Shown: positions 1 through 64,000 of the stretch, piece after piece
Numbering within the stretch: position 1 is the first letter of the stretch
How the letters are laid out: each line of letters begins with the position of its first letter
Assembly: GCA_903898675.1 (NCBI GenBank)
Contig: CAIUGM010000008.1
Span: forward strand, 1 to 64,000
Length of the DNA: 64,000 nucleotides
Source of the DNA: an uncultured Verrucomicrobiota bacterium
GTDB lineage: Bacteria; Verrucomicrobiota; Verrucomicrobiia; Opitutales; Opitutaceae
Direction: 5' to 3'
Position numbers and translations under genes: made by a program
Notes under the pieces: generated by a model
Database searches by the model: none
Told to the model about the DNA's origin: nothing
What the model saw: the letters and a program-made list of their open reading frames with translations, nothing else

Positions 1-233
1 ATCACCGCAGCGTGCGCGCCGCCTGGCGCCAGGCCGCGGAAACCTGGCTTCGCTGCCAGGGCCTGATCACCGTCTCCCTCAACCAAAAAGTGTTACCCAA
101 TTTACCGCGAAAATATGTCCGTGATTAGGAAGTACGCACACGCAGGCGCCCCGCCGTAAAATCCTCGTCGAGGCCCAGCTCGTCGAGGGCGAGACCATCG
201 CCGCGCCGCGCCCGGCCTGAATTTCTCCGCTCC
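1..233 (+). other. Unresolved left edge; possible 3' ends of one or two truncated genes
   Basis: The frame starting at base 3 is open from the window edge to a TAG at 126-128. Its codons are strongly G/C-ending up to about base 83, so it may be the end of a gene lying mostly outside the window. A second frame, 125-220, encodes a tail containing KILVEAQLVEGETIAAP, which resembles the C-terminal end of LacI-family regulators. No frame joins the two pieces. The second piece may be a remnant, or a frameshifted end, of a regulator next to the glycosidase. Neither piece can be named securely. Confidence 0.25.
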
Positions 234-1589
234 ATGCCCGCCGCCCCGGTCCCCTTTCTCTTTCCCAAAAAATTCATCTGGGGTGCCGCGACCGCCGCGC
301 CGCAAATCGAGGGTGCCGCCCGGGCCGGCGGCAAGGGTGAGTCAGTCTGGGACCGTTTCGCGCGGCAGCCCGGCGCCGTGGCCGACGGTGACACCCTCGA
401 CCGCGCCTGCGACCACTACCACCGCTACGAGCAGGATTTCGCCCTGATGCGCGCGCTGGGCATCCGGCATTACCGGCTTTCCCTCGCCTGGCCGCGAATC
501 CATCCCGACGGTGACCACCGGATCAACCAACGCGGGGTCGATTTTTATCACCGCCTGCTCGATTCGCTGGCGAAGCACGGCATCACCCCCTGGGTGACAA
601 TGTTTCACTGGGACCTGCCACAGGCCCTCGAGGACCGCGGCGGGTGGCGCTCCCGGGCCGTGCCGGAGGCTTTTGCCACCTACGCCGACACGATCGTCAA
701 GGCCTACGGGGACCGCGTGAAAAACTGGATCACGCTGAATGAAATCCGTTGCTTCACCCTCCATGGCTATGGCGGCGGCGGGAAGGCGCCGGGCGCCAAC
801 GAGGGCAGCCGCGTCGTCAACCAGACGATGCACCACGCCCTCCTCTGCCACGGCCACGGCGTGCGGGCCGTGCGCGAGCACGGCGGCCGCGGCGCCCGCT
901 GCGGGCTCACGGACAATTGCGAGACGGTCGTACCCGTCACCGAATCGGCTGCCGACATCGCCGCCGCGCGCACCTGGTTCACCGCGGCGAACCAGCCCGT
1001 GCTGGACCCGATCTACCGGGGCCATTACGCGCCGGCCTACCTGAAGCGGTGCGGCCCGGCGCGCCCGGTCGTCGCCCGCGGGGATTTCGACCTCATCAGC
1101 GCACCGGCCGATTTCGTCGGCCTCAACATCTACACCGGGTCGCTCGTCCGCCGGGGCCGCGGGGGCCGGCCCGAACTCATCGCCCCGTCCGCGAGTTATC
1201 CCCGCACGGACAGCCCGTGGCTGAACCTCCTGCCCCGCGCGCTGTACTGGGCGCCCAAGCTGGTGGCAGAGGTATACGGCGAGAAAAACATCTACATCAC
1301 GGAGAACGGCTGCGGGTACGATGACGACACCGTGCAGCGCGGTGAATGCCATGACCTGCACCGCGTCGAATACCTGCGCAGCTACCTGAAGGAACTGCAG
1401 CGCGCCACCGCGGAGGGCGTCCCCGTGCGGGGTTATTTCGTCTGGTCCTTCCTCGACAACTTCGAGTGGGCCGACGGCTACCGCCGCCGCTTCGGCATCG
1501 TGCACACCAATTTCAAGACCCAGCGGCGCACCCCCAAGCTGAGCGCGAAGTGGTATGCGGAAGTGATCCGCGGGAACCGCGTGCTCTGA
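234..1589 (+). CDS. GH1 family beta-glucosidase / 6-phospho-beta-glycosidase-type enzyme
   Basis: The 451-residue protein matches the usual length of a single-domain GH1 retaining beta-glycosidase. The N-terminus FIWGAATAAPQIEG is the family's first conserved strand (normally GxATxxxQxEG). The acid/base Glu is in WITLNEI (E170; the usual TLNEP has Ile after Glu here). The nucleophile Glu is in YITENGCGYDD (E357). The C-terminal GYFVWSFLDNFEW matches the family WSLLDNFEW motif. No signal peptide is seen, so it should be cytoplasmic and hydrolyse imported beta-glucosides or cellobiose. Aglycone specificity cannot be read from sequence. The start follows no Shine-Dalgarno. A possible LacI-type regulator remnant lies just upstream. 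Confidence 0.93.
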   Translation: MPAAPVPFLFPKKFIWGAATAAPQIEGAARAGGKGESVWDRFARQPGAVADGDTLDRACDHYHRYEQDFALMRALGIRHYRLSLAWPRIHPDGDHRINQRGVDFYHRLLDSLAKHGITPWVTMFHWDLPQALEDRGGWRSRAVPEAFATYADTIVKAYGDRVKNWITLNEIRCFTLHGYGGGGKAPGANEGSRVVNQTMHHALLCHGHGVRAVREHGGRGARCGLTDNCETVVPVTESAADIAAARTWFTAANQPVLDPIYRGHYAPAYLKRCGPARPVVARGDFDLISAPADFVGLNIYTGSLVRRGRGGRPELIAPSASYPRTDSPWLNLLPRALYWAPKLVAEVYGEKNIYITENGCGYDDDTVQRGECHDLHRVEYLRSYLKELQRATAEGVPVRGYFVWSFLDNFEWADGYRRRFGIVHTNFKTQRRTPKLSAKWYAEVIRGNRVL

Positions 1590-1625
1590 GCGGGGCGCAG
1601 TTGCGCAGTTTGCCGTGACCGGCCG

Positions 1626-3383
1626 CTACCGATGCCGTGCCGCGAAATATTTCTTCACCGCCGCCAGCGTCCGGGTGTTGAAGACGTTTTCCTTCGTCAG
1701 CCAGCCCTTGCGCGCGGCGCCGATGCCGGCGCGGAAATGTTCCAACCCGTTCGTGCGGTGCGCGTCGGGGTTGATCGAGCACACCAGGCCCTTCTCCGCC
1801 GCGCGCCGCCAGTGCCGCCAGTCCATGTCGAGCCGGTACGGGTTGGCGTTCAATTCAATGATGACGCCGTTCGCAATCGCGGCGTCGACGATCTTGTCGA
1901 CCTCGACCGCGTAGCCCTCGCGCTCCAGCAGCAGCCGGCCGGTGAGATGCCCGAGCATCGTGGTGTGCGGATTTTCCAGCGCCCGGATGATGCGGGCCGT
2001 CATGCCGGCCTGCTTGAAAACCGAATGGACCGACACGACGACGTAATCCAGCCGGGCCAGCACCTCGTCGGTGAAGTCGAGTGATCCGTCGGGCAGGATG
2101 TCGCATTCCGTGCCGGTGAAGACGTGGGTCTGGAATTTTTTCGAGGCGTTCAGCTTCCCGATGGCCGCCACTTGCGCCGCCAGCCGCTCCTCGGTGAGTC
2201 CCCGCGCCTGCACGCTGGACCGGGAGTGATCCGCGATACCGAGGTAGTCAAAGCCAAGGGCCTCCGCCGCCGCGGTCATTTCCTCGAGGGTGTTGTGTCC
2301 GTCCGACTCCGTCGTGTGATTGTGGAAGACGCCGCGGATATCAGACTCCGCCACCAACTCCGGCAGACGTCCCCCCTCCGCCGCCTCAATCTCGCCGAGC
2401 CCCTCGCGCAATTCCGGCGGGATAAAACGCAGCCCCAACTTCTTGAAGAGCTGCTCTTCCGTCTTCACGTCGGTCTTGCGGCCGGCCCGCTCGGCCTTCT
2501 CCTTGGCCGTGCCCTCGCCTTCCGCCGGCACCAGGCCCCACTCGCTCATCGACAGACCCTGCGCCAGCGCCCGGTGGCGCATCTGTACATTGTGGTCCTT
2601 CGACCCGGTGAAGTGGTGCAGGGCAAACACGAACTGTTCCGGCGGCACCAGCCGCAGGTCGGCCTGGATGCCGGAAGCCAGCCGCACGCTCGCCTTGGTG
2701 TCGCCGTGGGCGGTCACCTCCGCCACGCCCGGCCACGCGACAAACCAGTCGGTCACCGGCTTGGGATCATCGGTCGCCACGAGAAAATCCAGGTCGCCGA
2801 CCGTTTCCATCCGGCGCCGGAGACTGCCCGCGTGCTCGGCGCGGATCACCTGCGGCAGCTGCCGCAGGCCCGCCAGCAGCGGCTCGGCGGTCTGCCAGGC
2901 CTCGAGCCACAGGTGACGCCGGCCGTATTTTTCCCGGTTGCGGATTCCCTCGAGGATCTTCTCCTGCGACTTCTCGCCGAAGCCCTCGAGGTCGGCGATC
3001 TTGCCGTCAAGGCAGGCCTGCTGCAGCTTCGCGATGGAATCGATGCCGAGTTTGTCCTGCAGCGCGCGGACTTTTTTCGGCCCGACCCCCGGGATCGACA
3101 TGATCTCGACCAATCCGGCCGGGATCGAAGCCTTCAGCTTGGTGTAGAATTCCAGCTGCCCGGTGGTGTGCAGCTCGGTGATTTTCTGGGCGAGCGCCTC
3201 GCCGATGCCCTTCACTTCCTCCAGCGTGCCGGCCCCCACCCGCTGCGCGATTTCCTCCTCGCTGAGGGTCTCGATCAGGCGCGCCCCCGCCAGGTAGGCC
3301 CGGATCTTGAAGGGATTCTCCCCCTTGAGCTCCAGCAGGGTCCCGATGTCGGTCAATACGGCGGCGATCTCGGATTTGTTCAC
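1626..3383 (-). CDS. polX: DNA polymerase X family / PHP-domain 3'-5' exonuclease
   Basis: At 585 residues it has the length and order of bacterial PolX: N-terminal helix-hairpin-helix segments (IPGVGPKKVRAL near residue 100), a PolX nucleotidyltransferase core with GSLRRR followed by GDLDFL (about residues 185-200, carrying two catalytic aspartates), then a C-terminal PHP phosphoesterase domain with HNHTTESDG (about 351) and GIADHS. Bacterial PolX fills short gaps in base-excision repair and trims 3' ends with the PHP domain. It is the last of four minus-strand genes (menC, menE, lipoprotein, polX), but a repeat-bearing gap separates it from the lipoprotein gene, so it may be transcribed alone. 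Confidence 0.95.
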   Translation of the reverse strand: MNKSEIAAVLTDIGTLLELKGENPFKIRAYLAGARLIETLSEEEIAQRVGAGTLEEVKGIGEALAQKITELHTTGQLEFYTKLKASIPAGLVEIMSIPGVGPKKVRALQDKLGIDSIAKLQQACLDGKIADLEGFGEKSQEKILEGIRNREKYGRRHLWLEAWQTAEPLLAGLRQLPQVIRAEHAGSLRRRMETVGDLDFLVATDDPKPVTDWFVAWPGVAEVTAHGDTKASVRLASGIQADLRLVPPEQFVFALHHFTGSKDHNVQMRHRALAQGLSMSEWGLVPAEGEGTAKEKAERAGRKTDVKTEEQLFKKLGLRFIPPELREGLGEIEAAEGGRLPELVAESDIRGVFHNHTTESDGHNTLEEMTAAAEALGFDYLGIADHSRSSVQARGLTEERLAAQVAAIGKLNASKKFQTHVFTGTECDILPDGSLDFTDEVLARLDYVVVSVHSVFKQAGMTARIIRALENPHTTMLGHLTGRLLLEREGYAVEVDKIVDAAIANGVIIELNANPYRLDMDWRHWRRAAEKGLVCSINPDAHRTNGLEHFRAGIGAARKGWLTKENVFNTRTLAAVKKYFAARHR

Positions 3384-3390
3384 GGGAAAA

Positions 3391-3476
3391 AATTAACCGC
3401 GGATTCCGCGGAAAACACGGAAAATATTGCGGCCGGCTCAGGCCGCACCGGACCGGGGTCACCGACCCCGGCTACA
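3391..3476. repeat. Intergenic palindromic repeat, CACGGA family, plus GC hairpin
   Basis: The stretch begins with TTAACCGCGGATTCCGCGG followed by AAAACACGGAAAA, a copy of the window's CACGGA repeat family. It continues with CCGGGGTCACCGACCCCGG, which can fold into a stable hairpin. No coding potential is seen. Confidence 0.6.
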
Positions 3477-3478
3477 TG

Positions 3479-3952
3479 TTAGCGGCCCCCGCCCTCGATC
3501 GAACCCCGCTGCTTGGGCGTCACGGGCGAACCGGTCGCGGCGTCGACGAACCAAAAGTCACAATACGTGTTGTTGCCCAGCAACCCGACATCCGAGGCGA
3601 ACCTGAGGATGTAGTGGCCGCCGGGCGCCGCGTTCAACTCGAGGTAGGAATGGGAGACAAAATCACCGCGGCTCATCTGCACGTCGATGATGCGCGGCCC
3701 GGCCTCGACGAGGAGCGGCACGTTCCAGCCCTTTTTCCCGGCCATGACGACCTTGCCGTCAACCGAAAGCACAAACGCCGTCTGGTTGTGCGTGAGCGGA
3801 CTGGGCACTTCCGAGCCGGTGACGACGGCGGTATTGGGCCCGGGTTGCGGCGCGAAATACTGCAGCGAGGGCGGAACCCGCGGGTCGCCCGCGCAGCCGG
3901 CGAGCAGGGCAACGACCAGGGCACCCAGGGGCAGGAAATTTATTTTGATCAT
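3479..3952 (-). CDS. Hypothetical lipoprotein
   Basis: The 157-residue product starts MIKINFLPLGALVVALLAGCAG, a lipoprotein signal with lipobox LAGC, so the mature protein should be lipidated on Cys20. An upstream Met (to base 3967) would only lengthen the positively charged end. The mature part is beta-rich, with ILRFASDVGLLGNNTYCDF and a C-terminal region ending in SIEGGGR. No catalytic motif or named family is recognised. It lies 37 bases after menE on the same strand and may be cotranscribed, although nothing links it to quinone synthesis. Confidence 0.75.
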   Translation of the reverse strand: MIKINFLPLGALVVALLAGCAGDPRVPPSLQYFAPQPGPNTAVVTGSEVPSPLTHNQTAFVLSVDGKVVMAGKKGWNVPLLVEAGPRIIDVQMSRGDFVSHSYLELNAAPGGHYILRFASDVGLLGNNTYCDFWFVDAATGSPVTPKQRGSIEGGGR

Positions 3953-3989
3953 GGCGAGTCGGCGCATCGGTGGCTTGAGCAGGCTTTCG

Positions 3990-5237
3990 TCATTTCTTTT
4001 CGTGAAAGGTTCCGGCTTTCAACCCGGCCGCAGCGAGGCGGGCGACCTCGGCCCGGTTGACCTTGCCCTGGCTGTTCACCGGCCACGGTCCGAGCGGGAC
4101 AAAATATTTCGGCCGCTTGGCGGGAGCAAGCAGCCGTGCCATCGCGGCGCCGATCCCCGGCCAATCGGGCGAAGCGGTGTCGGGATACGCGGCCACGACC
4201 ACCTGGCCCCATTCCGCGTGGGGCAGGCCGACCACCACGACATCGGGCAACCCGGCGGTCCCGCGCAAGCCGGCCTCAACCTCGGCTGGATTGATTTTCT
4301 CCCCGCCGCTGATGATGACCGCATCGCGCCGGCCGCTGACCACCAACTGGTCGTGTTCGTCCACGCGCCCGATGTCGGCGGTCTCAAAAACACCCTCCGC
4401 CCGCCAGGCCGGATAGTAGCCGCGGAAAAGCGATTGCCCACCCAGGGAGATGACCCCTTCCCCGCTGAGGTGCAGCGTGGCATGCGGCAGCACCGTGCCG
4501 GAACTCCGTCCCCCGGACAAAAATTCCGCCGGGCGCGAGGCCACCGCCATCGCCGCCGACTCGGTCATGCCGTAACCCAGGGACAGCGGCAATTGCTCGG
4601 CAGCCGCGTTATCCAGCAGTTCCGGCCATGCCGGCCCGCCGCCCACAAATATGATCCGGAGTTTTTTCAGCCAGGCCACGGCCGCCGGACGGCGCAGCAG
4701 GCGTTCCAGCTGGGTCGGCACGAGGGAGATGGTCCACCCGTGGAGTTGGACGGGCAAATCCGGCAGCGCCCCGCCTTCGATTTCCTTCCACCCCAGCGGG
4801 CAATACTCGCCCCCGGTCAGCACGGTGCGGAGCCAGGCCATGAGTCCGCTGACATGATGCAGCGGCAGCAACCCCGCGGAGTTAACCTGCGGCAGTTCGA
4901 AGTGCCGTGCGAACCCGCGCACCGCGGCCGCAATGGTCGTGCTGTCATGCCGCGCAAAACGCAGCTGGCCGCTGGTCCCGCCGGTCGGGATCATGAGCCA
5001 GCCGGACCGATGGCCCGCAGGGCAAGGCGTCTGCAGCAAGGCGTCGAGTTGCGCCCGCTCGGTGGCGCCCCACTTCGGATCGCAGAGAAAAACATCCGCC
5101 TCGCCCGCGACGGCATGCGCGAACGCCGCCATGAACCGGCCGGGATCGGCCTCGGCGATCAGCACCGGCCCGGCCGACGCGGGCGCATCGTTGCTCCTCA
5201 GGTTGCGCAGTGCCTCGCTCAACTCAGCGCGTTCCAT
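3990..5237 (-). CDS. menE: o-Succinylbenzoate-CoA ligase-like AMP-binding enzyme
   Basis: This is a member of the ANL adenylating-enzyme superfamily. The P-loop-like motif is IPTGGTSGQLRFARH (family consensus TSGTTGxPK). Later motifs are GYGMTES, then VSGRRDAVIISGGEKINPAEVE (the hinge and C-terminal lid), and a C-terminal NSQGKVNRAE carrying the adenylation Lys. MenE activates o-succinylbenzoate to its CoA thioester in menaquinone synthesis. At 415 residues it is short but within the MenE range. It overlaps menC by 19 bases, which supports the assignment over a general acyl-CoA ligase. Other men genes are not in the window. Confidence 0.85.
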   Translation of the reverse strand: MERAELSEALRNLRSNDAPASAGPVLIAEADPGRFMAAFAHAVAGEADVFLCDPKWGATERAQLDALLQTPCPAGHRSGWLMIPTGGTSGQLRFARHDSTTIAAAVRGFARHFELPQVNSAGLLPLHHVSGLMAWLRTVLTGGEYCPLGWKEIEGGALPDLPVQLHGWTISLVPTQLERLLRRPAAVAWLKKLRIIFVGGGPAWPELLDNAAAEQLPLSLGYGMTESAAMAVASRPAEFLSGGRSSGTVLPHATLHLSGEGVISLGGQSLFRGYYPAWRAEGVFETADIGRVDEHDQLVVSGRRDAVIISGGEKINPAEVEAGLRGTAGLPDVVVVGLPHAEWGQVVVAAYPDTASPDWPGIGAAMARLLAPAKRPKYFVPLGPWPVNSQGKVNRAEVARLAAAGLKAGTFHEKK

Positions 5238-6214
5238 AATGCCTCCCCCGGGTTCGGCCCGATGCAGGACGCGTCCGCCACCGGCCCGATGATCGGCCCG
5301 TCCCAGAGCCGGTCGCCGAAAATCCCCCCGGTACCGAAACCCAGGGCGCGCTTCGTCAACGGCTGGCTCAACACCGCCTGCAAGATCGCGGAGCGGCCCA
5401 GGGCGGTTTCAATGGCACTGGAGAAAACCACGTCGGCCTTGGTTGCCAGAATCCAGTCAGCGAGCCCGGGCAGCGGTCCGGTGAGCGCCGGCTTGATCAC
5501 AAACACGCCGGTCCAGCCCAGTCCCTGCCAGCGGCGCACTGCGGCGAGACCCGCCACCGATTCATCGAGCGCAAGCTTCACGGGATAGTCGCCCGCGAGG
5601 CCCAGCATGGCGTCCTCCTCGGCTGGAGCCACGGGCTGTTCCACAAATTCGACCGGCCGGTCGGCGCAGCGCGCCAGCCAGCGCCCGGCTTCACGCGGGG
5701 TCCATCCACCGTTGGCATCGAGCCGCAGCGTGGCATGCGCCGGCAGGCCGGCGAGCAGGTCGTCCAGCAGGCCGAGTTCGTCGTCCACCGGCTCCACGCC
5801 CACCTTCCACTTGAAGGCCAGAAATCCGCCGGCCAGTTTCACCGGCAGCAGAGCCAAGGCCTCGCGGCCGGCGGGCAACAAGGCGGCCACCGGCACGCGC
5901 AACAAGGCCGTAGTCGTTTCCTGATGGGTCCGAGCCTGCGCGAGGGCAAAGCGAACGCAGCCCTGAGATTCCGGCACCGCATCCAATACCCCGGCATCGA
6001 CGCTGTCGCCAAGCTTCCGGCAGGTTTCCTCCGCCTCGGCCAGGGTTTCGGTGCCAAACCACGGGATCGGTGCGATCTCACCGAAACCAACCCGCCCGTG
6101 CTCATCCTCCAGCCGCACGATGATGCCCTCGCGCTTCGCCCACCAACCGTGTGCCGTCCGCAACGGTTTGGAGAGCGGCCGGCGGTAGGTTTTATGACTG
6201 AAGCGATAAACCAT
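5219..6214 (-). CDS. menC: o-Succinylbenzoate synthase
   Basis: This 331-residue enolase-superfamily enzyme belongs to the muconate-lactonizing subgroup. FKWKVG supplies the KxK acid/base lysines. [15 protein letters not shown] and ALDES hold the three metal-binding acidic residues, and VIKPAL the second catalytic Lys. MenC dehydrates SHCHC to o-succinylbenzoate in menaquinone synthesis. Its end overlaps the start of menE, so the two are probably one operon read menC then menE. A repeat-bearing gap separates its start from the divergent guaB. A dipeptide epimerase is the main alternative, but the menE overlap argues against it. Confidence 0.87.
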
Positions 6215-6215
6215 T

Positions 6216-6310
6216 CGTTAACCACGGAATACACAGAACACACGGAAAGCAAAGTCACTAACCGCCAGTCTGTTCCGTTTCCGCGTGTTCCGGGTTTGCC
6301 GTGGGTAATC
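6216..6310. repeat. Intergenic palindromic repeat, CACGGA family
   Basis: The left arm is TTAACCACGGAATACACAG followed by AACACACGGAAAGC. The right arm contains TGTTCCGTTTCCGCGTGTTCC and ends GCCGTGGGTAA. The arms form an imperfect inverted repeat of about 90 bases in the divergent menC/guaB gap. It extends the guaB reading frame upstream without being part of the gene. Confidence 0.7.
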
Positions 6311-6379
6311 AAGTTTGGACCGCGGGCACAGAAAACAAAAAATCTCGTTGAGGTTTCCCCGACGCAGAGTATCCCGTTC

Positions 6380-7960
6380 ATGGCAACGATGACCAAGCCT
6401 GTTGCCTCCTCCGCCAGCGATTCGGACTTCTATCTGCCTGCCGATCGCTTCTTCGCCGCCAACCTGCCTGTGGCCCTGACGTTTGACGACGTCTCCCTCG
6501 CCACGCTCCACTCGGAGATCCTGCCCAAGGACACCGATCTGGCCACGGCCCTCTCCGACAGTGTGCGGCTGCAGATCCCGATCATTTCCTCCGACATGGA
6601 CACGGTCACGGAATCGCGCATGGCGATCGCCATGGCCCTCAACGGCGGTCTCGGCCTGATCCATTACAACCTGCCGGCCGCCGACCAGATCAAGGAGGTC
6701 GCCCGCGTGAAACGGCACGTCCACGGGCTCATCCAGGACCCGATCACGGTTTCCCCCTCCGCCCTGATCAGCGAGGTCCTGCAGATGATCGATCAGAAGC
6801 GTTTCGACTTCCGCACCTTTCCCGTGGTGGATGAACAGGGCAAGCTCGCCGGTCTGCTTTCCGGCAACGTGGTCAAGGAGCGCTACAAGGCCAAGCGGGT
6901 CGCCGAGGTCATGACCCCGCGCCAGCAGCTCATCACCGTGCGGGAGAAAAACATGGCCGCCGACCCGATCAAGGAAGCCGACCGCTTCTTCTCGGAGCAT
7001 GTGGGCATCCACAAGGTTCTCGTGGTCGACGACAAGGACCACCTCCGCGGCCTCGTCACCATTTCCGATGTCGAACGGATCACCAGCGAATCGAAATCCC
7101 GCCGCAAGCCGGCCCGGGACTCGCAGTTCCGCCTGGTGGTCGGCGCCGCCATCTCCCCCGTGCGCAAGCCCAGTGGCGAACTGGACCGCGACAAGGTTAT
7201 CGCGCATGTGGGCGAACTGGTCGACGAAGCTGTCGATGTCGTCGCCGTCTCCACCGCGCACGGCCACACCGCCGGGGTCGGTGAGGTCGTGAAGCTGATC
7301 CGGAAGGCCTTTCCTGATCTCACGATCCTCGCCGGCAATGTCACCAGCGGCGCCGGCGTGGAGTTCCTGACCGAGTGCGGCGCCAATGCGATCAAGATCG
7401 GCCAGGGTCCCGGCTCAATCTGCACCACCCGCATCGTGGCGGGCGTCGGCATCCCGCAGCTGACGGCCCTGCACGTGGCCGGCCGCGGCGCCGCGAAGAA
7501 GGGCGTCAAACTGATCGCCGACGGCGGCATCACCAAGTCGGGCGATATCGTCAAGGCCCTGACACTTTCCGACGCCGTCATCCTCGGCGGCCTCCTGGCC
7601 GGCTGCCGCGAGGCGCCCGGCGAGATCATGGAAATTTCCGGCAAGCTCTACAAACAGTACCGCGGCATGGGCAGCCATGCGGCGATGAAGGCCGGTTCCG
7701 CCGCACGTTACGGCCACGACAAGAACGACACCTCCCGCAAGATTGCCGCCGAGGGCATCGAGGCGCTCAAGGAGGTTTCGGGTTCCGTCGACGACGTCCT
7801 CAGCAGCCTGATCGGCGGTGTGCAGAGCGGCATGGGTTACCTTGGAGCGAAGAACCTGGGTGAGCTCCGCACCAAGGCCCGGTATGTCCGCGTGACGTCC
7901 TCCGGCCAGAAAGAGGCCGCCCCGCACGATGTCATCGAGGTCGCCACCCGCAAGGGGTGA
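6380..7960 (+). CDS. guaB: Inosine-5'-monophosphate dehydrogenase
   Basis: IMP dehydrogenase oxidises IMP to XMP with NAD, the committed step to GMP. The 526-residue protein has LTFDDVSL near the start, [17 protein letters not shown] (conserved barrel motif), two CBS domains between about residues 110 and 240 ([14 protein letters not shown]), and the active-site loop [18 protein letters not shown] with the catalytic Cys. [10 protein letters not shown] and the flap follow. The frame is open far upstream (from 5735), but that part reads through the repeat and menC antisense, so the Met of MATMTKPV was chosen. The length is normal for a CBS-containing enzyme. Confidence 0.96.
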
Positions 7961-7985
7961 CGGCCGCCCCGCTGCATGACTTGTT

Positions 7986-8013
7986 TTGACGTCGGCCCCA
8001 TCCCGGCTATGTT
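7986..8013 (+). promoter_or_regulatory. Candidate sigma-70-type promoter
   Basis: TTGACG at 7986-7991 and TATGTT at 8008-8013 are separated by 16 bases. They lie 57 bases upstream of the exported-protein gene at 8070 and just after guaB. Both hexamers match consensus well for a GC-rich genome. Confidence 0.4.
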
Positions 8014-8069
8014 GCCCGAATTAGTGTGCGCCTGAGGAACAAATCTCCGGCCAAACCCTCTTAAAATCC

Positions 8070-8678
8070 ATGTCACGACGACTTATCTCTGTGGTCCTGG
8101 CCGCGGTACTGGGCCTCCTGCCTTTCCGGGTGTGGGCGACAAGCGTAGTCCCGCCCGATTTCGATACGCTGGTGAATGACGCCGACTATGTCGTGCGGGC
8201 CGTGGTGAAATCGGTCACTTCCGAGTGGAAGGAAACCGCGGGCCACAAATACATCGGGACCAAGGTTCAGCTCGAAATTCAGGAAATCGTGCGCGGCAAA
8301 CCGCCGCAGACGCTCACCCTCGAAATGGTCGGCGGCCGGGTCGGTCAGGACGCCCTGATCGTGGAAGGCGCGCCGCAGTTTCTCGTGGGCGACGAGGATA
8401 TTCTTTTTGTCCAGGGCAACGGCAAGCAGGTCTACCCGCTTGTCGCCATCATGCACGGCCGCTACCCGGTCTATCACGACGCCCAGTCGGGGACTGAGTA
8501 CGTGGTCCGCAGCAACGGCATGCCGTTGTACAGTGAACAGGATGTCTCCCTGCCCATGACCGCGCTCAGCTCGGTCAAGGTGCAGAATCCCGCCGCGAAG
8601 CCGATGACGGTCGCCGCCTTCGAGCAGAAGATCCGCGCCGTCAACCCCGCCAGCGCGCGCGCGGAACAACTGAGGTAA
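8070..8678 (+). CDS. Exported hypothetical protein upstream of a metalloprotease
   Basis: The 202-residue protein starts with a clear Sec signal (MSRRLISVVLAAVLGLLPF, cleavage probably after RVWA). The mature part (DTLVNDADYVVRAVVKSV, later QEIVRGKPPQTLTLEMVGG) is predicted by eye to be mostly beta strand, with no catalytic motif. It ends 4 bases before the metalloprotease gene and shares the candidate promoter at 7986. A periplasmic or secreted role together with that protease is likely. It could be an inhibitor, chaperone or cofactor, but the sequence does not decide. Confidence 0.8.
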   Translation: MSRRLISVVLAAVLGLLPFRVWATSVVPPDFDTLVNDADYVVRAVVKSVTSEWKETAGHKYIGTKVQLEIQEIVRGKPPQTLTLEMVGGRVGQDALIVEGAPQFLVGDEDILFVQGNGKQVYPLVAIMHGRYPVYHDAQSGTEYVVRSNGMPLYSEQDVSLPMTALSSVKVQNPAAKPMTVAAFEQKIRAVNPASARAEQLR

Positions 8679-8682
8679 TCCC

Positions 8683-10149
8683 GTGAAAAAAGCATTCTTC
8701 AGCCTTCTGGCCGTCCTGCTGCTGCCTGCGGCCGTCTGGGGTTTCACCTACCTCCTCAACGACCACACGAATCTGCCCTATAAATGGCCGCCGCCCGCGG
8801 TCCCGATCACCATCATGCTCGGCAGCAGCACACCGTTGAGCGACGGCACGACCTACAACAGCAGCGCGCAAGCCGCGGCCGAGACTTGGAACAACGTGCT
8901 CGGCGACAATAAATTCACCGTCACCATTTCCAGCGGTACGCCCGGGGACCACAACGGGGTCAACGAGCTGGCCTTCGCCAGCACGGTGTTCGGCCAGCCC
9001 TTCAATGCCGATGCCACCAAGGCCAAGACCGTCCTGGCCATCACCACCGAATGGACCGTCGGCAACCCCAGTTCCAACCAGCGCACTGAGGCTGACACCA
9101 TCTTCAACACCGCCTGGACCTGGGACTCCTATCGTGGCGCGCTGAAAGGCAACAATGTCATCGATATCCAACGGGTCGCGATCCACGAGCTGGGCCATAA
9201 CCTGGGCCTGAATCATCCCGATGAAGCCGGGCAGTCCGTTTCCGCCGTCATGAACAGCAAGATCAGCGCCGTTGATACGATCACGACGGACGACACCACG
9301 GGCGCGCAAAACCTCTACGGCCCGCCCGGCGTGCCGGCCAACGACGACTTCGCGAACGCCATCGCCATCACGACGGGCAGCAGCGGGGCGGCCACGGTCA
9401 ACGGCTACAACACGAATGCAACCAAGCAGACCGGCGAGCCGAACCATGCCGGCAATGTCGGTGGACACTCCGTCTGGTGGAAATGGACGGCGCCCTCGGC
9501 CGGCAACGTCACCCTCGATACCAAGGGCAGTTATTCGGACACCACCCTGGGCGTCTACACCGGCACCAGTGTCTCCGCCCTCACCACCATCGCGGGCAAC
9601 GATGACATCCAGGATGGCGTGATCCAGGCCAGCTCGGTTACGTTCACGGCGGTGGGCGGCACCACGTATTTCTTCGCGGTGGACGGTTTTAGCAACGCCG
9701 ACGCCCTGGGCGCGGATAGCAGCGGGCTGACGCTCAACCTGAACTTTACCTCCACCGGCGCCGCGGTTCCGGTCATCACCACCCAGCCGTCCAACCAGAC
9801 CGTCGCCGCCGGCGGCACTGCGACCTTCACGGTCGCGGCGACCACCGCCACGGGCACGCTCAGTTACCAGTGGAATTACAGCAACGCCGCCCTGCCCGGC
9901 GCCACGGCGAGTTCCTACAGCATCGCCAATGCACAGACCGCCAATGCGGGTAATTATTCCGTGACCGTCACCAACAGCGCCGGCTCCGTCACGAGCGCGA
10001 ATGCGACCCTGACCGTCACGACCCCGCCGCCGGTGACCACGCCGACTTCGTCCGGTGGCGGCGGTGGTGGCGGCGCACCGAGTCTTTGGTTCTGCGCAGC
10101 CCTGAGCCTGCTCGGCCTGGCCCGTCGCCACTTCCGGTCGCGGCGCTAA
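8683..10149 (+). CDS. Secreted metzincin-like metalloprotease with Ig-like domain and GlyGly-CTERM-like tail
   Basis: The 488-residue protein has a signal peptide (MKKAFFSLLAVLLLPAAVWG). A matrixin-type catalytic domain follows, with HELGHNLGLNH (H168 to H178: three zinc-binding His and the catalytic Glu169). Next come a beta-rich segment (ANDDFANAIAI, WWKWTAP, about 220-350) and an Ig-like domain (TTQPSNQTVAAGGTATFTV, about 360-450). The C-terminus is Thr/Ser-rich, then seven Gly, APSLWFCAALSLLGLA and an Arg cluster. This is the layout of GlyGly-CTERM sorting tails, which are cut by rhombosortase. A rhombosortase-like gene lies 130 bases downstream. The tail predicts temporary membrane anchoring followed by release or transfer to the surface. 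Confidence 0.88.
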   Translation: MKKAFFSLLAVLLLPAAVWGFTYLLNDHTNLPYKWPPPAVPITIMLGSSTPLSDGTTYNSSAQAAAETWNNVLGDNKFTVTISSGTPGDHNGVNELAFASTVFGQPFNADATKAKTVLAITTEWTVGNPSSNQRTEADTIFNTAWTWDSYRGALKGNNVIDIQRVAIHELGHNLGLNHPDEAGQSVSAVMNSKISAVDTITTDDTTGAQNLYGPPGVPANDDFANAIAITTGSSGAATVNGYNTNATKQTGEPNHAGNVGGHSVWWKWTAPSAGNVTLDTKGSYSDTTLGVYTGTSVSALTTIAGNDDIQDGVIQASSVTFTAVGGTTYFFAVDGFSNADALGADSSGLTLNLNFTSTGAAVPVITTQPSNQTVAAGGTATFTVAATTATGTLSYQWNYSNAALPGATASSYSIANAQTANAGNYSVTVTNSAGSVTSANATLTVTTPPPVTTPTSSGGGGGGGAPSLWFCAALSLLGLARRHFRSRR

Positions 10150-10279
10150 ACGAAAATCCCCGGCCGCATTTCGTCACTGTCGTTTGCCAGAGGTTTGACC
10201 TGACAGGCGGTTTGGAGATTTTTTGCATTTTCAGTGCTTTTTGTGGCCATTCTAAATTCCGGAATCCAACCTCGGGGTT

Positions 10280-10906
10280 GTGCGCCAGCTTCGTGATTTC
10301 CTTTCCGGTCCCCCGCCCTGGGCTTTTCTGGGCGTCTTCCTGGTTTCGCTGATCGTCCAGCTGAATCCGGGCTGGCGGGACGTCCTGATCTACGATCGAC
10401 CGGCCATCGCCCACGGGCAGGTCTGGCGGATCTGGACCGGTCACCTGGTACACTTCGGGTGGCCGCATTTCGTCGCCGATGCCGGCCTGCTCTTCATCCT
10501 CGGCTGGCTGCTGGAGCACAAGCATCCGTGGTTCAGCCGGGTCGGGCTCGTCCTGATGCCGGCCTTCATCTCCGCCGTGCTCTACTGGTTCGACCCCGCC
10601 ATGGTCCGCTATGGCGGCCTCAGTGCCGTGAACCTCGGCCTGCTGCTCTACCTGGCGCTGCAGGGCTGGCGGCACAATTGGACCGACTGGTTCTGGCCGG
10701 CGGTGCTCGCGATCTACGTCGGCGAAGTGATCTTCGAAGCCGTCCAGGGCGGCCGCGGCGGCGGCATGATCCGGTTCGACGACCCGGGCATCCACGTGGC
10801 GACCAGCGCCCACCTGGCCAGCGCCGCCTACGCCCTGCTGGCGTGGCTGATCGCGTGGCGGAAACGCCTGCCCGTGGTGCACGCGCCGGCATCAGATCAA
10901 CCCTAA
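10280..10906 (+). CDS. rrtA: Rhombosortase-like rhomboid intramembrane serine protease
   Basis: This 208-residue polytopic membrane protein starts at GTG. Rhomboid signatures in order are GHLVHFGWPHFVAD (about 54-67), YGGLSAVNLGLLL with the presumed catalytic Ser115 (family GxSG, here GLSA), and VATSAHLASAAYAL with the presumed catalytic His178. Short length, few loops and Ala/Leu-rich helices fit the rhombosortase branch, which cleaves GlyGly-CTERM tails. It lies directly after a protease carrying such a tail, so the two are probably enzyme and substrate. The SA in place of SG after the Ser is a mild deviation. A general rhomboid is the alternative. Confidence 0.82.
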   Translation: MRQLRDFLSGPPPWAFLGVFLVSLIVQLNPGWRDVLIYDRPAIAHGQVWRIWTGHLVHFGWPHFVADAGLLFILGWLLEHKHPWFSRVGLVLMPAFISAVLYWFDPAMVRYGGLSAVNLGLLLYLALQGWRHNWTDWFWPAVLAIYVGEVIFEAVQGGRGGGMIRFDDPGIHVATSAHLASAAYALLAWLIAWRKRLPVVHAPASDQP

Positions 10907-10910
10907 GGAT

Positions 10911-10980
10911 GCCCACGGAACACACGGAATACACGGAAATCAGACTATCGGAATCCGTGTATTCCGTGTGTTCCGTGGGC
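10911..10980. repeat. Perfect 27-bp inverted repeat, CACGGA family
   Basis: The arms at 10911-10937 and 10954-10980 are exact reverse complements of 27 bases around a 16-base loop. The left arm begins GCCCACGGAACACACGGAAT. This is the cleanest copy of the CACGGA family in the window. As RNA it would form a very stable hairpin just after the rhombosortase gene and could serve as a transcript end or RNA-stability element. Confidence 0.9.
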
Positions 10981-11076
10981 AAAGCTTTGGCCGGGTTCGC
11001 GACATTTAATTGTGACTCAATTTGACGTTGCCGCCTCTTTGACCCTGCTCCCTGCTTCCTTCTCCCCGCTCCGCCA

Positions 11077-12600
<1,524 letters not shown>

Positions 12601-12661
12601 TCCTTCCGGACTCAAGCCGGCCGGACAATCCGCACAAACCGGCCTTGGTCACCACCGATCC

Positions 12662-13165
12662 ATGAAAAATATCGCGCGCATCGCTCTCGCGGCCTTCGCC
12701 GCCGCCTTGATTCTTGGACCTGGCCGGGCATTCGCCGCGGACGCCCCCAGCGAAGCGGCTGCGATCAAGGCCGCGCGCCTGCAACAGAATGTCGCGATCG
12801 CGGCCTTCAAGGCGGCGGAGGTGGCGAGCTTCTGGACCGACGACGTCACGATCTGTCGCGGCCTCGGCATCCAGGTGGCCGGAAAGGCGGCATACCGGAA
12901 GCTGTTTGAGGAGGACCATCCATCGCCCACCACGCTCGTCTACCAGCGGCTGCCGGACACGATCGAGCTCAGCCCGGTCTGGCCGCTGGCCTTCGAGTCG
13001 GGCGTCTGGGCCGGCCATCTGGGCACGGCCACCGGGCCGGTGGTCATCAGCGGGCGTTACTCCGCCCAATGGGTGAAGCGTGGGGAACGGTGGTTGATCC
13101 GGGGCGAAGTCTATGTGGCCCTCGCTGGCGCCGGGGCCGGGCTTCAATTCAAGGCCGCGCCCTGA
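12662..13165 (+). CDS. Exported SnoaL/DUF4440-like protein
   Basis: The 167-residue protein has a Sec signal (MKNIARIALAAFAAALILG, cleavage near AFA-AD). The rest has the NTF2-like pattern of DUF4440 proteins: a helix with KAAEVASFWTDDVTICRG, VAGKAAYRKLFEE, then strands ending with GRYSAQWVKRGERWLIRGEV. Such domains bind small ligands or dimerise, and the exact role is unknown. It is 61 bases after purA and convergent with the aminotransferase gene. Confidence 0.75.
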   Translation: MKNIARIALAAFAAALILGPGRAFAADAPSEAAAIKAARLQQNVAIAAFKAAEVASFWTDDVTICRGLGIQVAGKAAYRKLFEEDHPSPTTLVYQRLPDTIELSPVWPLAFESGVWAGHLGTATGPVVISGRYSAQWVKRGERWLIRGEVYVALAGAGAGLQFKAAP

Positions 13166-13183
13166 CGCACCCTCACACCCGGG

Positions 13184-14293
13184 CTACCAGCCGAAGCTGA
13201 GCACTTCGCGGATCACCCGCGCCACGTCGTCATTCGTCAGGCCGGGATGGAGTGGAAGCGACAGCACTTCCGCGCAGGCCTGCTCGGTCTGCGGCAAGTG
13301 CAGCGACGCGTCATGGTAGGCCGGCTGCCGGTGCACCGGCACGGGATAGAGCACGCCGCAGTGAATCCCCTTCTTTTCCAGATGGGCGCGCAACTCCTCG
13401 CGACGCGGAGTGCGCACCACGAATTGATGCCAGCAGTGGGTCCGGCCCTCCGCCACCTGCGGGAGCCGGAGCGGGCTGCCCTTCAAGGCGTCCAGGTACT
13501 GGCCGGCAATTTCCTGCCGGCGCACGTTCTCGGTGTCCAGCCGGGTGAGCCGGACCCGCAGGATCGCCGCCTGGATTTCGTCCAGCCGGCTGTTGCGCCC
13601 GGGCAGGTCGCTGACGTAGCGCTTGTGCCAGCCGTACTGGCGGAGGAGGCGCACCTGATCCAGCAGGACCGGATCGCGCCCCGTCACCGCCCCGGCGTCG
13701 CCCAACGCCCCGAGATTCTTGGTCGGATAAAAGCTGAAGGCCGCCAGATGACCCCAGGTGCCGGCCTTCCGGCCGCCGACCAGCGAGCCGTGGGCCTGCG
13801 CCGAGTCCTCGATGATGAGCAGGCGGTGTTTCGCGGCGAGTCCCATGAGCCGCGGCATGTCCACGGCCTGGCCGTACAGGTGCACCGGGATGACCGCCTT
13901 GATCCGCGGGTCCCGCGTCTCGGTCAGGAGCTTTTCCAAGGCGTCGAGATTCAGCAGCAGCGTGGCCGGATCGACGTCGACAAACACGGGCGTCGCCCCG
14001 CTGGCGCCGATGGCCGACACCGTGGCCGTGACCGTGTTCGCGACCGTCACCACCTTGTCGCCCGGTCCGATGCCCGCGGCACGGAGGGCCAGTTCAAGCG
14101 CATCGGTGCCGTTGGCCACGCCGACCGCGCCCGGCGTGCCGAGCCAGTCGGCAAATTCCTTTTCAAAGGCCGCGATCTCCGGCCCGAGAATGTACTGGCC
14201 GCTCAGCATCACGCGCTGGATGGCGGCGTCGATCTCCGCCCGGGCCGCGAGATAGGACGCTCTGGGATCAGCCGGTAGGATTTTTAGGTTCAC
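13184..14293 (-). CDS. DegT/DnrJ/EryC1/StrS family PLP aminotransferase
   Basis: This 369-residue sugar aminotransferase-type protein has GVANGTDALELAL, PVHLYGQAVDM, IIEDSAQAHGS (the Asp that binds the PLP ring) and FSFYPTKNLGALGDAG with the Schiff-base Lys192. Members transfer amino groups to keto-sugar nucleotides (3- or 4-keto) for surface polysaccharides. The epimerase/dehydratase gene upstream on the same strand, 162 bases away, could supply a keto-sugar. The exact sugar is unknown. Confidence 0.92.
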   Translation of the reverse strand: MNLKILPADPRASYLAARAEIDAAIQRVMLSGQYILGPEIAAFEKEFADWLGTPGAVGVANGTDALELALRAAGIGPGDKVVTVANTVTATVSAIGASGATPVFVDVDPATLLLNLDALEKLLTETRDPRIKAVIPVHLYGQAVDMPRLMGLAAKHRLLIIEDSAQAHGSLVGGRKAGTWGHLAAFSFYPTKNLGALGDAGAVTGRDPVLLDQVRLLRQYGWHKRYVSDLPGRNSRLDEIQAAILRVRLTRLDTENVRRQEIAGQYLDALKGSPLRLPQVAEGRTHCWHQFVVRTPRREELRAHLEKKGIHCGVLYPVPVHRQPAYHDASLHLPQTEQACAEVLSLPLHPGLTNDDVARVIREVLSFGW

Positions 14294-14305
14294 AGGTGAA
14301 AGGCA

Positions 14306-14400
14306 AGGTTAACCACGGATTCCGCGAATGGACACGGATAAGACCATTCGGGCCGAAGAGTAAACCAACCACTAATCCACCCTAATACCTCAACACTCCG
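14306..14400. repeat. Intergenic repeat, CACGGA family
   Basis: TTAACCACGGATTCCGCGAA followed by TGGACACGGATAA lies between the aminotransferase and epimerase genes, followed by an A+T-richer tail with ACCACTAATCCACCCTAATAC. No gene is seen. Confidence 0.6.
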
Positions 14401-14455
14401 GATTGATGTCCTCTTAACGGCCATGAGCTGGTAGCATCGTTGTGTCCTTCACGGC

Positions 14456-15457
14456 TCAAAGGTAGTTTGGCAATTCCTTCCGATAGTAGGCCAGGGTCTT
14501 CGTCAGCGCCTGCTTGATCGTGGTCCGCGGTTTCCAGCCGAGCGTCGATTCGATCAGCCGGCAGTCGGAGTAGTAGTCGCCGATGTCGATCTTCCGGCGA
14601 TCCGCCGGAAAACTCCGCACGCGGTAGCTGCCTTCGCCCGCAACTTCCACCAGCGTCTCGGCCAGTTCGCGCAGACTGACCTGCCCCACTCCACCCAGGT
14701 TGAAAACTCCGCCCACGGCGTCGGGGTGCGTCGCGGCCAGCAGGAAGGCCTCGACGGCGTCATCGACGTAGGTGAAGTCGCGCCGCTGGGCCCCGCCCCA
14801 CACCTCGATCGGCTGGCCGCCGAGGATCTGCCTGATCCAGATCCCGACAAAAGTCTGGCGGGCGTCCTTCACCCGCATCCGCGGCCCGATCGTGTTGGTC
14901 AGTCGCAGCACGGTGCTGGGCACGCCGTGCACCTGGCTGTAGAGCAAATGGTATTCCTCGCCCGCCAGCTTGTTGATGCCGTTCACATCGACGGGTCGCA
15001 GCGGGTGCTTTTCGTCAACCGGCAGGTAATCCGGCCGGCCATAGATCTGGCGGGTGCTGGCGAACACGACGCGCAGCTTCGGATTATGCTTCCGGCAGGC
15101 CTCGAGCAGGGTGAGCTGGGCCCGGCAGTTGATCTCCAGGTCGGTCTCGGGATCGCTCATCGAGTCCATGTGGCTGGTCTGGCCGGCCAGGTTGAACAGG
15201 AAGTGCTGTCCGCGCAGGAACTCCGGCAGGCTGTGCCGGTCGCGCACGTCGGAAAGATTGATGCTCAGTTTCTTCTCGAGCCCGTGCACGTTGCGCCGGT
15301 TGCCGCCATACTCGGGGATCAGGCTGTCGAGGATGGTCACCTGCGCGCCGAGCTTGACCAGGGTCCGCGCGAGATTGGAGCCGATGAAACCCAGTCCGCC
15401 GGTGATCAGGACGCGCTGGCCCTTAAAGGCCTGGGCGAATGGCGTGGGTAAACTCAC
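14456..15457 (-). CDS. NAD-dependent sugar-nucleotide epimerase/dehydratase with Asn in place of catalytic Tyr
   Basis: This is a 333-residue extended short-chain dehydrogenase. The Rossmann motif is TGGLGFIGSNLA (G20-G26). FASTRQIYG holds the active-site Ser/Thr. The usual YxxxK is read here as NGINK (N159, K163), so the catalytic Tyr is replaced by Asn. GARMRV-type and RRDFTYVDDAVEAF motifs are conserved. The fold and NAD binding are clear, and the reaction is uncertain. With the adjacent DegT aminotransferase it probably belongs to a surface-sugar pathway. Confidence 0.85.
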   Translation of the reverse strand: MSLPTPFAQAFKGQRVLITGGLGFIGSNLARTLVKLGAQVTILDSLIPEYGGNRRNVHGLEKKLSINLSDVRDRHSLPEFLRGQHFLFNLAGQTSHMDSMSDPETDLEINCRAQLTLLEACRKHNPKLRVVFASTRQIYGRPDYLPVDEKHPLRPVDVNGINKLAGEEYHLLYSQVHGVPSTVLRLTNTIGPRMRVKDARQTFVGIWIRQILGGQPIEVWGGAQRRDFTYVDDAVEAFLLAATHPDAVGGVFNLGGVGQVSLRELAETLVEVAGEGSYRVRSFPADRRKIDIGDYYSDCRLIESTLGWKPRTTIKQALTKTLAYYRKELPNYL

Positions 15458-15527
15458 AGGGTCGAAGATGCGTCACATGCCACGGGAGACAAGCGCGCAG
15501 TGGAATCGAAAGATGCCAGCCGAGATT

Positions 15528-15650
15528 GCCCACGGAACACACCGAATACACGGAAACAAACCGAAGAGGATCATTCCGTGTGTTCAGTGTTTTCCGTGGT
15601 CAACTGCTCTGTCCTCCGATGGTTCATCCGTATTAATCCGTGGTGGACCA
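15528..15650. repeat. Intergenic palindromic repeat, CACGGA family
   Basis: The left arm is GCCCACGGAACACACCGAAT followed by ACACGGAAAC. The right arm, CATTCCGTGTGTTCAGTGTT followed by TTCCGTGG, ends near 15600. A fragment with TTCATCCGTATTAATCCGTG follows. The arms are an imperfect version of the 10911 copy. The element lies between the divergent/convergent ends of the epimerase and folC genes. Confidence 0.75.
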
Positions 15651-15657
15651 TCTTCCT

Positions 15658-17043
15658 TCAAAAATCCTGCAGCCGGCCTTCGCCCGCGCCCCGGCCGGGC
15701 TCGATGCGTTCCAGCACCTCGCCCAGCAGGTAGATCGAGCCCGTGACCACGATGATATCATCCGGACCGCCGAGGGTGCAGGTATGCGCATCCGGAAAAA
15801 TCTGTTCCAGCCGCCCGCGGTGCACGAGCGACCGGCCGGCCTCCGGCACCACGGCCAGCATTTCCTCAAAGGTGCTCGCCCGCGCCTGATGGGGTGCCAC
15901 GAGGTGCACTTCCCGCGCATAGCGCACGACCACGGCCAGCAGCGCCCGCGCGCGAAACTCCCCCAGGGCCCCGACCACGATGACCGGCTTGCGGCCCGTC
16001 GCTGCAACCAAAATGCGCAGATTCTGCTCCAGCACCTCCGCCCCCTCGGGATTGTGCGAGGCATCCAAGATCAGCGGCCGGCCGCCGAGCGTGGCGCGCT
16101 GCCACCGGCCGGGCCAGGACACGTGCCGCAACCCACGGGCGATCACGTCTGCCGCGAGCGGCCGGGCTTCCGTTAAGGTCGGGTCGGTGTTCGCGCCGGG
16201 CCGGGGCGCGCCAGGGGCGGCCGCCCGACAAGCTGCATTCAGCAGGCGCGCGACCAATGTCGCCGTGGCGGCATTCCACCGCTGGTAATCGCCCTCGAGG
16301 TTGGTCAGCGGATAGCCCGCAATGTCCTCGCCAAAAATCGCGCGCACCGAATGCACCGGCGCCCCGTTTTGGGCCGCGACCTCGCGGACCACCTGTTCCG
16401 CCTCCCCGGGCAGCCGCCCCATCACCACCGGCCGGCCGGGCTTGATGATGCCGGCCTTCTCGCGCGCGATCTGCGCGAAAGTGCCGCCGAGTTCGACGCA
16501 ATGATCCAGGCCGATGGAAGTGATAACCGTCACGGCCGGCTCGACCACGTTCGTCGCATCCAGCCGCCCGCCCATGCCGACCTCCACCACCGCGACGTCC
16601 ACCTGCTTCCGCTGGAACTGCAGGAAAGCCATTGCCGTCATGAACTCGAAAAACGTCGGCTGCTCATCGGGCGCGAGCGCCGCGATCCGTTCCACCACCG
16701 GCCCGAGTTCATTGGTGTACTCCACGATCTCGGCCTCGGTGAGCAGCTGCCGGTCGACCTGCACCCGCTCACCCAGTTTGACGAGGTGCGGTGACGTATA
16801 CAGTCCGGTCCGGTAGCCTGCCGCGCGGAAGATCGATTCCACCATGGCCGCAACCGAACCCTTGCCGTTCGTGCCTGCGATATGGACCACCGGATAACTC
16901 CGCTCCGGATGTCCCAGCGCATCCACCAGCCGGCGCATCCGGTCGATCCCGAACTTTACGCCTCCGGCCTTCAAGCCATAAAGGTACTCGGTGACAGACT
17001 GGTAATCCACGAAGGGCCCGGCCAGCGGACGTTCAACGCTCAT
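15658..17043 (-). CDS. folC: Folylpolyglutamate synthase / dihydrofolate synthase
   Basis: This Mur-ligase-family enzyme adds Glu to dihydropteroate or folates. AGTNGKGSVAAM is the ATP-binding P-loop. YTSPHLVKLGERVQVD is the folate-site signature, followed by EVGMGGRLDATNVV and SIGLDH. In the C-terminal domain, ILDASHNPEGAEVLEQ is the second conserved block. The Met of MSVERPLAG was chosen (461 residues), because the longer frame (to 17109) begins in an AACGTTGGACGTT repeat. It lies 72 bases after accD on the same strand. Confidence 0.93.
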   Translation of the reverse strand: MSVERPLAGPFVDYQSVTEYLYGLKAGGVKFGIDRMRRLVDALGHPERSYPVVHIAGTNGKGSVAAMVESIFRAAGYRTGLYTSPHLVKLGERVQVDRQLLTEAEIVEYTNELGPVVERIAALAPDEQPTFFEFMTAMAFLQFQRKQVDVAVVEVGMGGRLDATNVVEPAVTVITSIGLDHCVELGGTFAQIAREKAGIIKPGRPVVMGRLPGEAEQVVREVAAQNGAPVHSVRAIFGEDIAGYPLTNLEGDYQRWNAATATLVARLLNAACRAAAPGAPRPGANTDPTLTEARPLAADVIARGLRHVSWPGRWQRATLGGRPLILDASHNPEGAEVLEQNLRILVAATGRKPVIVVGALGEFRARALLAVVVRYAREVHLVAPHQARASTFEEMLAVVPEAGRSLVHRGRLEQIFPDAHTCTLGGPDDIIVVTGSIYLLGEVLERIEPGRGAGEGRLQDF

Positions 17044-17049
17044 TGGAGT

Positions 17050-17096
17050 CTCCCGGAAGGATTGGACGTTCGAGGTTGAACGTTGGACGTTGATTC
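17050..17096. repeat. Short GGACGTT / GAACGTT tandem-inverted repeat
   Basis: The motif TTGGACGTT occurs twice, with TTGAACGTTGGACGTTG between and after, in the accD-folC gap. It encodes the peptide NVQRSTSNVQ in the folC frame. Such peptides at protein N-termini are usually repeat read-through rather than real protein. Confidence 0.6.
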
Positions 17097-17115
17097 GATT
17101 GCCGGCCAACGCGCC

Positions 17116-18012
17116 TCAGCCCGCCGCGGCGGCGGGAAACGGCGCGACCGTCGCGGTTTTCCGCGGCTGGTATTTGTGCACCTGCAGCGCCTGCAGCAAA
17201 CTGGTGAGGCGATCGCGCATTTCGAGCCGGCTGACGATCTGGTCCACCAAGCCATGCTTGAGCAGAAATTCGGCAGTTTGGAAACCGGGCGGCAGGGTCT
17301 GCTTCGTCGTCTCCTTGATCACACGGGCCCCGGCGAAGCCGACGAGTGCGCCGGGCTCGGCGATGATGACATCGCCCAAGGTCGCAAAGCTGGCGCTGAC
17401 GCCGCCCGTGGTCGGGTAGGTCAGAATGGAAATGAAAGGCAGCTTCGCCTGCGCCAGGCGGCCGAGGGCCGCACTGGTCTTGGCCATCTGCATGAGGCTG
17501 AAAATGCCCTCCTGCATGCGCGCGCCCGCGGAGGCACTGACGATGATGCAGGCGGTTTTCTTTTTCAGCGCCCGTTCAATGGCCCGGGTGATTTTCTCGC
17601 CGACCGCCGCGCCCATGGCGCCGCCGCAGAAACGAAAATCCATGACGGCCAGCGAGACCTCGAGGCCGTTGATTTTGCCCGTGCCACAAATGACCGCCTC
17701 GGGCAGGCCGCTCTCCTTCTCGTATTTCTTGATCCGGTCGGGATAAGCGGCCGAATCCACGAACTTGAGGGGATCGGTGGACTTAATCCCGGCGTCGAAC
17801 TCCTCAAAGGTGCCGTCGTCAACCATGCTCGCGATCCGCTCGCGGGAGCCGATGGGGAAATGGTAGCCGCTCTTGGGCACAACCATGAGATTCTGCTCAA
17901 GGTCCTTGTTGAAAACAATTTCCCCGGACACCGGACACTTGGTCCAGAGCCCTTCCGGGATGTTTTTCTTCTTTCGCGAGGCGGAAAGCTTGGGTTTGGC
18001 GAAATGTGACAT
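17116..18012 (-). CDS. accD: Acetyl-CoA carboxylase carboxyltransferase beta subunit lacking the zinc-ribbon cysteines
   Basis: AccD works with AccA to move CO2 from carboxybiotin to acetyl-CoA, giving malonyl-CoA. The 298-residue protein has the normal N-terminal start [11 protein letters not shown] and [11 protein letters not shown]. These positions normally hold four zinc-binding Cys (CPxC and CPKC). Here only Cys26 remains, and the others are Ser29, Val45 and Ser48. The crotonase-type core is intact: [10 protein letters not shown] (oxyanion-hole segment), [14 protein letters not shown] and [15 protein letters not shown]. It probably still catalyses the reaction without the zinc ribbon. 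The order upstream to downstream is comF, accD, folC. Confidence 0.94.
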
Positions 18013-18018
18013 GCTTGA

Positions 18019-18753
18019 TTAACCGTGACCGAAGGTGACCACGTCGAGGCTCAGGACCCCGGCACGGCGCAGGACGGCCGAGCAGGCATTGAGGGTGGAA
18101 CCGGTTGTAAAAACATCATCGACGAGGACGTAACGTTGGGCGGGATTAATGGCGGCGTGGGGGGCCAAAGCAAAGGCATTTTTGAGGTTCTTTTGGCGGT
18201 CTTCACGGTCGTAATGCGTCTGCGATTCGGTGTCGATTACCCGGCACAAAACCTCCTCGATGCGGGCCTGTCCGGCCGCCGCCCGGACACAGCATTCCGC
18301 CAGCAGCAGGCTCTGGTTATAACGACGGGCGCGCTGCTTTCGCGGATGCAGTGGCACCGGCACCAGGACGGCATCGACCAGATAGTCCACGTAACCCGGC
18401 ACCGCGCTCATGATGGCCGTGACATCCCGCAGCACATGCAAGCCATGATGATATTTCAGCGCATGAATCAGCGAGCGCCCCGGGCCCCTCAGCAGAATCG
18501 CCGTCTTGCCCTGGCCAAACTCCGGCTCGAGTTCCTCGCAATGCTCACACTGCCGGTTGACCTCGGTGTCCCCGAAATAAGGGTGTCCGCAAGTCGAGCA
18601 ATGCGGTGCCTCAACCATAAACATCTGCTTCTCGCAATCCGGGCAAAGGTAACGCAGCCGCCCCTCCTCCGCCAATCCGCCGCAGTGCACACAGCCGGGC
18701 GGGAAGACCACATCAAACCGGTCGCGCCAGAGGTGTTGCAGCGTGGAGTTCAT
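18019..18753 (-). CDS. comF: ComF-family phosphoribosyltransferase-like protein
   Basis: The 244-residue protein has an N-terminal four-Cys zinc ribbon (CVHCGG, LCPDCEK, CSTCGHPYFG, CEHCEEL). A linker contains LLRGPGRSLIHALKYH. A type I phosphoribosyltransferase domain follows, with VPVPLHPRKQRARRYNQS and the PRPP-binding loop VLVDDVFTTGSTL. ComF (YhgH/GntX) members take part in DNA uptake in naturally competent bacteria, and their exact biochemical role is not settled. The stop is 6 bases from the accD start on the same strand. Confidence 0.92.
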   Translation of the reverse strand: MNSTLQHLWRDRFDVVFPPGCVHCGGLAEEGRLRYLCPDCEKQMFMVEAPHCSTCGHPYFGDTEVNRQCEHCEELEPEFGQGKTAILLRGPGRSLIHALKYHHGLHVLRDVTAIMSAVPGYVDYLVDAVLVPVPLHPRKQRARRYNQSLLLAECCVRAAAGQARIEEVLCRVIDTESQTHYDREDRQKNLKNAFALAPHAAINPAQRYVLVDDVFTTGSTLNACSAVLRRAGVLSLDVVTFGHG

Positions 18754-18772
18754 GCGTGAGCAGGAAACCGAT

Positions 18773-18860
18773 TGTCATCCTGAGCACAGCGAAGGATCCA
18801 CGCGTTCGTCCGTGGCGCCACCCTCAAGGCACTGGATTCTTCACTTCGTTCAGAATGACA
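18773..18860. repeat. Palindromic repeat, GTCATCCTGAGC family, copy 1
   Basis: The left arm TGTCATCCTGAGCACAGCGA and AGGATCC pairs with the right arm GGATTCTTCACTTCGTTCAG plus AATGACA around a variable centre. A second copy lies at 61872. Both are in intergenic sequence, here between truA and comF. Confidence 0.85.
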
Positions 18861-18900
18861 GCGTAAAAACATATACCAGCTCAAAGCCTGAAAAAACTGC

Positions 18901-19659
18901 TCAGTAAATCACCTTCACCATGAACAGCCCCTGCGGCGGGGCCGTTTGCACCTCGGGAATTCTTTTTCGCGTCTTGAGCAGCTCCGCCGCTCCGCGCGCG
19001 GGGAGTTTGCCCAGGCCGACATTCACCAGGGCGCCGGTCAGGCTGCGCACCATCTTGTAGAGAAACCCGTCGGCCTCGAACGTGAAGGTCACATTGCGTC
19101 CCTTCCGCTTGATCTCCAGCCGGCGCAAATCGCGCACCGTGGTCTCATACGTGCGGTCGTTCTCCCCCGAGAAGGCCCAGAAGTCGTGCTTCCCGCGCAG
19201 GCTTTTCGCCGCCGCGGTCATGGCGGCCCAGTCCAGCTCGCGATTCACCGACCAGCAGAAAGCCGTGGTGAACGGGTCCGCCTGTCCCAGGTAGATGTGA
19301 TAGCGGTAGATCTTTCCCTTGGCCGCGAAGCGGGCGTGAAAGGTGGCCGGCACCGGCCGCATGCTTTTCAACTGGATCGACCGGGGCAGGCCGGTCTGCA
19401 GTGCGACCCGCAGTTTCTCCGGCCCGTGTTTCCAGTCTGCGTCGAAGTGAAACACCTGCGCCAGCGCATGGACGCCCGAGTCGGTCCGGCCGCTGCCCTC
19501 AAGGCGGATCTTGCGGCCGAGGATTTTCAGCATCTGCCGCTCGATCAAATCCTGCACCGTGTTGCCGCCCTCCTGGCTCTGCCAGCCGTTGAACGTCGTG
19601 CCATCATAGGCACAGACGCATTTCCAACGCTGAATTTTTTCTTTAACCACGGATTTCAC
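18901..19659 (-). CDS. truA: tRNA pseudouridine(38-40) synthase
   Basis: TruA makes pseudouridine at positions 38-40 of the tRNA anticodon arm. The protein has AYDGTTFNGWQSQ near the N-terminus and LEGSGRTDSGVHALAQVFHF with the catalytic Asp. Later come YRYHIY, HDFWAFSG and the C-terminal FLYKMVRSLTGALVNVG. The length (252) is normal. The GTG start at 19659 lies inside a CACGGA repeat, and no in-frame start lies closer to the conserved region, so the true start is uncertain by a few residues. Confidence 0.93.
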   Translation of the reverse strand: MKSVVKEKIQRWKCVCAYDGTTFNGWQSQEGGNTVQDLIERQMLKILGRKIRLEGSGRTDSGVHALAQVFHFDADWKHGPEKLRVALQTGLPRSIQLKSMRPVPATFHARFAAKGKIYRYHIYLGQADPFTTAFCWSVNRELDWAAMTAAAKSLRGKHDFWAFSGENDRTYETTVRDLRRLEIKRKGRNVTFTFEADGFLYKMVRSLTGALVNVGLGKLPARGAAELLKTRKRIPEVQTAPPQGLFMVKVIY

Positions 19660-19676
19660 GGATGAACACGGATAAA
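19643..19676. repeat. CACGGA-family repeat overlapping the truA start
   Basis: TTAACCACGGATTTCACGGA followed by TGAACACGGATAAA is a single-arm copy of the CACGGA family. It supplies the GTG start and first few codons of truA as drawn. Confidence 0.7.
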
Positions 19677-19695
19677 ATCAGGAGACCAATGCAGC

Positions 19696-19850
19696 AGAGG
19701 TCACCACGAAAAACACTAAATACACGAAAGAACGTTAAACCCAGCCGACAAACCGCCCTTTCTCAGGTCCCTCTACAGGTATCAGCCCGCATTTCGCTTG
19801 GGCGTTCAAAAGACTGTTTCGTGTAATTCGTATATTTCGTGGTGAAAAAT
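19696..19850. repeat. Palindromic repeat, TTCGTGGTG family, copy 1
   Basis: The left arm GGTCACCACGAAAAACACTA followed by AATACACGAAAG and the right arm TTTCGTGTAATTCGTATATT followed by TCGTGGTG are imperfect reverse complements separated by about 85 bases. Related copies lie at 35474 and 43183. Confidence 0.75.
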
Positions 19851-19868
19851 CCGACTGCTTGTTCGTGG

Positions 19869-20303
19869 TTAACCATCCTGGCCTGTCAACTGCGGTGGAA
19901 ACTGCTGATCGAGGTAGTCCTGCAAAATCAGGCAGGCGGCGCGCGAGTCGATCAGGCCCGAGTCGCGCACCTCGCGGCGGGATTTCTTCGCGATGGTCGA
20001 TTCCGCGGCGTAACTGGTCAGCGTCTCGTCCACGAGGTGGACCGGCAGGCCGAACTGTTCCTTCAGCTTGGCCGCGAACGCCTCGACTTCCTTCGCCTTG
20101 AACCCGATCGAGCCGTCCATGTTGTACGGAAAGCCGAGCACGAGGTCCGTGATGCGCCGCTGTTTGATCACTTCGCCCAGCTTGGTCCAGCGCACCGCGG
20201 CATCGCCATCGATCAGCGCCGGCAACGGCGTGGCGACCCCGACGTCATCACCCTGCGCCAGCCCGACGCGCTTCGTCCCGTAATCGATGCCAAGGCAGCG
20301 CAT
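19869..20303 (-). CDS. ruvX: Putative pre-16S rRNA nuclease / Holliday-junction resolvase-like YqgF
   Basis: This is a 144-residue RNase H-fold protein. CLGIDYGTKRVGLAQ holds the first metal-binding Asp. LVLGFPYNMDGSIG and LVDETLTSYAAES (family DERLT) hold the acidic residues, and GLIDSRAACLILQDYL is the final helix. In E. coli YqgF processes the 5' end of 16S rRNA. The Met of MRCLGIDYG was chosen, because the longer frame adds only an unconserved tail. It is separated from manC by a small gap. Confidence 0.92.
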   Translation of the reverse strand: MRCLGIDYGTKRVGLAQGDDVGVATPLPALIDGDAAVRWTKLGEVIKQRRITDLVLGFPYNMDGSIGFKAKEVEAFAAKLKEQFGLPVHLVDETLTSYAAESTIAKKSRREVRDSGLIDSRAACLILQDYLDQQFPPQLTGQDG

Positions 20304-20424
20304 CAGAGGGTGGAACCGCGCAGCACGCCCAGGGACGCGAAGCACGGCCCGGCTGGCTGGATTGAATACTCCCCCTTCGCGTTCATTCGTGCCCTTCGCG
20401 GTTAAAGAATCAGTCGGCCTGGAC

Positions 20425-21510
20425 TCAGAGGAATTTCTTCGTCGCCGGGTCGTCCGCGAGCCGCTTGAGCAGGGCCTTGATTTCCTGCGCCTTGTCCTTG
20501 TGGCAGACCAGCGTCGCCTCCGGCGTGTGCACCACGATGAGATCGCTCGCCCCGACCACCGCCGTCAGGTGGCCGTCGTCGCTGACAATGATGTTGCCCT
20601 GCCCGTCCTCGACCATGGCCACGCCGCGCAGCACGTTGCCGGCCGCGTCCGGCGTGAAATGCTTGGCGATCGCCGGCCACGCGCCGACATCGTCCCAGTC
20701 AAAGGTCGCGGGCACCACGACCACGTTGGTGGATTTTTCCATCAACGCATAATCCACGGAAATTTTCGGCAGGGTCGGGTAAATTTGCGCAAGGGCCGCG
20801 GCCCAGCCGGCGGCGTGGACGGCGAGTTCCAGCCTGGCCAGCCCGGCGGACAGTTCGGGCGCATGCGCCTTGAACGCCTGCTCCACCACCGGCACCTGCC
20901 AGACAAACATGCCGGCATTCCAAAAGTAATCCCCCGAGGCGAGGTAGGCCCGGGCCGTCGCCAGATCGGGCTTTTCCACAAAACGCTTCACGACCATGAC
21001 ACTGCGGCCGGCCACCTGCCGCCATAACTCCCCCTGCTGGATGTAGCCAAAACCGGTCGCGGGCTCGAGGGGCTTGATGCCGAGCGTGACCAGCACCGCA
21101 GCCTGCTCTGCCGCCCCGAAAGCCACTTGGAGCAACTTTTGATATTCGGCGACGTCATGGATCACATGGTCGGCCGGCAGCATGGCGAAGGTCGCATCCG
21201 GGCTGCGTTCCTTGACCAGGAGCATCGCCAGCCCGGTGGCGGCCGCCGTATCGCGCCCCATCGGCTCAGCCACAATGTTGGCCGCCGGCAGACCGGGGCA
21301 CGCCTCCTGGCAGCCCTCCAGTTGGGCCTGGGTGGTGAGAACGATCACGTTTTCGCGCGGGACCACCCCGATCACCCGGTCCACGGTCTGGGCGAGCATG
21401 GACTTGTCGCCGACGATGGGCAGCAGGTGCTTGGGAGTCGCCAGACGACTTTGGGGCCAGAAGCGCTCACCGCGGCCTCCGGCCATGATCACAACGAAGC
21501 GTTGGGGCAT
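20425..21510 (-). CDS. manC: Mannose-1-phosphate guanylyltransferase
   Basis: This enzyme makes GDP-mannose from GTP and mannose-1-phosphate. FVVIMAGGRGERFWPQSR at the N-terminus is the nucleotidyltransferase signature, and PKHLLPIVG follows. AMLPADHVIHD holds the metal-binding Asp. GFGYIQQGE, FVEKPDLATA and WNAGMFVWQ are conserved substrate-site segments. It is the 361-residue short form with no C-terminal isomerase domain. The Met of MPQRFVV was chosen, with GTGGGGG close by as a possible weak ribosome site. GDP-mannose may feed surface glycans. Confidence 0.93.
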   Translation of the reverse strand: MPQRFVVIMAGGRGERFWPQSRLATPKHLLPIVGDKSMLAQTVDRVIGVVPRENVIVLTTQAQLEGCQEACPGLPAANIVAEPMGRDTAAATGLAMLLVKERSPDATFAMLPADHVIHDVAEYQKLLQVAFGAAEQAAVLVTLGIKPLEPATGFGYIQQGELWRQVAGRSVMVVKRFVEKPDLATARAYLASGDYFWNAGMFVWQVPVVEQAFKAHAPELSAGLARLELAVHAAGWAAALAQIYPTLPKISVDYALMEKSTNVVVVPATFDWDDVGAWPAIAKHFTPDAAGNVLRGVAMVEDGQGNIIVSDDGHLTAVVGASDLIVVHTPEATLVCHKDKAQEIKALLKRLADDPATKKFL

Positions 21511-21605
21511 CCCCCACGATTTGACGGCCTTGGCTTGCGTCAACGGCGAACTGGGCTTCGCTCGGCTTCCCGGCCCGGCTGCACCAGCCGCCGGCTCTCA
21601 TCATC

Positions 21606-21932
21606 ATGGATGCCCCCTTGGAAATCTCGGTCGAGGAAGCCGCCCGGTTGCTCAAAGCCGGCGGTGATACCGTGCTGCTCGATGTCCGCGAGCCGGACGA
21701 ATACGCCCGGTGTCACGTCGAGGGCAGCCGGCACATTCCCATGCGACAGGTTCCCGAGAACCTGGCCGAACTGCCGCGCGACCGGCCCATCCTCGTGCTC
21801 TGCCACCACGGCAGCCGCAGCCTGCGGGTCACCCAGTTCCTGCGGGCCAACCATTACCCGTTGGTGACCAATATCGCGGGGGGCATCGACGCCTGGGCGG
21901 AAACCGTCGCCCCGGGCATGCCGCGCTATTGA
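21606..21932 (+). CDS. Rhodanese-domain protein
   Basis: This single-domain 108-residue rhodanese has VLLDVREPDEYARCHVEGS, then VLCHHGSRS as the active-site loop with the persulfide-carrying Cys, and GGIDAWAETV at the C-terminus. It likely carries sulfane sulfur in the cytoplasm. It is divergent from manC and has no obvious partner gene. Confidence 0.92.
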   Translation: MDAPLEISVEEAARLLKAGGDTVLLDVREPDEYARCHVEGSRHIPMRQVPENLAELPRDRPILVLCHHGSRSLRVTQFLRANHYPLVTNIAGGIDAWAETVAPGMPRY

Positions 21933-21997
21933 TTTAACCCCCGCGCTTGACTCCCGGCGGCGATTTTGAACAACTGCCCCTTCACCTAACCTGATTT

Positions 21998-22099
21998 ATG
22001 GGACAACAATTCAACAAACACATCAAAAAGAAACGCCGCGTTGCCTACCTGAAGCGCAAGAAAGCCCGCATCAAGGCGGCCATCGGCAAGAAGAAGTAA
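21998..22099 (+). CDS. 33-residue very basic conserved-type small protein
   Basis: The product reads MGQQFNKHIKKKRRVAYLKR then KKARIKAAIGKKK. It has about 16 Lys/Arg and no acidic residue. A strong rho-independent terminator lies 31 bases after the stop, so this is a real independent transcription unit. Size and charge suggest a ribosome- or RNA-binding peptide, but no family is assigned. It is followed by rimO, which modifies a ribosomal protein. Confidence 0.8.
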   Translation: MGQQFNKHIKKKRRVAYLKRKKARIKAAIGKKK

Positions 22100-22129
22100 C
22101 CGGCCCCGGCGCCCGGCCTCAGCGATAGC

Positions 22130-22153
22130 GGCGGTCTCCGACCGCCGTTTTTT
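22130..22153 (+). terminator. Rho-independent terminator
   Basis: Stem GGCGGTC at 22130-22136 and GACCGCC at 22140-22146 with a 3-base loop, followed by a run of six T. It ends the small basic protein gene. Confidence 0.85.
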
Positions 22154-22192
22154 GTTGGGCGGACGCCTGCGGCCAGGACCCGGCCAATTCCC

Positions 22193-23608
22193 ATGATCAA
22201 AGTCAGCCTCATCTCCCTCGGGTGCGCGAAGAATCTCGTCGATAGCGAGATCATGATCGGCCATTTGCACCAGGCGGGCATGAAGGTGATTCCCGAGGCG
22301 GAGAAGGCCGACGTGGTCATCGTCAACACCTGCTCGTTCATCGATTCCTCCAAGGAGGAGTCCATCGGCCACATCCTCGAAGTCCATAAGAACAAGGGCA
22401 TGACCAAGCGCCGCAAGGAGCAGAAGCTCATCGTCGCCGGCTGCATGTCCCAGCGCTTCTCGAAGGATCTCTCGAGTTCGCTCCATGATGAAGTCGATGC
22501 CTTCATCGGTCTCGACCAGGTGACCAAGGTGGCCCCGATCATCGAAGCCCTCTTCGCCAAGGAACGTGGCGAGCAGGAAGCCCCGGCCAATTACATCGAG
22601 GGCAAGTCCACCTACATCCCGGACTTCGACACCCCGCGCTTCCGGCTCACCCCGAAACATTTCGCGTACATCAAGATCGCCGAGGGCTGCAACCACCCGT
22701 GCACCTTCTGCATCATCCCGCAGATCCGCGGCCGGCACCGCAGCCGCACCATCGCGAGCGTCGTCGCCGAGGCGCGCCAGCTCGTCAAGGAAGGCGTCCG
22801 GGAGATCAACCTGATCTCCCAGGACACCACCTTCTTCGGCATGGACACCTGGGAGCAGCGCCCGAATCCCCGCACGCCGGTCGATTCCTCGCGCGGCTCC
22901 GCCCTCACCACCCTCCTTCGCGAGCTCAACGCCATCGAGGGCGACTTCTGGATCCGCCTCCTCTACACGCATCCGGCCCACTGGAGCGACGAGCTCATCC
23001 GGACCATCGCCGAGTGCCCGAAGGTCGCCCGCTACATCGACATTCCCCTGCAGCATATCAGCGAAAACATGCTGGAACGCATGCAGCGCGAGACGAGCGG
23101 CGACTACATCCGCGACCTGCTGAAGCGCATCCGCGCGGGTATTCCTGGCATCGCCATCCGCACCACCTTCATCGTCGGTTTTCCGGGTGAGACCGAGGCC
23201 GACGTCGCCGAGCTCTGCGATTTCATCAAGGAAACCAAGTTCGAGCGCCTCGGCGTCTTCCGTTACTCGCAGGAGGACGGCACGCGCGGCGCCAAGATGC
23301 CGGACCAGATTCCCGCCAAGGTAAAGGAAGCCCGCTGGCATCGGACCATGGCCCTGCAGAAGGAGATCGCCGGTGAAGTCTCCCGGGGCTATGTCGGCCA
23401 GACCCTGAAGATCCTCGTCGAGGAACCTGGCGTGGCGCGCGGCGAGGCCGACGCCCCCGACATCGACGGCCGGGTCTACGTGCCGCGCGAACTGCCGGTC
23501 GGCGAGTTCGTCGAGGTCGCCATCACCGGTTTCCACGACTACGACCTGCTGGCCCTGCCGAAGGGCCAGAAGCCGGCCGAGTACAAGGTCGCCCGACAGG
23601 CACAGTAA
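22193..23608 (+). CDS. rimO: Ribosomal protein S12 methylthiotransferase
   Basis: RimO is a radical-SAM enzyme that adds a methylthio group to an Asp of ribosomal protein S12. The 471-residue protein has an N-terminal UPF0004 domain with SLGCAKNLVDSE, NTCSFID and VAGCMSQRF, whose Cys bind the auxiliary cluster. The radical-SAM motif CNHPCTFCIIP follows, then GRHRSR and FIVGFPGETEAD, and a C-terminal TRAM domain ending in the VAITGFHDYDLLA region. S12-specific features such as SLGCAKNLVDSE favour RimO over MiaB. Confidence 0.95.
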   Translation: MIKVSLISLGCAKNLVDSEIMIGHLHQAGMKVIPEAEKADVVIVNTCSFIDSSKEESIGHILEVHKNKGMTKRRKEQKLIVAGCMSQRFSKDLSSSLHDEVDAFIGLDQVTKVAPIIEALFAKERGEQEAPANYIEGKSTYIPDFDTPRFRLTPKHFAYIKIAEGCNHPCTFCIIPQIRGRHRSRTIASVVAEARQLVKEGVREINLISQDTTFFGMDTWEQRPNPRTPVDSSRGSALTTLLRELNAIEGDFWIRLLYTHPAHWSDELIRTIAECPKVARYIDIPLQHISENMLERMQRETSGDYIRDLLKRIRAGIPGIAIRTTFIVGFPGETEADVAELCDFIKETKFERLGVFRYSQEDGTRGAKMPDQIPAKVKEARWHRTMALQKEIAGEVSRGYVGQTLKILVEEPGVARGEADAPDIDGRVYVPRELPVGEFVEVAITGFHDYDLLALPKGQKPAEYKVARQAQ

Positions 23609-23674
23609 AAAGGCAGCCCCGTTTAACCGGGGCGCGAGTAAGCCGGTCGAGCACGCTGTCAGTCTCGCGCTCTT

Positions 23675-25096
23675 CTACTGGCCGGCCGCCGTCACGAACC
23701 GTGCGATGATGCCGTCGAACGATCCGTTGGTGAAAAAAACCACGAGCTGCGGCTGCGCCTGCGGTTTCATGACCACGGCGACGAGGGCGTTGAGCAGGTC
23801 ATCGTTCGTCAGAGCGGTGTGGGCGGTGACGCCCTGCATGCCGAGGTGCTGGATGACCGCCTCCACGTCGAAGCGCTCCTCCTCCTTCAGCTTGTCGGGG
23901 CGGCTGACCGCCCCGATGAAAACCTCGTCGGCCAGCGCCAGCGCCCGGGTGAACCCGGCCTGCAGCACCTTGGTGCGCGCCGTGTTGCTGCGGGGCTCGA
24001 ACACGGCGGTCAGCAGCGTGCCGGGATAGCGGTTGCGCAGCGAACGCAGCGTCTCGACGAGCGCGGTCGGGTGGTGGCCGAAATCCTCGATGACGCGGAG
24101 CCGCGGCGTGTCGACCAGCAGCTCCTGCCGGCGCTTGACCCCGCGGAAGCGCGCCAGGGCGTCGAGATTCAGCTTCGTCGGGTCGTCCGGATGCAGCGCG
24201 AGGCCGGCCGCCAGCGCGGCCATCGAGGCATTACGGGCATTGAAAATGCCCGGCTGGTTCCACCTCACCTCGCGCCAGACCTTGCCCTTCCAGTGCAGGT
24301 TGAAGGAAGCCTCGGATCTATTCTCGCGAAAGTTTGAAATCTTCAGGTCGTTGCCGTCACCGGTCCCCACCCGCACGACCCGCGTCCAGCCCAGCGGCCC
24401 GAGGGAGCGCAGGTTGTCGTCATCGCCGTTCAACACGATCCAGCCGTTGCGCGGCACGATCCGCGCCAGGTGCAGGAAGGTGCGCTGCACATCCGCGAGG
24501 TCGCGGAAGATATCCGCGTGGTCGAACTCCAGGTTGTTCAGCACCGCGATATGCGGCGCGTAGTGGATGAACTTGCTGCGCTTGTCGAAGAAGGCGCTGT
24601 CGTACTCGTCGCCTTCGATCACAAAGGGATCCTCCGGCGAACCGAGATGGTTGCCCACCGGCGGGTCGAGCGGCACGCCCCCGATCAGGAAACCCGGGTC
24701 GCGCCCGTTCTGCCGCAGCAAAAAGGCCGTGAGCGCCGTGGTGGTCGTCTTGCCGTGCGTGCCGGCGATCACCAGGTTGCGGCGGCCCTTGAGCACCTGC
24801 TCCGCCAGCAACGCCGGCAGCGAGGTGAACGGGAGGCTCCGCGTGTCGAGCAGCCACTCCACCTCGGGGTTGCCCCGGGACATCGCATTGCCGATCACCA
24901 CGAGGTCGGGCTTCAGCTGCTCCAGGCGGTCCGGGTCGTAGCCCTCGTGAAAGACAATGCCGGCCGAGGCGAGCACCGTGCTCATCGGCGGATAGACGCC
25001 CACGTCCGCGCCGAGCACCTCATGCCCGGCCGCGCGCGCCAACAGGGCCGCGTTGCCCATCGCCGTCCCGCCTATGCCCATGAAGTAAACCCTCAT
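23675..25096 (-). CDS. mpl: UDP-MurNAc:L-Ala-gamma-D-Glu-meso-DAP ligase
   Basis: Mpl attaches recycled tripeptide (L-Ala-gamma-D-Glu-mDAP) to UDP-MurNAc in peptidoglycan recycling. The 473-residue Mur ligase has GIGGTAMGNAALLARAAGHE at the N-terminus, AGTHGKTTTTALTAF (ATP P-loop), and NLEFDHADIF. VIEGDEYDSAFFDKRSKF is the Mpl-type version of the MurC motif. EDFGHHPTAL and FEPRSNTARTKV follow. The DEYDSAFFDKRSKF block and the length favour Mpl over MurC. It converges on rimO. Confidence 0.94.
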   Translation of the reverse strand: MRVYFMGIGGTAMGNAALLARAAGHEVLGADVGVYPPMSTVLASAGIVFHEGYDPDRLEQLKPDLVVIGNAMSRGNPEVEWLLDTRSLPFTSLPALLAEQVLKGRRNLVIAGTHGKTTTTALTAFLLRQNGRDPGFLIGGVPLDPPVGNHLGSPEDPFVIEGDEYDSAFFDKRSKFIHYAPHIAVLNNLEFDHADIFRDLADVQRTFLHLARIVPRNGWIVLNGDDDNLRSLGPLGWTRVVRVGTGDGNDLKISNFRENRSEASFNLHWKGKVWREVRWNQPGIFNARNASMAALAAGLALHPDDPTKLNLDALARFRGVKRRQELLVDTPRLRVIEDFGHHPTALVETLRSLRNRYPGTLLTAVFEPRSNTARTKVLQAGFTRALALADEVFIGAVSRPDKLKEEERFDVEAVIQHLGMQGVTAHTALTNDDLLNALVAVVMKPQAQPQLVVFFTNGSFDGIIARFVTAAGQ

Positions 25097-25299
25097 TTGT
25101 TGCTCAGCGGTTCCGAACGCTCACCACAGAGGGGAATCGTTACATGATGAGTTTCCCATGTTATGCCATAATTAGTCATTATTAAGCAGGTGCGGCATAA
25201 GAGAGATGAAATAGTTCGAAGTGAAATATTGGTGTAGATATTGCTCGCGAGTAGACCAGCAGGGCTGAAGCAGCCAACTACAAAAAATGAACGCTGACG
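25097..25299. other. Non-coding A+T-rich segment at the edge of the SIR2 island
   Basis: This stretch lies between mpl and the small SIR2-partner gene. It is visibly A+T-rich, with TTATGCC (about 25162) and GGCATAA (about 25195) as a 7-base inverted pair around AATTAGTCATTATTAAGC. No open frame of credible codon use is seen. It could hold the transcript end of the island or the junction left when it was acquired. Confidence 0.5.
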
Positions 25300-25824
25300 C
25301 TAATGAGCGATTGTGGCACAAAATCTGGCGAGCTTGAGAAGGTCTATTTCCGCCATCCTCCATCGCCTTTCAGGCGAAATGTGAGAAGGATGGTCTCGCG
25401 GATGACATTGCAAGACGGGAGCGTCGGCTACCTTAAGAGCATTGCCGTGTTCAAGAATGATCATCTTCCACTCGAGCTTCCTGGCATGTAGAATTTTATT
25501 GGCGGCCTCCCTGAATGTCAGCGGCTCCTCAACTCCCGATTCAAGAAAAAGCCGGCCGCAATCACGAACATTGGGGGCATTTCTCAAATATAACGTTAGA
25601 TTCTCCTCATCATCTACCATCCGAAGAAAGAGAGCCAATTCAACGCATGCTTTCTCGGCTCTTTCTGCGGAAAGAGCGTATAACGTTTTCTCCAAATAGA
25701 CCCATTCCCCCAAGAACTCCTTGCTCATCATTTCCGTAAGTGGCTTCAGTGAATACGCGTAGGTCATGATAATCGAAAGATTCTCGTGAACCAATCGGGG
25801 AAGCGGAATCAGAAAGTCACTCAT
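25300..25824 (-). CDS. Small helical protein of unknown function, partner of the SIR2 gene
   Basis: The 174-residue product starts MSDFLIPLPRLVHEN, 32 bases after the SIR2 stop on the same strand. A longer frame to 25914 would overlap the SIR2 end. It looks mainly helical, with alternating charged and hydrophobic residues (KPLTEMMSKEFLGEWVY, CVELALFLRMVDDEEN) and the segment FREAANKILHARKLEW. No signal peptide, membrane helix or named catalytic motif is seen. The base composition is as A+T-rich as the SIR2 gene (bases 25621-25680 hold 30 G/C of 60). The pair was probably acquired together. The role is unknown and could be antitoxin, sensor or effector subunit. Confidence 0.75.
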   Translation of the reverse strand: MSDFLIPLPRLVHENLSIIMTYAYSLKPLTEMMSKEFLGEWVYLEKTLYALSAERAEKACVELALFLRMVDDEENLTLYLRNAPNVRDCGRLFLESGVEEPLTFREAANKILHARKLEWKMIILEHGNALKVADAPVLQCHPRDHPSHISPERRWRMAEIDLLKLARFCATIAH

Positions 25825-25856
25825 TGGCGCGTGATGCTCGTTGGTGAGGACAGCTT

Positions 25857-27086
25857 TCAGACATCCTTCTGGATAAACTCTGCGAAGTCCTGGCGGAAGT
25901 CTGGAGCATTCCACCCCATCGAAGGGCAGGTGCCATCCCGCATTTGAACAATGCGCGCATATACGCTCCGTGGTGGTGCAGGCTCGCCACCGTCAAAATT
26001 ACGGTCGGTACCACCTAACACTATCTTCCCGCCCCGACCGGAGAATAAATACTTAAACCCCGGCATTAGGTACTCATGCATCGATAAGCCCACGAATGAA
26101 ATTCTATCCGCCACTTGAACCTCTTCGCGGGCACGCCCCCAAATTGCCTGAAATATTTCATGTGTGTCTGGATCGGTTGCCGCCCGGCCACCCGCTCGGA
26201 ATCCTTCCACCTGGTCGCTGTAGACCGGATCACGCAAAATAAATTCATTTTTCGCCAGCATCGTACCATTGTCGGCCATGATTTCCCAAGGGAAGACGAT
26301 TGGCACTTCGGACTCACCGAATTGTGCCGTGAGTGCTCTAAGTCGCTTCTCCAGATCGCCGGTGAAAAACTGATCAAATGAGACGTGCGGTGTTAGTGAG
26401 TACTGCGTGACATTTCTCGCGGGCAATGGCCATGCGGCAGAACCGTGCAATTTCAGAAGGCAAAAACTGTCACCTTCACGGATTGCTTTTACACCTTCCG
26501 TGCCGTGTCCCAATCCACTTAATACGGCAGCCTCAACTCGAGGATCCAGAGGGGCGCCACGAACGCCGCCCGCCAATGCTCCGGCTCGAATGGAAAGCCC
26601 CCGCTGAAGTAGCCATTCAAGATACGGATCGTAGTTGAAAGACATCACCACAACGTCACTGCGTAAGGCGGAGAGTTTTTTTGGATCGAATAATTTTTGA
26701 ATGAATGGATAGTAATCTGAGTCGGTGAATTGCTCCTCAGGGCTATGAATCCCAAATACAAATCGGAGAACAAACTTAAGATCCGAAGCCATCTTGCTCT
26801 CTGTACCGCGTAGCAAATAGCAAAACTCATCAATCGTACCAAAACCGCCTTCCCTAAAGAGCTGGAGTGGCACTCGATATTTCTCAATCCAGCGCTCAAA
26901 TTCCTCTAGTATCCAGTTTTGCCTCGGTTCCACAGTTAGTCCTAGGCCCATCGCCCTCTTAAACCGAACTCTTAAACCGTCTGCCGACGCTAGCCATTCC
27001 CTCCGCAGGTCGTCGGCCATGGGATAGCCCGAAGACGCCGAAGCGCCAGCGCCCAAAAAGATGACGTGCTTGGGTGTTTTGCTCAT
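25857..27086 (-). CDS. SIR2-like domain protein, probable NADase of a defence module
   Basis: The 409-residue protein has the SIR2_2-type fold. HVIFLGAGASASSGYPMA (about residues 8-24) is the NAD-binding Gly-rich loop. FNYDPYLEW (N151, D153) and LLKLHGSAAWP (H214) carry the Asn and His that act in SIR2 NADases such as ThsA. FVGLSMHEYLM further on is the usual second Rossmann motif. No other recognised domain is attached. The gene is clearly A+T-rich against flanks (26221-26280 hold 27 G/C of 60, against 41 of 60 at 24001-24060), suggesting transfer. Such proteins deplete NAD after phage sensing. That role is inferred from the family. Confidence 0.88.
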   Translation of the reverse strand: MSKTPKHVIFLGAGASASSGYPMADDLRREWLASADGLRVRFKRAMGLGLTVEPRQNWILEEFERWIEKYRVPLQLFREGGFGTIDEFCYLLRGTESKMASDLKFVLRFVFGIHSPEEQFTDSDYYPFIQKLFDPKKLSALRSDVVVMSFNYDPYLEWLLQRGLSIRAGALAGGVRGAPLDPRVEAAVLSGLGHGTEGVKAIREGDSFCLLKLHGSAAWPLPARNVTQYSLTPHVSFDQFFTGDLEKRLRALTAQFGESEVPIVFPWEIMADNGTMLAKNEFILRDPVYSDQVEGFRAGGRAATDPDTHEIFQAIWGRAREEVQVADRISFVGLSMHEYLMPGFKYLFSGRGGKIVLGGTDRNFDGGEPAPPRSVYARIVQMRDGTCPSMGWNAPDFRQDFAEFIQKDV

Positions 27087-27235
27087 TGAACGTCTGTAGA
27101 ACCAAACATCTAGATTGGCCTAGTGGCCATCCCATTTTCCGTACTGGCCCGCGCAATCACGTCACCTGGCTCCACTCTGGCCGGTGGCTATCGTCGGCAA
27201 TTGACGCCCCAGACCATCGCCGACAGAAACACCAC

Positions 27236-27649
27236 ATGCAAGGCACCAGCGCAGTTTCCGACTTCCTGCAGATTGGCGGCGGATTTGCCGTCTTATTCGT
27301 TCTCGCCGTCCTAGTCGTCAACGCGGTCCTCTGGCTGTTCCTGCCGTGGGTCATGCTGAACAAGATGAACAAAATGATCGAACGCCTGCGCTATATCGAG
27401 ACCGCAGCGGAATCGATCGCCCGCAATACGCGACCATCCGACCCGGGCCCTGCGTTCAATGCGGCATCGCTGCCACCAATTCCGGGCAAGGAGCTTTATT
27501 TCGTGTCCGATGGAGAAAAGCCGGTCGGGCCACACTCGTTGGAAACACTGCGCGGCCTTCTTGGAAGAGGCGTGATAAACGCCAACACGCCTGTTTTTCG
27601 CCAAGGGGACGCGGCGTGGAAGACTCTCGACGCTGTGATCCAGAGCTAA
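27236..27649 (+). CDS. Membrane-anchored GYF_2-domain protein
   Basis: The 137-residue protein has an N-terminal membrane helix (GGGFAVLFVLAVLVVNAVLW). A short coiled segment follows (NKMNKMIERLRYIETAA). The C-terminal GYF_2 domain reads YFVSDGEKPVGPHSLETLRG, ending FRQGDAAWKTL. GYF_2 domains in bacteria are found on membrane proteins and probably bind proline-rich or other peptides. The Met of MQGTSAVSD was chosen, because the upstream open frame lacks typical codon use. It is divergent from the SIR2 gene. Confidence 0.8.
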   Translation: MQGTSAVSDFLQIGGGFAVLFVLAVLVVNAVLWLFLPWVMLNKMNKMIERLRYIETAAESIARNTRPSDPGPAFNAASLPPIPGKELYFVSDGEKPVGPHSLETLRGLLGRGVINANTPVFRQGDAAWKTLDAVIQS

Positions 27650-27774
27650 AAAACCCCGCCGGTTCTGACGTGGTTAAGAACGTAAAGTTGTGCCAAGGAT
27701 TCTCGAATTTTTGCGGTCCACGCCATTGACGAACGCGCTGCGATTCGCGCGTCTTCCCGGAATCAATACACGCC

Positions 27775-29976
27775 TCACGGCGCGCCGACCACGACCATTT
27801 GCAGCGTCCGCCCGGCGGGCACCGTCCACTGGCCCTCGCTGCTGGTCGTGAGCTGGAGCTTTCCATCCACCCGGGTTACCCAGAACGTCGTCAGGCGGTA
27901 CTCCCCGCGCTGGTAGCCGAAACCATCACCAGCGTCCTCATAAAGCGTGCCACTGGCCTCGCCCTGGGCGTCCAGACAGACCAGCAGCGTGACTTCCTTG
28001 AGCGGTTGCTCATCGACGTACTGCATCACGGGACCGGTGGGGATGATCGCCCCGGGCCGGACATACAGGTCGGGCAGGTTAGGGTCGTCCGCCTCCCCCG
28101 CAAACTTGAACGGCCGCCAGCCTTGCGGCAGCCCGGGCGGGTGCTCCCGTCCGGGCGTTACCCGGCAGGCGATCAGCAGTGAGTCCCCGAGCAGAAACGC
28201 CCGGTCCTCCGCGCGCAGCGCCAGGTTCCTGGGCTCGGCAAAAAAGACCGGTCGGGCCACCGGCAGGCCGGTGACGGATGCTTCGCGAAACACCGTGTAG
28301 AGGTAAGGCATCAACCGGTAGCGTCGCTCCAGCGCCGCCCGGCAGGTCTGCTCCACGGCCGGACCGAAGGCCCAGGGTTCCTTGGCCAGGTTCTCCTTGC
28401 TGGTGTGGCCGCGCGCGAAGGGCAGCAACGAGCCAATCCCCATCCAGCGCGCAAACAGGGTCCCGCGATCAAACGGCGGGCCGCCCTCGGGGCCGTTGCC
28501 GATGAACCCGCCGATGTCCGGCCCGGCGTTCGGCTGACCCGACAGGCCGAGGTTGAGGATCATCGGGATGGACCAGGCAAGTTGACCCCATTCCGCGGTG
28601 TTGTCACCGGTCCACATGGCCCCGTAGCGCTGGCCGCCCAGAAAGTTGGCCCGCGACAGCACAAACGGGCGGCGGTCGGGCCGGGCCGCCAGCAGGCCTT
28701 CGCGCGTGGCCCGGATCATCTGCATGCCAAAGACATTGTGGTAGCGCGCGTGTGTGCCCTCGCCGCCCAGCTCCGCATCGGCGCGGTGCACGTTTTCCTC
28801 GGGCATGGTCTTCGTCGGCACCTGGAAAACCGCCGGTTCGTTCATGTCGTTCCAGACCCCGTCCACGCCCTGCGCCAGGTACGGACCATAGAGCGAGGCC
28901 CACCACGCGCGAACGTCCGCCCGGGTGAAATCGGGAAAATAGCACAAGCCCGGCCAGACTTCCCCCTCGTAGTCCGAGCCGTCGGGGCGCCGGACATAAA
29001 AACCCTCGCGCCCGCCGGCTTCCCGCAGCGCCCTGAAATTCGCCTGCACCGCCGCCCTGGCCTGCGCCAGCTCCGGGGCATCCGGTCCGGGGCCCGCGGG
29101 CGCCGGCGGCACCTTGCTCGGCTCGTCCCGGCTCTTCACGCCGGGATCAATCATCCACACCGTATGAAAACCCTGGGCGTGCAGGTCGCGGTTGAGCTGC
29201 GCCGGATCGGGAAACCGGCCCGGATCGAAGGTGAAAATCCGGAAGTCCTCCATGTAATCGATGTCGAACCAAAGCGTGTCGCACGGGATGCGCCGCGCCC
29301 GGAATTCCCGGGCGATCTCGCGCGCCCGCGTGTCGGGCGCATAACTGTAGCGGCACTGGTGGTAGCCCAGCGACCACTTCGGCGGCAGCGGCATGTGGCC
29401 GGTCAGGTCGGCCAGCACCTTCAGCACCTCCGGCGGGGAATCCCGCTCGATGACGATGACCGGCGGTGGCGGTCCATCGGCGTCATCCTCGATGACACCG
29501 CCGGCCATCGTCGGCAGTGAAATCACCTGCCGGTACGTGGAGTCGAAAATAACCCCGAACGCCGAGCCGTCCGGCCGGACGCCCAGCACCCAGGGATGTG
29601 ACTGGTAGAGACTCTGCGACGCATGGTCGTACTTGTAGGCGTCGTTGTTCCAGAGCGTCACCATGCGGCCGTTGCGCTGCAGGGGACCCGTGACCTCCCC
29701 GGTGCCGTACAAACTCGTGCCCGCCTTGATGAACAGCGTCACCACGTGTTTTCCACCGCTGAAAGTAAAGGTGGGCCACAGGTTCACCCCGCCATCACCC
29801 GCCGGGCCGTGCCGCGGCACGACCAGCGCGATCGAGGGCAGCGCCGCCAGTTTCGACTCGTCCGTGGCATGAAACACCGCGATGCCCGGCCCGAGCGTCT
29901 CGGCCACCTGCGCCCCCGCAATCGTGGCGAGGGCAAGGGCGAGTGACAGGACAAAACCGGTTGGGCGTCGGATCAT
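27775..29976 (-). CDS. Exported GH31 family alpha-glucosidase / alpha-xylosidase-like enzyme
   Basis: The 733-residue protein has a Sec signal (MIRRPTGFVLSLALALATIA). A GH31 N-terminal beta domain includes LYGTGEVTGPLQRNG. The catalytic barrel has GVWNDMNEPAVF with the nucleophile Asp, and MWTGDNTAEWGQLAWSIP with the acid/base Asp in GDN. PFARGHTSKE and YRLMPYLYTVF are typical of alpha-glucosidases. A C-terminal beta domain follows (ITPG-type loop, DAGDGFGYQRGEYRL). It would act in the periplasm or outside on alpha-linked glucans. The exact linkage cannot be told. Confidence 0.94.
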   Translation of the reverse strand: MIRRPTGFVLSLALALATIAGAQVAETLGPGIAVFHATDESKLAALPSIALVVPRHGPAGDGGVNLWPTFTFSGGKHVVTLFIKAGTSLYGTGEVTGPLQRNGRMVTLWNNDAYKYDHASQSLYQSHPWVLGVRPDGSAFGVIFDSTYRQVISLPTMAGGVIEDDADGPPPPVIVIERDSPPEVLKVLADLTGHMPLPPKWSLGYHQCRYSYAPDTRAREIAREFRARRIPCDTLWFDIDYMEDFRIFTFDPGRFPDPAQLNRDLHAQGFHTVWMIDPGVKSRDEPSKVPPAPAGPGPDAPELAQARAAVQANFRALREAGGREGFYVRRPDGSDYEGEVWPGLCYFPDFTRADVRAWWASLYGPYLAQGVDGVWNDMNEPAVFQVPTKTMPEENVHRADAELGGEGTHARYHNVFGMQMIRATREGLLAARPDRRPFVLSRANFLGGQRYGAMWTGDNTAEWGQLAWSIPMILNLGLSGQPNAGPDIGGFIGNGPEGGPPFDRGTLFARWMGIGSLLPFARGHTSKENLAKEPWAFGPAVEQTCRAALERRYRLMPYLYTVFREASVTGLPVARPVFFAEPRNLALRAEDRAFLLGDSLLIACRVTPGREHPPGLPQGWRPFKFAGEADDPNLPDLYVRPGAIIPTGPVMQYVDEQPLKEVTLLVCLDAQGEASGTLYEDAGDGFGYQRGEYRLTTFWVTRVDGKLQLTTSSEGQWTVPAGRTLQMVVVGAP

Positions 29977-30078
29977 GGCAGGGTGGCGAAAAATAAATGA
30001 TTCCCATCAAGGCCTAACCCCGGCCCAGGAAGGGTGCAACCCCGCAAGGGTTCCGCTCCGGCAATCCGATTCGTATGT

Positions 30079-30150
30079 GTAGGGGCGCAGTCTTGCTGCG
30101 CCCTCGAACATGTTATCACCCCGAAGGGCGCAGCAAGTCTGCGCCCCTAC
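30079..30150. repeat. Palindromic repeat, GTAGGGGCGCAG family, copy 1
   Basis: Two 25-base arms (30079-30103 and 30126-30150) are reverse complements with one mismatch, flanking a 22-base loop. The arm core is GTAGGGGCGCAGTCTTGCTG. It lies between the GH31 start and the end of priA. Copies 2 and 3 are at 36609 and 37725. Confidence 0.92.
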
Positions 30151-30160
30151 CTTGATTTGC

Positions 30161-32392
30161 TCACACCAGGCTCATCGGATCCACGTCGAGCACCTGGCTG
30201 ACGTCCGCGGGCCACGCAAACCCGGCCTGCAGCTTGACCAGCTCGGGCACGACCTTCGTCGCCTGAGCGCAGAAATACCAGATCTGGTAGCGGTACTCGT
30301 CCTTCACCTTCTCGATCGGCGCCGGGGTCGGGCCGCGGATCTCCACCACGGTGCCGAGCGTGAGCTCGACGAGCTTCACCCAGTGCTCGGCAAAGAACTT
30401 TATCTTCTCCGGGTTCACGCCGCGGATGATGTGGTGGATCAGGTGCCGGTACGGCGGATAATTGAACTGCTTCCGCATCGCCAGCTCGCCCGCGGCAAAG
30501 CCGTCGAAGTCGGCGTGGCGCGCAAACTGGATCGCATCCGACTGCGGCGTGAACGTCTGCACCACCACCTCGCCGGCGCGGTCGCCCCGGCCGGCCCGGC
30601 CCGCCACCTGCACGAGCAGCTGGAAGGTGCGCTCGTTGGCCCGGAAATCCGGCACGTGCATCGACATGTCGGCATCGACCAGCCCGACGAGCGTGACGTT
30701 CGGAAAATCGAGCCCCTTCCCGATCATCTGCGTGCCGATCAGGATGTCGATCTTGCCGGCACGGAAGTCGCCCAGGATCTCCCGGAAGCGGTGTTTCTTG
30801 GACATCGTGTCGGTGTCCATGCGCTCCATGCGCGCCCGCGGCAGGACGCGGCGGACCGCTTCCTCGACGCGCTGCGTGCCCATGCCGCGCCAGCGGATGT
30901 CGGGCGCCGCACACGCCGGGCAGACCGCCGGCGCCCCGCGCGCGTGGCCGCACAGGTGGCATTTCAAGGTCTCGTCCGAACGGTGGTAGGTCATCGACAC
31001 GCTGCAATGCGGGCATTGCTCCACGTGCCCGCATTTCCGGCACTGCATGCTGGAGGAGTAGCCGCGGCGGTTGATGAAGAGAATGATCTGCTCCTTGCGC
31101 TCAAAGCGCCGGTGCATGTGGTCCACGAGCAGACGCGAGAGCGTCACCAGCCCGCGCTGGCGCATGATCTCGATGCGCATGTCGACCACGTGGATGGCGG
31201 GGAGCTTCTTGTCGTCGACGCGCTTGGTCAGGAGGTTGACCTGGTACTTGCCGGAGCGGACGTTCGCGAAGGACTCCAGGGACGGGGTCGCCGAGCCGAG
31301 CAGGCACACCGCGCCGGCCAGCTTCGCGCGGTAGACGGCCACATCGCGGCCATGGTAGCGCGGCGTCTCGTCCTGCTTGTAGGCCGGTTCGTGTTCCTCA
31401 TCGACGACGATCAGCCGGAGATCCCGCACCGGGGCGAAGACCGCCGAGCGTGCGCCCACCACCACCCGTGCCTGCCCCGACGCCAGGGCGGTCCAGCCGT
31501 CGAGGCGCTCGCCCTCGCCGAGGTGGCTGTGCCAGACCACGGTCTTGTGCCCGGCCGACTCGAAGCGGCCGCGCAGCCGCGCCACCGTCTGCGGGGTCAG
31601 CGCCACCTCGGGCACGAGGTAGATCGCGCTGCCCCCGGCCGCGAGCACCTGCTCGACCGCGCGCAGGTAGACCTCGGTCTTGCCCGAGCCGGTGACGCCG
31701 TGCAGCAGGTGCACGGCAAATTTCTTTTTCGTCAGGCTCTCGCCGACGGCAGCCACCACCGCCGTCTGCTCGTCGTTGAGCTTGGGCGGCAGCCCGTTCA
31801 CCACCTCGCCGCCGGTCCAGTTGTCGGCGTAGGCCACGCGCTCGACGTGGCGGGTTTCCTCCACGACCAGGCCGCGCTTGACCAGCGCGTTCGTCACCGC
31901 CGCGGTGAGGCCGAGCCGCGCCAACACCAGGGATTTCTTCACGGGCCGGAACTGCTGCTTCAGGAATTCGCACAGCTTCGCCTGCTGCGGGGCCTTTTTT
32001 GCGAGGACCGCCAGTTCGTCCGCCGTGACGGCCCGCACCAGGCTCAGGTATTTTTCCGATTTGAGCCGGGCGCCGTCGCGCACCGCGGCGGGAATCATCG
32101 CCTCGAGCACGCTCTCCATCCGGGCCGCGTAGTAGGCGTGCATCCAGCGCGCCAGCCCCAGCAGGTCGGGGGTCAGGGCCGGGTAATCGTGGACGATCGC
32201 GCTGAGCGCCTTGAGTTTCTCGGGCGGACAATCGGGGATCGCATCGACTTCCATGACCAGCCCCAGGTGGGAGCGATTGACGATCGGCACCCGCACCAGC
32301 GAACCCTTCCGGATGTCCGCGCGCAGGGTCTCCGGCACCTTGTAGTGCAGAAGCTTGTCAAATCCCGCGAGTGGCTGGACGCCGACGATCAT
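30161..32392 (-). CDS. priA: Primosomal replication restart helicase
   Basis: PriA restarts stalled replication forks. The 743-residue protein has an N-terminal DNA-binding domain. Helicase domain 1 has GVTGSGKTEVYL (Walker A), VPEVALTPQ and VVDEEHEPAYKQDE (DExH box). A zinc-binding insert has the usual Cys pairs (CRKCGHVEQCPHC, CHLCGH, CPAC). Helicase domain 2 has LIGTQMIGKGLDFPNVTLVG and QVAGRAGRGDRAGEV. The Met of MIVGVQPLAG was chosen, as 12 upstream residues look non-coding. It lies divergent from the sigma-54 activator gene. Confidence 0.96.
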   Translation of the reverse strand: MIVGVQPLAGFDKLLHYKVPETLRADIRKGSLVRVPIVNRSHLGLVMEVDAIPDCPPEKLKALSAIVHDYPALTPDLLGLARWMHAYYAARMESVLEAMIPAAVRDGARLKSEKYLSLVRAVTADELAVLAKKAPQQAKLCEFLKQQFRPVKKSLVLARLGLTAAVTNALVKRGLVVEETRHVERVAYADNWTGGEVVNGLPPKLNDEQTAVVAAVGESLTKKKFAVHLLHGVTGSGKTEVYLRAVEQVLAAGGSAIYLVPEVALTPQTVARLRGRFESAGHKTVVWHSHLGEGERLDGWTALASGQARVVVGARSAVFAPVRDLRLIVVDEEHEPAYKQDETPRYHGRDVAVYRAKLAGAVCLLGSATPSLESFANVRSGKYQVNLLTKRVDDKKLPAIHVVDMRIEIMRQRGLVTLSRLLVDHMHRRFERKEQIILFINRRGYSSSMQCRKCGHVEQCPHCSVSMTYHRSDETLKCHLCGHARGAPAVCPACAAPDIRWRGMGTQRVEEAVRRVLPRARMERMDTDTMSKKHRFREILGDFRAGKIDILIGTQMIGKGLDFPNVTLVGLVDADMSMHVPDFRANERTFQLLVQVAGRAGRGDRAGEVVVQTFTPQSDAIQFARHADFDGFAAGELAMRKQFNYPPYRHLIHHIIRGVNPEKIKFFAEHWVKLVELTLGTVVEIRGPTPAPIEKVKDEYRYQIWYFCAQATKVVPELVKLQAGFAWPADVSQVLDVDPMSLV

Positions 32393-32787
32393 CGACCCCA
32401 GTTGAGAAGGCGCCCCGGGGCGAAGCAACGAGTTTTGTGGCGAAGGCGCGAAGCCGATCCGGGCCCGATGTCCGCTGGATCATTCCGGCAAAACCCACCG
32501 GATCAGGCAGCGGCAGTCCGCATATTTTGCTGCGAAGCGCAGAGGCGCAAAAGCAGTAGCGCCGCAGGCAATCGCTATGAGTTCCGGACTCTGGCGCAGG
32601 CGCAGGAAAGAACGGCGCCGCCAACTGGCTAACCTGTCGATCTTCATCCAGTTGGACCAGCGATTTTGCAAGCGCCGGACCGCGGAGCGGCCGGTTGACG
32701 CGGTTGCGTGGCCCGATGCGGGCCGCGGCGGCCGGAACTGCGGGTGCGATCCTTGCACGCACGGCCCGGACCAAGCATCACTGGTCC

Positions 32788-33834
32788 ATGACGGCACGGC
32801 GCGAAAGCGGAACGATCAAGCAGGGGGATTTGCGGGAAGCACTGCGCGCCCCGGAACGGCGCGACCCACTGCTCCTGATGGGCGGCAGCGAGACCATCCG
32901 CCGGGTCCAACAGATGGCCGAGGAGGTGGCCGGGGCCGATGTCACGGTCCTGATCGAAGGCGAGAGCGGCACCGGCAAGGAACTGGTGGCGCGGACGATT
33001 CACCACCATAGCACCCGGGCGGACAAGCCGTTCATCTTTGTCAACTGCGCCGCCCTGCCCGAACAGCTGGTCGAGGCGGAACTGTTCGGCTACCGCAAGG
33101 GGGCCTTCACGGACGCACGCGCCGACAAGCCCGGCCGCTTTCAGTTGGCCGACGGCGGGACGCTCTTCCTCGACGAGATCGGCGATCTTTCCCCGAAGGG
33201 CCAGGGCGACCTGCTCCGGGTGCTGGAGGACGGCGCATTTCGCATGGTGGGAGGCATCGAACTCATCCACGTGGACGTGCGGATCGTGGCCGCGACCAAC
33301 AAAAATCTCCAGGACGCGGTGGCCACCGGAAAATTCCGCGAGGACCTCTATTACCGGCTCTACGTCGTGCCGATCAAGATCCCGCCGCTGCGCGAGCGCA
33401 GCGAAGACATCCCCCTGCTGGTGGAGGCTTTCGTGGCGCAGTTCTGCGCCAAGCATCAGCGCAACCCGAAGCACCTCACGCCGGAGGCGCTGCGACTATG
33501 CCAGCAGTTTCCATGGCCGGGCAACGTCCGCCAGTTGCGGAATGTCCTCGAACATCTCGTGATCACGACGCCCGCCGCGGTGATCGAACCGGGGAACCTC
33601 CCGGATTACCTGCGCGACTATCTGTCAGCCTCGCCGATGTTCAACCTGCGCGCGGGCATCACGATTGCCGAGGCGGAAAAGCTGCTGATCGGCCAGACCC
33701 TGCGGCACGTGACCTCCAATCACGAAAAAGCCGCGCACCTGCTGGGCATCAGCCGCCGGACACTCCAGTACAAGCTGAAGCGCTACGGCCTGCTGCCGAA
33801 CCGGACCGCGCCAGGCCTGGCGCCGGTACCATAG
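32788..33834 (+). CDS. Sigma-54-dependent transcriptional activator lacking a receiver domain
   Basis: The 348-residue protein starts with a short leader and then a sigma-54 AAA+ domain: GESGTGKELVARTIH (Walker A, 58-65), LFGYRKGAFTDARADK (the sigma-54 contact loop, here GAFTDA at 105-110 rather than GAFTGA), and GGTLFLDEIGDL (Walker B, D129/E130). EDLYYRL and WPGNVRQLRNVLEH follow. A C-terminal Fis helix-turn-helix has EKAAHLLGISRRTLQYKL. No receiver, PAS or GAF domain precedes it, so it resembles PspF-type activators controlled by partners. The start is the Met of MTARRES. The frame is open upstream to 32695. Confidence 0.9.
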   Translation: MTARRESGTIKQGDLREALRAPERRDPLLLMGGSETIRRVQQMAEEVAGADVTVLIEGESGTGKELVARTIHHHSTRADKPFIFVNCAALPEQLVEAELFGYRKGAFTDARADKPGRFQLADGGTLFLDEIGDLSPKGQGDLLRVLEDGAFRMVGGIELIHVDVRIVAATNKNLQDAVATGKFREDLYYRLYVVPIKIPPLRERSEDIPLLVEAFVAQFCAKHQRNPKHLTPEALRLCQQFPWPGNVRQLRNVLEHLVITTPAAVIEPGNLPDYLRDYLSASPMFNLRAGITIAEAEKLLIGQTLRHVTSNHEKAAHLLGISRRTLQYKLKRYGLLPNRTAPGLAPVP

Positions 33835-34045
33835 TTTGCACGCCGCCACCGGGTTTTGTGCAGAAGCTGCACCCACCGGCCGGCGCAACCCGGTGAACAA
33901 AACCAAGGCGCAGCCCGGGAAACTTTTATCGGGCTGACCGGGAGCGGCTAAGGAGTGTGGCGCATCTGGCGGCACGGCCGATGCAAGACAAAGGACGCAC
34001 CCGCAAGGATGCTAAACTCAATCCAAACCATATCAGCCATCCATC

Positions 34046-34225
34046 ATGAATCCCGAAACCAATACAATCGCCACCGCGCCCACCGTAATGACGGCCAAAT
34101 CCAATGTTGCAGCAATCCTGACCGCTGTGCCGGTCATCCCACCAGCCTCCGCGAAGTCCCGCCAGCCGCGTTCCGCCAAGAAGCACGCCGCGGCCGTGTC
34201 AGTTGCGACCACCGCCAAATCGTGA
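34046..34225 (+). CDS. 59-residue Ala/Thr-rich hypothetical protein
   Basis: The small frame reads MNPETNTIATAPTVMTAKSN and ends SVATTAKS, with a Pro/Ala/Ser-rich middle and a basic patch RQPRSAKKH. A strong hairpin with a pyrimidine tail follows 33 bases later, which favours a real short transcript. No family is recognised. It lies between the sigma-54 activator and a zinc-ribbon gene. Confidence 0.5.
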   Translation: MNPETNTIATAPTVMTAKSNVAAILTAVPVIPPASAKSRQPRSAKKHAAAVSVATTAKS

Positions 34226-34257
34226 GTCCAACCCTCCAGCCAGCCAAGTAAACCTGA

Positions 34258-34298
34258 CGGTGGTGGCAGCCAGTACGCGGCCACCACCGTTTCTCTTT
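34258..34298 (+). terminator. Rho-independent terminator-like hairpin
   Basis: Stem CGGTGGTGGC at 34258-34267 and GCCACCACCG at 34280-34289 (10 perfect pairs, 12-base loop), followed by TTTCTCTTTT. It lies just before the zinc-ribbon gene start and may end the 59-residue gene. Confidence 0.7.
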
Positions 34299-34310
34299 TC
34301 CGTTTTTCCC

Positions 34311-34685
34311 ATGAATCCATTCGTCGAAACCCTGTACGTTCTCCAGCGCTGTGCGCTCACCCATGCCCAGACCACCCCGGGCTCGAAGGCGAGCATTGCC
34401 GAACTCCGCGCGAGCGTGCCGGCGCCGGTGCTCGCGCATTTCGACCGGCTGATCGTCCGTGACCGGGCGGGCGTGGCCGAGGTCCACCACGGCGTGTGCG
34501 GCGCCTGCCACCTGCGGCTGCCCGCGGCGATCACCGCGGTGGGCGTCAATTGTGACGACCTCCAGATGTGCGAGAGTTGCGGTGCCTACCTGATGTTTCC
34601 GGCCGAGGAAGCCGCCGCTGTGCCCGCACCGGCCGAGATCCGTCCGCGTCGTCGCTACCGGGCCGTGGCCGTGGCCCTCGCCTGA
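34311..34685 (+). CDS. Short zinc-ribbon protein
   Basis: The 124-residue protein starts MNPFVETLYVLQRCA. Its centre holds two Cys pairs (GVCGACHLRLPAAI and MCESCGAYL), a four-Cys zinc ribbon like the C-terminal ribbon of CdsZ-type proteins (zf-RING_7 family), which is normally preceded by a long coiled coil missing here. The C-terminus is Ala/Pro-rich and basic (EIRPRRRYRAV). It is probably a nucleic-acid- or protein-binding adaptor. The start was chosen by codon use and the upstream terminator. Confidence 0.7.
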   Translation: MNPFVETLYVLQRCALTHAQTTPGSKASIAELRASVPAPVLAHFDRLIVRDRAGVAEVHHGVCGACHLRLPAAITAVGVNCDDLQMCESCGAYLMFPAEEAAAVPAPAEIRPRRRYRAVAVALA

Positions 34686-34789
34686 GCCCGTGGTCGAGTA
34701 TTCCCCTGAGTGATGGCGCGCCCGGCCTGTCCGCCATGGCCTTGGCGACGGCAGAAGGCCACGCTCCACCCTCCACGGACCAAAGTTGG

Positions 34790-34969
34790 TCAGCGCGGCA
34801 AGCGCCGGTAAACTTTCCACGCCCAGACGCTCAAGGCGGCGGTCAGCAGCGTGAACAGCACGAACGAAGGCTCCTTCACCGGGCTCATGTTTTCCACGAT
34901 GGCCCGCCAGATATGGACGACCGTGATCAGGCCGAAGATGATCCCGGTGGTCAGGACGTAGGATTTCAT
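34790..34969 (-). CDS. 59-residue two-helix membrane protein
   Basis: The product reads MKSYVLTTGIIFGLITVVHI, then WRAIVENMSPVKEPSF, then VLFTLLTAALSVWAWKVYRR and ends LPR. Two hydrophobic segments (about 5-21 and 37-52) flank a short polar loop. Codon use is typical of the window and the basic end follows the positive-inside rule. It starts 22 bases after the GtrA-type gene on the same strand. The function is unknown. Confidence 0.75.
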   Translation of the reverse strand: MKSYVLTTGIIFGLITVVHIWRAIVENMSPVKEPSFVLFTLLTAALSVWAWKVYRRLPR

Positions 34970-34991
34970 GGCTGGATATTACTGAACGACC

Positions 34992-35402
34992 TCATTTGAT
35001 CGGTTCGGCTGTCGGCTTGCGCCAGATCCAAAGAAAATTGGAAACAAAGCCGAAGCCCACCGAGAAGAACATCGCGAGCACGGACGCCAAAAGATAATGG
35101 ACCCCGGCTGACTTCAGTAGATTTGCGGCCGACCACCAGACCCCGAAGCCGACGGCGTTCGCGACGTGATACTGCCAGAGTCTCGTCCCGGTTGGGCGGC
35201 GATGGCCGAACACCCAGCGATCGACCACCAGGAATCGCAGGAGCGTGCTGATCTCACCGGAGCAAAACGTGGCCAGTGCGTAGGGCCACATCAGCACGCC
35301 GGCCAATAGCTTGAGCAGTCCGATGCCCAGTCCCGCAAAAAGCACCCCAACCGCCAGCCAGCGCATGACCTGTGGAGTAACAATTTGCTTCAAGTGCTTC
35401 AT
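34992..35402 (-). CDS. GtrA-like membrane protein
   Basis: The 136-residue protein has four hydrophobic segments (AVGVLFAGLGIGLLKLLAG, YALATFCSGEISTLLRFLVV, AVGFGVWWSAANLL, LLASVLAMFFSVGFGFVSNF). It ends NFLWIWRKP, the usual GtrA-family closing motif NF.W.F. GtrA proteins help move lipid-linked sugars for glycan decoration. It lies next to the small membrane protein and not near other glycan genes. Confidence 0.82.
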   Translation of the reverse strand: MKHLKQIVTPQVMRWLAVGVLFAGLGIGLLKLLAGVLMWPYALATFCSGEISTLLRFLVVDRWVFGHRRPTGTRLWQYHVANAVGFGVWWSAANLLKSAGVHYLLASVLAMFFSVGFGFVSNFLWIWRKPTAEPIK

Positions 35403-35473
35403 CGTGAATGACGGGACGGCGCTTAACCGACCCTATTTTCCTGCACCGTCAGATCAACCCAATCCGGCTGAGG

Positions 35474-35627
35474 GGTCACCACGAAATGCCCCAAATACAC
35501 GTAATTGATGGGCGTCTTTATGGCATCAACATAACAACCACGCACATGGTTAAGACTGTGATCCGGTCAAATGGCCGCTTTGTCTTCATCCTTTCGTGTC
35601 CTTCGTGGTTTTCGTGGTTAAATCATT
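35474..35627. repeat. Palindromic repeat, TTCGTGGTG family, copy 2
   Basis: The left arm GGTCACCACGAAATGCCCCA followed by AATACACG and the right arm TTTCGTGTCCTTCGTGGTTT followed by TCGTGG are imperfect reverse complements, with a centre of about 80 bases. The element extends the downstream Fur-family frame upstream. Confidence 0.7.
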
Positions 35628-35658
35628 CCGAAGCGTCGTCCCGCCCCGCCTTGGTTCC

Positions 35659-36165
35659 ATGTTGACACCCCGAAACGGCCGGGGCGACAGTCGGGCAGTG
35701 AGTCACGACGCCGCCCGCGAAAAATTCCAAGCCTACCTCGCCCAGAAGGGCTTGCGCGTGACCAACCAGCGGCTGGCGATCTTTGATGCCGCGCTGAACC
35801 AAAAGGAGCACTTCACCGCCGAGCAGCTCCTCGACCACGCCCGCGCCCTCGACGACTCCGTCTCCCGCGCCACCGTCTACCGCACCCTGCCCCTCATGAC
35901 CGAGAGCCTGATCCTCCGCGAGGTGGACATTGGCACGGGTGAGAAATTCTACCGGCCGGCCTCGTCGGACAACACGCAGGTGGCGCAGGTCGTGTGCGTC
36001 GACTGCGACAAGATCTTTGAAATCAGCGCCCCGTTCATGGAATGGTACGGCAGCACGGTTTCACTGAAGCTCGGGCTCAAGCCGGTCTCGCAGCGCCTGC
36101 AGGTCAGCGCCCAGTGCATCGCCTACCGCTCGTCCGGCCGCTGCCCCAACCGCCTCAGGAAGTAA
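35659..36165 (+). CDS. fur: Fur-family metal-responsive transcriptional regulator
   Basis: The winged-helix protein has GLRVTNQRLAIFDAALNQKE then HFTAEQLLDHARA and VSRATVYRTLPLM, which are the Fur recognition-helix motifs. The dimerisation domain has EKFYRP and VVCVDCDKIFEI (one CxxC pair), and a second Cys pair follows in SAQCIAYRSSGRCPN. Whether it senses Fe, Zn or Mn is not clear. The ATG of MLTPRNG is the likely start, with GTG at 35698 (MSHDAAREKF) the alternative. The longer frame reads repeat peptide and should not be used. Confidence 0.9.
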   Translation: MLTPRNGRGDSRAVSHDAAREKFQAYLAQKGLRVTNQRLAIFDAALNQKEHFTAEQLLDHARALDDSVSRATVYRTLPLMTESLILREVDIGTGEKFYRPASSDNTQVAQVVCVDCDKIFEISAPFMEWYGSTVSLKLGLKPVSQRLQVSAQCIAYRSSGRCPNRLRK

Positions 36166-36166
36166 C

Positions 36167-36541
36167 ATGCCCAAGACGCCGAAGCCCGACACCCAGTTTG
36201 AGATCGATTTTTTTGAGGCGGTCCACCGCCGCTGCCCGAGCTACGTCGACGTCGTCGGCCTCCTCGGCGCCCTGTACACCAAGGCCGGCCGCATCGCCGA
36301 CGGCCTCAAGATGGACCGCAAGCTGGTGCGCCTCGACCCGGAGAATCCCACGGCCCACTACAACCTCGCCTGCAGCCTCGCCCTCAGCAAGAAGCGCCCG
36401 GACGCGCTGCGCTCCCTCCGCAAGGCCCTGTCCCTCGGCTACGATGACCTCGACTGGATGGAACAGGACCCCGACCTCGAGATGCTCAAGCAGGACCCCG
36501 AGTTCCGCCAGTTGCTGAGCCAGCTGAAACCGCAGAGCTGA
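36167..36541 (+). CDS. Short tetratricopeptide-repeat protein
   Basis: The 124-residue protein starts MPKTPKPDTQFEIDFFEAVH. It holds a TPR-type array, GLLGALYTKAGRIADGLKMD then ENPTAHYNLACSLALSKK and a half repeat ending RSLRKALSLGYDD. It starts right after the Fur stop (one base apart), so the two are probably cotranscribed. It is a protein-interaction adaptor of unknown partner. Confidence 0.85.
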   Translation: MPKTPKPDTQFEIDFFEAVHRRCPSYVDVVGLLGALYTKAGRIADGLKMDRKLVRLDPENPTAHYNLACSLALSKKRPDALRSLRKALSLGYDDLDWMEQDPDLEMLKQDPEFRQLLSQLKPQS

Positions 36542-36560
36542 GCGGAGACAGGGAGTTTTG

Positions 36561-36590
36561 AACCACGGATTTCACGAATGGACACCGATA
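36561..36590. repeat. CACGGA-family repeat fragment
   Basis: AACCACGGATTTCACGAATG followed by GACACCGATA, with a possible right arm GGATGAAATCCGTGGCCAA at about 36692-36710. A GTAGGGGCGCAG palindrome sits between the two arms, as if inserted into this repeat. Confidence 0.6.
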
Positions 36591-36608
36591 ACGGCATGGC
36601 TGTCTGTG

Positions 36609-36681
36609 GTAGGGGCGCAGGCTTGCTGCGCCCTCGAATGCGATATCACCCGCGCAGGGCGCAGCAAGTCTGCGCCCCTAC
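36609..36681. repeat. Palindromic repeat, GTAGGGGCGCAG family, copy 2
   Basis: Two 25-base arms (36609-36633 and 36657-36681) differ from perfect pairing at one position. The loop is 23 bases. It lies upstream of the epimerase gene at 36742. Confidence 0.92.
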
Positions 36682-36741
36682 CCAAGGCTCATGGATGAAA
36701 TCCGTGGCCAATTCCCTTCGAGTCAGTTGAACTGAGTCCCC

Positions 36742-37713
36742 ATGTCCACGTACCTCGTCACCGGTGCCGCCGGCTTCATTGCCGCCCGCACCACCCATCT
36801 GTTGCTCGACGCCGGCCATACGGTAGTCGGCGTGGACAACCTCAACGACTACTACGACGTCCGCCTGAAGGAACACCGGCTGGCCGCGCTCCTGGCGCGC
36901 CCGAACTTCACCTTTGCCCGGCTCGACATCGAGGAACTGGCGGCGCTCGAGCCGCTGTTCCAGCAGCACAGGTTCGACGCCGTCCTGAACCTCGCGGCGC
37001 GCGCCGGCGTGCGCTACAGCCTGGAAAATCCGTTTGTCTACCTCGCCACGAACGCGGTCGGCACGCTCAACCTGCTCGAGCTGATGCGCCGCCACGGTGT
37101 GAAAAAGCATGTGCTGGCCTCCAGTTCGTCGCTCTATGCCGGCCAGAAGATGCCGTTCACCGAGGACCTGCCCGTGAACACGCCGATCTCCCCCTACGCC
37201 GCCTCGAAGAAGGCCGCCGAGGTCATGGCCTACACCTACCACAGCCTTTACGGCATCGACTCGAGCGTGCTGCGCTTCTTCACGGTCTACGGCCCCGCCT
37301 CGCGGCCCGACATGGCGCAGTTGCGGTTTATCAAGGCGATCGACCTGGGCCAGCCGATCGAGCTGTTTGGCGACGGCACGCAGGCGCGCGACTTCACCTA
37401 CGTCGATGACATCGCCCGCGGTGTCATTGCCGCCCTGCAGCCCCTCGGCTACGAGATCATCAACCTGGGTGGCGGGCGCAACCCGGTGACCCTGACTACG
37501 CTGATCGAAAAGATCGAAGCGCTGCTGGGCAAGACCGCCCGCTACGACCGGAAGCCCTTCCACGTCGCCGACATCAAGGAAACGTGGGCCGATATCTCGA
37601 AGGCCGAGCGCCGGCTCGGCTGGAAACCCCGCACCACCCTCGACGAGGGCCTGCGGCTCAGCGTGGAGTGGTACCGGGCCAACCGGGAGTGGGTGAAGGA
37701 CCTCAAGGGGTGA
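36742..37713 (+). CDS. NAD-dependent UDP-sugar epimerase (UDP-glucuronate 4-epimerase-like)
   Basis: This is a 323-residue extended short-chain dehydrogenase. TGAAGFIAARTTHLL is the NAD-binding motif, and VDNLNDYYDVRLKE is characteristic of UDP-glucuronate 4-epimerases, as are LAARAGVRYS and FFTVYGPASRPDMA. SSSSLYAG with YAASKKAAE supplies the catalytic Tyr and Lys. It is the normal length of the family. The product would feed galacturonate-type sugars to surface glycans. It stands alone between two GTAGGGGCGCAG palindromes. Confidence 0.9.
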   Translation: MSTYLVTGAAGFIAARTTHLLLDAGHTVVGVDNLNDYYDVRLKEHRLAALLARPNFTFARLDIEELAALEPLFQQHRFDAVLNLAARAGVRYSLENPFVYLATNAVGTLNLLELMRRHGVKKHVLASSSSLYAGQKMPFTEDLPVNTPISPYAASKKAAEVMAYTYHSLYGIDSSVLRFFTVYGPASRPDMAQLRFIKAIDLGQPIELFGDGTQARDFTYVDDIARGVIAALQPLGYEIINLGGGRNPVTLTTLIEKIEALLGKTARYDRKPFHVADIKETWADISKAERRLGWKPRTTLDEGLRLSVEWYRANREWVKDLKG

Positions 37714-37724
37714 GGCACTCCCGG

Positions 37725-37797
37725 GTAGGGGCGCAGACTTGCTGCGCCCTTCGTGCGCGTCATCACGAGCGAGGGCGCAGCAAGTCTGCGCCCCTAC
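37725..37797. repeat. Palindromic repeat, GTAGGGGCGCAG family, copy 3
   Basis: Two 25-base arms (37725-37749 and 37773-37797) are perfect reverse complements with a 23-base loop. It lies 11 bases after the epimerase stop and 41 bases from the M23 gene end. Copies 2 and 3 flank the epimerase gene about 1.1 kb apart. Confidence 0.95.
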
Positions 37798-37838
37798 CCG
37801 CTGAGTGCGGAGCTCGTCAGGCGGAGCCAGAACGCCAC

Positions 37839-38885
37839 CTACCGCAACCCGAACACCTGCTGCAGCATTTCCTGCAGGTCCGAACCGGGTATATTGGAAG
37901 CGCCGCGGGATTTCACGAGCGACTTGCAGCGGTAGGCGCGGACCGCGGCGGAATCGTACGACACGATCTGCGCCGTGTTGGGCCGCAGCCCGGCCACGTC
38001 CATCGGACTGAGCGGCGTCCACGCAAATGGCACGCCGGTCGAATTACAGTCGATTTCCCAGCCCGCCACGAGTCCGGCCGGCAGCGGTTTGCGGAGCAGC
38101 GCGGGATAGCGCGTGATGAAATCGGGCACGCGGCTCGTCGCCACGCGGACCCGCACCACCATGCGCAGCTGGTCGAAGTACTGCTGGAAATTGTCCACCT
38201 TGCGCGCCCGCCACTGGTTGAGGAAGTCCAGCGGATCGATGCCCATCAGGTTCATCCCGTTCCACAGGCCGTGTTCGTTGGTGCTGCCGAACTTTTTCCA
38301 ATTATACCACGCCGCAAAATCCTGCGTGACCATGAGCCCGATCTCGAAATGCATGTGCGCCCGGTCGCGCGGAATACCGCCGCCGCCCGCGGTGTGGCCC
38401 ATGGTGGCGATCACCTGGCCGCGCCGGACCATCACCCCGGGCATGATGCCCGGCTCGATCCGCGAAAGGTGCGCGTAAAGCGTGTACACGGCCGGGCTCA
38501 TCCCCGTGTGCTCGATCACGATGTAACGGCCGTAATTGCTCTCCCCCGCCCCGGTGTTCACGTGCCGGATGACGCCATCCATGGCCGCGGTGATCTTGTC
38601 GAGCGGCTCGCCCCGGCCGTCGCGGGAGACCGGGCGGATATCGAGCCCCTCGTGGAATTGGGTGCCATGACTACGCACGCAGCCAAAGAGCCCGGATTCG
38701 GGATCGCCCGAAACCGTCGGCTGGACCCAGGCGTCGAACCCTCGCCCCTCCTCCCAGGCGCGGTTGGGCGTCGGCCATTGGATGTCGACCCGCTGGGCCT
38801 GGGCGGAACCGGCGGCCAGTAAAATAATCACCAGCAGGGCCGCGAACCAGGAACGCCTGCCCGGCCGGGGGGACAACCGCGACAT
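37839..38885 (-). CDS. Secreted M23 family metallopeptidase
   Basis: The peptidase starts at the Met of MSRLSPRPGRRSW, followed by a clean Sec signal (LLVIILLAAGSAQA). The frame is open to 38954, where ATGA overlaps the hemW stop. That start would add 23 residues before the signal and is the alternative. The M23 (LytM) zinc motifs are HEGLDIRPV (family HxGxD) and HMHFEIGL (family HxH). The central YIVIEHTGMSPAVYTLYAHL is also conserved. M23 enzymes cut peptidoglycan cross-bridges, or act as inactive activators of other amidases. The zinc ligands are present, so it is probably active. Confidence 0.9.
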   Translation of the reverse strand: MSRLSPRPGRRSWFAALLVIILLAAGSAQAQRVDIQWPTPNRAWEEGRGFDAWVQPTVSGDPESGLFGCVRSHGTQFHEGLDIRPVSRDGRGEPLDKITAAMDGVIRHVNTGAGESNYGRYIVIEHTGMSPAVYTLYAHLSRIEPGIMPGVMVRRGQVIATMGHTAGGGGIPRDRAHMHFEIGLMVTQDFAAWYNWKKFGSTNEHGLWNGMNLMGIDPLDFLNQWRARKVDNFQQYFDQLRMVVRVRVATSRVPDFITRYPALLRKPLPAGLVAGWEIDCNSTGVPFAWTPLSPMDVAGLRPNTAQIVSYDSAAVRAYRCKSLVKSRGASNIPGSDLQEMLQQVFGLR

Positions 38886-38950
38886 GCTTTCGGCGAAGCG
38901 GTCGGAGCGCGGGCTCAATCCGATCGGACAACTCTGCGTGGATACCTGGT

Positions 38951-40168
38951 TCATTTCACCGCCACCTTTGCGGGGGTTTCAAAAGCCTCAAGGATTTCCG
39001 CTCCGATCGCGTCGGCCACCAGCCGGCCGCGCACCGTCAGGCTGATCCGGCCCTCGGGGGTCGCCTCGATCAGCCCCTCAAACAGCAGCCGCGGCCAGAG
39101 ATCCAGCGCCGCCGACCAGTGCGGCGAGGGAAAACGTTTCTGTAATTGCGGGAGTGACACGCCCTCGTTCATGCGCAGGCCGAAAATGACCGAGTCGGCG
39201 GCAAGGAGATCGTTGGTGAGCGCGACCCGGTCGGCCGTGGCGCGACGCCCGGCGGCAATGTCGTCCAGCCAGCGGGCGAGGTCCGGCGGATTGCTGCTCC
39301 GCCAACCACCCTGCTGCGAGGCGGCCGAGGGCCCGAGACCGACCCACTCGTGCATGCGCCAGGTGTTGAGGTTGTGCCGGCTGGAGTGACCCGGCCGCGC
39401 GAAATTGGAAACCTCGTACTGCGCGTAGCCGGCCGTGGCCAGATAGGCCCAGGTATCGCGGTAGAAGGCCGCCTCCTTGTCCACATCGAGCTTCACCTTG
39501 CCTTGCGAGAGCTTCACCCACAGCGCCGTGTCTTCCTCAAAAGTCAGGCAGTAGGTCGAGAGATGGTCGGGCGCCAGCCGCATCGCCTCGTCAAGATCCG
39601 CCTGCCATTGCGCCGGGGTCTGGTTCGGCAGGGCGAACATGAGGTCGAGGTTCACGCTCTGGAAGTCATGCGCGCGGATCAGATCGTAGGCCCGGTAAAT
39701 CTGCGCGGGCGTGTGCTGCCGGCCAAGCGCATCGAGCATGCCCTCGCTGAAACTCTGCACCCCCATTGAAATCCGGGTGACGCCGAGGGCCTTGAGCACG
39801 GCCAGACGGTCGGCCGTGACGGTGGCCGGGGCGAGTTCGACGGACCATTCGTCCGGCTGGCCCTGGCTGTGGCGCAGCATGGCCCGGCCCAGTTGTTCGA
39901 TTTCGGCCGGACGCAGCAGTCCGGGAGTGCCGCCGCCCCAGAAAGCGGTCGCAACCCGGCGGGGTGCAGCCCCGCCGGCCGCGGCATGGGTCCAGTCGAC
40001 CAATGCTGCTTCGGCTTCCACGGCATCAAGATATCGCCGCACGGCGTCGCCCTTCGGCACCGTTTGATAGAACGCGCAAAAATCACACGTCGTCGCGCAG
40101 AAGGGCACATGGATATAGACGCCAAGTGGCGCCTGCGCTTTTTCTTGCCCTGAGGGGAACCCGGCCAT
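38951..40168 (-). CDS. hemW: Radical-SAM heme chaperone HemW
   Basis: HemW is a radical-SAM protein, related to HemN, that handles heme insertion rather than coproporphyrinogen oxidation. The Met of MAGFPSGQE was chosen (405 residues). The cluster motif is CATTCDFCAFYQ (CX3CX2C), followed by FWGGGTPGLL and ISMGVQSFSEGMLDALGR. YEVSNFARPGHSSRHNLNTW is conserved in HemW. The stop overlaps the possible first start of the M23 gene by four bases, so the two are likely cotranscribed. Confidence 0.92.
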   Translation of the reverse strand: MAGFPSGQEKAQAPLGVYIHVPFCATTCDFCAFYQTVPKGDAVRRYLDAVEAEAALVDWTHAAAGGAAPRRVATAFWGGGTPGLLRPAEIEQLGRAMLRHSQGQPDEWSVELAPATVTADRLAVLKALGVTRISMGVQSFSEGMLDALGRQHTPAQIYRAYDLIRAHDFQSVNLDLMFALPNQTPAQWQADLDEAMRLAPDHLSTYCLTFEEDTALWVKLSQGKVKLDVDKEAAFYRDTWAYLATAGYAQYEVSNFARPGHSSRHNLNTWRMHEWVGLGPSAASQQGGWRSSNPPDLARWLDDIAAGRRATADRVALTNDLLAADSVIFGLRMNEGVSLPQLQKRFPSPHWSAALDLWPRLLFEGLIEATPEGRISLTVRGRLVADAIGAEILEAFETPAKVAVK

Positions 40169-40230
40169 TATGAAAGTTGTCAATTTACGAGCTGCCAACA
40201 GCCTACGCGGCCTCGACAGTCATTTATCCA

Positions 40231-41148
40231 ATGCAAAAGACTCCCATCCTTCACGCGAGCAGAATTTTTTCGGCCATCGCCGCAGCCCTCGTGCTGCTGG
40301 TTCTGACCGGCTGTAACTTCACGATCACGAACCTGACGCCCGACACGGTCCCCGCGAATCCCTCCCAGATCTACACGGTCACGGCGAGCTTCCGCTCGGA
40401 AACCAACCGGGTGGTGACGTCCAGCATTCATCCCCGCATTGTCATCGACGGCCAGAGCTTCCCGATGACCAAGTCGTCCGTGCGCGGTGACGTCTGGGAA
40501 TTCGACTACTCCCTGCCCGCCGGCCGCGCGTCGGCCTCCTATTATTTTATCTGCGACTACCTGATGGAGAATCAGGTCGGCAACACGCCGGTCGAGGCCT
40601 ACTCCGAACTGCAGACGATGAAGATCGTCGGCCGCTACGTGATCCGTTCTGAGGCCACCCGCGCCCCGGTCGGCTCAAGGGTCAGCGTGCTCGGTGCCGG
40701 CTTCACCACGTCGGACATCGTTTACTTCGACCAGACCCCCACCCGCACCGTTTTCGAGTCGCCGAGCTCGTTGAGCTTCTTCGTCCCGGCGGTTGACCCG
40801 GGCCGCAACTACAAGCTCAGCGTCGCGGGCTCCGGCGCCAGCCTCGACGTCGGCTCATTCCGCGTCGACGCCATCAGCTTCCAGGTAACGCCTTCCGCCC
40901 TTGCCCTCCGGCAGGGTGATCAGCAGGCCCTGACCTTCACCATCCCGACCCCGGCGCCCGCCGGCGGCATGCTGATTGATGTCACCACCGATGTCCCCGA
41001 GAGCATCATCATGCCCGAGGTGATGGTGCAGGCCGGCCAGACCAGCGTCACCATCCCGGTCCAGGGCGGCAAGCCCGGCACCGGCTCGCTGTTCTTCAAG
41101 AGCAGCGCCGGCGACTCGTCCGTCGCCATCACGGTCACGGCCAAGTAA
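40231..41148 (+). CDS. Hypothetical lipoprotein with IPT/TIG-like domain
   Basis: The 305-residue protein has a lipoprotein signal with lipobox VLTGC (MQKTPILHASRIFSAIAAAL, LVLLVLTGCNF). The mature protein is beta-rich. A central IPT/TIG-like segment (APVGSRVSVLGAGFTTSD, SLSFFVPAVDPGRNYKLSV) is followed by a segment like Calx-beta or cadherin-type adhesion domains (TIPTPAPAGGMLIDV). A strong terminator follows. It is probably a surface or periplasmic lipoprotein of unknown binding partner. Confidence 0.82.
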   Translation: MQKTPILHASRIFSAIAAALVLLVLTGCNFTITNLTPDTVPANPSQIYTVTASFRSETNRVVTSSIHPRIVIDGQSFPMTKSSVRGDVWEFDYSLPAGRASASYYFICDYLMENQVGNTPVEAYSELQTMKIVGRYVIRSEATRAPVGSRVSVLGAGFTTSDIVYFDQTPTRTVFESPSSLSFFVPAVDPGRNYKLSVAGSGASLDVGSFRVDAISFQVTPSALALRQGDQQALTFTIPTPAPAGGMLIDVTTDVPESIIMPEVMVQAGQTSVTIPVQGGKPGTGSLFFKSSAGDSSVAITVTAK

Positions 41149-41170
41149 GCTGACCTTAAGGTAAAATCCA

Positions 41171-41197
41171 AGGCGCGCCACGGCGCGCCTTTTTTTG
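41171..41197 (+). terminator. Rho-independent terminator
   Basis: Stem AGGCGCGC at 41171-41178 and GCGCGCCT at 41183-41190 with a 4-base loop, then seven T. It ends the lipoprotein gene 23 bases before. Confidence 0.9.
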
Positions 41198-41324
41198 CGT
41201 CGGTGTACTTCCCGATGATAGCGCGGCCCCGTAACTGGACCTACGATGCAGCTCTGCAACCACCCAAGGCCCGGCGTTTCGGGTTGGTTTTGCCGCGGAG
41301 ACCGCCAAGCATGCGAATACCTTC

Positions 41325-42194
41325 ATGCCCACCGAGCCCGCCCAGCAAATCCTCGCCGCTTTCGAAATCGGCCTGCTGCTCGCCGGTGCTTTGCTGGTGC
41401 TCCGGCTGGGGTTGAACCCCGGTCAGCGCGCCCGGTGGCTCGGGACCAACCGGCTGCCAGCCTGGCCGCTGGCGCCGTTTGAGTTTGTCACCCTGGTGCT
41501 GCTGGTTTTGGGCGGCGGCGTTTTCCTGCAGGCCACTGTCCGCATTTTATTCGGCAGCGCGGTCAGCCACGCGGCGGACAAGGCCGGCCTGGAAGTGTTT
41601 CTCTACGGCACCGGTTTCCACGCCGGCGCCTTGCTGGGCTGGGGTGCGTTTCCGGTCCTGCGCAGGTACTGGTATGCCGATGCCGGGGCCTCGCCGCCAC
41701 CGCCGCCAGCCAACGTCACCGCCAGCCTGCCCTGGCCCAAGGTCCTGCTCTACGGTACGGTCACCGTGCTGATGGTCTTCCCTCTGCTTGTCCTGATCAA
41801 TCTGGGCTGGCTGGCCCTGTTGCATCGACTGGGTCTGCCGGACGAGCCGCAGGACCTGATTGCGATCTTCGCCCACACCAAGTCGCCGCTGGTCATCGCC
41901 GGTCTGCTGCTGGTGGCGTGCGTGGTCGCACCGCTGAACGAGGAGCTGCTTTTCCGGGCAGGCCTGTACCGTTTCTGCCGGCAGCGGCTCACCCGCGGCT
42001 GGTCGCTCCTGATCTGCGGCGTCCTGTTCGGGGCCGTGCATTTCAACCTCGCGGGCTTTGTCCCCCTGGCCCTGCTCGGCGCCTGGCTGGCCCTGGCGTA
42101 CGAGGCCACGGGCGACATCCGGGTCGCCGTGACCGCCCACGCCCTGTTCAACCTGATCAACACCATCTTTGTGTTTTCCGGTCTCGGGCAGTAA
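41325..42194 (+). CDS. CPBP family intramembrane metalloprotease
   Basis: The 289-residue protein has about eight hydrophobic segments. The CPBP/ABI motifs are PLNEELLFRAGLYRF (E206, E207, R211), FGAVHFNLAGF (H239) and VTAHALFNLINT (H272, N276). These are the conserved metal-site residues of the Rce1-like family. Roles range from prenyl-protein-type cleavage to bacteriocin immunity, and here none can be assigned. thiL starts 4 bases after its stop. Confidence 0.88.
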   Translation: MPTEPAQQILAAFEIGLLLAGALLVLRLGLNPGQRARWLGTNRLPAWPLAPFEFVTLVLLVLGGGVFLQATVRILFGSAVSHAADKAGLEVFLYGTGFHAGALLGWGAFPVLRRYWYADAGASPPPPPANVTASLPWPKVLLYGTVTVLMVFPLLVLINLGWLALLHRLGLPDEPQDLIAIFAHTKSPLVIAGLLLVACVVAPLNEELLFRAGLYRFCRQRLTRGWSLLICGVLFGAVHFNLAGFVPLALLGAWLALAYEATGDIRVAVTAHALFNLINTIFVFSGLGQ

Positions 42195-42197
42195 GCC

Positions 42198-43157
42198 ATG
42201 ACCCCCTTCACGCCAGTCCGCGCCCAATCGGTCCTCGCGCAGGGCGAGCAGCGCCTCATTGCCGGCATCCGGCGGTGGCTGGGGAGCGCCTCGCCGAAAT
42301 CACCGTTCGGCATCGGCGACGACTGCGCGGTGATTCCCCCGACGAAAAACCACCAGCTCGTCACGACCGACCCGGTGATTTACGGCCGGCATTTTGACGC
42401 GACCGTGCCGCCGCGGGCGGTCGGGGCCAAGTTGCTCAAGCGCAACCTGAGCGATATCGCCGCGATGGGCGGCAAGCCGGTGGCTGCCGTTGTTGCCCTC
42501 GCGCTCGCGCCCGAGACCAGCGTCGCGTGGCTGCGCGGATTTTATCTCGGGCTCGCCGCGTGTGCCCGGCGGTACGGGGTCAAGATTGTCGGCGGCGACA
42601 TCACCCAGGGACCCGCGGGATTCGTGGGCGCGTTCCTGACCCTGCACGGCGAATCCACCGGCCGGCGGGTGATCACCCGCGCCGGGGCGCGCGCCGGCGA
42701 CCAGATCTATGTGACCGGCACCCTCGGCGGCAGCCTGCTCCGGCACCACTACAACTTTGTCCCGCGGCTCGCCGAGGGCGCGTGGCTGGGCGGCCGGGCG
42801 GAAGTCCGCGCGATGATGGATGTGAGCGATGGGCTCGCCAAGGATCTCGGCGCGCTCACCACCGCCGGCCTGGCGCCGGACCTCACGGCCCAGGCCATCC
42901 CGATCAGCGCCGCCGCCCGCCGGCGCGCGCGGCAGACCGGGCAAAGCCCGCTGTTCCATGCCTTGTGCGACGGCGAAGACTACGAGTTGCTGATCGTACT
43001 GCGCGGTCGCGCGGACCGGGACAGCTTTGAGCGCGGCTGGCACAAGCGCTTCCCGCGGGTGCGCCTGTCGCACGTCGGGCGTTTTGTGCGCCGGGGCCAG
43101 GCGACCGCCGGCGCGCTGCACCTGGCAGATTACCACGGCTACGAACACCTGCGATAA
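42198..43157 (+). CDS. thiL: Thiamine-monophosphate kinase
   Basis: ThiL phosphorylates thiamine monophosphate to the diphosphate cofactor. The 319-residue protein has FGIGDDCAVIPP (metal-binding Asp pair), LLKRNLSDIAAMGGKP, KIVGGDITQGP and VTGTLGGS. MMDVSDGLAKDLGALT and DGEDYELLI are further family motifs. The length is normal. It starts right after the CPBP gene and probably shares its transcript. Confidence 0.95.
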   Translation: MTPFTPVRAQSVLAQGEQRLIAGIRRWLGSASPKSPFGIGDDCAVIPPTKNHQLVTTDPVIYGRHFDATVPPRAVGAKLLKRNLSDIAAMGGKPVAAVVALALAPETSVAWLRGFYLGLAACARRYGVKIVGGDITQGPAGFVGAFLTLHGESTGRRVITRAGARAGDQIYVTGTLGGSLLRHHYNFVPRLAEGAWLGGRAEVRAMMDVSDGLAKDLGALTTAGLAPDLTAQAIPISAAARRRARQTGQSPLFHALCDGEDYELLIVLRGRADRDSFERGWHKRFPRVRLSHVGRFVRRGQATAGALHLADYHGYEHLR

Positions 43158-43182
43158 GTGAATACCGGGAGAACCCAATGAC

Positions 43183-43280
43183 CGTGAAAAACACCAGAAA
43201 CCCCAATAGGCTGGGCAGCTCTTCTGGAGTGGTTGAGCCAATCCTTGGGGTTTTGCGTTCTTGGTGTTTTTCGTGGCCAA
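43183..43280. repeat. Palindromic repeat, TTCGTGG family, copy 3
   Basis: The left arm CCGTGAAAAACACCAGAAAC followed by CCCAATAGG and the right arm CCTTGGGGTTTTGCGTTCTT followed by GGTGTTTTTCGTGG are imperfect reverse complements. The element lies between thiL and tsaE, and its right half reads through as an upstream extension of the tsaE frame. Confidence 0.7.
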
Positions 43281-43332
43281 ACCCAGGCTGGATTCCTTAC
43301 CGGCCATTCCCCGCCGGCCATTCCGACCCAGC

Positions 43333-43782
43333 ATGACCATCGTCAGCAGACTCAAGCAGGGCATCACGACCGAATCGGCCGAGCAGACGCGCGCCCTGGC
43401 GGCCGAGCTCGCGGCGGCGCTGCCCCCGGAGGCAACCGTCGCCCTGCATGGTGACATGGGCGTGGGCAAGACGACCTTCGTGCAAGGTCTGGCCCACGGC
43501 CTCGGGGTGACCGAGCGGGTGACGAGTCCCACCTTTGCCATCTATTCGGTGCATCACGGCCGCAACCGGCGGTTGATCCACCTTGATGCCTACCGCCTGG
43601 AAAACGAACACCAGATCGAAGCCCTGCTATTGGAGGAATTTCTGGTGAAGCCCTACTGTCTCGCCATCGAATGGCCGGAGAAGATCGGGGCATGGCTGCC
43701 GGCGGGGACGATCCATCTGGATTTATCCATTGTCGGTGGCGATGGATTGGCAACGGACCGCCATCGGGTGCAGTGGCGCTAA
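43333..43782 (+). CDS. tsaE: tRNA threonylcarbamoyladenosine biosynthesis ATPase TsaE
   Basis: TsaE is the ATPase that cycles the TsaB-TsaD complex making t6A37 in tRNAs. The Met of MTIVSRLKQ gives 149 residues, the normal length. The Walker A motif is GDMGVGKTTF (about 40-49), followed by QGLAHGLGV, VTSPTFAIYSVH and LIHLDAYRLEN. AIEWPEKIG matches the family EWxEr motif. TsaB and TsaD genes are not in the window. Confidence 0.94.
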   Translation: MTIVSRLKQGITTESAEQTRALAAELAAALPPEATVALHGDMGVGKTTFVQGLAHGLGVTERVTSPTFAIYSVHHGRNRRLIHLDAYRLENEHQIEALLLEEFLVKPYCLAIEWPEKIGAWLPAGTIHLDLSIVGGDGLATDRHRVQWR

Positions 43783-43878
43783 TCACTGCGGTAGGACCGG
43801 CGCTTGCCGCCGCGCCTTGCCTGGTCGACGGACGGCAGCCCAACTGGTGAACGGGGCAGATCGCCCACTTTCATCAGC

Positions 43879-43909
43879 CAAAAAAAGCCCGCTCGAATTG
43901 AGCGGGCTT
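43879..43909 (-). terminator. Rho-independent terminator for the minus-strand RG/EAPA-rich gene
   Basis: AAGCCCGCTC at 43885-43894 and GAGCGGGCTT at 43900-43909 form a 10-pair stem with a 5-base loop. Read on the minus strand it is followed by a T run (the A run at 43880-43886). It lies 8 bases after the stop of the gene ending at 43918. Confidence 0.88.
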
Positions 43910-43917
43910 GGAAAGAA

Positions 43918-45909
43918 TCAGGCTTGAGCCTCGGGCTTGGGCTCCTCGGCCGGAGCCGCTTCAGGGGCCGGCGTGGTTTCCGGTACGGGAGTCGATTCAA
44001 CCACGGGTTCAGCCGGGGCGGCTTCCGCCACGGTTGGTTCAGCCGGGGTCGAAGCCGTGACCGCAACCGGCGCAGCCGCCGGGGCATCGGGGAAATCAAC
44101 CGGGTCGTGCTCTTCATCGCCGGCCTCGGCGCGCTTGGCGGCTTGCGGCGCCATCGGCGGCGGCGCGAACAGCTTCCCGTCGGAGAACTCGGTCACGTAA
44201 CCTTCCATGACCAGCCAGCGGAGATCGTTGCCCATCTTGCGCAGCTTCTCGGCTTGCTCGGGCGTGAGAACGATCACGGGAGCCGGCGGCGTGCCTTCCG
44301 GCAGCGGGACGGCCGGGGCGGCGGGTGCCACCTCGATGCCCAGAAAATTCTTCGGCAGATCCTTCACGTGGATCATCGGGCTCTTCTCGATGAAATCGAT
44401 CAGGGCCGCGATCGTCTCGGAGAACACCTGACCCGGCACCCGGAAGCGGCGCTTGACGGCGCAGACGTAGGAAACACCGCGGGAACCCTTCTTGAAGATC
44501 GTGAAACCCTCGCGACGCAGCCGGCCGCGCAGGGCGTTGGCCGTGTCGAGCGGGAACCGGCGCTGGCGTTCCACGTGGCCCTCAAGGGCGCGGCGGATTT
44601 CACCTTGCGGGAGCTTCTCGATGAGCTTGCCGTGGAAACGGACATTCTCGACCGCACGGACCACTTTGTCGCGGGCATTGGCCAGCAAATACAGGCGGGC
44701 GTCCTCGATGCTGTCAAAGGACAGGGCCTCGGGCGCGGCCGGGACCGGCACCTCAGCAGCAGCCGGGGCCGTCACTTCTGCGACTGGCACGGGAGCATCA
44801 ACCGGGGCGGCCGGAGTCTCGGCCACCGGCGCCTCGGCCGGCTTCGCCTCGGCGGCGACGGATTCAAAGGGAGGAATGGTACCAGACTTGGGCGCCACCG
44901 GTTTCCAGGTGTAGCGCGTGGCCTTCTTCATTTTCTCCAGCCACTGGGCCGCGACCTCGGGCTCGCGCACCGAGACGATGCTCTCGCGGAAGCGCTCGAA
45001 CGGCATGCGGCTGAGCTTGGCGGCGTGGTGCTGCTGGAGGATCTGCTGGTAGCGGTGGTAATTCGGCGGCCCGAGGAGCTCACCGGTGATGCCACACTTG
45101 TTGATGATGGGGAAATTGCCCTTGGGCGGCTCGATCTCGACTTCCTGGGTATCAAAGAAAGCCCCGAGGTTGTTGCCGAGCACGTGCTGGATCGCCGCCT
45201 CCTCCGTATCGAACGGGAGGTGGTCGGGCAGCGACATATAAAGCGGGCTGGCTTTCGCCGGCACGGGCGCGGGCCGGCCCGCCGCCGCCTCGCCCTCGGC
45301 GGGCGTATTCTCCGCCGGGAAGTCGGGCCGCGCGGGCTTGGCGCGCTGCAGCACGATCACAAACCGGTCGTTTTTCTCGAGCACGGCCTTGGTGATTTCG
45401 AAAAGCTGATAGGTGCGGCAGGAAGCGCGCACGGCTTTGACCATCGCGGCAAAGCCGGTGTCCTCCGGATAGCAGGTCGCGACAAAATACGGGCTCATGT
45501 ACGGCGCGCGGTCAAACTGCTGGCCGCCACCCTCGCGGCGCTCGCCCCCACCCCCGCCGCGGAAATCACGGCGCGGACCGCCCGGGCCGCGATCAAAACG
45601 GCCGCGGTCACCCGCCGGCGGACGCTCACCTTGCGGCTGCGGCTGGCCTTGGGCCCCTGGCGCGGACGGCGCTGCTCCCGGCCCGGCCGGCTTGTGGAAC
45701 GTCCGGCGATCACGCTGGGCCGGACCACGGTTGCCGCCGTCATCGCGACGCTCGCGACGGTCACCGCGATCGAAATCGCGCCGGCCGCCGGGGGAGACGG
45801 GTTTTACCTCGGTCCACTGGGTCCCGAAGTTAAAGCTCTGCAACTGGCTCAGGTCGATTTTGTTCAATCCTGAGTCGTTGGTTTCGTTGGCGGTCTTATT
45901 GTCGTCCAT
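43918..45909 (-). CDS. Large protein with RG-rich disordered N-terminus and EAPA-rich tail
   Basis: The 663-residue protein starts MDDNKTANETNDSGLNK. A disordered region rich in Arg, Gly and Asp follows (GGRRDFDRGDRRERRD, GPGGPRRDFRGGGGG), as in RNA-binding RGG segments. A folded central part has YFVATCYPEDTGFAAMVKAV and GNFPIINKCGITGELLGPP. A second folded part is in the C-terminal half (RRALEGHVERQRRFPLD, FRVPGQVFSETIAALI). The last about 70 residues are Ala/Pro/Glu repeats. It may bind RNA or ribosomes. No family is named. The first frame Met (to 46035) lies upstream in unlikely sequence. Confidence 0.75.
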   Translation of the reverse strand: MDDNKTANETNDSGLNKIDLSQLQSFNFGTQWTEVKPVSPGGRRDFDRGDRRERRDDGGNRGPAQRDRRTFHKPAGPGAAPSAPGAQGQPQPQGERPPAGDRGRFDRGPGGPRRDFRGGGGGERREGGGQQFDRAPYMSPYFVATCYPEDTGFAAMVKAVRASCRTYQLFEITKAVLEKNDRFVIVLQRAKPARPDFPAENTPAEGEAAAGRPAPVPAKASPLYMSLPDHLPFDTEEAAIQHVLGNNLGAFFDTQEVEIEPPKGNFPIINKCGITGELLGPPNYHRYQQILQQHHAAKLSRMPFERFRESIVSVREPEVAAQWLEKMKKATRYTWKPVAPKSGTIPPFESVAAEAKPAEAPVAETPAAPVDAPVPVAEVTAPAAAEVPVPAAPEALSFDSIEDARLYLLANARDKVVRAVENVRFHGKLIEKLPQGEIRRALEGHVERQRRFPLDTANALRGRLRREGFTIFKKGSRGVSYVCAVKRRFRVPGQVFSETIAALIDFIEKSPMIHVKDLPKNFLGIEVAPAAPAVPLPEGTPPAPVIVLTPEQAEKLRKMGNDLRWLVMEGYVTEFSDGKLFAPPPMAPQAAKRAEAGDEEHDPVDFPDAPAAAPVAVTASTPAEPTVAEAAPAEPVVESTPVPETTPAPEAAPAEEPKPEAQA

Positions 45910-46043
45910 GAATGGGCGGGAAACGGGCGTGGCTACCCGGTATGAGTCGATTGATTGCTGGGTGTTCCGCGACACTTGGTCGGGCGCGCGGTAAAGACGC
46001 AGTGTCCAAAGAATAAAACCACGAAGCAAGCGCATTTCGGGGC

Positions 46044-46073
46044 TTTACAAGCCCCGTCGGATTTACCTATGTC
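46044..46073 (+). promoter_or_regulatory. Candidate promoter of the tRNA-Leu gene
   Basis: TTTACA at 46044-46049 and TATGTC at 46068-46073 are 18 bases apart and end 21 bases before the mature tRNA. Spacing fits a sigma-70 promoter. Confidence 0.4.
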
Positions 46074-46094
46074 AGCCCTTCCAAGGTTGGAAAT

Positions 46095-46179
46095 GCTCGG
46101 GTGGTGGAATTGGTAGACACACACGTTTGAGGTGCGTGTGCCGTAAGGCGTGCAGGTTCGAGTCCTGTCCCGAGCACCA
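46095..46179 (+). tRNA. tRNA-Leu (anticodon GAG)
   Basis: The acceptor 5' strand is GCTCGGG and the 3' strand is CCCGAGC, followed by discriminator A and an encoded CCA. The D arm GTGGAATTGGTAGACAC is typical of class II tRNAs. The anticodon arm is CACGT-TTGAGGT-GCGTG, placing GAG in the loop. A long variable arm (TGCCGTAAGGCGT) and T arm GCAGG-TTCGAGT-CCTGT complete it. It reads Leu codons CUC and CUU. Confidence 0.97.
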
Positions 46180-46180
46180 G

Positions 46181-46293
46181 CCTTCGCCAGGCCTACGGCT
46201 GGCAGTCCAGTCCCAGTTAGAGGGCAAGCGTTGGGCACACTTTCGATCATCGATTACCAAGGCGAAAGCTGCCGTCCATAGGCTTGGCGAAGG
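46181..46293. repeat. Inverted repeat directly after the tRNA-Leu CCA end
   Basis: CCTTCGCCAGGCCTA at 46181-46195 and TAGGCTTGGCGAAGG at 46279-46293 are reverse complements with one mismatch. The left copy starts two bases after the CCA. The enclosed 83 bases contain no credible gene. A GIY-YIG gene follows at 46438. Confidence 0.75.
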
Positions 46294-46437
46294 ACGGCTT
46301 TCACTTCCGCCACAGCTGGAATACGCTCCTGCAACCTAGATTAAGGCTGGCAGGCCCAATTGACACAATGAGGGACGACGCGAAAGCTGCGCGTTGCTGA
46401 CGGTATTTCCTCACGAAGACTTCATCTCATAGTTGCG

Positions 46438-46716
46438 ATGACCTATGTCTACCTCATCGAGAGCGCCAGCCTGAGGCAGCAGCATTACGCGGGAATTACT
46501 CGAAACTTAAAGCTGCGGCTGACTCACCACAACGAAGGCAAATCGCCCCATACGCGTAGATTCAAACCGTGGAACCTAGTCACGTATGTAGGATTTGCCG
46601 ACGAACTAGCCGCACTTGCCTTCGAGAAATACCTCAAAACCGGATCGGGAAAAACCTTTCTGAAAAGGCATTTCCTAAGACCTACGCGCAGCCCTATGAC
46701 TCTCCCCCGCCCCTAA
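46438..46716 (+). CDS. GIY-YIG nuclease superfamily small protein
   Basis: The 92-residue protein has the GIY-YIG core in variant form: YVYLIESASLRQQHYAGIT, then NLKLRLTHHNEGKSPHTRRF and a C-terminal FEKYLKTGSGKTFLKRH. In the family the first GIY and second YIG Tyr are the active-site residues, and here the motifs read VYL and YAGI. The overall layout matches the small YhbQ/UPF0213-type GIY-YIG proteins. It follows an inverted repeat immediately after a tRNA gene, and its A+T content is somewhat higher than its neighbours'. It may be part of a small mobile element. Confidence 0.8.
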   Translation: MTYVYLIESASLRQQHYAGITRNLKLRLTHHNEGKSPHTRRFKPWNLVTYVGFADELAALAFEKYLKTGSGKTFLKRHFLRPTRSPMTLPRP

Positions 46717-46766
46717 CACGTTTGACCGCGGCACATTTCTGAAGAAGGTAGGCGCCGTTAAGCCCC

Positions 46767-47684
46767 ATGAAATCCGACGCCATCAAACAGGCCCTGCTCG
46801 AATCCTATGCCCGCGATGGCGGCATCAACCACCTGGATGGCGTCAACCTGCCGGCCCAGGACGTGGTCAGCGAGCTCGCCCGCGACTTCATGCATGTGCT
46901 GTTTCCCGGGTATTTCCAGCAGACCGGGCTGGCCCGGAACGATGTGCCCGCCTGGCTCGACGGCCTGCTCGCCAAGATCGACCAGCGCCTGACCACCGAG
47001 ATCGAGAAGAGCCTGCGCTTCGCCAAGGATGCCGAGCCGACGGCCAATGCCCGCCGCATCGCCAACGACCTGCTGGCGCAACTGCCGGAAATCCGCCGCA
47101 TCGTGCAGACGGACGTCACCGCCGCCTTCACCGGCGATCCCGCCGCGCGCAGCGTCGAGGAGATCATCGTCGCCTACCCGTGCGTCCTGGCCATCTCCCT
47201 GCAACGCATCGCCCACGTGCTCTACCGGCTCGGCGTGCCCTTGCTGCCGCGCATGCTCACCGAGTACGGGCATGAGCGCACCGGCGTCGACATCCATCCC
47301 GGGGCCCGGATCGGCACGCACTTCTTCATCGACCACTGCGCGGGCGTCGTCATCGGCGAGACGGCCACCATCGGCAACCATGTGAAACTTTACCAGGGCG
47401 TGACGCTCGGGGCCAAATCGTTCGAGGTCGACAACGCCGGCAACCCGGTGAAAGGCGTGAAGCGCCACCCGGCCATCGGGGATCACGTCACGATCTACGC
47501 CCACGCCACCATCCTGGGCGGCGACACCGTCATCGGTTCGAACTCGGTCATCGGCGGCAATGTCTGGCTGCTAAAATCCATCGCGCCGAACAGCATCGCG
47601 TACTACAAGAGCGACGACCTCGTCATCCGCGCGCGCGAGAAGAAGGAAGCAATGGTCGAGGACGCAGGTGACTGGATGATCTAG
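46767..47684 (+). CDS. cysE: Serine O-acetyltransferase
   Basis: CysE makes O-acetylserine from serine and acetyl-CoA, the step before cysteine. The 305-residue protein has a long helical N-terminal part. A left-handed beta-helix of hexapeptide repeats follows: GVDIHPGARIGTHFFIDHCA then GVVIGETATIGNHVKLYQGV, with the catalytic His in DHCAG. RHPAIGDHVTIYAHATILGG and a C-terminal tail after SIAYYK complete it. The helical N-terminus and length match the longer EpsC-type forms. It is alone on its strand, after the GIY-YIG gene. Confidence 0.95.
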   Translation: MKSDAIKQALLESYARDGGINHLDGVNLPAQDVVSELARDFMHVLFPGYFQQTGLARNDVPAWLDGLLAKIDQRLTTEIEKSLRFAKDAEPTANARRIANDLLAQLPEIRRIVQTDVTAAFTGDPAARSVEEIIVAYPCVLAISLQRIAHVLYRLGVPLLPRMLTEYGHERTGVDIHPGARIGTHFFIDHCAGVVIGETATIGNHVKLYQGVTLGAKSFEVDNAGNPVKGVKRHPAIGDHVTIYAHATILGGDTVIGSNSVIGGNVWLLKSIAPNSIAYYKSDDLVIRAREKKEAMVEDAGDWMI

Positions 47685-47772
47685 TCATTTTCGATTGCGC
47701 GCAATCGCGCTGCGGGTCGCAACATGAGGGTCCGTCACCCGCAGGGCCGCGGCCGGCCCTCCCACCATCCGA

Positions 47773-48834
47773 CTACCGCCGCTGCCTCACCGCCAGCGCC
47801 CGGGCCACCTCGCTGGCAAAGAACGGACCGCGGTAGATCAGGCCCGTATAGAGCTGCACCAGCGTCGCACCGGCATCGAGTTTCTCGCCCGCCGACTCCT
47901 CGTCCATGATCCCGCCCACGCCAATGATCGGCAGGCGGCCGGCCGTGCGGCGCGAAATAAAGTTGATGATCGCGGTGGCCCGGTGCCGCAACGGCCGCCC
48001 GCTCAATCCTCCCGCCTGCTCCGCCGTCGCGAGGCGGCCCGGCCGGGCCAGCGTGGTGTTCGTGGCAATGATGCCGTCGAGCTTGAGCTCGTCGATCACC
48101 CCGAGGGCCGCGTCGATCTGCGGATAGGTCAGATCGGGGGCGATCTTGAGGAGGATGGGCCGGCGCGGCCGTCCCGCCGTGACCCGGGCCTTGTTCTCGT
48201 CGACCAGGGCGGCCAGCAGCGGCTTGAGCCAGGCCGCATCCTGGAGTTCGCGCAGGCCGGGCGTGTTCGGGCTGCTGACATTCACCGCCACATAGTCGGC
48301 ATGATCCGCGAGCAGCCGGAAGCTGCCGAGGTAATCCTCCGTCGCGCGGTCCAGGGAGGTGACCTTGCTCTTGCCGAGGTTGATCCCGAGGGGAATCTTC
48401 CGCCGGCCAGGCGCGGCCCCCTTCGACAGCCTCGCCGCCAAGACCGCCGCACCCGCATTGTTGAAACCCATCCGGTTGATCACCGCCTCGTCCGCCGGGT
48501 AGCGGAAGGCGCGCGGCCGGGGATTGCCCGGCTGGGCGTGCAGGGTGACGGTGCCAATCTCCACATGCCCGAAGCCCAGCGCCGCCGCGGCCGTCCACGC
48601 CTCGCCGTTCTTGTCGAACCCGGCCGCCAGGCCGACTGCGTTGGGGAATTTCAAACCGAGGCACTCCACCGGACGGTAACGCGCCGGGGACAGCTGGTTC
48701 CACTGCTCGAGGAGGGCGCACAGCGGCCGCAGCCGGCCGAGCCCGGCCAGGGCCGCCACCCCCAGTTCATGCGCCCGCTCGGGATCGAGGCGGAAAAGCG
48801 CCGGTTTGACCGCATGTTGATAAAGCCATCCCAT
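47773..48834 (-). CDS. pyrD: Dihydroorotate dehydrogenase (quinone)
   Basis: The class 2 enzyme oxidises dihydroorotate to orotate and passes electrons to quinone at the membrane. The Met of [11 protein letters not shown] was chosen (353 residues). The N-terminal helices of the class 2 membrane-associating region are present, then [45 protein letters not shown] (catalytic Ser of class 2 enzymes in SSPNTPGLR) and [10 protein letters not shown]. The barrel end has [15 protein letters not shown] and [12 protein letters not shown]. Confidence 0.95.
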
Positions 48835-49053
48835 TTGCGGCGGACAGTGGCACCGGAGCGCCAAGATTCAAGCCCGGCCGGGAACGCGCCGGGACTAATT
48901 TTTTGGTCTTGTTATTTCGCCGACCCGTTCCACCCTGCCGCGAAATTTGCGCCCGCGTCCCGGGCGCCGGAAAGTTTTTCCAACTTTTGCGTTTCAAGAT
49001 TTGACAAGGGCTGAATCGCCCCCTTTTCGTGCAGCTAAATCAGCAACAACCAC

Positions 49054-49842
49054 ATGGCGAAAGGCTCTCCTCAACTCGAATGGTGCATAGTCCGGCTCGG
49101 TGAAGACCACAATTGGTGGGTCGACGAAGTCAGCGACGCCGTGCACTGGGACGTCGACGGCCTGAGCATCATCGATCCCCGCCAGGTCGACCACATCATC
49201 GAGCTGATCGAGCCGCTCCGCGAATACGGCTTCAACTCCGACGTCTTCGAGCGCGCCTTCATCCCCTTCCGCATCGCCAAGGATCTCGGCAAGGGCCGCG
49301 TCCGCCTCGCCCGCACGAAGCAGCCGCTGCTGGAGTCCGAGGAAAAGCTTTTCGCGCTGCCGGACATCATCGACGAGGAGAACGGGCCGTACGCCGATTT
49401 CCTCGACCACATTACCCGCCTGCGCGTCAAGCTGCTCAACGACCTGCTCGACTTCGAGGAGAAGTTGACGGTCGACGAGGTCGAGGACCAGCTCCGCGAG
49501 GCCCAGAACAACGACTTTATCGAGGGCAAGGCCGTGCATCTCTTCCAGGAGATGACCGCCATCCTCGACTTCATGCCCGAGGGTTACGGCGACGACGATG
49601 ACGAGACCGAGAAGCGCTCCGTCGAGGACGACGCCGACGACATCCCCGAGATCGAGGCCGGCGAGGAGGAAAAACTCAAGAACGACGCCTCCCTCAAGTG
49701 GGATGACGACGAGGACGGCGAGGACGAGAAGGACGAGGACGGCAAGCCGGCCAAGGACGGTGACGACGATGATGAGGACGAGGACAAGGAAGACGGCGAA
49801 GAGGACGACAAGCCCAAGAGCAGCAAGCGCAGCCGCAGTTAA
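49054..49842 (+). CDS. Hypothetical protein with highly acidic disordered tail
   Basis: The 262-residue protein starts MAKGSPQLEWCIVRLGEDHN. A folded N-terminal part is rich in hydrophobic and acidic residues (SIIDPRQVDHIIELIEPL, VKLLNDLLDFEEKLTVDEVE). The last about 80 residues are almost only Asp, Glu and Lys, ending SSKRSRS. No family is recognised. The N-terminal part may be a folded interaction domain and the tail may bind basic partners. It follows pyrD, in the opposite direction, and the export lipoprotein starts 49 bases after its stop. Confidence 0.8.
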   Translation: MAKGSPQLEWCIVRLGEDHNWWVDEVSDAVHWDVDGLSIIDPRQVDHIIELIEPLREYGFNSDVFERAFIPFRIAKDLGKGRVRLARTKQPLLESEEKLFALPDIIDEENGPYADFLDHITRLRVKLLNDLLDFEEKLTVDEVEDQLREAQNNDFIEGKAVHLFQEMTAILDFMPEGYGDDDDETEKRSVEDDADDIPEIEAGEEEKLKNDASLKWDDDEDGEDEKDEDGKPAKDGDDDDEDEDKEDGEEDDKPKSSKRSRS

Positions 49843-49891
49843 AACGCTTGTTGCCACGATGCGGGCAATCACTCACTTACGAGTCACCCGC

Positions 49892-50494
49892 ATGTTTTTG
49901 TCCCGTCTGTCCCCCCTGTTGGCTGCGCTGGCCTTCCTGCTCCTGGGCGCCGGCTGCGCCACCGGCGAGGGCGGTTCGACCGCCGCGGGCACGAACCCCA
50001 ACGTCGCCGCGCCCTCCACTTCCGCGCAGCTGCGGCCGGGTGACACGATGATCGTGTCCCTGCTCAGCATCCCCGAGCCGATCAACAGCAACGTGCAGAT
50101 CGATGAGCAGGGCCTGATCCGGCTCCAGTATATCGGGGCGGTCACCGCCGCCGGCCTCACCACCTCCGAGCTCTCGCAGAGCATCCGCGACGCGTACATC
50201 AACAAGAAGTTTTTCACGACCCTCGACGTCTCGGTCAACGTGACCGAGCGCTACATCTATATCGGCGGCGAGGTCCAGCGCCCGGGCCGCATCGTCTGGT
50301 CGCCCGACCTCACCCTGACGAAGGCCGTGCAGTCCGCCGGCGGCTTCACCCTCTACGCCAAGGAAGCGCGGGTCATGCTCACGCGCGACCGCAAGGCCTA
50401 CGATTTCGACGTCAAGCTCGCCCAGCGCCACCCCGAGCAGGATCCGCTGCTCTTTCCCGGTGACTCGATTCAGGTGCCTCGTTCGGCATTCTAA
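49892..50494 (+). CDS. Polysaccharide export (Wza-like) lipoprotein
   Basis: The 200-residue lipoprotein starts [20 protein letters not shown] with lipobox GAGC. The rest has the Poly_export domain ([20 protein letters not shown] then [20 protein letters not shown]) and a SLBB-like C-terminal part ([31 protein letters not shown]). A second Met 33 bases upstream (49859) is an alternative. Such proteins form the outer-membrane channel for capsule or exopolysaccharide. No other polysaccharide export gene is adjacent. Confidence 0.88.
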
Positions 50495-50511
50495 GTGCTC
50501 CGCTTAGAGGC

Positions 50512-52026
50512 ATGAATCTCTTTCAAACGAAACCCGTCGCCACGCTCATTGCTGAGTCCGAGGCGACCGGGGAGCACGCGATGAAACGCGAGCTCGGGCC
50601 GCTCAACCTCATCAGCCTGGGCATCGGCTCGGTCGTGGGTGCCGGTATTTTCGTGCTGGCGGGCACTTCCGCCGCCAACTACGCCGGACCGGCCATCGTT
50701 CTTTCGTACATCCTGTGCGGCATCTCCTGCCTGTTCGCCGGCCTGTGCTATGCGGAGTTCGCCACGATGATCCCCGTCGCGGGCAGCGCCTACACCTACA
50801 CCTATGCCACGATGGGCGAGCTGCTCGCCTGGGTCATCGGCTGGGACTTGATCCTCGAGTACCTATTCTCTGGCGCCGCGGTGGCGGTCAGTTGGTCGGG
50901 TGCGTTCCAGGGTTTGCTCAGCGAATTCGGTGTCACCATTCCCTCCGTCATCGGTTCGGCGCCCTTTGCCATCGACCGGACCCAGCTGCTCACTTCCCAC
51001 CTGCTGGGCATGTCCTTTGACTACCATCCGCTGGTCACTACCGGCAGCCTGATCAACCTGCCGGCCGTTTTCATCTCCCTGGCCCTGACGGTCGTGCTCG
51101 TCATCGGCATCAAGGAGTCCGCCAATTTCAACAACTCCATGGTCCTGGTGAAAGTCGGCGTGCTGCTGGTGCTGATCACCTACGGCCTCTGGTGGATGCT
51201 GGGCCACCGCGATATCGTCATCGCCAACTGGACCCCGTTCATCCCGCCCAACAACGGCACCTTCGGCGAGTTCGGCTGGAGCGGCGTCTTCAAGGGCTCC
51301 GCCGTCATATTTTTTGCGTACGTTGGCTTCGACAACGTCTCGTGCGCGGCCCAAGAGGCTCGGAACCCCCAGCGCGACATGCCCATCGGCCTGCTCGGCT
51401 GTCTGGCGATCTGCTCCTTCCTCTTCATCGGCGTGTCCGCCGTGCTGACGGGCATGGTGAACTACACGAAATTGGGTGTCGACGCCCCGTTCGTCTACGT
51501 CCTGCAGCAGGTCAGCGCGCCGGCTTGGCTGCGGTTCAGCATCGAAATCGCGACGATCGCCGGACTCACCTCGGTCTGCCTCGTCTCGCTGCTCGGCCAG
51601 CCGCGCATCTTCTTCTCGATGGCCAAGGACGGCCTCCTGCCGGCCTCCTTCGGCAAGTTGCACCCGCGCTTCCGCACGCCGTATCTGCCGACCATCCTCA
51701 CGGGCGTGGTCTGCGCGATCGTCGCCGGCCTGCTGCCACTCGACCTCTTGGGCGAGCTCATCTCGATCGGCACCCTCATGGCCTTTGCCCTGGTCTGCGC
51801 CGGTGTCTGGGTGCTGCGTGTGAAACGGCCCGATCTGCCCCGCCCCTTCCGCACTCCCTGGCTGCCACTCGTGTCCGTCCTCGGCGTGATGACCTGCGTA
51901 ATCCAGATGTACATGCTGCCGCCCGACACCTGGCTGCGTCTCGGCATCTGGATGGCCCTCGGCTTCGCAGTCTACTTCGGCTACAGCGTCAAGCACAGCA
52001 CCCTGCGAAACGGTCCGCAGAAGTAA
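50512..52026 (+). CDS. APC-superfamily amino-acid permease
   Basis: The 504-residue protein has about 12-14 membrane segments. [21 protein letters not shown] near the N-terminus is the APC unwound-helix motif, and [20 protein letters not shown] follows. [20 protein letters not shown] is the CAT-type cationic amino-acid transporter motif. The layout matches YfnA/CAT-like permeases. The substrate cannot be read. The AGAGG before its start is among the few ribosome-binding-like sequences in the window. Confidence 0.92.
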
Positions 52027-52136
52027 GCCGGGGCCGGGCACGGCCGCGGCCAGTTGAAAGCTGAGGGTTGAGAGACCGGACCGCTTCTGCGGCCTGAACC
52101 GTCAAAGGTGAGCCAGCGATTAGTCCGGCTTGGTCC

Positions 52137-52466
52137 TCAGGTCGCGTCTCCTCCGACAAACTGCCGCGCTTCTCGCGCCAGCACCAGCCAATCCACGTCA
52201 GCGGCAGGGTCGACCGCAAGCCACTCCTTCATCACCCGCCCTGGTCCCGGCTCAAATCGCACCCCCGCTCCTGATTCAATCAACGCATCGACTCTCTTCC
52301 GGGGCAGCTTCACGACAAAGTTTCCCTTCGACGAGACCATCGCGAAAATCTTCCCGCCGACACAGAGGGCCGAGGAGCCAAAACCACGCTTCGCGGCCCC
52401 GACGGTCACTCCGCGGCTGCGCCTCAGCGCCGCCACTATTTTTGCAAACTTCGCTGCCGCGTCCAT
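52137..52466 (-). CDS. TfoX N-terminal / MmcQ-YjbR-like protein
   Basis: The 109-residue protein has AAKRGFGSSALCVGGKIFAM then VSSKGNFVVKLPRKRVDALI and a C-terminal FEPGPGRVMKEWLAVDP. These are the conserved strands of the TfoX N-terminal and YjbR families (FG, GKxFA, KLP, GRxMKEW). Both are small alpha/beta proteins of unsettled function. It lies 21 bases after hemB on the same strand. Confidence 0.8.
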   Translation of the reverse strand: MDAAAKFAKIVAALRRSRGVTVGAAKRGFGSSALCVGGKIFAMVSSKGNFVVKLPRKRVDALIESGAGVRFEPGPGRVMKEWLAVDPAADVDWLVLAREARQFVGGDAT

Positions 52467-52487
52467 TGAGCAGGGTTTGCCGGACCT

Positions 52488-53507
52488 TCACCTTTTGTCT
52501 TTCAACTGCTTCGCCACTTCCTTGGCGAAGTAGGTCAAAATCATGTCCGCCCCGGCGCGCTTGATCGCCAGCAGGGACTCATCCCGGCACCGCGCCAGGT
52601 CGAGCCAGCCGAGCTGGGCGGCCGCCTGGATCTGGGCGTACTCGCCGGAAATCTGGTAGGCCGCCACCGGGACGCGGGTGGAATTCCGCACATCGCGAAT
52701 GATGTCGAGGTAAAGCCCGGCGGGCTTGACCATGACAATGTCCGCTCCCTCGGCGATATCGAGCTGCACCTCGCGGACGGCCTCGCGGCGGTTGGCCGGG
52801 TCCATCTGGTACGTGGCCTTGCTGAGCAGGCGGGTCCCCGCCGCCTTGGCGCTGCCGACGGCGTCGCGGAACGGGCCGTAGTAGGCCGAATTGTATTTCG
52901 CCGAGTAGGCGATGATGCCCGTGCCGGTGTGGCCCGCGGCATCGAGGGCCTTACGGATCGCCCCCACCCGGCCGTCCATCATGTCGGACGGCGCGACGAA
53001 ATCCACGCCGGCGTCCGCCTGCATGACCGCCATGCGGCAAAGAATCGCCACGGTCCGGTCGTTGTCGACGTCGTCCTGCGCCGCGTTCAACACGCCGTCG
53101 TGGCCGTGGCTCGTGTAAGGATCAAGCGCGACATCGGTGATCACCGTCAGCTCCGGCACGGCGGCCTTCACGGCGCGGACCGCGCGCAGGACGAGCGTCC
53201 TCTTGTTCAGGGCCTGGGTGCCGTTGGCATCCTTCAGCCTGGCGTCGAGCTTCGGAAACAGCGCCACGGCGGGGATACCCAGCGCGTGCAGTTCCGCGCA
53301 TTCCTTGACGAGATCGGCGATGCTGAAGCGGCTGACCCCCGGCATCGACCCGATCGGCTCGGGCGCACCCTTGCCGTCGACCACGAACAGCGGCGCGATC
53401 AGGTCCTCCACCCGGAGCACGGTCTCGGCGACCAGCGAGCGGCGGCTGTGCTGCCGGCGCAGGCGGCGGGGACGGTGGGTCAGGGGGAGCTGGAAGTTCT
53501 TGGCCAT
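52488..53507 (-). CDS. hemB: Delta-aminolevulinic acid dehydratase, magnesium-type
   Basis: HemB joins two 5-aminolevulinates to porphobilinogen in heme synthesis. The 339-residue protein has RRLRRQHSRRSLVAETV, then DVALDPYTSHGHDGVL where zinc-dependent enzymes have three Cys. Here the sites are Ala, Asp and Asp, so it is the Mg-dependent, non-zinc type, as in Pseudomonas. The two catalytic Lys are in SAKYNSAYYGP and VMVKPAGLYLDI. The length is normal. Confidence 0.95.
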   Translation of the reverse strand: MAKNFQLPLTHRPRRLRRQHSRRSLVAETVLRVEDLIAPLFVVDGKGAPEPIGSMPGVSRFSIADLVKECAELHALGIPAVALFPKLDARLKDANGTQALNKRTLVLRAVRAVKAAVPELTVITDVALDPYTSHGHDGVLNAAQDDVDNDRTVAILCRMAVMQADAGVDFVAPSDMMDGRVGAIRKALDAAGHTGTGIIAYSAKYNSAYYGPFRDAVGSAKAAGTRLLSKATYQMDPANRREAVREVQLDIAEGADIVMVKPAGLYLDIIRDVRNSTRVPVAAYQISGEYAQIQAAAQLGWLDLARCRDESLLAIKRAGADMILTYFAKEVAKQLKDKR

Positions 53508-53514
53508 GTTTTTA

Positions 53515-53630
53515 CGAAGCCACAGATTTAGCCGCTATTCCCCACTAATTCACGCTAATCTTGAAAAAAGATATGGAAAGAGTGCCTTTTATTAGCGCCA
53601 ATTAGCGAAGATTAGCGGTTAAAACCTACC
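53515..53630. repeat. Intergenic repeat, TTAGCG family
   Basis: The segment has TTAGCCGCTATTCCCCACTA then ATTCACGCTAATC on one side, and ATTAGCGCCAATTAGCGAAG then ATTAGCGGTTAA on the other, as imperfect reverse complements. It lies between the divergent hemB and cysS genes and is A+T-rich. It may also contain their promoters. Confidence 0.65.
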
Positions 53631-53632
53631 TC

Positions 53633-55000
53633 ATGCCCATCCGGCTCCACGATTCCCTGACTCGCCAGACGCTCGAGCTTAAGCCCGCGCAGAAGGACGG
53701 CGTTTACCGTTTCTACAATTGCGGCCCGACCGTCTATGCCCCGGCGCATATCGGCAACTTCCGCACCTTTGTCATCAACGACGTCATCCGCCGGCTGCTG
53801 GAGCTGGAATTTCCGGGCAAGGTGAAGCACGTCCGCAACCTCACCGACGTCGACGACAAGACGATCCGGCGCGCCCAGGACGAGCAACGCCCGCTGGCCG
53901 AGGTCACCAGGCAATGGACCGACAAATTCCACGCCGACTGCGCCGCGCTCAACTGCCTGCCGCCCCACGTTGAACCGACCGCCACCGGCCACATCCATGA
54001 GCAGGTCGACATGATCGACGTACTCATGAAGAAAGGTAATGCCTACCGCGCAGCCGACGGCTCGGTTTATTTCAAGGTCAGCTCCTTCGATGGTTACGGG
54101 GCGCTTTCCCGCGTCAAGGAACGCGAGCTCCAGGCCGGCAGCGCGATGAAGGCCACGGCCGCCGACGCCGACGAGAAGGAAGACGTGAGCGACTTCGCCC
54201 TCTGGAAGGCCCACAAACCCGACGACGGCGCCAATGCGTGGGACAGCCCGTGGGGCCGCGGCCGCCCGGGCTGGCACATCGAGTGCAGCGCGATGAGCAA
54301 GAAGCACCTCGGCGACACCATCGATCTCCACACCGGCGGCGTAGATCTGCTTTTTCCCCACCACGAAAACGAGATCGCGCAAAGCCAGTGCTGCAACGGC
54401 ACGCTCTTCTCCCACCACTGGTACCACAGCGAGCACCTGCTCGTGGACGGCAAGAAGATGAGCAAGAGCCTCGGCAACCTCTACACGCTCGACGAACTCG
54501 TCGCGAAGGGCTTCTCGCCGATGGCGCTGCGCTACGCGCTGCTCATGGGCCACCCGCGCAAGCAGCTGAGTTTCTCGCTGGACTCGATGCACGCGGCGGA
54601 GAGCGCGCTGACCACGCTGAAAAACTTCCGGGCCACCCTCCTGCCCGGCGCCGGGCTTGGCCACGATGCCTTCGGCCCGGTGCTGCAGGCCCTGCATGAC
54701 GATCTCAACACCCCAGCTGCTCTCGGAGCATTGTTCACCATCGTGAATCGCTATGCCGGTGAAGTGGACGCGGCCTCGTTCGACCGCGCCATTTTTGCCC
54801 TGGGACTCGACCTGAACGCCGCTGCGGCGCCCCAAGCGACCGCTCCTGCCGCCGTCACCGCCCTCGCCGAGAAACGCTGGGCCGCGAAGCAGGCCAAGGA
54901 TTTCGCCGCCGCCGACGCCCTCCGCAAGGAGCTCACCGGCGCCGGCTGGTCCATGCTAGACCGCAAGGACGGCTACAGTCTTGAACCGGTGAAGAAGTGA
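53633..55000 (+). CDS. cysS: Cysteinyl-tRNA synthetase
   Basis: The 455-residue class I synthetase has YNCGPTVYAPAHIGNFRTFV with the zinc-binding Cys and the HIGH-type signature (HIGN). VRNLTDVDDKTIRRA and GWHIECSAMSKKHLGDT follow. GGVDLLFPHHENEIAQSQ carries further zinc ligands. KKMSKSLGN is the KMSKS loop. The C-terminal part has KDFAAADALRKELTGAGW. The length is normal. Confidence 0.96.
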   Translation: MPIRLHDSLTRQTLELKPAQKDGVYRFYNCGPTVYAPAHIGNFRTFVINDVIRRLLELEFPGKVKHVRNLTDVDDKTIRRAQDEQRPLAEVTRQWTDKFHADCAALNCLPPHVEPTATGHIHEQVDMIDVLMKKGNAYRAADGSVYFKVSSFDGYGALSRVKERELQAGSAMKATAADADEKEDVSDFALWKAHKPDDGANAWDSPWGRGRPGWHIECSAMSKKHLGDTIDLHTGGVDLLFPHHENEIAQSQCCNGTLFSHHWYHSEHLLVDGKKMSKSLGNLYTLDELVAKGFSPMALRYALLMGHPRKQLSFSLDSMHAAESALTTLKNFRATLLPGAGLGHDAFGPVLQALHDDLNTPAALGALFTIVNRYAGEVDAASFDRAIFALGLDLNAAAAPQATAPAAVTALAEKRWAAKQAKDFAAADALRKELTGAGWSMLDRKDGYSLEPVKK

Positions 55001-55003
55001 TCG

Positions 55004-55052
55004 TGGAGGGCCCGTCTCCAACGGGCCTCGGACGGTCGGAGACCGTCCCTCC
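55004..55052. repeat. Palindromic repeat, GGAGGGCCCGTCTCC family, copy 1
   Basis: The left arm GGAGGGCCCGTCTCC at 55004-55018 and the right arm GGAGACCGTCCCTCC at about 55037-55051 are near reverse complements (two mismatches). It starts 3 bases after the cysS stop. Copy 2 is at 62871. Confidence 0.8.
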
Positions 55053-55164
55053 AACTTCGGCTCAGTGGCTGGCCACCCTTGGTCCGGTTGCCTGCAGCCC
55101 CGGTCTTGTCGCGCCCACGGCGCTCGGAACGGCTTCGCCTCAAGCGCGGCTACTCAGTCCCGGC

Positions 55165-55383
55165 TCACGACGCCTTCCGCAAAGCTTTCACCGACACGAT
55201 CTGGTCGGGATTCACCACCAGCGAAAACGGCCCCTCATCGGGGTAAATCACGAGATCCCTCGTGTTGGGATGCATCTGGGCGTGGTCCGGATGCGGCAGC
55301 AGATGCTTTTCGCCACTCGACAGGGTGATTTCGAGGGGAAATTCGACCGGTCGTCCCAGCAGTTTTTCCAGTGAAGCTCTCAC
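55165..55383 (-). CDS. Small hypothetical protein
   Basis: The 72-residue protein starts MRASLEKLLGRPVEFPLEIT. It has a central HLLPHPDHAQMHPNTRDLVI and ends VVNPDQIVSVKALRKAS. The composition is typical of a folded cytoplasmic protein with strands. No family is named. It stands alone between cysS and thrS in opposite orientation to both. Confidence 0.65.
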   Translation of the reverse strand: MRASLEKLLGRPVEFPLEITLSSGEKHLLPHPDHAQMHPNTRDLVIYPDEGPFSLVVNPDQIVSVKALRKAS

Positions 55384-55662
55384 TCCTTTACGACTACTGG
55401 TTCACGCCATATTTTCAAGTCCGCCGTCCATAAAATTCAGCCCGAAAAAAGGCGGCCTTAATCCTTTTCTCGCGCTACCCGTCGGCCAGTAACCGCGTGC
55501 GAGCCTTGCGACAACGTGGCCGACCACCCCTTCGGATTCACCTCAAGCGCGGCTACACGGAAACGGCGGCCGGCAAGGTCCGCATTGACACCCACCCCCT
55601 CCCTGTCGCCAAATATTCCTTCGGCCCTGCAATCGTAGGCAGGACCACAACCAACCATCGCC
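55384..55662. other. Intergenic region upstream of thrS
   Basis: The region holds no convincing gene. CCTCAAGCGCGGCTAC near 55545 repeats a sequence also present near 55137, either side of the small gene. No T-box or other known leader was recognised, although the region is long enough to hold one. Confidence 0.4.
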
Positions 55663-57609
55663 ATGTCCATGACCCCGCTAGAGGAACTTCGTCACTCCGC
55701 CTCGCACGTGCTTGCCACCGCCGTGCTGCGCCTTTTCCCCGAGGCCAAGCTCGATATCGGCCCGCCCACGGACACCGGCTTCTACTACGACATCGACCTC
55801 GACCACAAATTCACGGCCGAGGACCTGGTCAAGCTCGAGGCGGAGATGAAGAAGATCGCCGACGAGAACCAGCCGTTCTACCGTAAGGAAGTCTCCCGCG
55901 AGGAAGCCGTCGAGATCATCAAGTCCCGCGGCCAGGAACGCTACAAGCTGGGCCGCCTCGCAGACATTCCCGCCGACGAGAAGATCTCGTTCTACCAGAA
56001 CGGCGAGTTCATGGACCTGTGCGCGGGCACGCACGTCCGGTATTCGTCGAAACTGAAGGCCTTCAAGCTTCTCTCGATCGCCGGCGCCTACCACCGCGGC
56101 GATGAGACCAACAAGCAGCTCCAGCGCATTTACGGCACCGCCTTCCCGACGAAGGAGGAACTCGCCAACTACCTGACCCAGCTCGAACAGGCCAAGCTCC
56201 GCGACCACCGCAAGCTCGGCAAGGAGTTGAAGCTTTTCCACATCGACGAGGAGGTCGGTCAGGGCCTGATCCTCTGGACGCCCAACGGCTCGATCCTGCG
56301 GCAGGAGCTGCAGAACTTCATCTCCGGCGAGTTGAAAAAACAGGGCTACTCGCAGGTCTTCACGCCGCATATCGGCCGGCTCGCCCTTTACAAGACCTCG
56401 GGCCACTTCCCCTACTACAAGGAGTCGCAGTTCCCACCCGTGGTGGAACGCGACTTTCTCGACCAGCTGATCTCCTCCGGCTGCTCCTGCGCCGAGATGT
56501 CGAACCGCATCGACGCCGTCTCCGTGCACCTCGCCGAAAAGGTGAACAAGCTCACGGGCAAGGAGACGATCACCAAGGATCGCGTTCTCCCGGACGACCA
56601 GCTGATCGACGGCTTCCTCCTGAAGCCGATGAACTGCCCGCACCACATCAAGATCTTCGCCTCGCAGCCACACTCCTACCGCGACCTGCCGGTGCGCCTC
56701 GCCGAGTTCGGTACCGTCTACCGCTGGGAGCAGTCCGGCGAGCTCAACGGCATGACGCGCGTCCGTGGTTTCACCCAGGACGACGCCCACCTCTTCTGCA
56801 CCGAGGACCAGGTCGCGAAGGAAATGCTCGGCTGCCTCTCGCTCGTGAAGACCGTCCTCACCACGCTCGGCATGCAGGATTACCGGGTGCGCGTCGGCAC
56901 GCGCGATCCGGACAGCACCAAGTTCACCGGCAACCCCGAGCAGTGGGACAAGGCGGAGAACGCCTGCCGCGAGGCCGCCAAGACCCTCGGCGTGCCGTTC
57001 ACCGAGGAGCCCGGCGAGGCCGCCTTCTACGGCCCGAAGATCGACTTCGTCATCAAGGACGTCATCGGCCGCGAATGGCAGCTCGGCACCGTGCAGGTGG
57101 ACTACAACCTGCCGGTCCGCTTCGACCTCACCTACATCGGGGCGGACAACGCCTCGCACCGTCCGGTCATGATTCACCGCGCGCCCTTCGGTTCGATGGA
57201 GCGTTTCTGCGGCGTGCTCATCGAGCACTTCGGCGGCGACTTCCCGCTCTGGCTCGCGCCCGAGCAGATCCGCATCGTGCCGATCAGCGACAAGGTCATC
57301 GACTATGCCCAGGCCCTGCACACCCAGCTGCTGGCCGCCGACCTGCGCGTGTCGGTCGACACCCACTCCGACAAGCTCGGCGCCAAGATCCGCCGCGCCG
57401 AATTGGAGAAGATTCCCTACGTGCTGGTCCTTGGCCAGAAGGAAGCGGAGGCCCAGAGCGTCTCCGTCCGCTCCCGCGCCAAGGGCGACGAGGGCGTGCT
57501 CAAGGTCGAGGACGTCATCGCCCGCTTCAAGCAGGAGGTGGCGACGCGTGCGCTGCCGGAGAAGAAGGCGGTGGTAGCCGCAGGTTCTGCCCAACCCCAA
57601 GCCAACTGA
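55663..57609 (+). CDS. thrS: Threonyl-tRNA synthetase without TGS domain and with an insertion
   Basis: This class II synthetase has 648 residues. It starts at the editing domain (RHSASHVLATAVLRLFP with HxxxH H11/H15; DLCAGTH with C120 and H124), so the usual N-terminal TGS domain is absent. The catalytic core has LKPMNCPHHIKIF (zinc Cys), EFGTVYRWEQSGELNG (motif 2) and PVMIHRAPFGSMERF (motif 3). Between SQFPP and KPMNCP lie about 60 residues (about 260-320, including CSCAEMSNRID) where E. coli has 11. The C-terminal anticodon-binding domain is normal (VSVDTHSDKLGAKIRRAELE). Confidence 0.95.
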   Translation: MSMTPLEELRHSASHVLATAVLRLFPEAKLDIGPPTDTGFYYDIDLDHKFTAEDLVKLEAEMKKIADENQPFYRKEVSREEAVEIIKSRGQERYKLGRLADIPADEKISFYQNGEFMDLCAGTHVRYSSKLKAFKLLSIAGAYHRGDETNKQLQRIYGTAFPTKEELANYLTQLEQAKLRDHRKLGKELKLFHIDEEVGQGLILWTPNGSILRQELQNFISGELKKQGYSQVFTPHIGRLALYKTSGHFPYYKESQFPPVVERDFLDQLISSGCSCAEMSNRIDAVSVHLAEKVNKLTGKETITKDRVLPDDQLIDGFLLKPMNCPHHIKIFASQPHSYRDLPVRLAEFGTVYRWEQSGELNGMTRVRGFTQDDAHLFCTEDQVAKEMLGCLSLVKTVLTTLGMQDYRVRVGTRDPDSTKFTGNPEQWDKAENACREAAKTLGVPFTEEPGEAAFYGPKIDFVIKDVIGREWQLGTVQVDYNLPVRFDLTYIGADNASHRPVMIHRAPFGSMERFCGVLIEHFGGDFPLWLAPEQIRIVPISDKVIDYAQALHTQLLAADLRVSVDTHSDKLGAKIRRAELEKIPYVLVLGQKEAEAQSVSVRSRAKGDEGVLKVEDVIARFKQEVATRALPEKKAVVAAGSAQPQAN

Positions 57610-57611
57610 AT

Positions 57612-57723
57612 TTTAAACCCGGAGGACACTGAGCTCGCGGAGACCAAGGCTACGCGTGACTAGATTCAGTGACCGCGCTGTCTGAATTCCCACTCCGCAT
57701 CCTCCCCACCCTCCGCGTTTAAA
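57612..57723. repeat. Imperfect palindrome, TTTAAAC-GGAGG
   Basis: TTTAAACCCGGAGGACACTG at the left and CCACCCTCCGCGTTTAAA at the right are imperfect reverse complements around about 75 bases. It lies between thrS and the TPR gene. Confidence 0.55.
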
Positions 57724-58223
57724 TGTCTGACTCTGCAGAAATGTCCGTTTGGAAAGAAGAACTCGACGCCATTGTCGGGGCGCGGGCGCACGGGCAGTCG
57801 GCGGAGATTCTGCCCCGACTGCGGAAACTCGATGCGCAGCACCCGAACGTCGCCGAGATCAACTATCAGCTCGCCTGGACTTGTGATGTGCACGGCAAGT
57901 CGGCTGAAGCCCTGCCCTACTACGAGAAGGCCATCGCGCTGGGTCTGCCGCCGAACGAGCTCTCGGGTGCACTGGTCGGTCTGGGCTCGACCCTGCGCCA
58001 AGCCGGCCAGCTCGATCGCTCGGCCGAGGTGCTGCGTTCCGGCCGGGCGCAGTTCCCCGACAATCGCGAGTTCGATGCCTTTCTGACCCTCACGCTCCAC
58101 GCGCAGGGCAAACACGCCGAGGCGCTGCAACTGGCGCTGGAGGTCCTCTGTGACACCACCGATGACCCGGGCCTCACCGCGTACCAACGCGCGATCCGGC
58201 ACGCGGCGGCGAAGCTGAGGTAG
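57723..58223 (+). CDS. Tetratricopeptide-repeat protein
   Basis: The 166-residue protein starts MSDSAEMSVWKEELDAIVGA. It contains three TPR-like units: VAEINYQLAWTCDVHGKSAE then ALPYYEKAIALGLPP; SGALVGLGSTLRQAGQLDRS; and FLTLTLHAQGKHAEALQLAL. No signal or membrane segment is seen, so it is probably a cytoplasmic adaptor. It is 112 bases after thrS and converges with the fused oxidoreductase gene. Confidence 0.85.
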   Translation: MSDSAEMSVWKEELDAIVGARAHGQSAEILPRLRKLDAQHPNVAEINYQLAWTCDVHGKSAEALPYYEKAIALGLPPNELSGALVGLGSTLRQAGQLDRSAEVLRSGRAQFPDNREFDAFLTLTLHAQGKHAEALQLALEVLCDTTDDPGLTAYQRAIRHAAAKLR

Positions 58224-58234
58224 GGGCCGTTGCC

Positions 58235-60169
58235 CTACCTTGCCCACTCCAGCGGCTCCGAGGCCGGAAACTTGCTCGTGAGATCAAGCGCCCGCCCTTC
58301 CTTGATCGAGCGGTGCACCGATTCCATCACCTCGACCACATGCGCGGCGTGAGCCCCGCCGGTCGGGTGCGGCGTGCCTCCGCGCAGGGCTCGCCAGAGC
58401 TCGTAGACGCCAGCGCTCCAGTCGCAGTGCCACTCGCCGACCCCGGCCGGCGAGCGCACCGGCGGCACCGGGTGGTATTTTCCGCCGTAAGGTCCGATTC
58501 GGATCTTGGCGGTGGCGGCAAACCACGCGGTGGAAATCGAGCCGGTGTCGCCGTGGATTTCCAAGCCGGCGCGATTCTCGGCCGGCTCGCCGACATAGAA
58601 ATTAGCCGTCAACCGCGCCTTCAACCCGCCGGCAAACTCCAGCACCGCGACCGTGAAGTCATCCGTCGTCAGCTTGAAAGACACGCCGTCCTTGGTCTTG
58701 CGGTCGGGCATTAGAATGCCACCGCCCGCGACCACCCGCCGCACCGGACCAAACCACGCGGTCAGCATGGTCAGCGAATAGACCGCCACGTCGAAGACCG
58801 GTCCGACCGCATAGAACGGCGCCGGGTTCGGGTGCCACGTCTCAATGCGCCCCCAATCCACGGTCGCATACGCCACGCGCGGTGTGCCGATGTGACCGTC
58901 GCGAATCAGTTTCCACACGGTCTGCTGCGCCTCGCCCAGCCAAGCCACCGGGGCGCAACTGAGCCGCAAACCCAGCGAATCCGCCAAGGCCACCAATTGG
59001 CTGGCTTCCGCATAGGTTGAAGCGAGCGGCTTCTCCGTGTGCACGTGCTTGCCTGCTTTCAGGCAGCGCGTGACCACCTCGACGTGCGCCTGCTGGATAG
59101 TGAGATTGACGACGGCCTCCACCGCCGGATCGGCGAGCACTTCATCAAGTGACGCATAGGCTTTGCCGCCAAATTTCTTCGTCCAAGCCTGGGCCCGGGC
59201 GGGATCGAGATCGCTCGCCCCGAGAATCTTGATCTCCGGCCGCGTCAGCATCGCCTCGCCGTAGCCGCCGGCAATATTGCCGCACCCCACCACCACCACA
59301 CGCAACGGCGGCGCGACTTCCTTCACCTCAATCGCATCCCACCACTGCGCGGCCAGTTCACGGCCTTCTTTTACCTCGGTGCTGGGATCAAATTGCTCGG
59401 GCTCATGCTCGATGCCGATCGGTCCGCGAAAACCTTTGGCCCGGAGGACCGCTAGAATGGCCTTGAAGGGAACGACGCCATCGCCCAACCGGCAGGTCTC
59501 ATGGCCCAGGTCGATGAACTCGAAGCCGGTTTTCTCGGCGCGTCTCGGTTTAACATCCTTCAGGTGCACCACCTTGATCCGCGGGGCCAGTTCGGTCACG
59601 GCCGCCAGCGCATCCCAGCCCTGGGTGGCACACCAGCCCGTATCGAGAGCCACGCCGACCAAATCCTCGTCGCCCTCACCCAGCCGCTTCCACATCTCGG
59701 CAGCGCTTTTCTCCGGATGATTCTCGATCGCGTAGGCCACGCCATGCTCGCGTAGGATTGCCACGGCCGCCGCGCGATTCTCCGCGAAAAGCTGAATGTG
59801 TCCGGCGATAATCGGAATATCCAAGGCCACGCAAAACCGGCAGGCCCCGTGCAGGTCGTTCGCATCGCCCGGGACCCAGGCGGCGTAGCTGCGCACCGTC
59901 AGGCCATGGGTGGCCAGCAAGGCACGCGCGACCGCGACATGCTGGAGTGTCGCCCAGCGCCAGTGCAGGTGCGCCCCCCAGAGATCAATCGCGGTGAAGC
60001 CTAGGGCCTTGACCTCAAGCAGCATCTCCTCGAAGCGCGCGGGAAAGGTCTCGAACGGGGTGAACCATGCCTGGGTCGCCGCATCGCCCTGCGACCAGCC
60101 CCGCTCCATGCGGTAGCCAAGCTGACGGGCGACAAAATTGGCGGTAACAAACGAAAGCAGAGGGGGCAT
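58235..60169 (-). CDS. Fusion of sugar-phosphate isomerase/epimerase-type TIM barrel and Gfo/Idh/MocA dehydrogenase
   Basis: The 644-residue protein joins two enzymes usually encoded apart. Residues 1 to about 280 form an AP-endonuclease-2-type TIM barrel (GFTAIDLWGAHLHWRW, YAIENHPEKS, ALDTGWCATQGWDALAAV, VVHLKDVK, IGIEHEPEQ). After a short linker, VVVVGCGNIAGGYGEAM (about 291-307) starts a Gfo/Idh/MocA Rossmann domain with HVHTEKPLAST and a C-terminal alpha/beta part (GGLKARLTANFYVG). Such pairs act in inositol or rare-sugar catabolism. The exact substrate is unknown. Confidence 0.88.
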   Translation of the reverse strand: MPPLLSFVTANFVARQLGYRMERGWSQGDAATQAWFTPFETFPARFEEMLLEVKALGFTAIDLWGAHLHWRWATLQHVAVARALLATHGLTVRSYAAWVPGDANDLHGACRFCVALDIPIIAGHIQLFAENRAAAVAILREHGVAYAIENHPEKSAAEMWKRLGEGDEDLVGVALDTGWCATQGWDALAAVTELAPRIKVVHLKDVKPRRAEKTGFEFIDLGHETCRLGDGVVPFKAILAVLRAKGFRGPIGIEHEPEQFDPSTEVKEGRELAAQWWDAIEVKEVAPPLRVVVVGCGNIAGGYGEAMLTRPEIKILGASDLDPARAQAWTKKFGGKAYASLDEVLADPAVEAVVNLTIQQAHVEVVTRCLKAGKHVHTEKPLASTYAEASQLVALADSLGLRLSCAPVAWLGEAQQTVWKLIRDGHIGTPRVAYATVDWGRIETWHPNPAPFYAVGPVFDVAVYSLTMLTAWFGPVRRVVAGGGILMPDRKTKDGVSFKLTTDDFTVAVLEFAGGLKARLTANFYVGEPAENRAGLEIHGDTGSISTAWFAATAKIRIGPYGGKYHPVPPVRSPAGVGEWHCDWSAGVYELWRALRGGTPHPTGGAHAAHVVEVMESVHRSIKEGRALDLTSKFPASEPLEWAR

Positions 60170-60231
60170 GCTTTAAACCTAGCGGAGGCGCATGCGGCTG
60201 TCTAGCGGACTGTGCAGCGGCGAAGTTGAAT

Positions 60232-61857
60232 CTATGCAACCGCAGCCCGCGTCCACTCCCCGTCCACCAGCCGCAGCGCGCCGACCGGATTGGCATTCTG
60301 CAACTCGGGCGGGAGCAGCTCATCGGCGAAACCCTGGTAGCAGACCAGCCGCGCCCAGCGCGTGAGGGCCCGGGTGCCGACCGAGGTGCTGCGGCCGCCG
60401 TCGCTCGTGGCGGGATACGGGCCGCTGTGCACGATGGCCGGGCTGACCTCGAGGCCGGTCGGGTAACCGTTCAGGATCACCCGTCCCGCCTTGGCCGCCA
60501 GCACATCGATCAGCGCACCCTGGGTCTGCGCTTCGGCCGCCCCGGCCTGCAGGGTGGCGGTCAGATTTCCCTCCAGATGCCGGGCGACTTCCAGCATCTC
60601 GGGGCCGTCCTTGCACCAGACAACGAGCGAACTCGGCCCGAAGATTTCCTGGGACAAAGCGGGATTGCCCAGAAACTCCAGCGCGGTGGTCTCGAACCAC
60701 ACGGGCGCGGCGCCCGTTTGTGGGAGCGAGCTTGCGCGCGACTGCGCGGTGCGATCTGTCGCGAGCAAGCTCGCTCCCACCGGTTTGACGCCGGCGGTGC
60801 GGGCCCGGGCCTCGACGCCGGTTCTGAATTTGCCACAAATCCCCGCGGTCAGCATCGCGGCTTCCGGCGTGGCGGCCAGCTTCGCGGTCAGGCTCATCAT
60901 GAATTGCTCCGCCGCAGCCGAGCGCTGCAGCACGATCAGCCCGGGATTGGTGCAGAATTGCCCGACGCCCACGGTGGCAGACGCGTGCAGTCCCTCCACG
61001 ATTCCGGCCGCGCGCTCCGCCAGCGCGCCGGGCAAAATGAAAACCGGATTGATGCTGCCCATTTCCGCATAGACCGGGATCGGCTCAGGCCGCGCCGCGG
61101 CGAGGTCAACCAGCGCCCGGCCACCACCGAGCGAACCCGTGAAGCCCACCGCCTTGACCAGCGGATGTTTCACTAAGGCCTGTCCCACCGCAAAACCGGC
61201 GTCAAAGAGCAGCGAGAACGTGCCCTCGGGCAGGCCGCAATCGCGCACCGCGTGCAGGATCAGGCGGCCCACGAGTTCACTCGTGCCCGGATGCGCCGGA
61301 TGGGCCTTGACGATCACCGGGCAACCGGCGGCAAAGGCCGAGGCGGTGTCGCCGCCCGCGACCGAGTAGGCGAAGGGAAAATTACTGGAGCCGAAGACCA
61401 CCACCGGACCGAGCGGCCGGAGCATCGAGCGATGATCGGGCTTGGGCAGGGGCTGGCGCTCGGGCTGCGCCGTTTCGATGCGGACATCCCGCCAGTCGCC
61501 GCGCTCCGCCGCCTGGCCGTAAAGCCGGAGCTGGCCGCAGGTCCGCGCCACTTCCCCCTTCAGCCGCGCCTCGGCCAGGCCGGTTTCGAGCATCGCCCGG
61601 GCGACGAGGTCGGCCGTCTTGGCCTCGAGATTGGTGGCGATGGCGTGGAGAAATTGACTGCGCGCGGCTCCCGGAAGTCTCGCCCACCCCGGGGCGGCCG
61701 CGGCGGCCAGCTGTGCGGCGCGCCCGGCGTCCTCGTTCGTAGCCGACGAAAACGACGGCTCGAAATTCACCCCGCGGACCGGGTCAAACGCCTGGAAGCT
61801 CGCGCCCCCGGGGCCACTGGAACCAAAGCCGATCAGGGAGGCGCCGTCAGGTTTCAT
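60232..61857 (-). CDS. Ketoglutarate-semialdehyde-type aldehyde dehydrogenase with in-frame palindromic insert
   Basis: The 541-residue protein has an aldehyde-dehydrogenase core of the NADP-dependent KGSADH/AldH family: VVVFGSSNFPFAYSVAGGD then TASAFAAGCPVIVKAHPAHP, GFTGSLGGGRAL, MGSINPVFILPGA (general-base Glu in the strand before) and GVGQFCTNPGLIV with the catalytic Cys. Residues about 360-380 (PVGASLLATDRTAQSRAS) come from a palindromic repeat at 60720-60780 that keeps the frame open. Neighbours (DapA-type lyase, FAD amino-acid dehydrogenase) fit hydroxyproline catabolism, where it would oxidise alpha-ketoglutarate semialdehyde. Confidence 0.88.
   Translation of the reverse strand: MKPDGASLIGFGSSGPGGASFQAFDPVRGVNFEPSFSSATNEDAGRAAQLAAAAAPGWARLPGAARSQFLHAIATNLEAKTADLVARAMLETGLAEARLKGEVARTCGQLRLYGQAAERGDWRDVRIETAQPERQPLPKPDHRSMLRPLGPVVVFGSSNFPFAYSVAGGDTASAFAAGCPVIVKAHPAHPGTSELVGRLILHAVRDCGLPEGTFSLLFDAGFAVGQALVKHPLVKAVGFTGSLGGGRALVDLAAARPEPIPVYAEMGSINPVFILPGALAERAAGIVEGLHASATVGVGQFCTNPGLIVLQRSAAAEQFMMSLTAKLAATPEAAMLTAGICGKFRTGVEARARTAGVKPVGASLLATDRTAQSRASSLPQTGAAPVWFETTALEFLGNPALSQEIFGPSSLVVWCKDGPEMLEVARHLEGNLTATLQAGAAEAQTQGALIDVLAAKAGRVILNGYPTGLEVSPAIVHSGPYPATSDGGRSTSVGTRALTRWARLVCYQGFADELLPPELQNANPVGALRLVDGEWTRAAVA
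60720..60780. repeat. REP-like palindrome inside the aldehyde dehydrogenase gene
   Basis: Arms at 60720-60742 and 60758-60780 (23 bases, one mismatch) flank a 15-base loop. The core is GTGGGAGCGAGCTTGC, the sequence of REP-type elements known in Pseudomonas. The element is read in frame. Confidence 0.85.
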
Positions 61858-61871
61858 GGGGAAAGTATGAC

Positions 61872-61955
61872 TGTCATCCTGAGCGTAGTGAAGGATCCAG
61901 TATCATCTCCGGCGGCGATAATCATACTGGATTCTTCGCTGCGCTCAGAATGACA
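61872..61955. repeat. Palindromic repeat, GTCATCCTGAGC family, copy 2
   Basis: The left arm TGTCATCCTGAGCGTAGTGA then AGGATCC and the right arm GGATTCTTCGCTGCGCTCAG then AATGACA are near reverse complements. It fills the gap between the DapA-type lyase and the aldehyde dehydrogenase. Copy 1 is at 18773. Confidence 0.88.
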
Positions 61956-61961
61956 GGCAAG

Positions 61962-62855
61962 CTACAGTTTCGGATGATCCTGCCGGGCTTTGGCCAGCAC
62001 CGCCTGCGCGTGGGCCAGATCGGCCCCGGCGATTTCCAGCCGCGGGGGCCGGACATAAGGCGTGCCCCGGCCGACCTCCGCCTGCACCCACTTGATGAGC
62101 TGCACGAACTTCGGCACCGTATCGAGCCGCAGCAAGGGCAGGAACCATATATACAGCGCCGCGGCCCGAACCTTGTCGCCGTGACTGGCGTAATCGAACA
62201 GCGCGACCGATTCGGCCGGAAAGGCGTTCACCAAACCGGCAATCCAGCCGGTCGCGCCGGCGTAGATCCCCTCGACGATGGCGTCGTCCATGCCCACGAG
62301 AATCTCCAACCGGCGACCGCAGATGGCCCGGATCGCGGTCACGCGGCGGACGTCACCGCTGGACTCCTTGACCGCCTGCAGATTCGGATGCACCGCGGCC
62401 AGCTCGGCGATCTGTTCCGGCAGGAAGTCGGTTTTGTAGGCAGGCGGGTTGTTGTAGAGCATGCAGGACAGTTCGGTCGCCGCGATGACGGCGCCGACGT
62501 GCGCCCTCATTTCCCGCCAGTCGCTTGCATAGACGTAGGGCGGCAGCACCATCAGGCCCTGCGCACCCGCCTGCGCCGCCGCCCGGGCCAGCGCCACGGC
62601 CTCCGCCGTGCTGAGCGAAGCAATCCCGAGCACCACCGGGGCTCGCTCGCCCACGGCTTTCACGCAGGTTTCAACGATGGCAATTTTTTCGGCAAAGCTG
62701 AGCGTGGCCGCCTCCCCGAGCGAACCACCGGCCACAATCCCGGTGCAGCCGCTGTCGATCATCCACCGGCAATGGGCGGCAAGTGCCGCGTGGTCCACCG
62801 ACAGGTCGGCGTGCAGGTTCGTCGTGATCGCGGGTAGGACGCCTTTCCAGTTCAT
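61962..62855 (-). CDS. DapA-family lyase, probable pyrroline-4-hydroxy-2-carboxylate deaminase
   Basis: The 297-residue TIM-barrel protein has GIVAGGSLGEAATLS (family GTTGE variant), MLYNNPPAYKTD with the Tyr, and LQAVKESSGDVRR with the Schiff-base Lys. It lacks the features expected of a true DapA context. Between an FAD amino-acid dehydrogenase and a ketoglutarate-semialdehyde dehydrogenase, the best reading is the deaminase of trans-4-hydroxyproline catabolism. A 2-keto-3-deoxy-sugar-acid dehydratase is the main alternative. Confidence 0.82.
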   Translation of the reverse strand: MNWKGVLPAITTNLHADLSVDHAALAAHCRWMIDSGCTGIVAGGSLGEAATLSFAEKIAIVETCVKAVGERAPVVLGIASLSTAEAVALARAAAQAGAQGLMVLPPYVYASDWREMRAHVGAVIAATELSCMLYNNPPAYKTDFLPEQIAELAAVHPNLQAVKESSGDVRRVTAIRAICGRRLEILVGMDDAIVEGIYAGATGWIAGLVNAFPAESVALFDYASHGDKVRAAALYIWFLPLLRLDTVPKFVQLIKWVQAEVGRGTPYVRPPRLEIAGADLAHAQAVLAKARQDHPKL

Positions 62856-62870
62856 GGGATGTTTAAGAAT

Positions 62871-62920
62871 GGAGGGCCCGTCTCCCGACGGGTCGCAGTC
62901 CGTCAGGCGACGGACCCTCC
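62871..62920. repeat. Palindromic repeat, GGAGGGCCCGTCTCC family, copy 2
   Basis: The left arm GGAGGGCCCGTCTCCCGACG at 62871 pairs imperfectly with the right arm CGTCAGGCGACGGACCCTCC ending at 62920. Copy 1 is at 55004. It lies between the FAD dehydrogenase and lyase genes. Confidence 0.85.
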
Positions 62921-62933
62921 AAGGGTGGGATAC

Positions 62934-64000
62934 TCACGCATACCGGTTGGGATTGAGCAGGCCAAGATCCACCCGCGGCTTCCGCCCGGCCAGCAGGTCG
63001 GCGACGAGCAGTCCGGAAATCGGCGCCATGGTCAGGCCGAGCATGGCATGACCGCAGGCGGCGGTGAGGTTGCCGTAGCGGTTAAAACGGCCGAGGTAAG
63101 GCAGGCCGTCGGGCGAAACCGGCCGGTACCCGAACCAGGGCTTGATCCCCGCGAAGTCGGCGTCCGAAAGCTCGGGAAAATAAATCCGGGCGGCGGCAAT
63201 GATCTGCTCCACCCGCTCCGGCCGGACAAAGTTGCTGTGGCCGCTGATCTCCATCGTGCCTCCGAAACGCAGCGTATCGCCCATGGGGGTGACCGCGACG
63301 CGTCGCTCGGTCAGGATGAGGGATTTTGTAAGATGCAGGCGCGGCTTGGGCAGGGTCAGGCTGTAGCCCTTGCCCGCCTGCATGGGCAGGCGCAGGTTGA
63401 GCCCGGCCAGCATCGCGGGGGCCCACGAACCGCCGGCCAGGACAAACTCATCGGCCAGCAGATCGCCCGACGTCGTCTGCACGGCGGCAATGCGCCGGCC
63501 CTCCGTGCGCCAGCCGAAGACCGTCGTGTTCCATTGGAAGCGCACGCCCATTTCCTTGAGCACGGAGGTCATGGCCCCGGCAAAGCGCCACGGCGTCAAA
63601 TGCGCATCGATCGGAAAGTACACGGAACCGGCGATGTCCATCCTGGCGCCGGGCTCCAGCTCGGCCGTCTGCCGGGCGTTCAGCACCCGCGCCTCGACGC
63701 CGAGCTCGTTGGCGATCCGCGCCAGGCCGTGCGCCTCGTGGTCCAGGCCTTCCTGCGTCCGGCACAGGTTGAGCAGGCCTTCCTTCTTCAGCTCGAAGGT
63801 GTTTCCCGTGATGTCATCCAGCTCCTCGTAAAGCTTGCGGCTGCCGAGGCAGAGGTCGCGGAGGATGGGCGCGGCGCGCTGGACCTGGGCGCGGTTGCAG
63901 GCCCGCCAGAACAGCCAGCTCCAGCGCATGAGTTCGCCGTCGAGCCGCGGCTTGATATAAAACGGACTCCGCGAGTTCGTCATCCATTTCAGTCCCTGCC
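62934..64000 (-). CDS. FAD-dependent D-amino-acid / D-hydroxyproline dehydrogenase (partial at right edge)
   Basis: The gene continues past base 64000: the frame is open upstream of the internal Met and reads QGLKWMTNSRSPFYIKPRL, a typical DadA-family segment, so the N-terminal FAD GxGxxG part is outside the window. Within the window it has LRFGGTMEISGHS, YRPVSPDGLPYLGR and ACGHAMLGLTMAP, the C-terminal FAD-binding signature of DadA/glycine-oxidase-type proteins. With the next two genes it would oxidise D-hydroxyproline. A 4-hydroxyproline 2-epimerase gene is expected nearby beyond the edge. Confidence 0.9.
   Translation of the reverse strand, partial: QGLKWMTNSRSPFYIKPRLDGELMRWSWLFWRACNRAQVQRAAPILRDLCLGSRKLYEELDDITGNTFELKKEGLLNLCRTQEGLDHEAHGLARIANELGVEARVLNARQTAELEPGARMDIAGSVYFPIDAHLTPWRFAGAMTSVLKEMGVRFQWNTTVFGWRTEGRRIAAVQTTSGDLLADEFVLAGGSWAPAMLAGLNLRLPMQAGKGYSLTLPKPRLHLTKSLILTERRVAVTPMGDTLRFGGTMEISGHSNFVRPERVEQIIAAARIYFPELSDADFAGIKPWFGYRPVSPDGLPYLGRFNRYGNLTAACGHAMLGLTMAPISGLLVADLLAGRKPRVDLGLLNPNRYA

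Follow-up and report, generated by a model that had tools for sequence, protein, structure and literature searches.

A horizontally acquired SIR2-family gene and a small neighbouring gene between mpl and priA in an uncultured Opitutaceae bacterium

Two closely spaced genes in an uncultured Verrucomicrobiota bacterium (Opitutaceae; GenBank assembly GCA_903898675.1), one of the SIR2 family and one small, raise the question of whether they act together as an anti-phage defence module or are neighbours by chance. The window, meaning the whole stretch of DNA analysed, comprises the first 64,000 nucleotides of contig CAIUGM010000008.1. A sequence-only reading of it had singled out the pair as a transferred, A+T-rich island and a candidate for an undescribed two-gene defence system. 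The features of the locus are listed below; the names mpl, priA and alpha-glucosidase were assigned by reading the sequences.

25857-27086, minus strand: SIR2-family gene (protein P0001), 409 aa, with GAGAS at residues 12-16, N151 (in FNYD) and H214 (in LHG); linked to Pfam SIR2_2 through relatives
25300-25824, minus strand: small gene (protein P0002), 174 aa, of an unnamed family that is often borne by mobile elements; motifs LRMVDD, REAANKILHA and W-x2-AEID
25097-27235, no strand: A+T-rich segment containing the SIR2 gene, the small gene and non-coding ends
25097-30160, no strand: insert of ~5 kb that separates mpl from priA, with SIR2, small, GYF_2 and alpha-glucosidase-like genes
27236-27649, plus strand: GYF_2 gene (protein P0003), with a Pfam match to GYF_2
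27775-29976, minus strand: alpha-glucosidase-like gene

Composition and acquisition of the locus

Both open reading frames (ORFs) were recovered where the earlier reading had placed them, on the same strand and separated by 32 bases (25825-25856); an alternative upstream GTG at 25914 would give a small protein of 204 aa overlapping the SIR2 gene. The A+T-rich patch has 48-52% G+C. In 500-base windows, the G+C content is 0.49-0.53 for the eight that start at 25000-26750, passes through transitional values of 0.57-0.58, and is 0.59-0.72 for those starting at or before 24750 and at or after 27500; the non-coding ends of the A+T-rich segment contain 45% (25097-25299) and 57% (27087-27235) G+C. Third-position G+C is 0.52 in the SIR2 gene and 0.53 in the small gene, 0.69 in the GYF_2 gene, and 0.84-0.91 in manC, rimO, mpl, agl and priA. 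Searches for flanking repeats produced nothing beyond weak 20-base pairs (75%), with no visible attachment site, and scans for promoters and terminators found fewer sites than the mean of shuffles. Elsewhere in the window, a second A+T-richer stretch (45751-47000; 0.55-0.57 G+C) surrounds a tRNA-Leu(gag) gene at 46095-46179.

The mpl protein was matched in 21/21 same-genus genomes (the match in genome G013 is weak, with E 4.3e-4 and 29% identity, and is probably another ligase), and the DNA upstream of mpl was read in 12 of the 20 other genomes. In eight of these 12 loci (L050, L052, L053, L054, L056, L058, L060 and L061), the two genes directly adjoin each other, the priA match ending 17-702 bases from where the mpl match begins; on the L058 contig, priA is represented by its final 50 residues alone. 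The remaining four show other genes at the junction (L051, L055, L059) or a contig end (L057). The distance between the two genes in the window is 5,064 bases, and none of the four proteins encoded in the insert (SIR2, small, GYF_2 and alpha-glucosidase-like) was matched in the DNA read at the 12 loci. Since mpl and priA are adjacent in 8/12 same-genus loci, the segment in the window is an insertion. The foreign composition and the empty site together support horizontal acquisition of the segment with the SIR2 gene and the small gene, in line with the transfer that had been proposed from composition.

The SIR2 lineage and its neighbours

The GAG-S nucleotide loop, the Asn of NYD and the His of LHG are the motifs of SIR2-like NADases, and all three are present in 6/6 aligned rows of relatives. 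GAGAS, Asn151 and His214, described as intact from the window alone, are invariant in this alignment, except that A15 is C in two rows. The 409-residue protein contains no recognised sensor domain. It matches no Pfam family up to E 1, and so lies below the SIR2_2 gathering cut-off, and it has no match in PHROGs or in the plasmid and phage collections; viral-contig scans with the protein and with its two-row profile (A1) confirmed nothing. Against PADLOC, it matches the general SIR2 profile (E 8.7e-4) and Aga_SIR2 (E 0.0047), both over only ~22-24 N-terminal residues. A sequence search of the PDB returned nothing up to E 10 for the SIR2 and small proteins or for profiles A1 and A7, and 16 rows for profile A3, the best (E 0.013) being an 869-residue SIR2-like chain. 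The structure model of the SIR2 protein (pLDDT 41.7, from a two-row alignment) is too poor to use, and of the 30 rows from a Foldseek search with it, none reached E 0.001.

Relatives of this protein are rare. Across 384 genomes of the class there were two matches, the window's own and a 35-residue remnant at 69% identity in a same-genus genome (G003; L003 1501-1605), where it follows an nrdA-like gene (named by reading) and precedes an unrelated 471-aa ORF on the opposite strand. A scan of genome contigs added one relative at 35% identity, cut by the contig end (G709; L004). Profile A1 found members in 2/387 genomes of the phylum and 2/21 of the genus (the same two), and in 4/293 genomes of the order of G709 (G709, G719, G772 and G987). 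A four-row profile (A2) matched 7/245 genomes and added G777, G810, G812 and G929 (E 2.8e-9 to 4.0e-5); G987 is outside these seven, and the sample of 245 may not include it. The G929 protein (L022; E 2.4e-7 with A2) passes the Pfam SIR2_2 cut-off (32.2 versus 24.5 bits), with L021, L023 and L011 falling below it; the lineage is thereby tied to SIR2_2, although the window's protein alone goes unmatched. The best PADLOC match of relatives L011 (E 2.1e-9) and L012 (E 7.1e-6) is Aga_SIR2, and the L004 and L011 proteins had no match in the plasmid collection.

The genes found next to these relatives differ from genome to genome. In G719 (L011 7614-10658), the SIR2 gene is followed on the same strand by a DUF6602 gene, which matches the PADLOC PD_DExK and NucC profiles, and by an unknown 268-aa gene; further on lie a 172-aa ORF that is transposase-like by eye and TOTE primase and ResIII genes. 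In G777 (L023 4518-9985), the gene of a distant SIR2 relative shares 4 bases with the end of a SACS/NOV_C gene of 1467 aa, whose match to PADLOC TmtA (which we take to be the Tiamat protein) has E 6.3e-104; the two are a possible SIR2-TmtA pair. A literature search under the protein name TmtA found no paper, nor did narrow searches on SIR2 and Thoeris defence in Verrucomicrobia and on SIR2 with DUF6602. A convergent HNH gene lies beside the SIR2 gene of G772, where the contig starts 593 bases past the SIR2 stop. The G987 gene is split over two frames, lacks the His segment, and has no same-strand partner, being followed on the other strand by a glycosyltransferase-like gene (named by reading), and G810 retains only a 245-residue open piece. 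In G929, the first SIR2 piece of L022 is an open frame without its N-terminal part, and a second SIR2-profile piece (3776-4069; E 5.5e-8) lies on the opposite strand ~0.8 kb after it. The lineage shows no conserved partner: its members stand alone or beside varied genes, and several are decayed. These changing neighbours suggest that the effector is often re-paired.

The small family and its occurrence apart from SIR2

Direct searches with the small protein recovered little. It matched only itself in 95 near genomes, nothing in Pfam or PADLOC up to E 1 or in PHROGs, and one chance-like NCBIfam row (E 0.21); no match was obtained in G709 and G003 up to E 10, in phages at E 1, or in plasmids at E 0.1, where relaxing the threshold to E 10 gave seven chance-like records. 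Among 245 genomes of the order of G719, G797 carries a relative at 46% identity (residues 2-171, E 4.2e-36), so the small gene is not a chance ORF. The G797 copy has one internal stop, and its first start is 13 bases from a tRNA-Leu gene. At E 0.1, weak rows appeared in 12/245 and 17/278 genomes, with only G797 and the window's own below E 0.001. The ORFs were read in seven of the matching loci, and L062, L064 and L065 were kept; L066, L067, L071 and L076 were rejected as small-family loci, with no family ORF seen, and the other weak rows with loci had no match in family profile scans. L064 (G772) and L065 (G874) encode whole proteins of 177 and 173 aa with the same layout as the window's protein. 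L065 in turn led to a protein on a plasmid of Burkholderia contaminans and to a piece at the start of a Cupriavidus plasmid record; plasmid relatives were reached only via the distant kin L065 and L081, and L064 gave none. Alignment A6 led to two viral contigs with a family member (2/11 stretches confirmed), and viral-contig scans with the small protein itself and with A5 confirmed nothing.

A profile of L064, L065 and L081, built without the window's protein, recovers it at E 1.7e-9, the best of 999 shuffles among the 1000 sequences scoring 0.35. The family thus defined comprises proteins of ~175 residues with the motif REA[CA]NK[IV]xH, has no Pfam or NCBIfam name, and conserves A64, R68, D72, G90, L102, R105, E106, A107, N109, K110, H113 and W155 in 6/6 rows. 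Its seven other members are spread over three genomes of G709's order (Verrucomicrobiales), two plasmids from Burkholderiaceae and a pair of viral contigs. The protein had been described as having no recognised family, which stands as far as a name is concerned and needs amending in that it belongs to a family dispersed over genomes, plasmids and viral contigs. HEPN-type helical domains have the motif R-x4-6-H; the spacing of R105 and H113 differs from this, as R-x7-H, and the model (pLDDT 39.4, no relatives in the alignment), mainly helical, is too poor to use.

The contexts of the family are dispersed and often mobile. In L084, the family gene is directly preceded by an integrase-type gene and directly followed by a portal gene; in G772 (L064), an integrase is upstream; on the L081 plasmid, PAAR, VRR-NUC and type VI immunity genes are upstream; and on the L083 viral contig, an AIPR gene is upstream and a DUF2514 gene downstream on the other strand. 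The G797 gene (L062) sits beside a tRNA, that of L065 stands alone before a gatC-like gene (named by reading) with no mobile gene seen, and L082 is too short for its context to be read. In L089 (G772), two similar short tyrosine-recombinase-like genes (32-628 and 6410-7060, the second confirmed by Pfam) lie ~6 kb apart; they are accompanied by cargo genes, among them the small-family gene, and a possible coupling-protein gene is nearby.

A scan of 7101 ORFs from 91 sequences (the window and overlapping loci included) with a profile for each family found the two in one locus nowhere except at the window's own place. Nine other genomes carry the SIR2 lineage (one as a remnant, some broken), and downstream DNA could be read for eight of them, of which seven have a gene and one the remnant (593 bases in G772 and >4 kb in the others); a small-family gene accompanied SIR2 in 0/8 loci, including those of G812 and G929. 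In the reverse direction, this SIR2 type was near 0/7 of the other small-family members, in 6-12 kb each. A genome-wide search with A6, in which G797 and G874 were matched as positive controls, found the small family in one of the nine SIR2 genomes, G772, with the small gene on contig C352 and SIR2 on C4. These counts come from several fragmented assemblies and several decayed SIR2 relatives. The three-row family profile misses the broken G797 copy (L062, L088), so the scan negatives are not absolute, and because the sole relative of at least 40% identity is broken, a narrow SIR2-paired subfamily may be missed. As the two genes were not found together elsewhere, their pairing is probably a chance neighbourhood, and the proposal of a two-gene defence module, which was to be refuted if the small gene did not travel with SIR2, is not supported by the sequences searched.

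Known SIR2 systems and readings of the locus

No named system in PADLOC 2023 fits the locus, in agreement with the earlier reading, to which no matching partner was known. DSR1 and DSR2 proteins are long and have their own C-terminal sensor half; the likeness to them is that of a SIR2 effector of abortive infection, but the window's SIR2, at 409 aa, lacks such a half. The TIR-domain partner of Thoeris is absent, the small protein matching nothing in Pfam or PADLOC up to E 1. The likeness to SPARSA lies in the Aga_SIR2 matches of L011 and L012, whereas the window's protein matches this profile weakly and no short Argonaute or APAZ protein is present among P0001-P0003 (the sole pAgo row covers residues 3-31 of the SIR2 protein at E 0.096). 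PHROG 18838, of unknown function, is matched at E up to 1 by 5/6 small-family members (best 0.0027), the exception being the window's protein. According to a review, SIR2 domains occur in Thoeris, SPARSA, DSR1, DSR2, Sir2-HerA, Avast type V and PD-T7-2 and act via NAD+ depletion (PMC10952713). In Vibrio Nezha (SIR2-HerA), protection is lost when the active-site Asn or His is mutated, and SIR2 needs HerA (PMC11559045). The window's locus resembles Nezha in its SIR2-type protein with conserved Asn and His and its two genes, but its partner is a 174-aa protein and not a HerA ATPase, nor is HerA found among the neighbours (the small protein lacks a Pfam match, P0003 is GYF_2, and the neighbour on the other side is mpl by reading).

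Taken together, we think it reasonably likely that the locus holds a stand-alone SIR2 NADase of a rare lineage, acquired and lying beside an independently mobile cargo gene. The SIR2 gene would encode an NAD+ hydrolase of the sirtuin type, whose lineage is akin to Pfam SIR2_2 and whose chemistry is extrapolated from that of other SIR2 defence systems (PMC10952713, PMC11559045). It is probably a defence gene, most likely an anti-phage effector that would lower NAD+ when triggered and so stop the infection, and it entered the mpl-priA junction by horizontal acquisition. The 174-aa gene would be independently mobile cargo, co-located and perhaps co-transcribed, and presumably not an obligate partner. 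The invariance of the catalytic Asn and His (6/6), the defence-type contexts of G719 and G777, the differing or decayed loci of G772, G987 and G003, the absence of each family from the other's loci (0/8 and 0/7), and the foreign composition and empty site favour this reading. On the other side, the common strand, the 32-base gap and the near-equal third-position G+C fit a single co-acquired transcription unit, a SIR2 protein without a visible sensor may need a partner as Nezha SIR2 needs HerA (PMC11559045), and some small-family members adjoin effector-like genes (AIPR in L083, VRR-NUC in L081). The same observations speak for a true two-gene module, transferred whole as an operon, in which the small helical protein would serve as the infection sensor or hold the NADase in check; with the pair unseen elsewhere and the one shared genome carrying the genes on different contigs, such a module is unlikely. 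Since the SIR2 lineage changes neighbours, the two proteins may nevertheless cooperate at the window's locus alone.

Two other explanations are less probable still. The SIR2 protein could act with a partner whose gene lies at another place in the genome, the effector having been split from its sensor; its relatives do adjoin possible partners (DUF6602 in G719, the TmtA-like protein in G777), and we give this arrangement a slim chance. The protein could instead be a house-keeping or metabolic NAD-using enzyme, or inactive cargo, as might be suspected from the extrapolated nature of the defence role and from the decay of relatives (the G003 remnant, the broken G987 gene). The very sparse distribution (2/21 genomes of the genus, counting the window's own and the one with the 35-residue remnant) and the defence-type contexts of two relatives argue against house-keeping, and this too appears improbable.

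The locus adds a rare SIR2 lineage, with apparently changing neighbours, that is poorly covered by four profile libraries (Pfam, NCBIfam, PADLOC and PHROGs), and it illustrates that two acquired genes are not proved to be a module by close spacing and a similarly unusual composition alone. An apparent orphan small protein is now linked to an unnamed family that phages and plasmids carry. There is an outside chance that the REA[CA]NK[IV]xH family consists of small mobile accessory proteins serving as a shared sensor or restraint for SIR2, AIPR and VRR-NUC effectors; if so, the SIR2 locus would exemplify a control module that is widespread and exchangeable.
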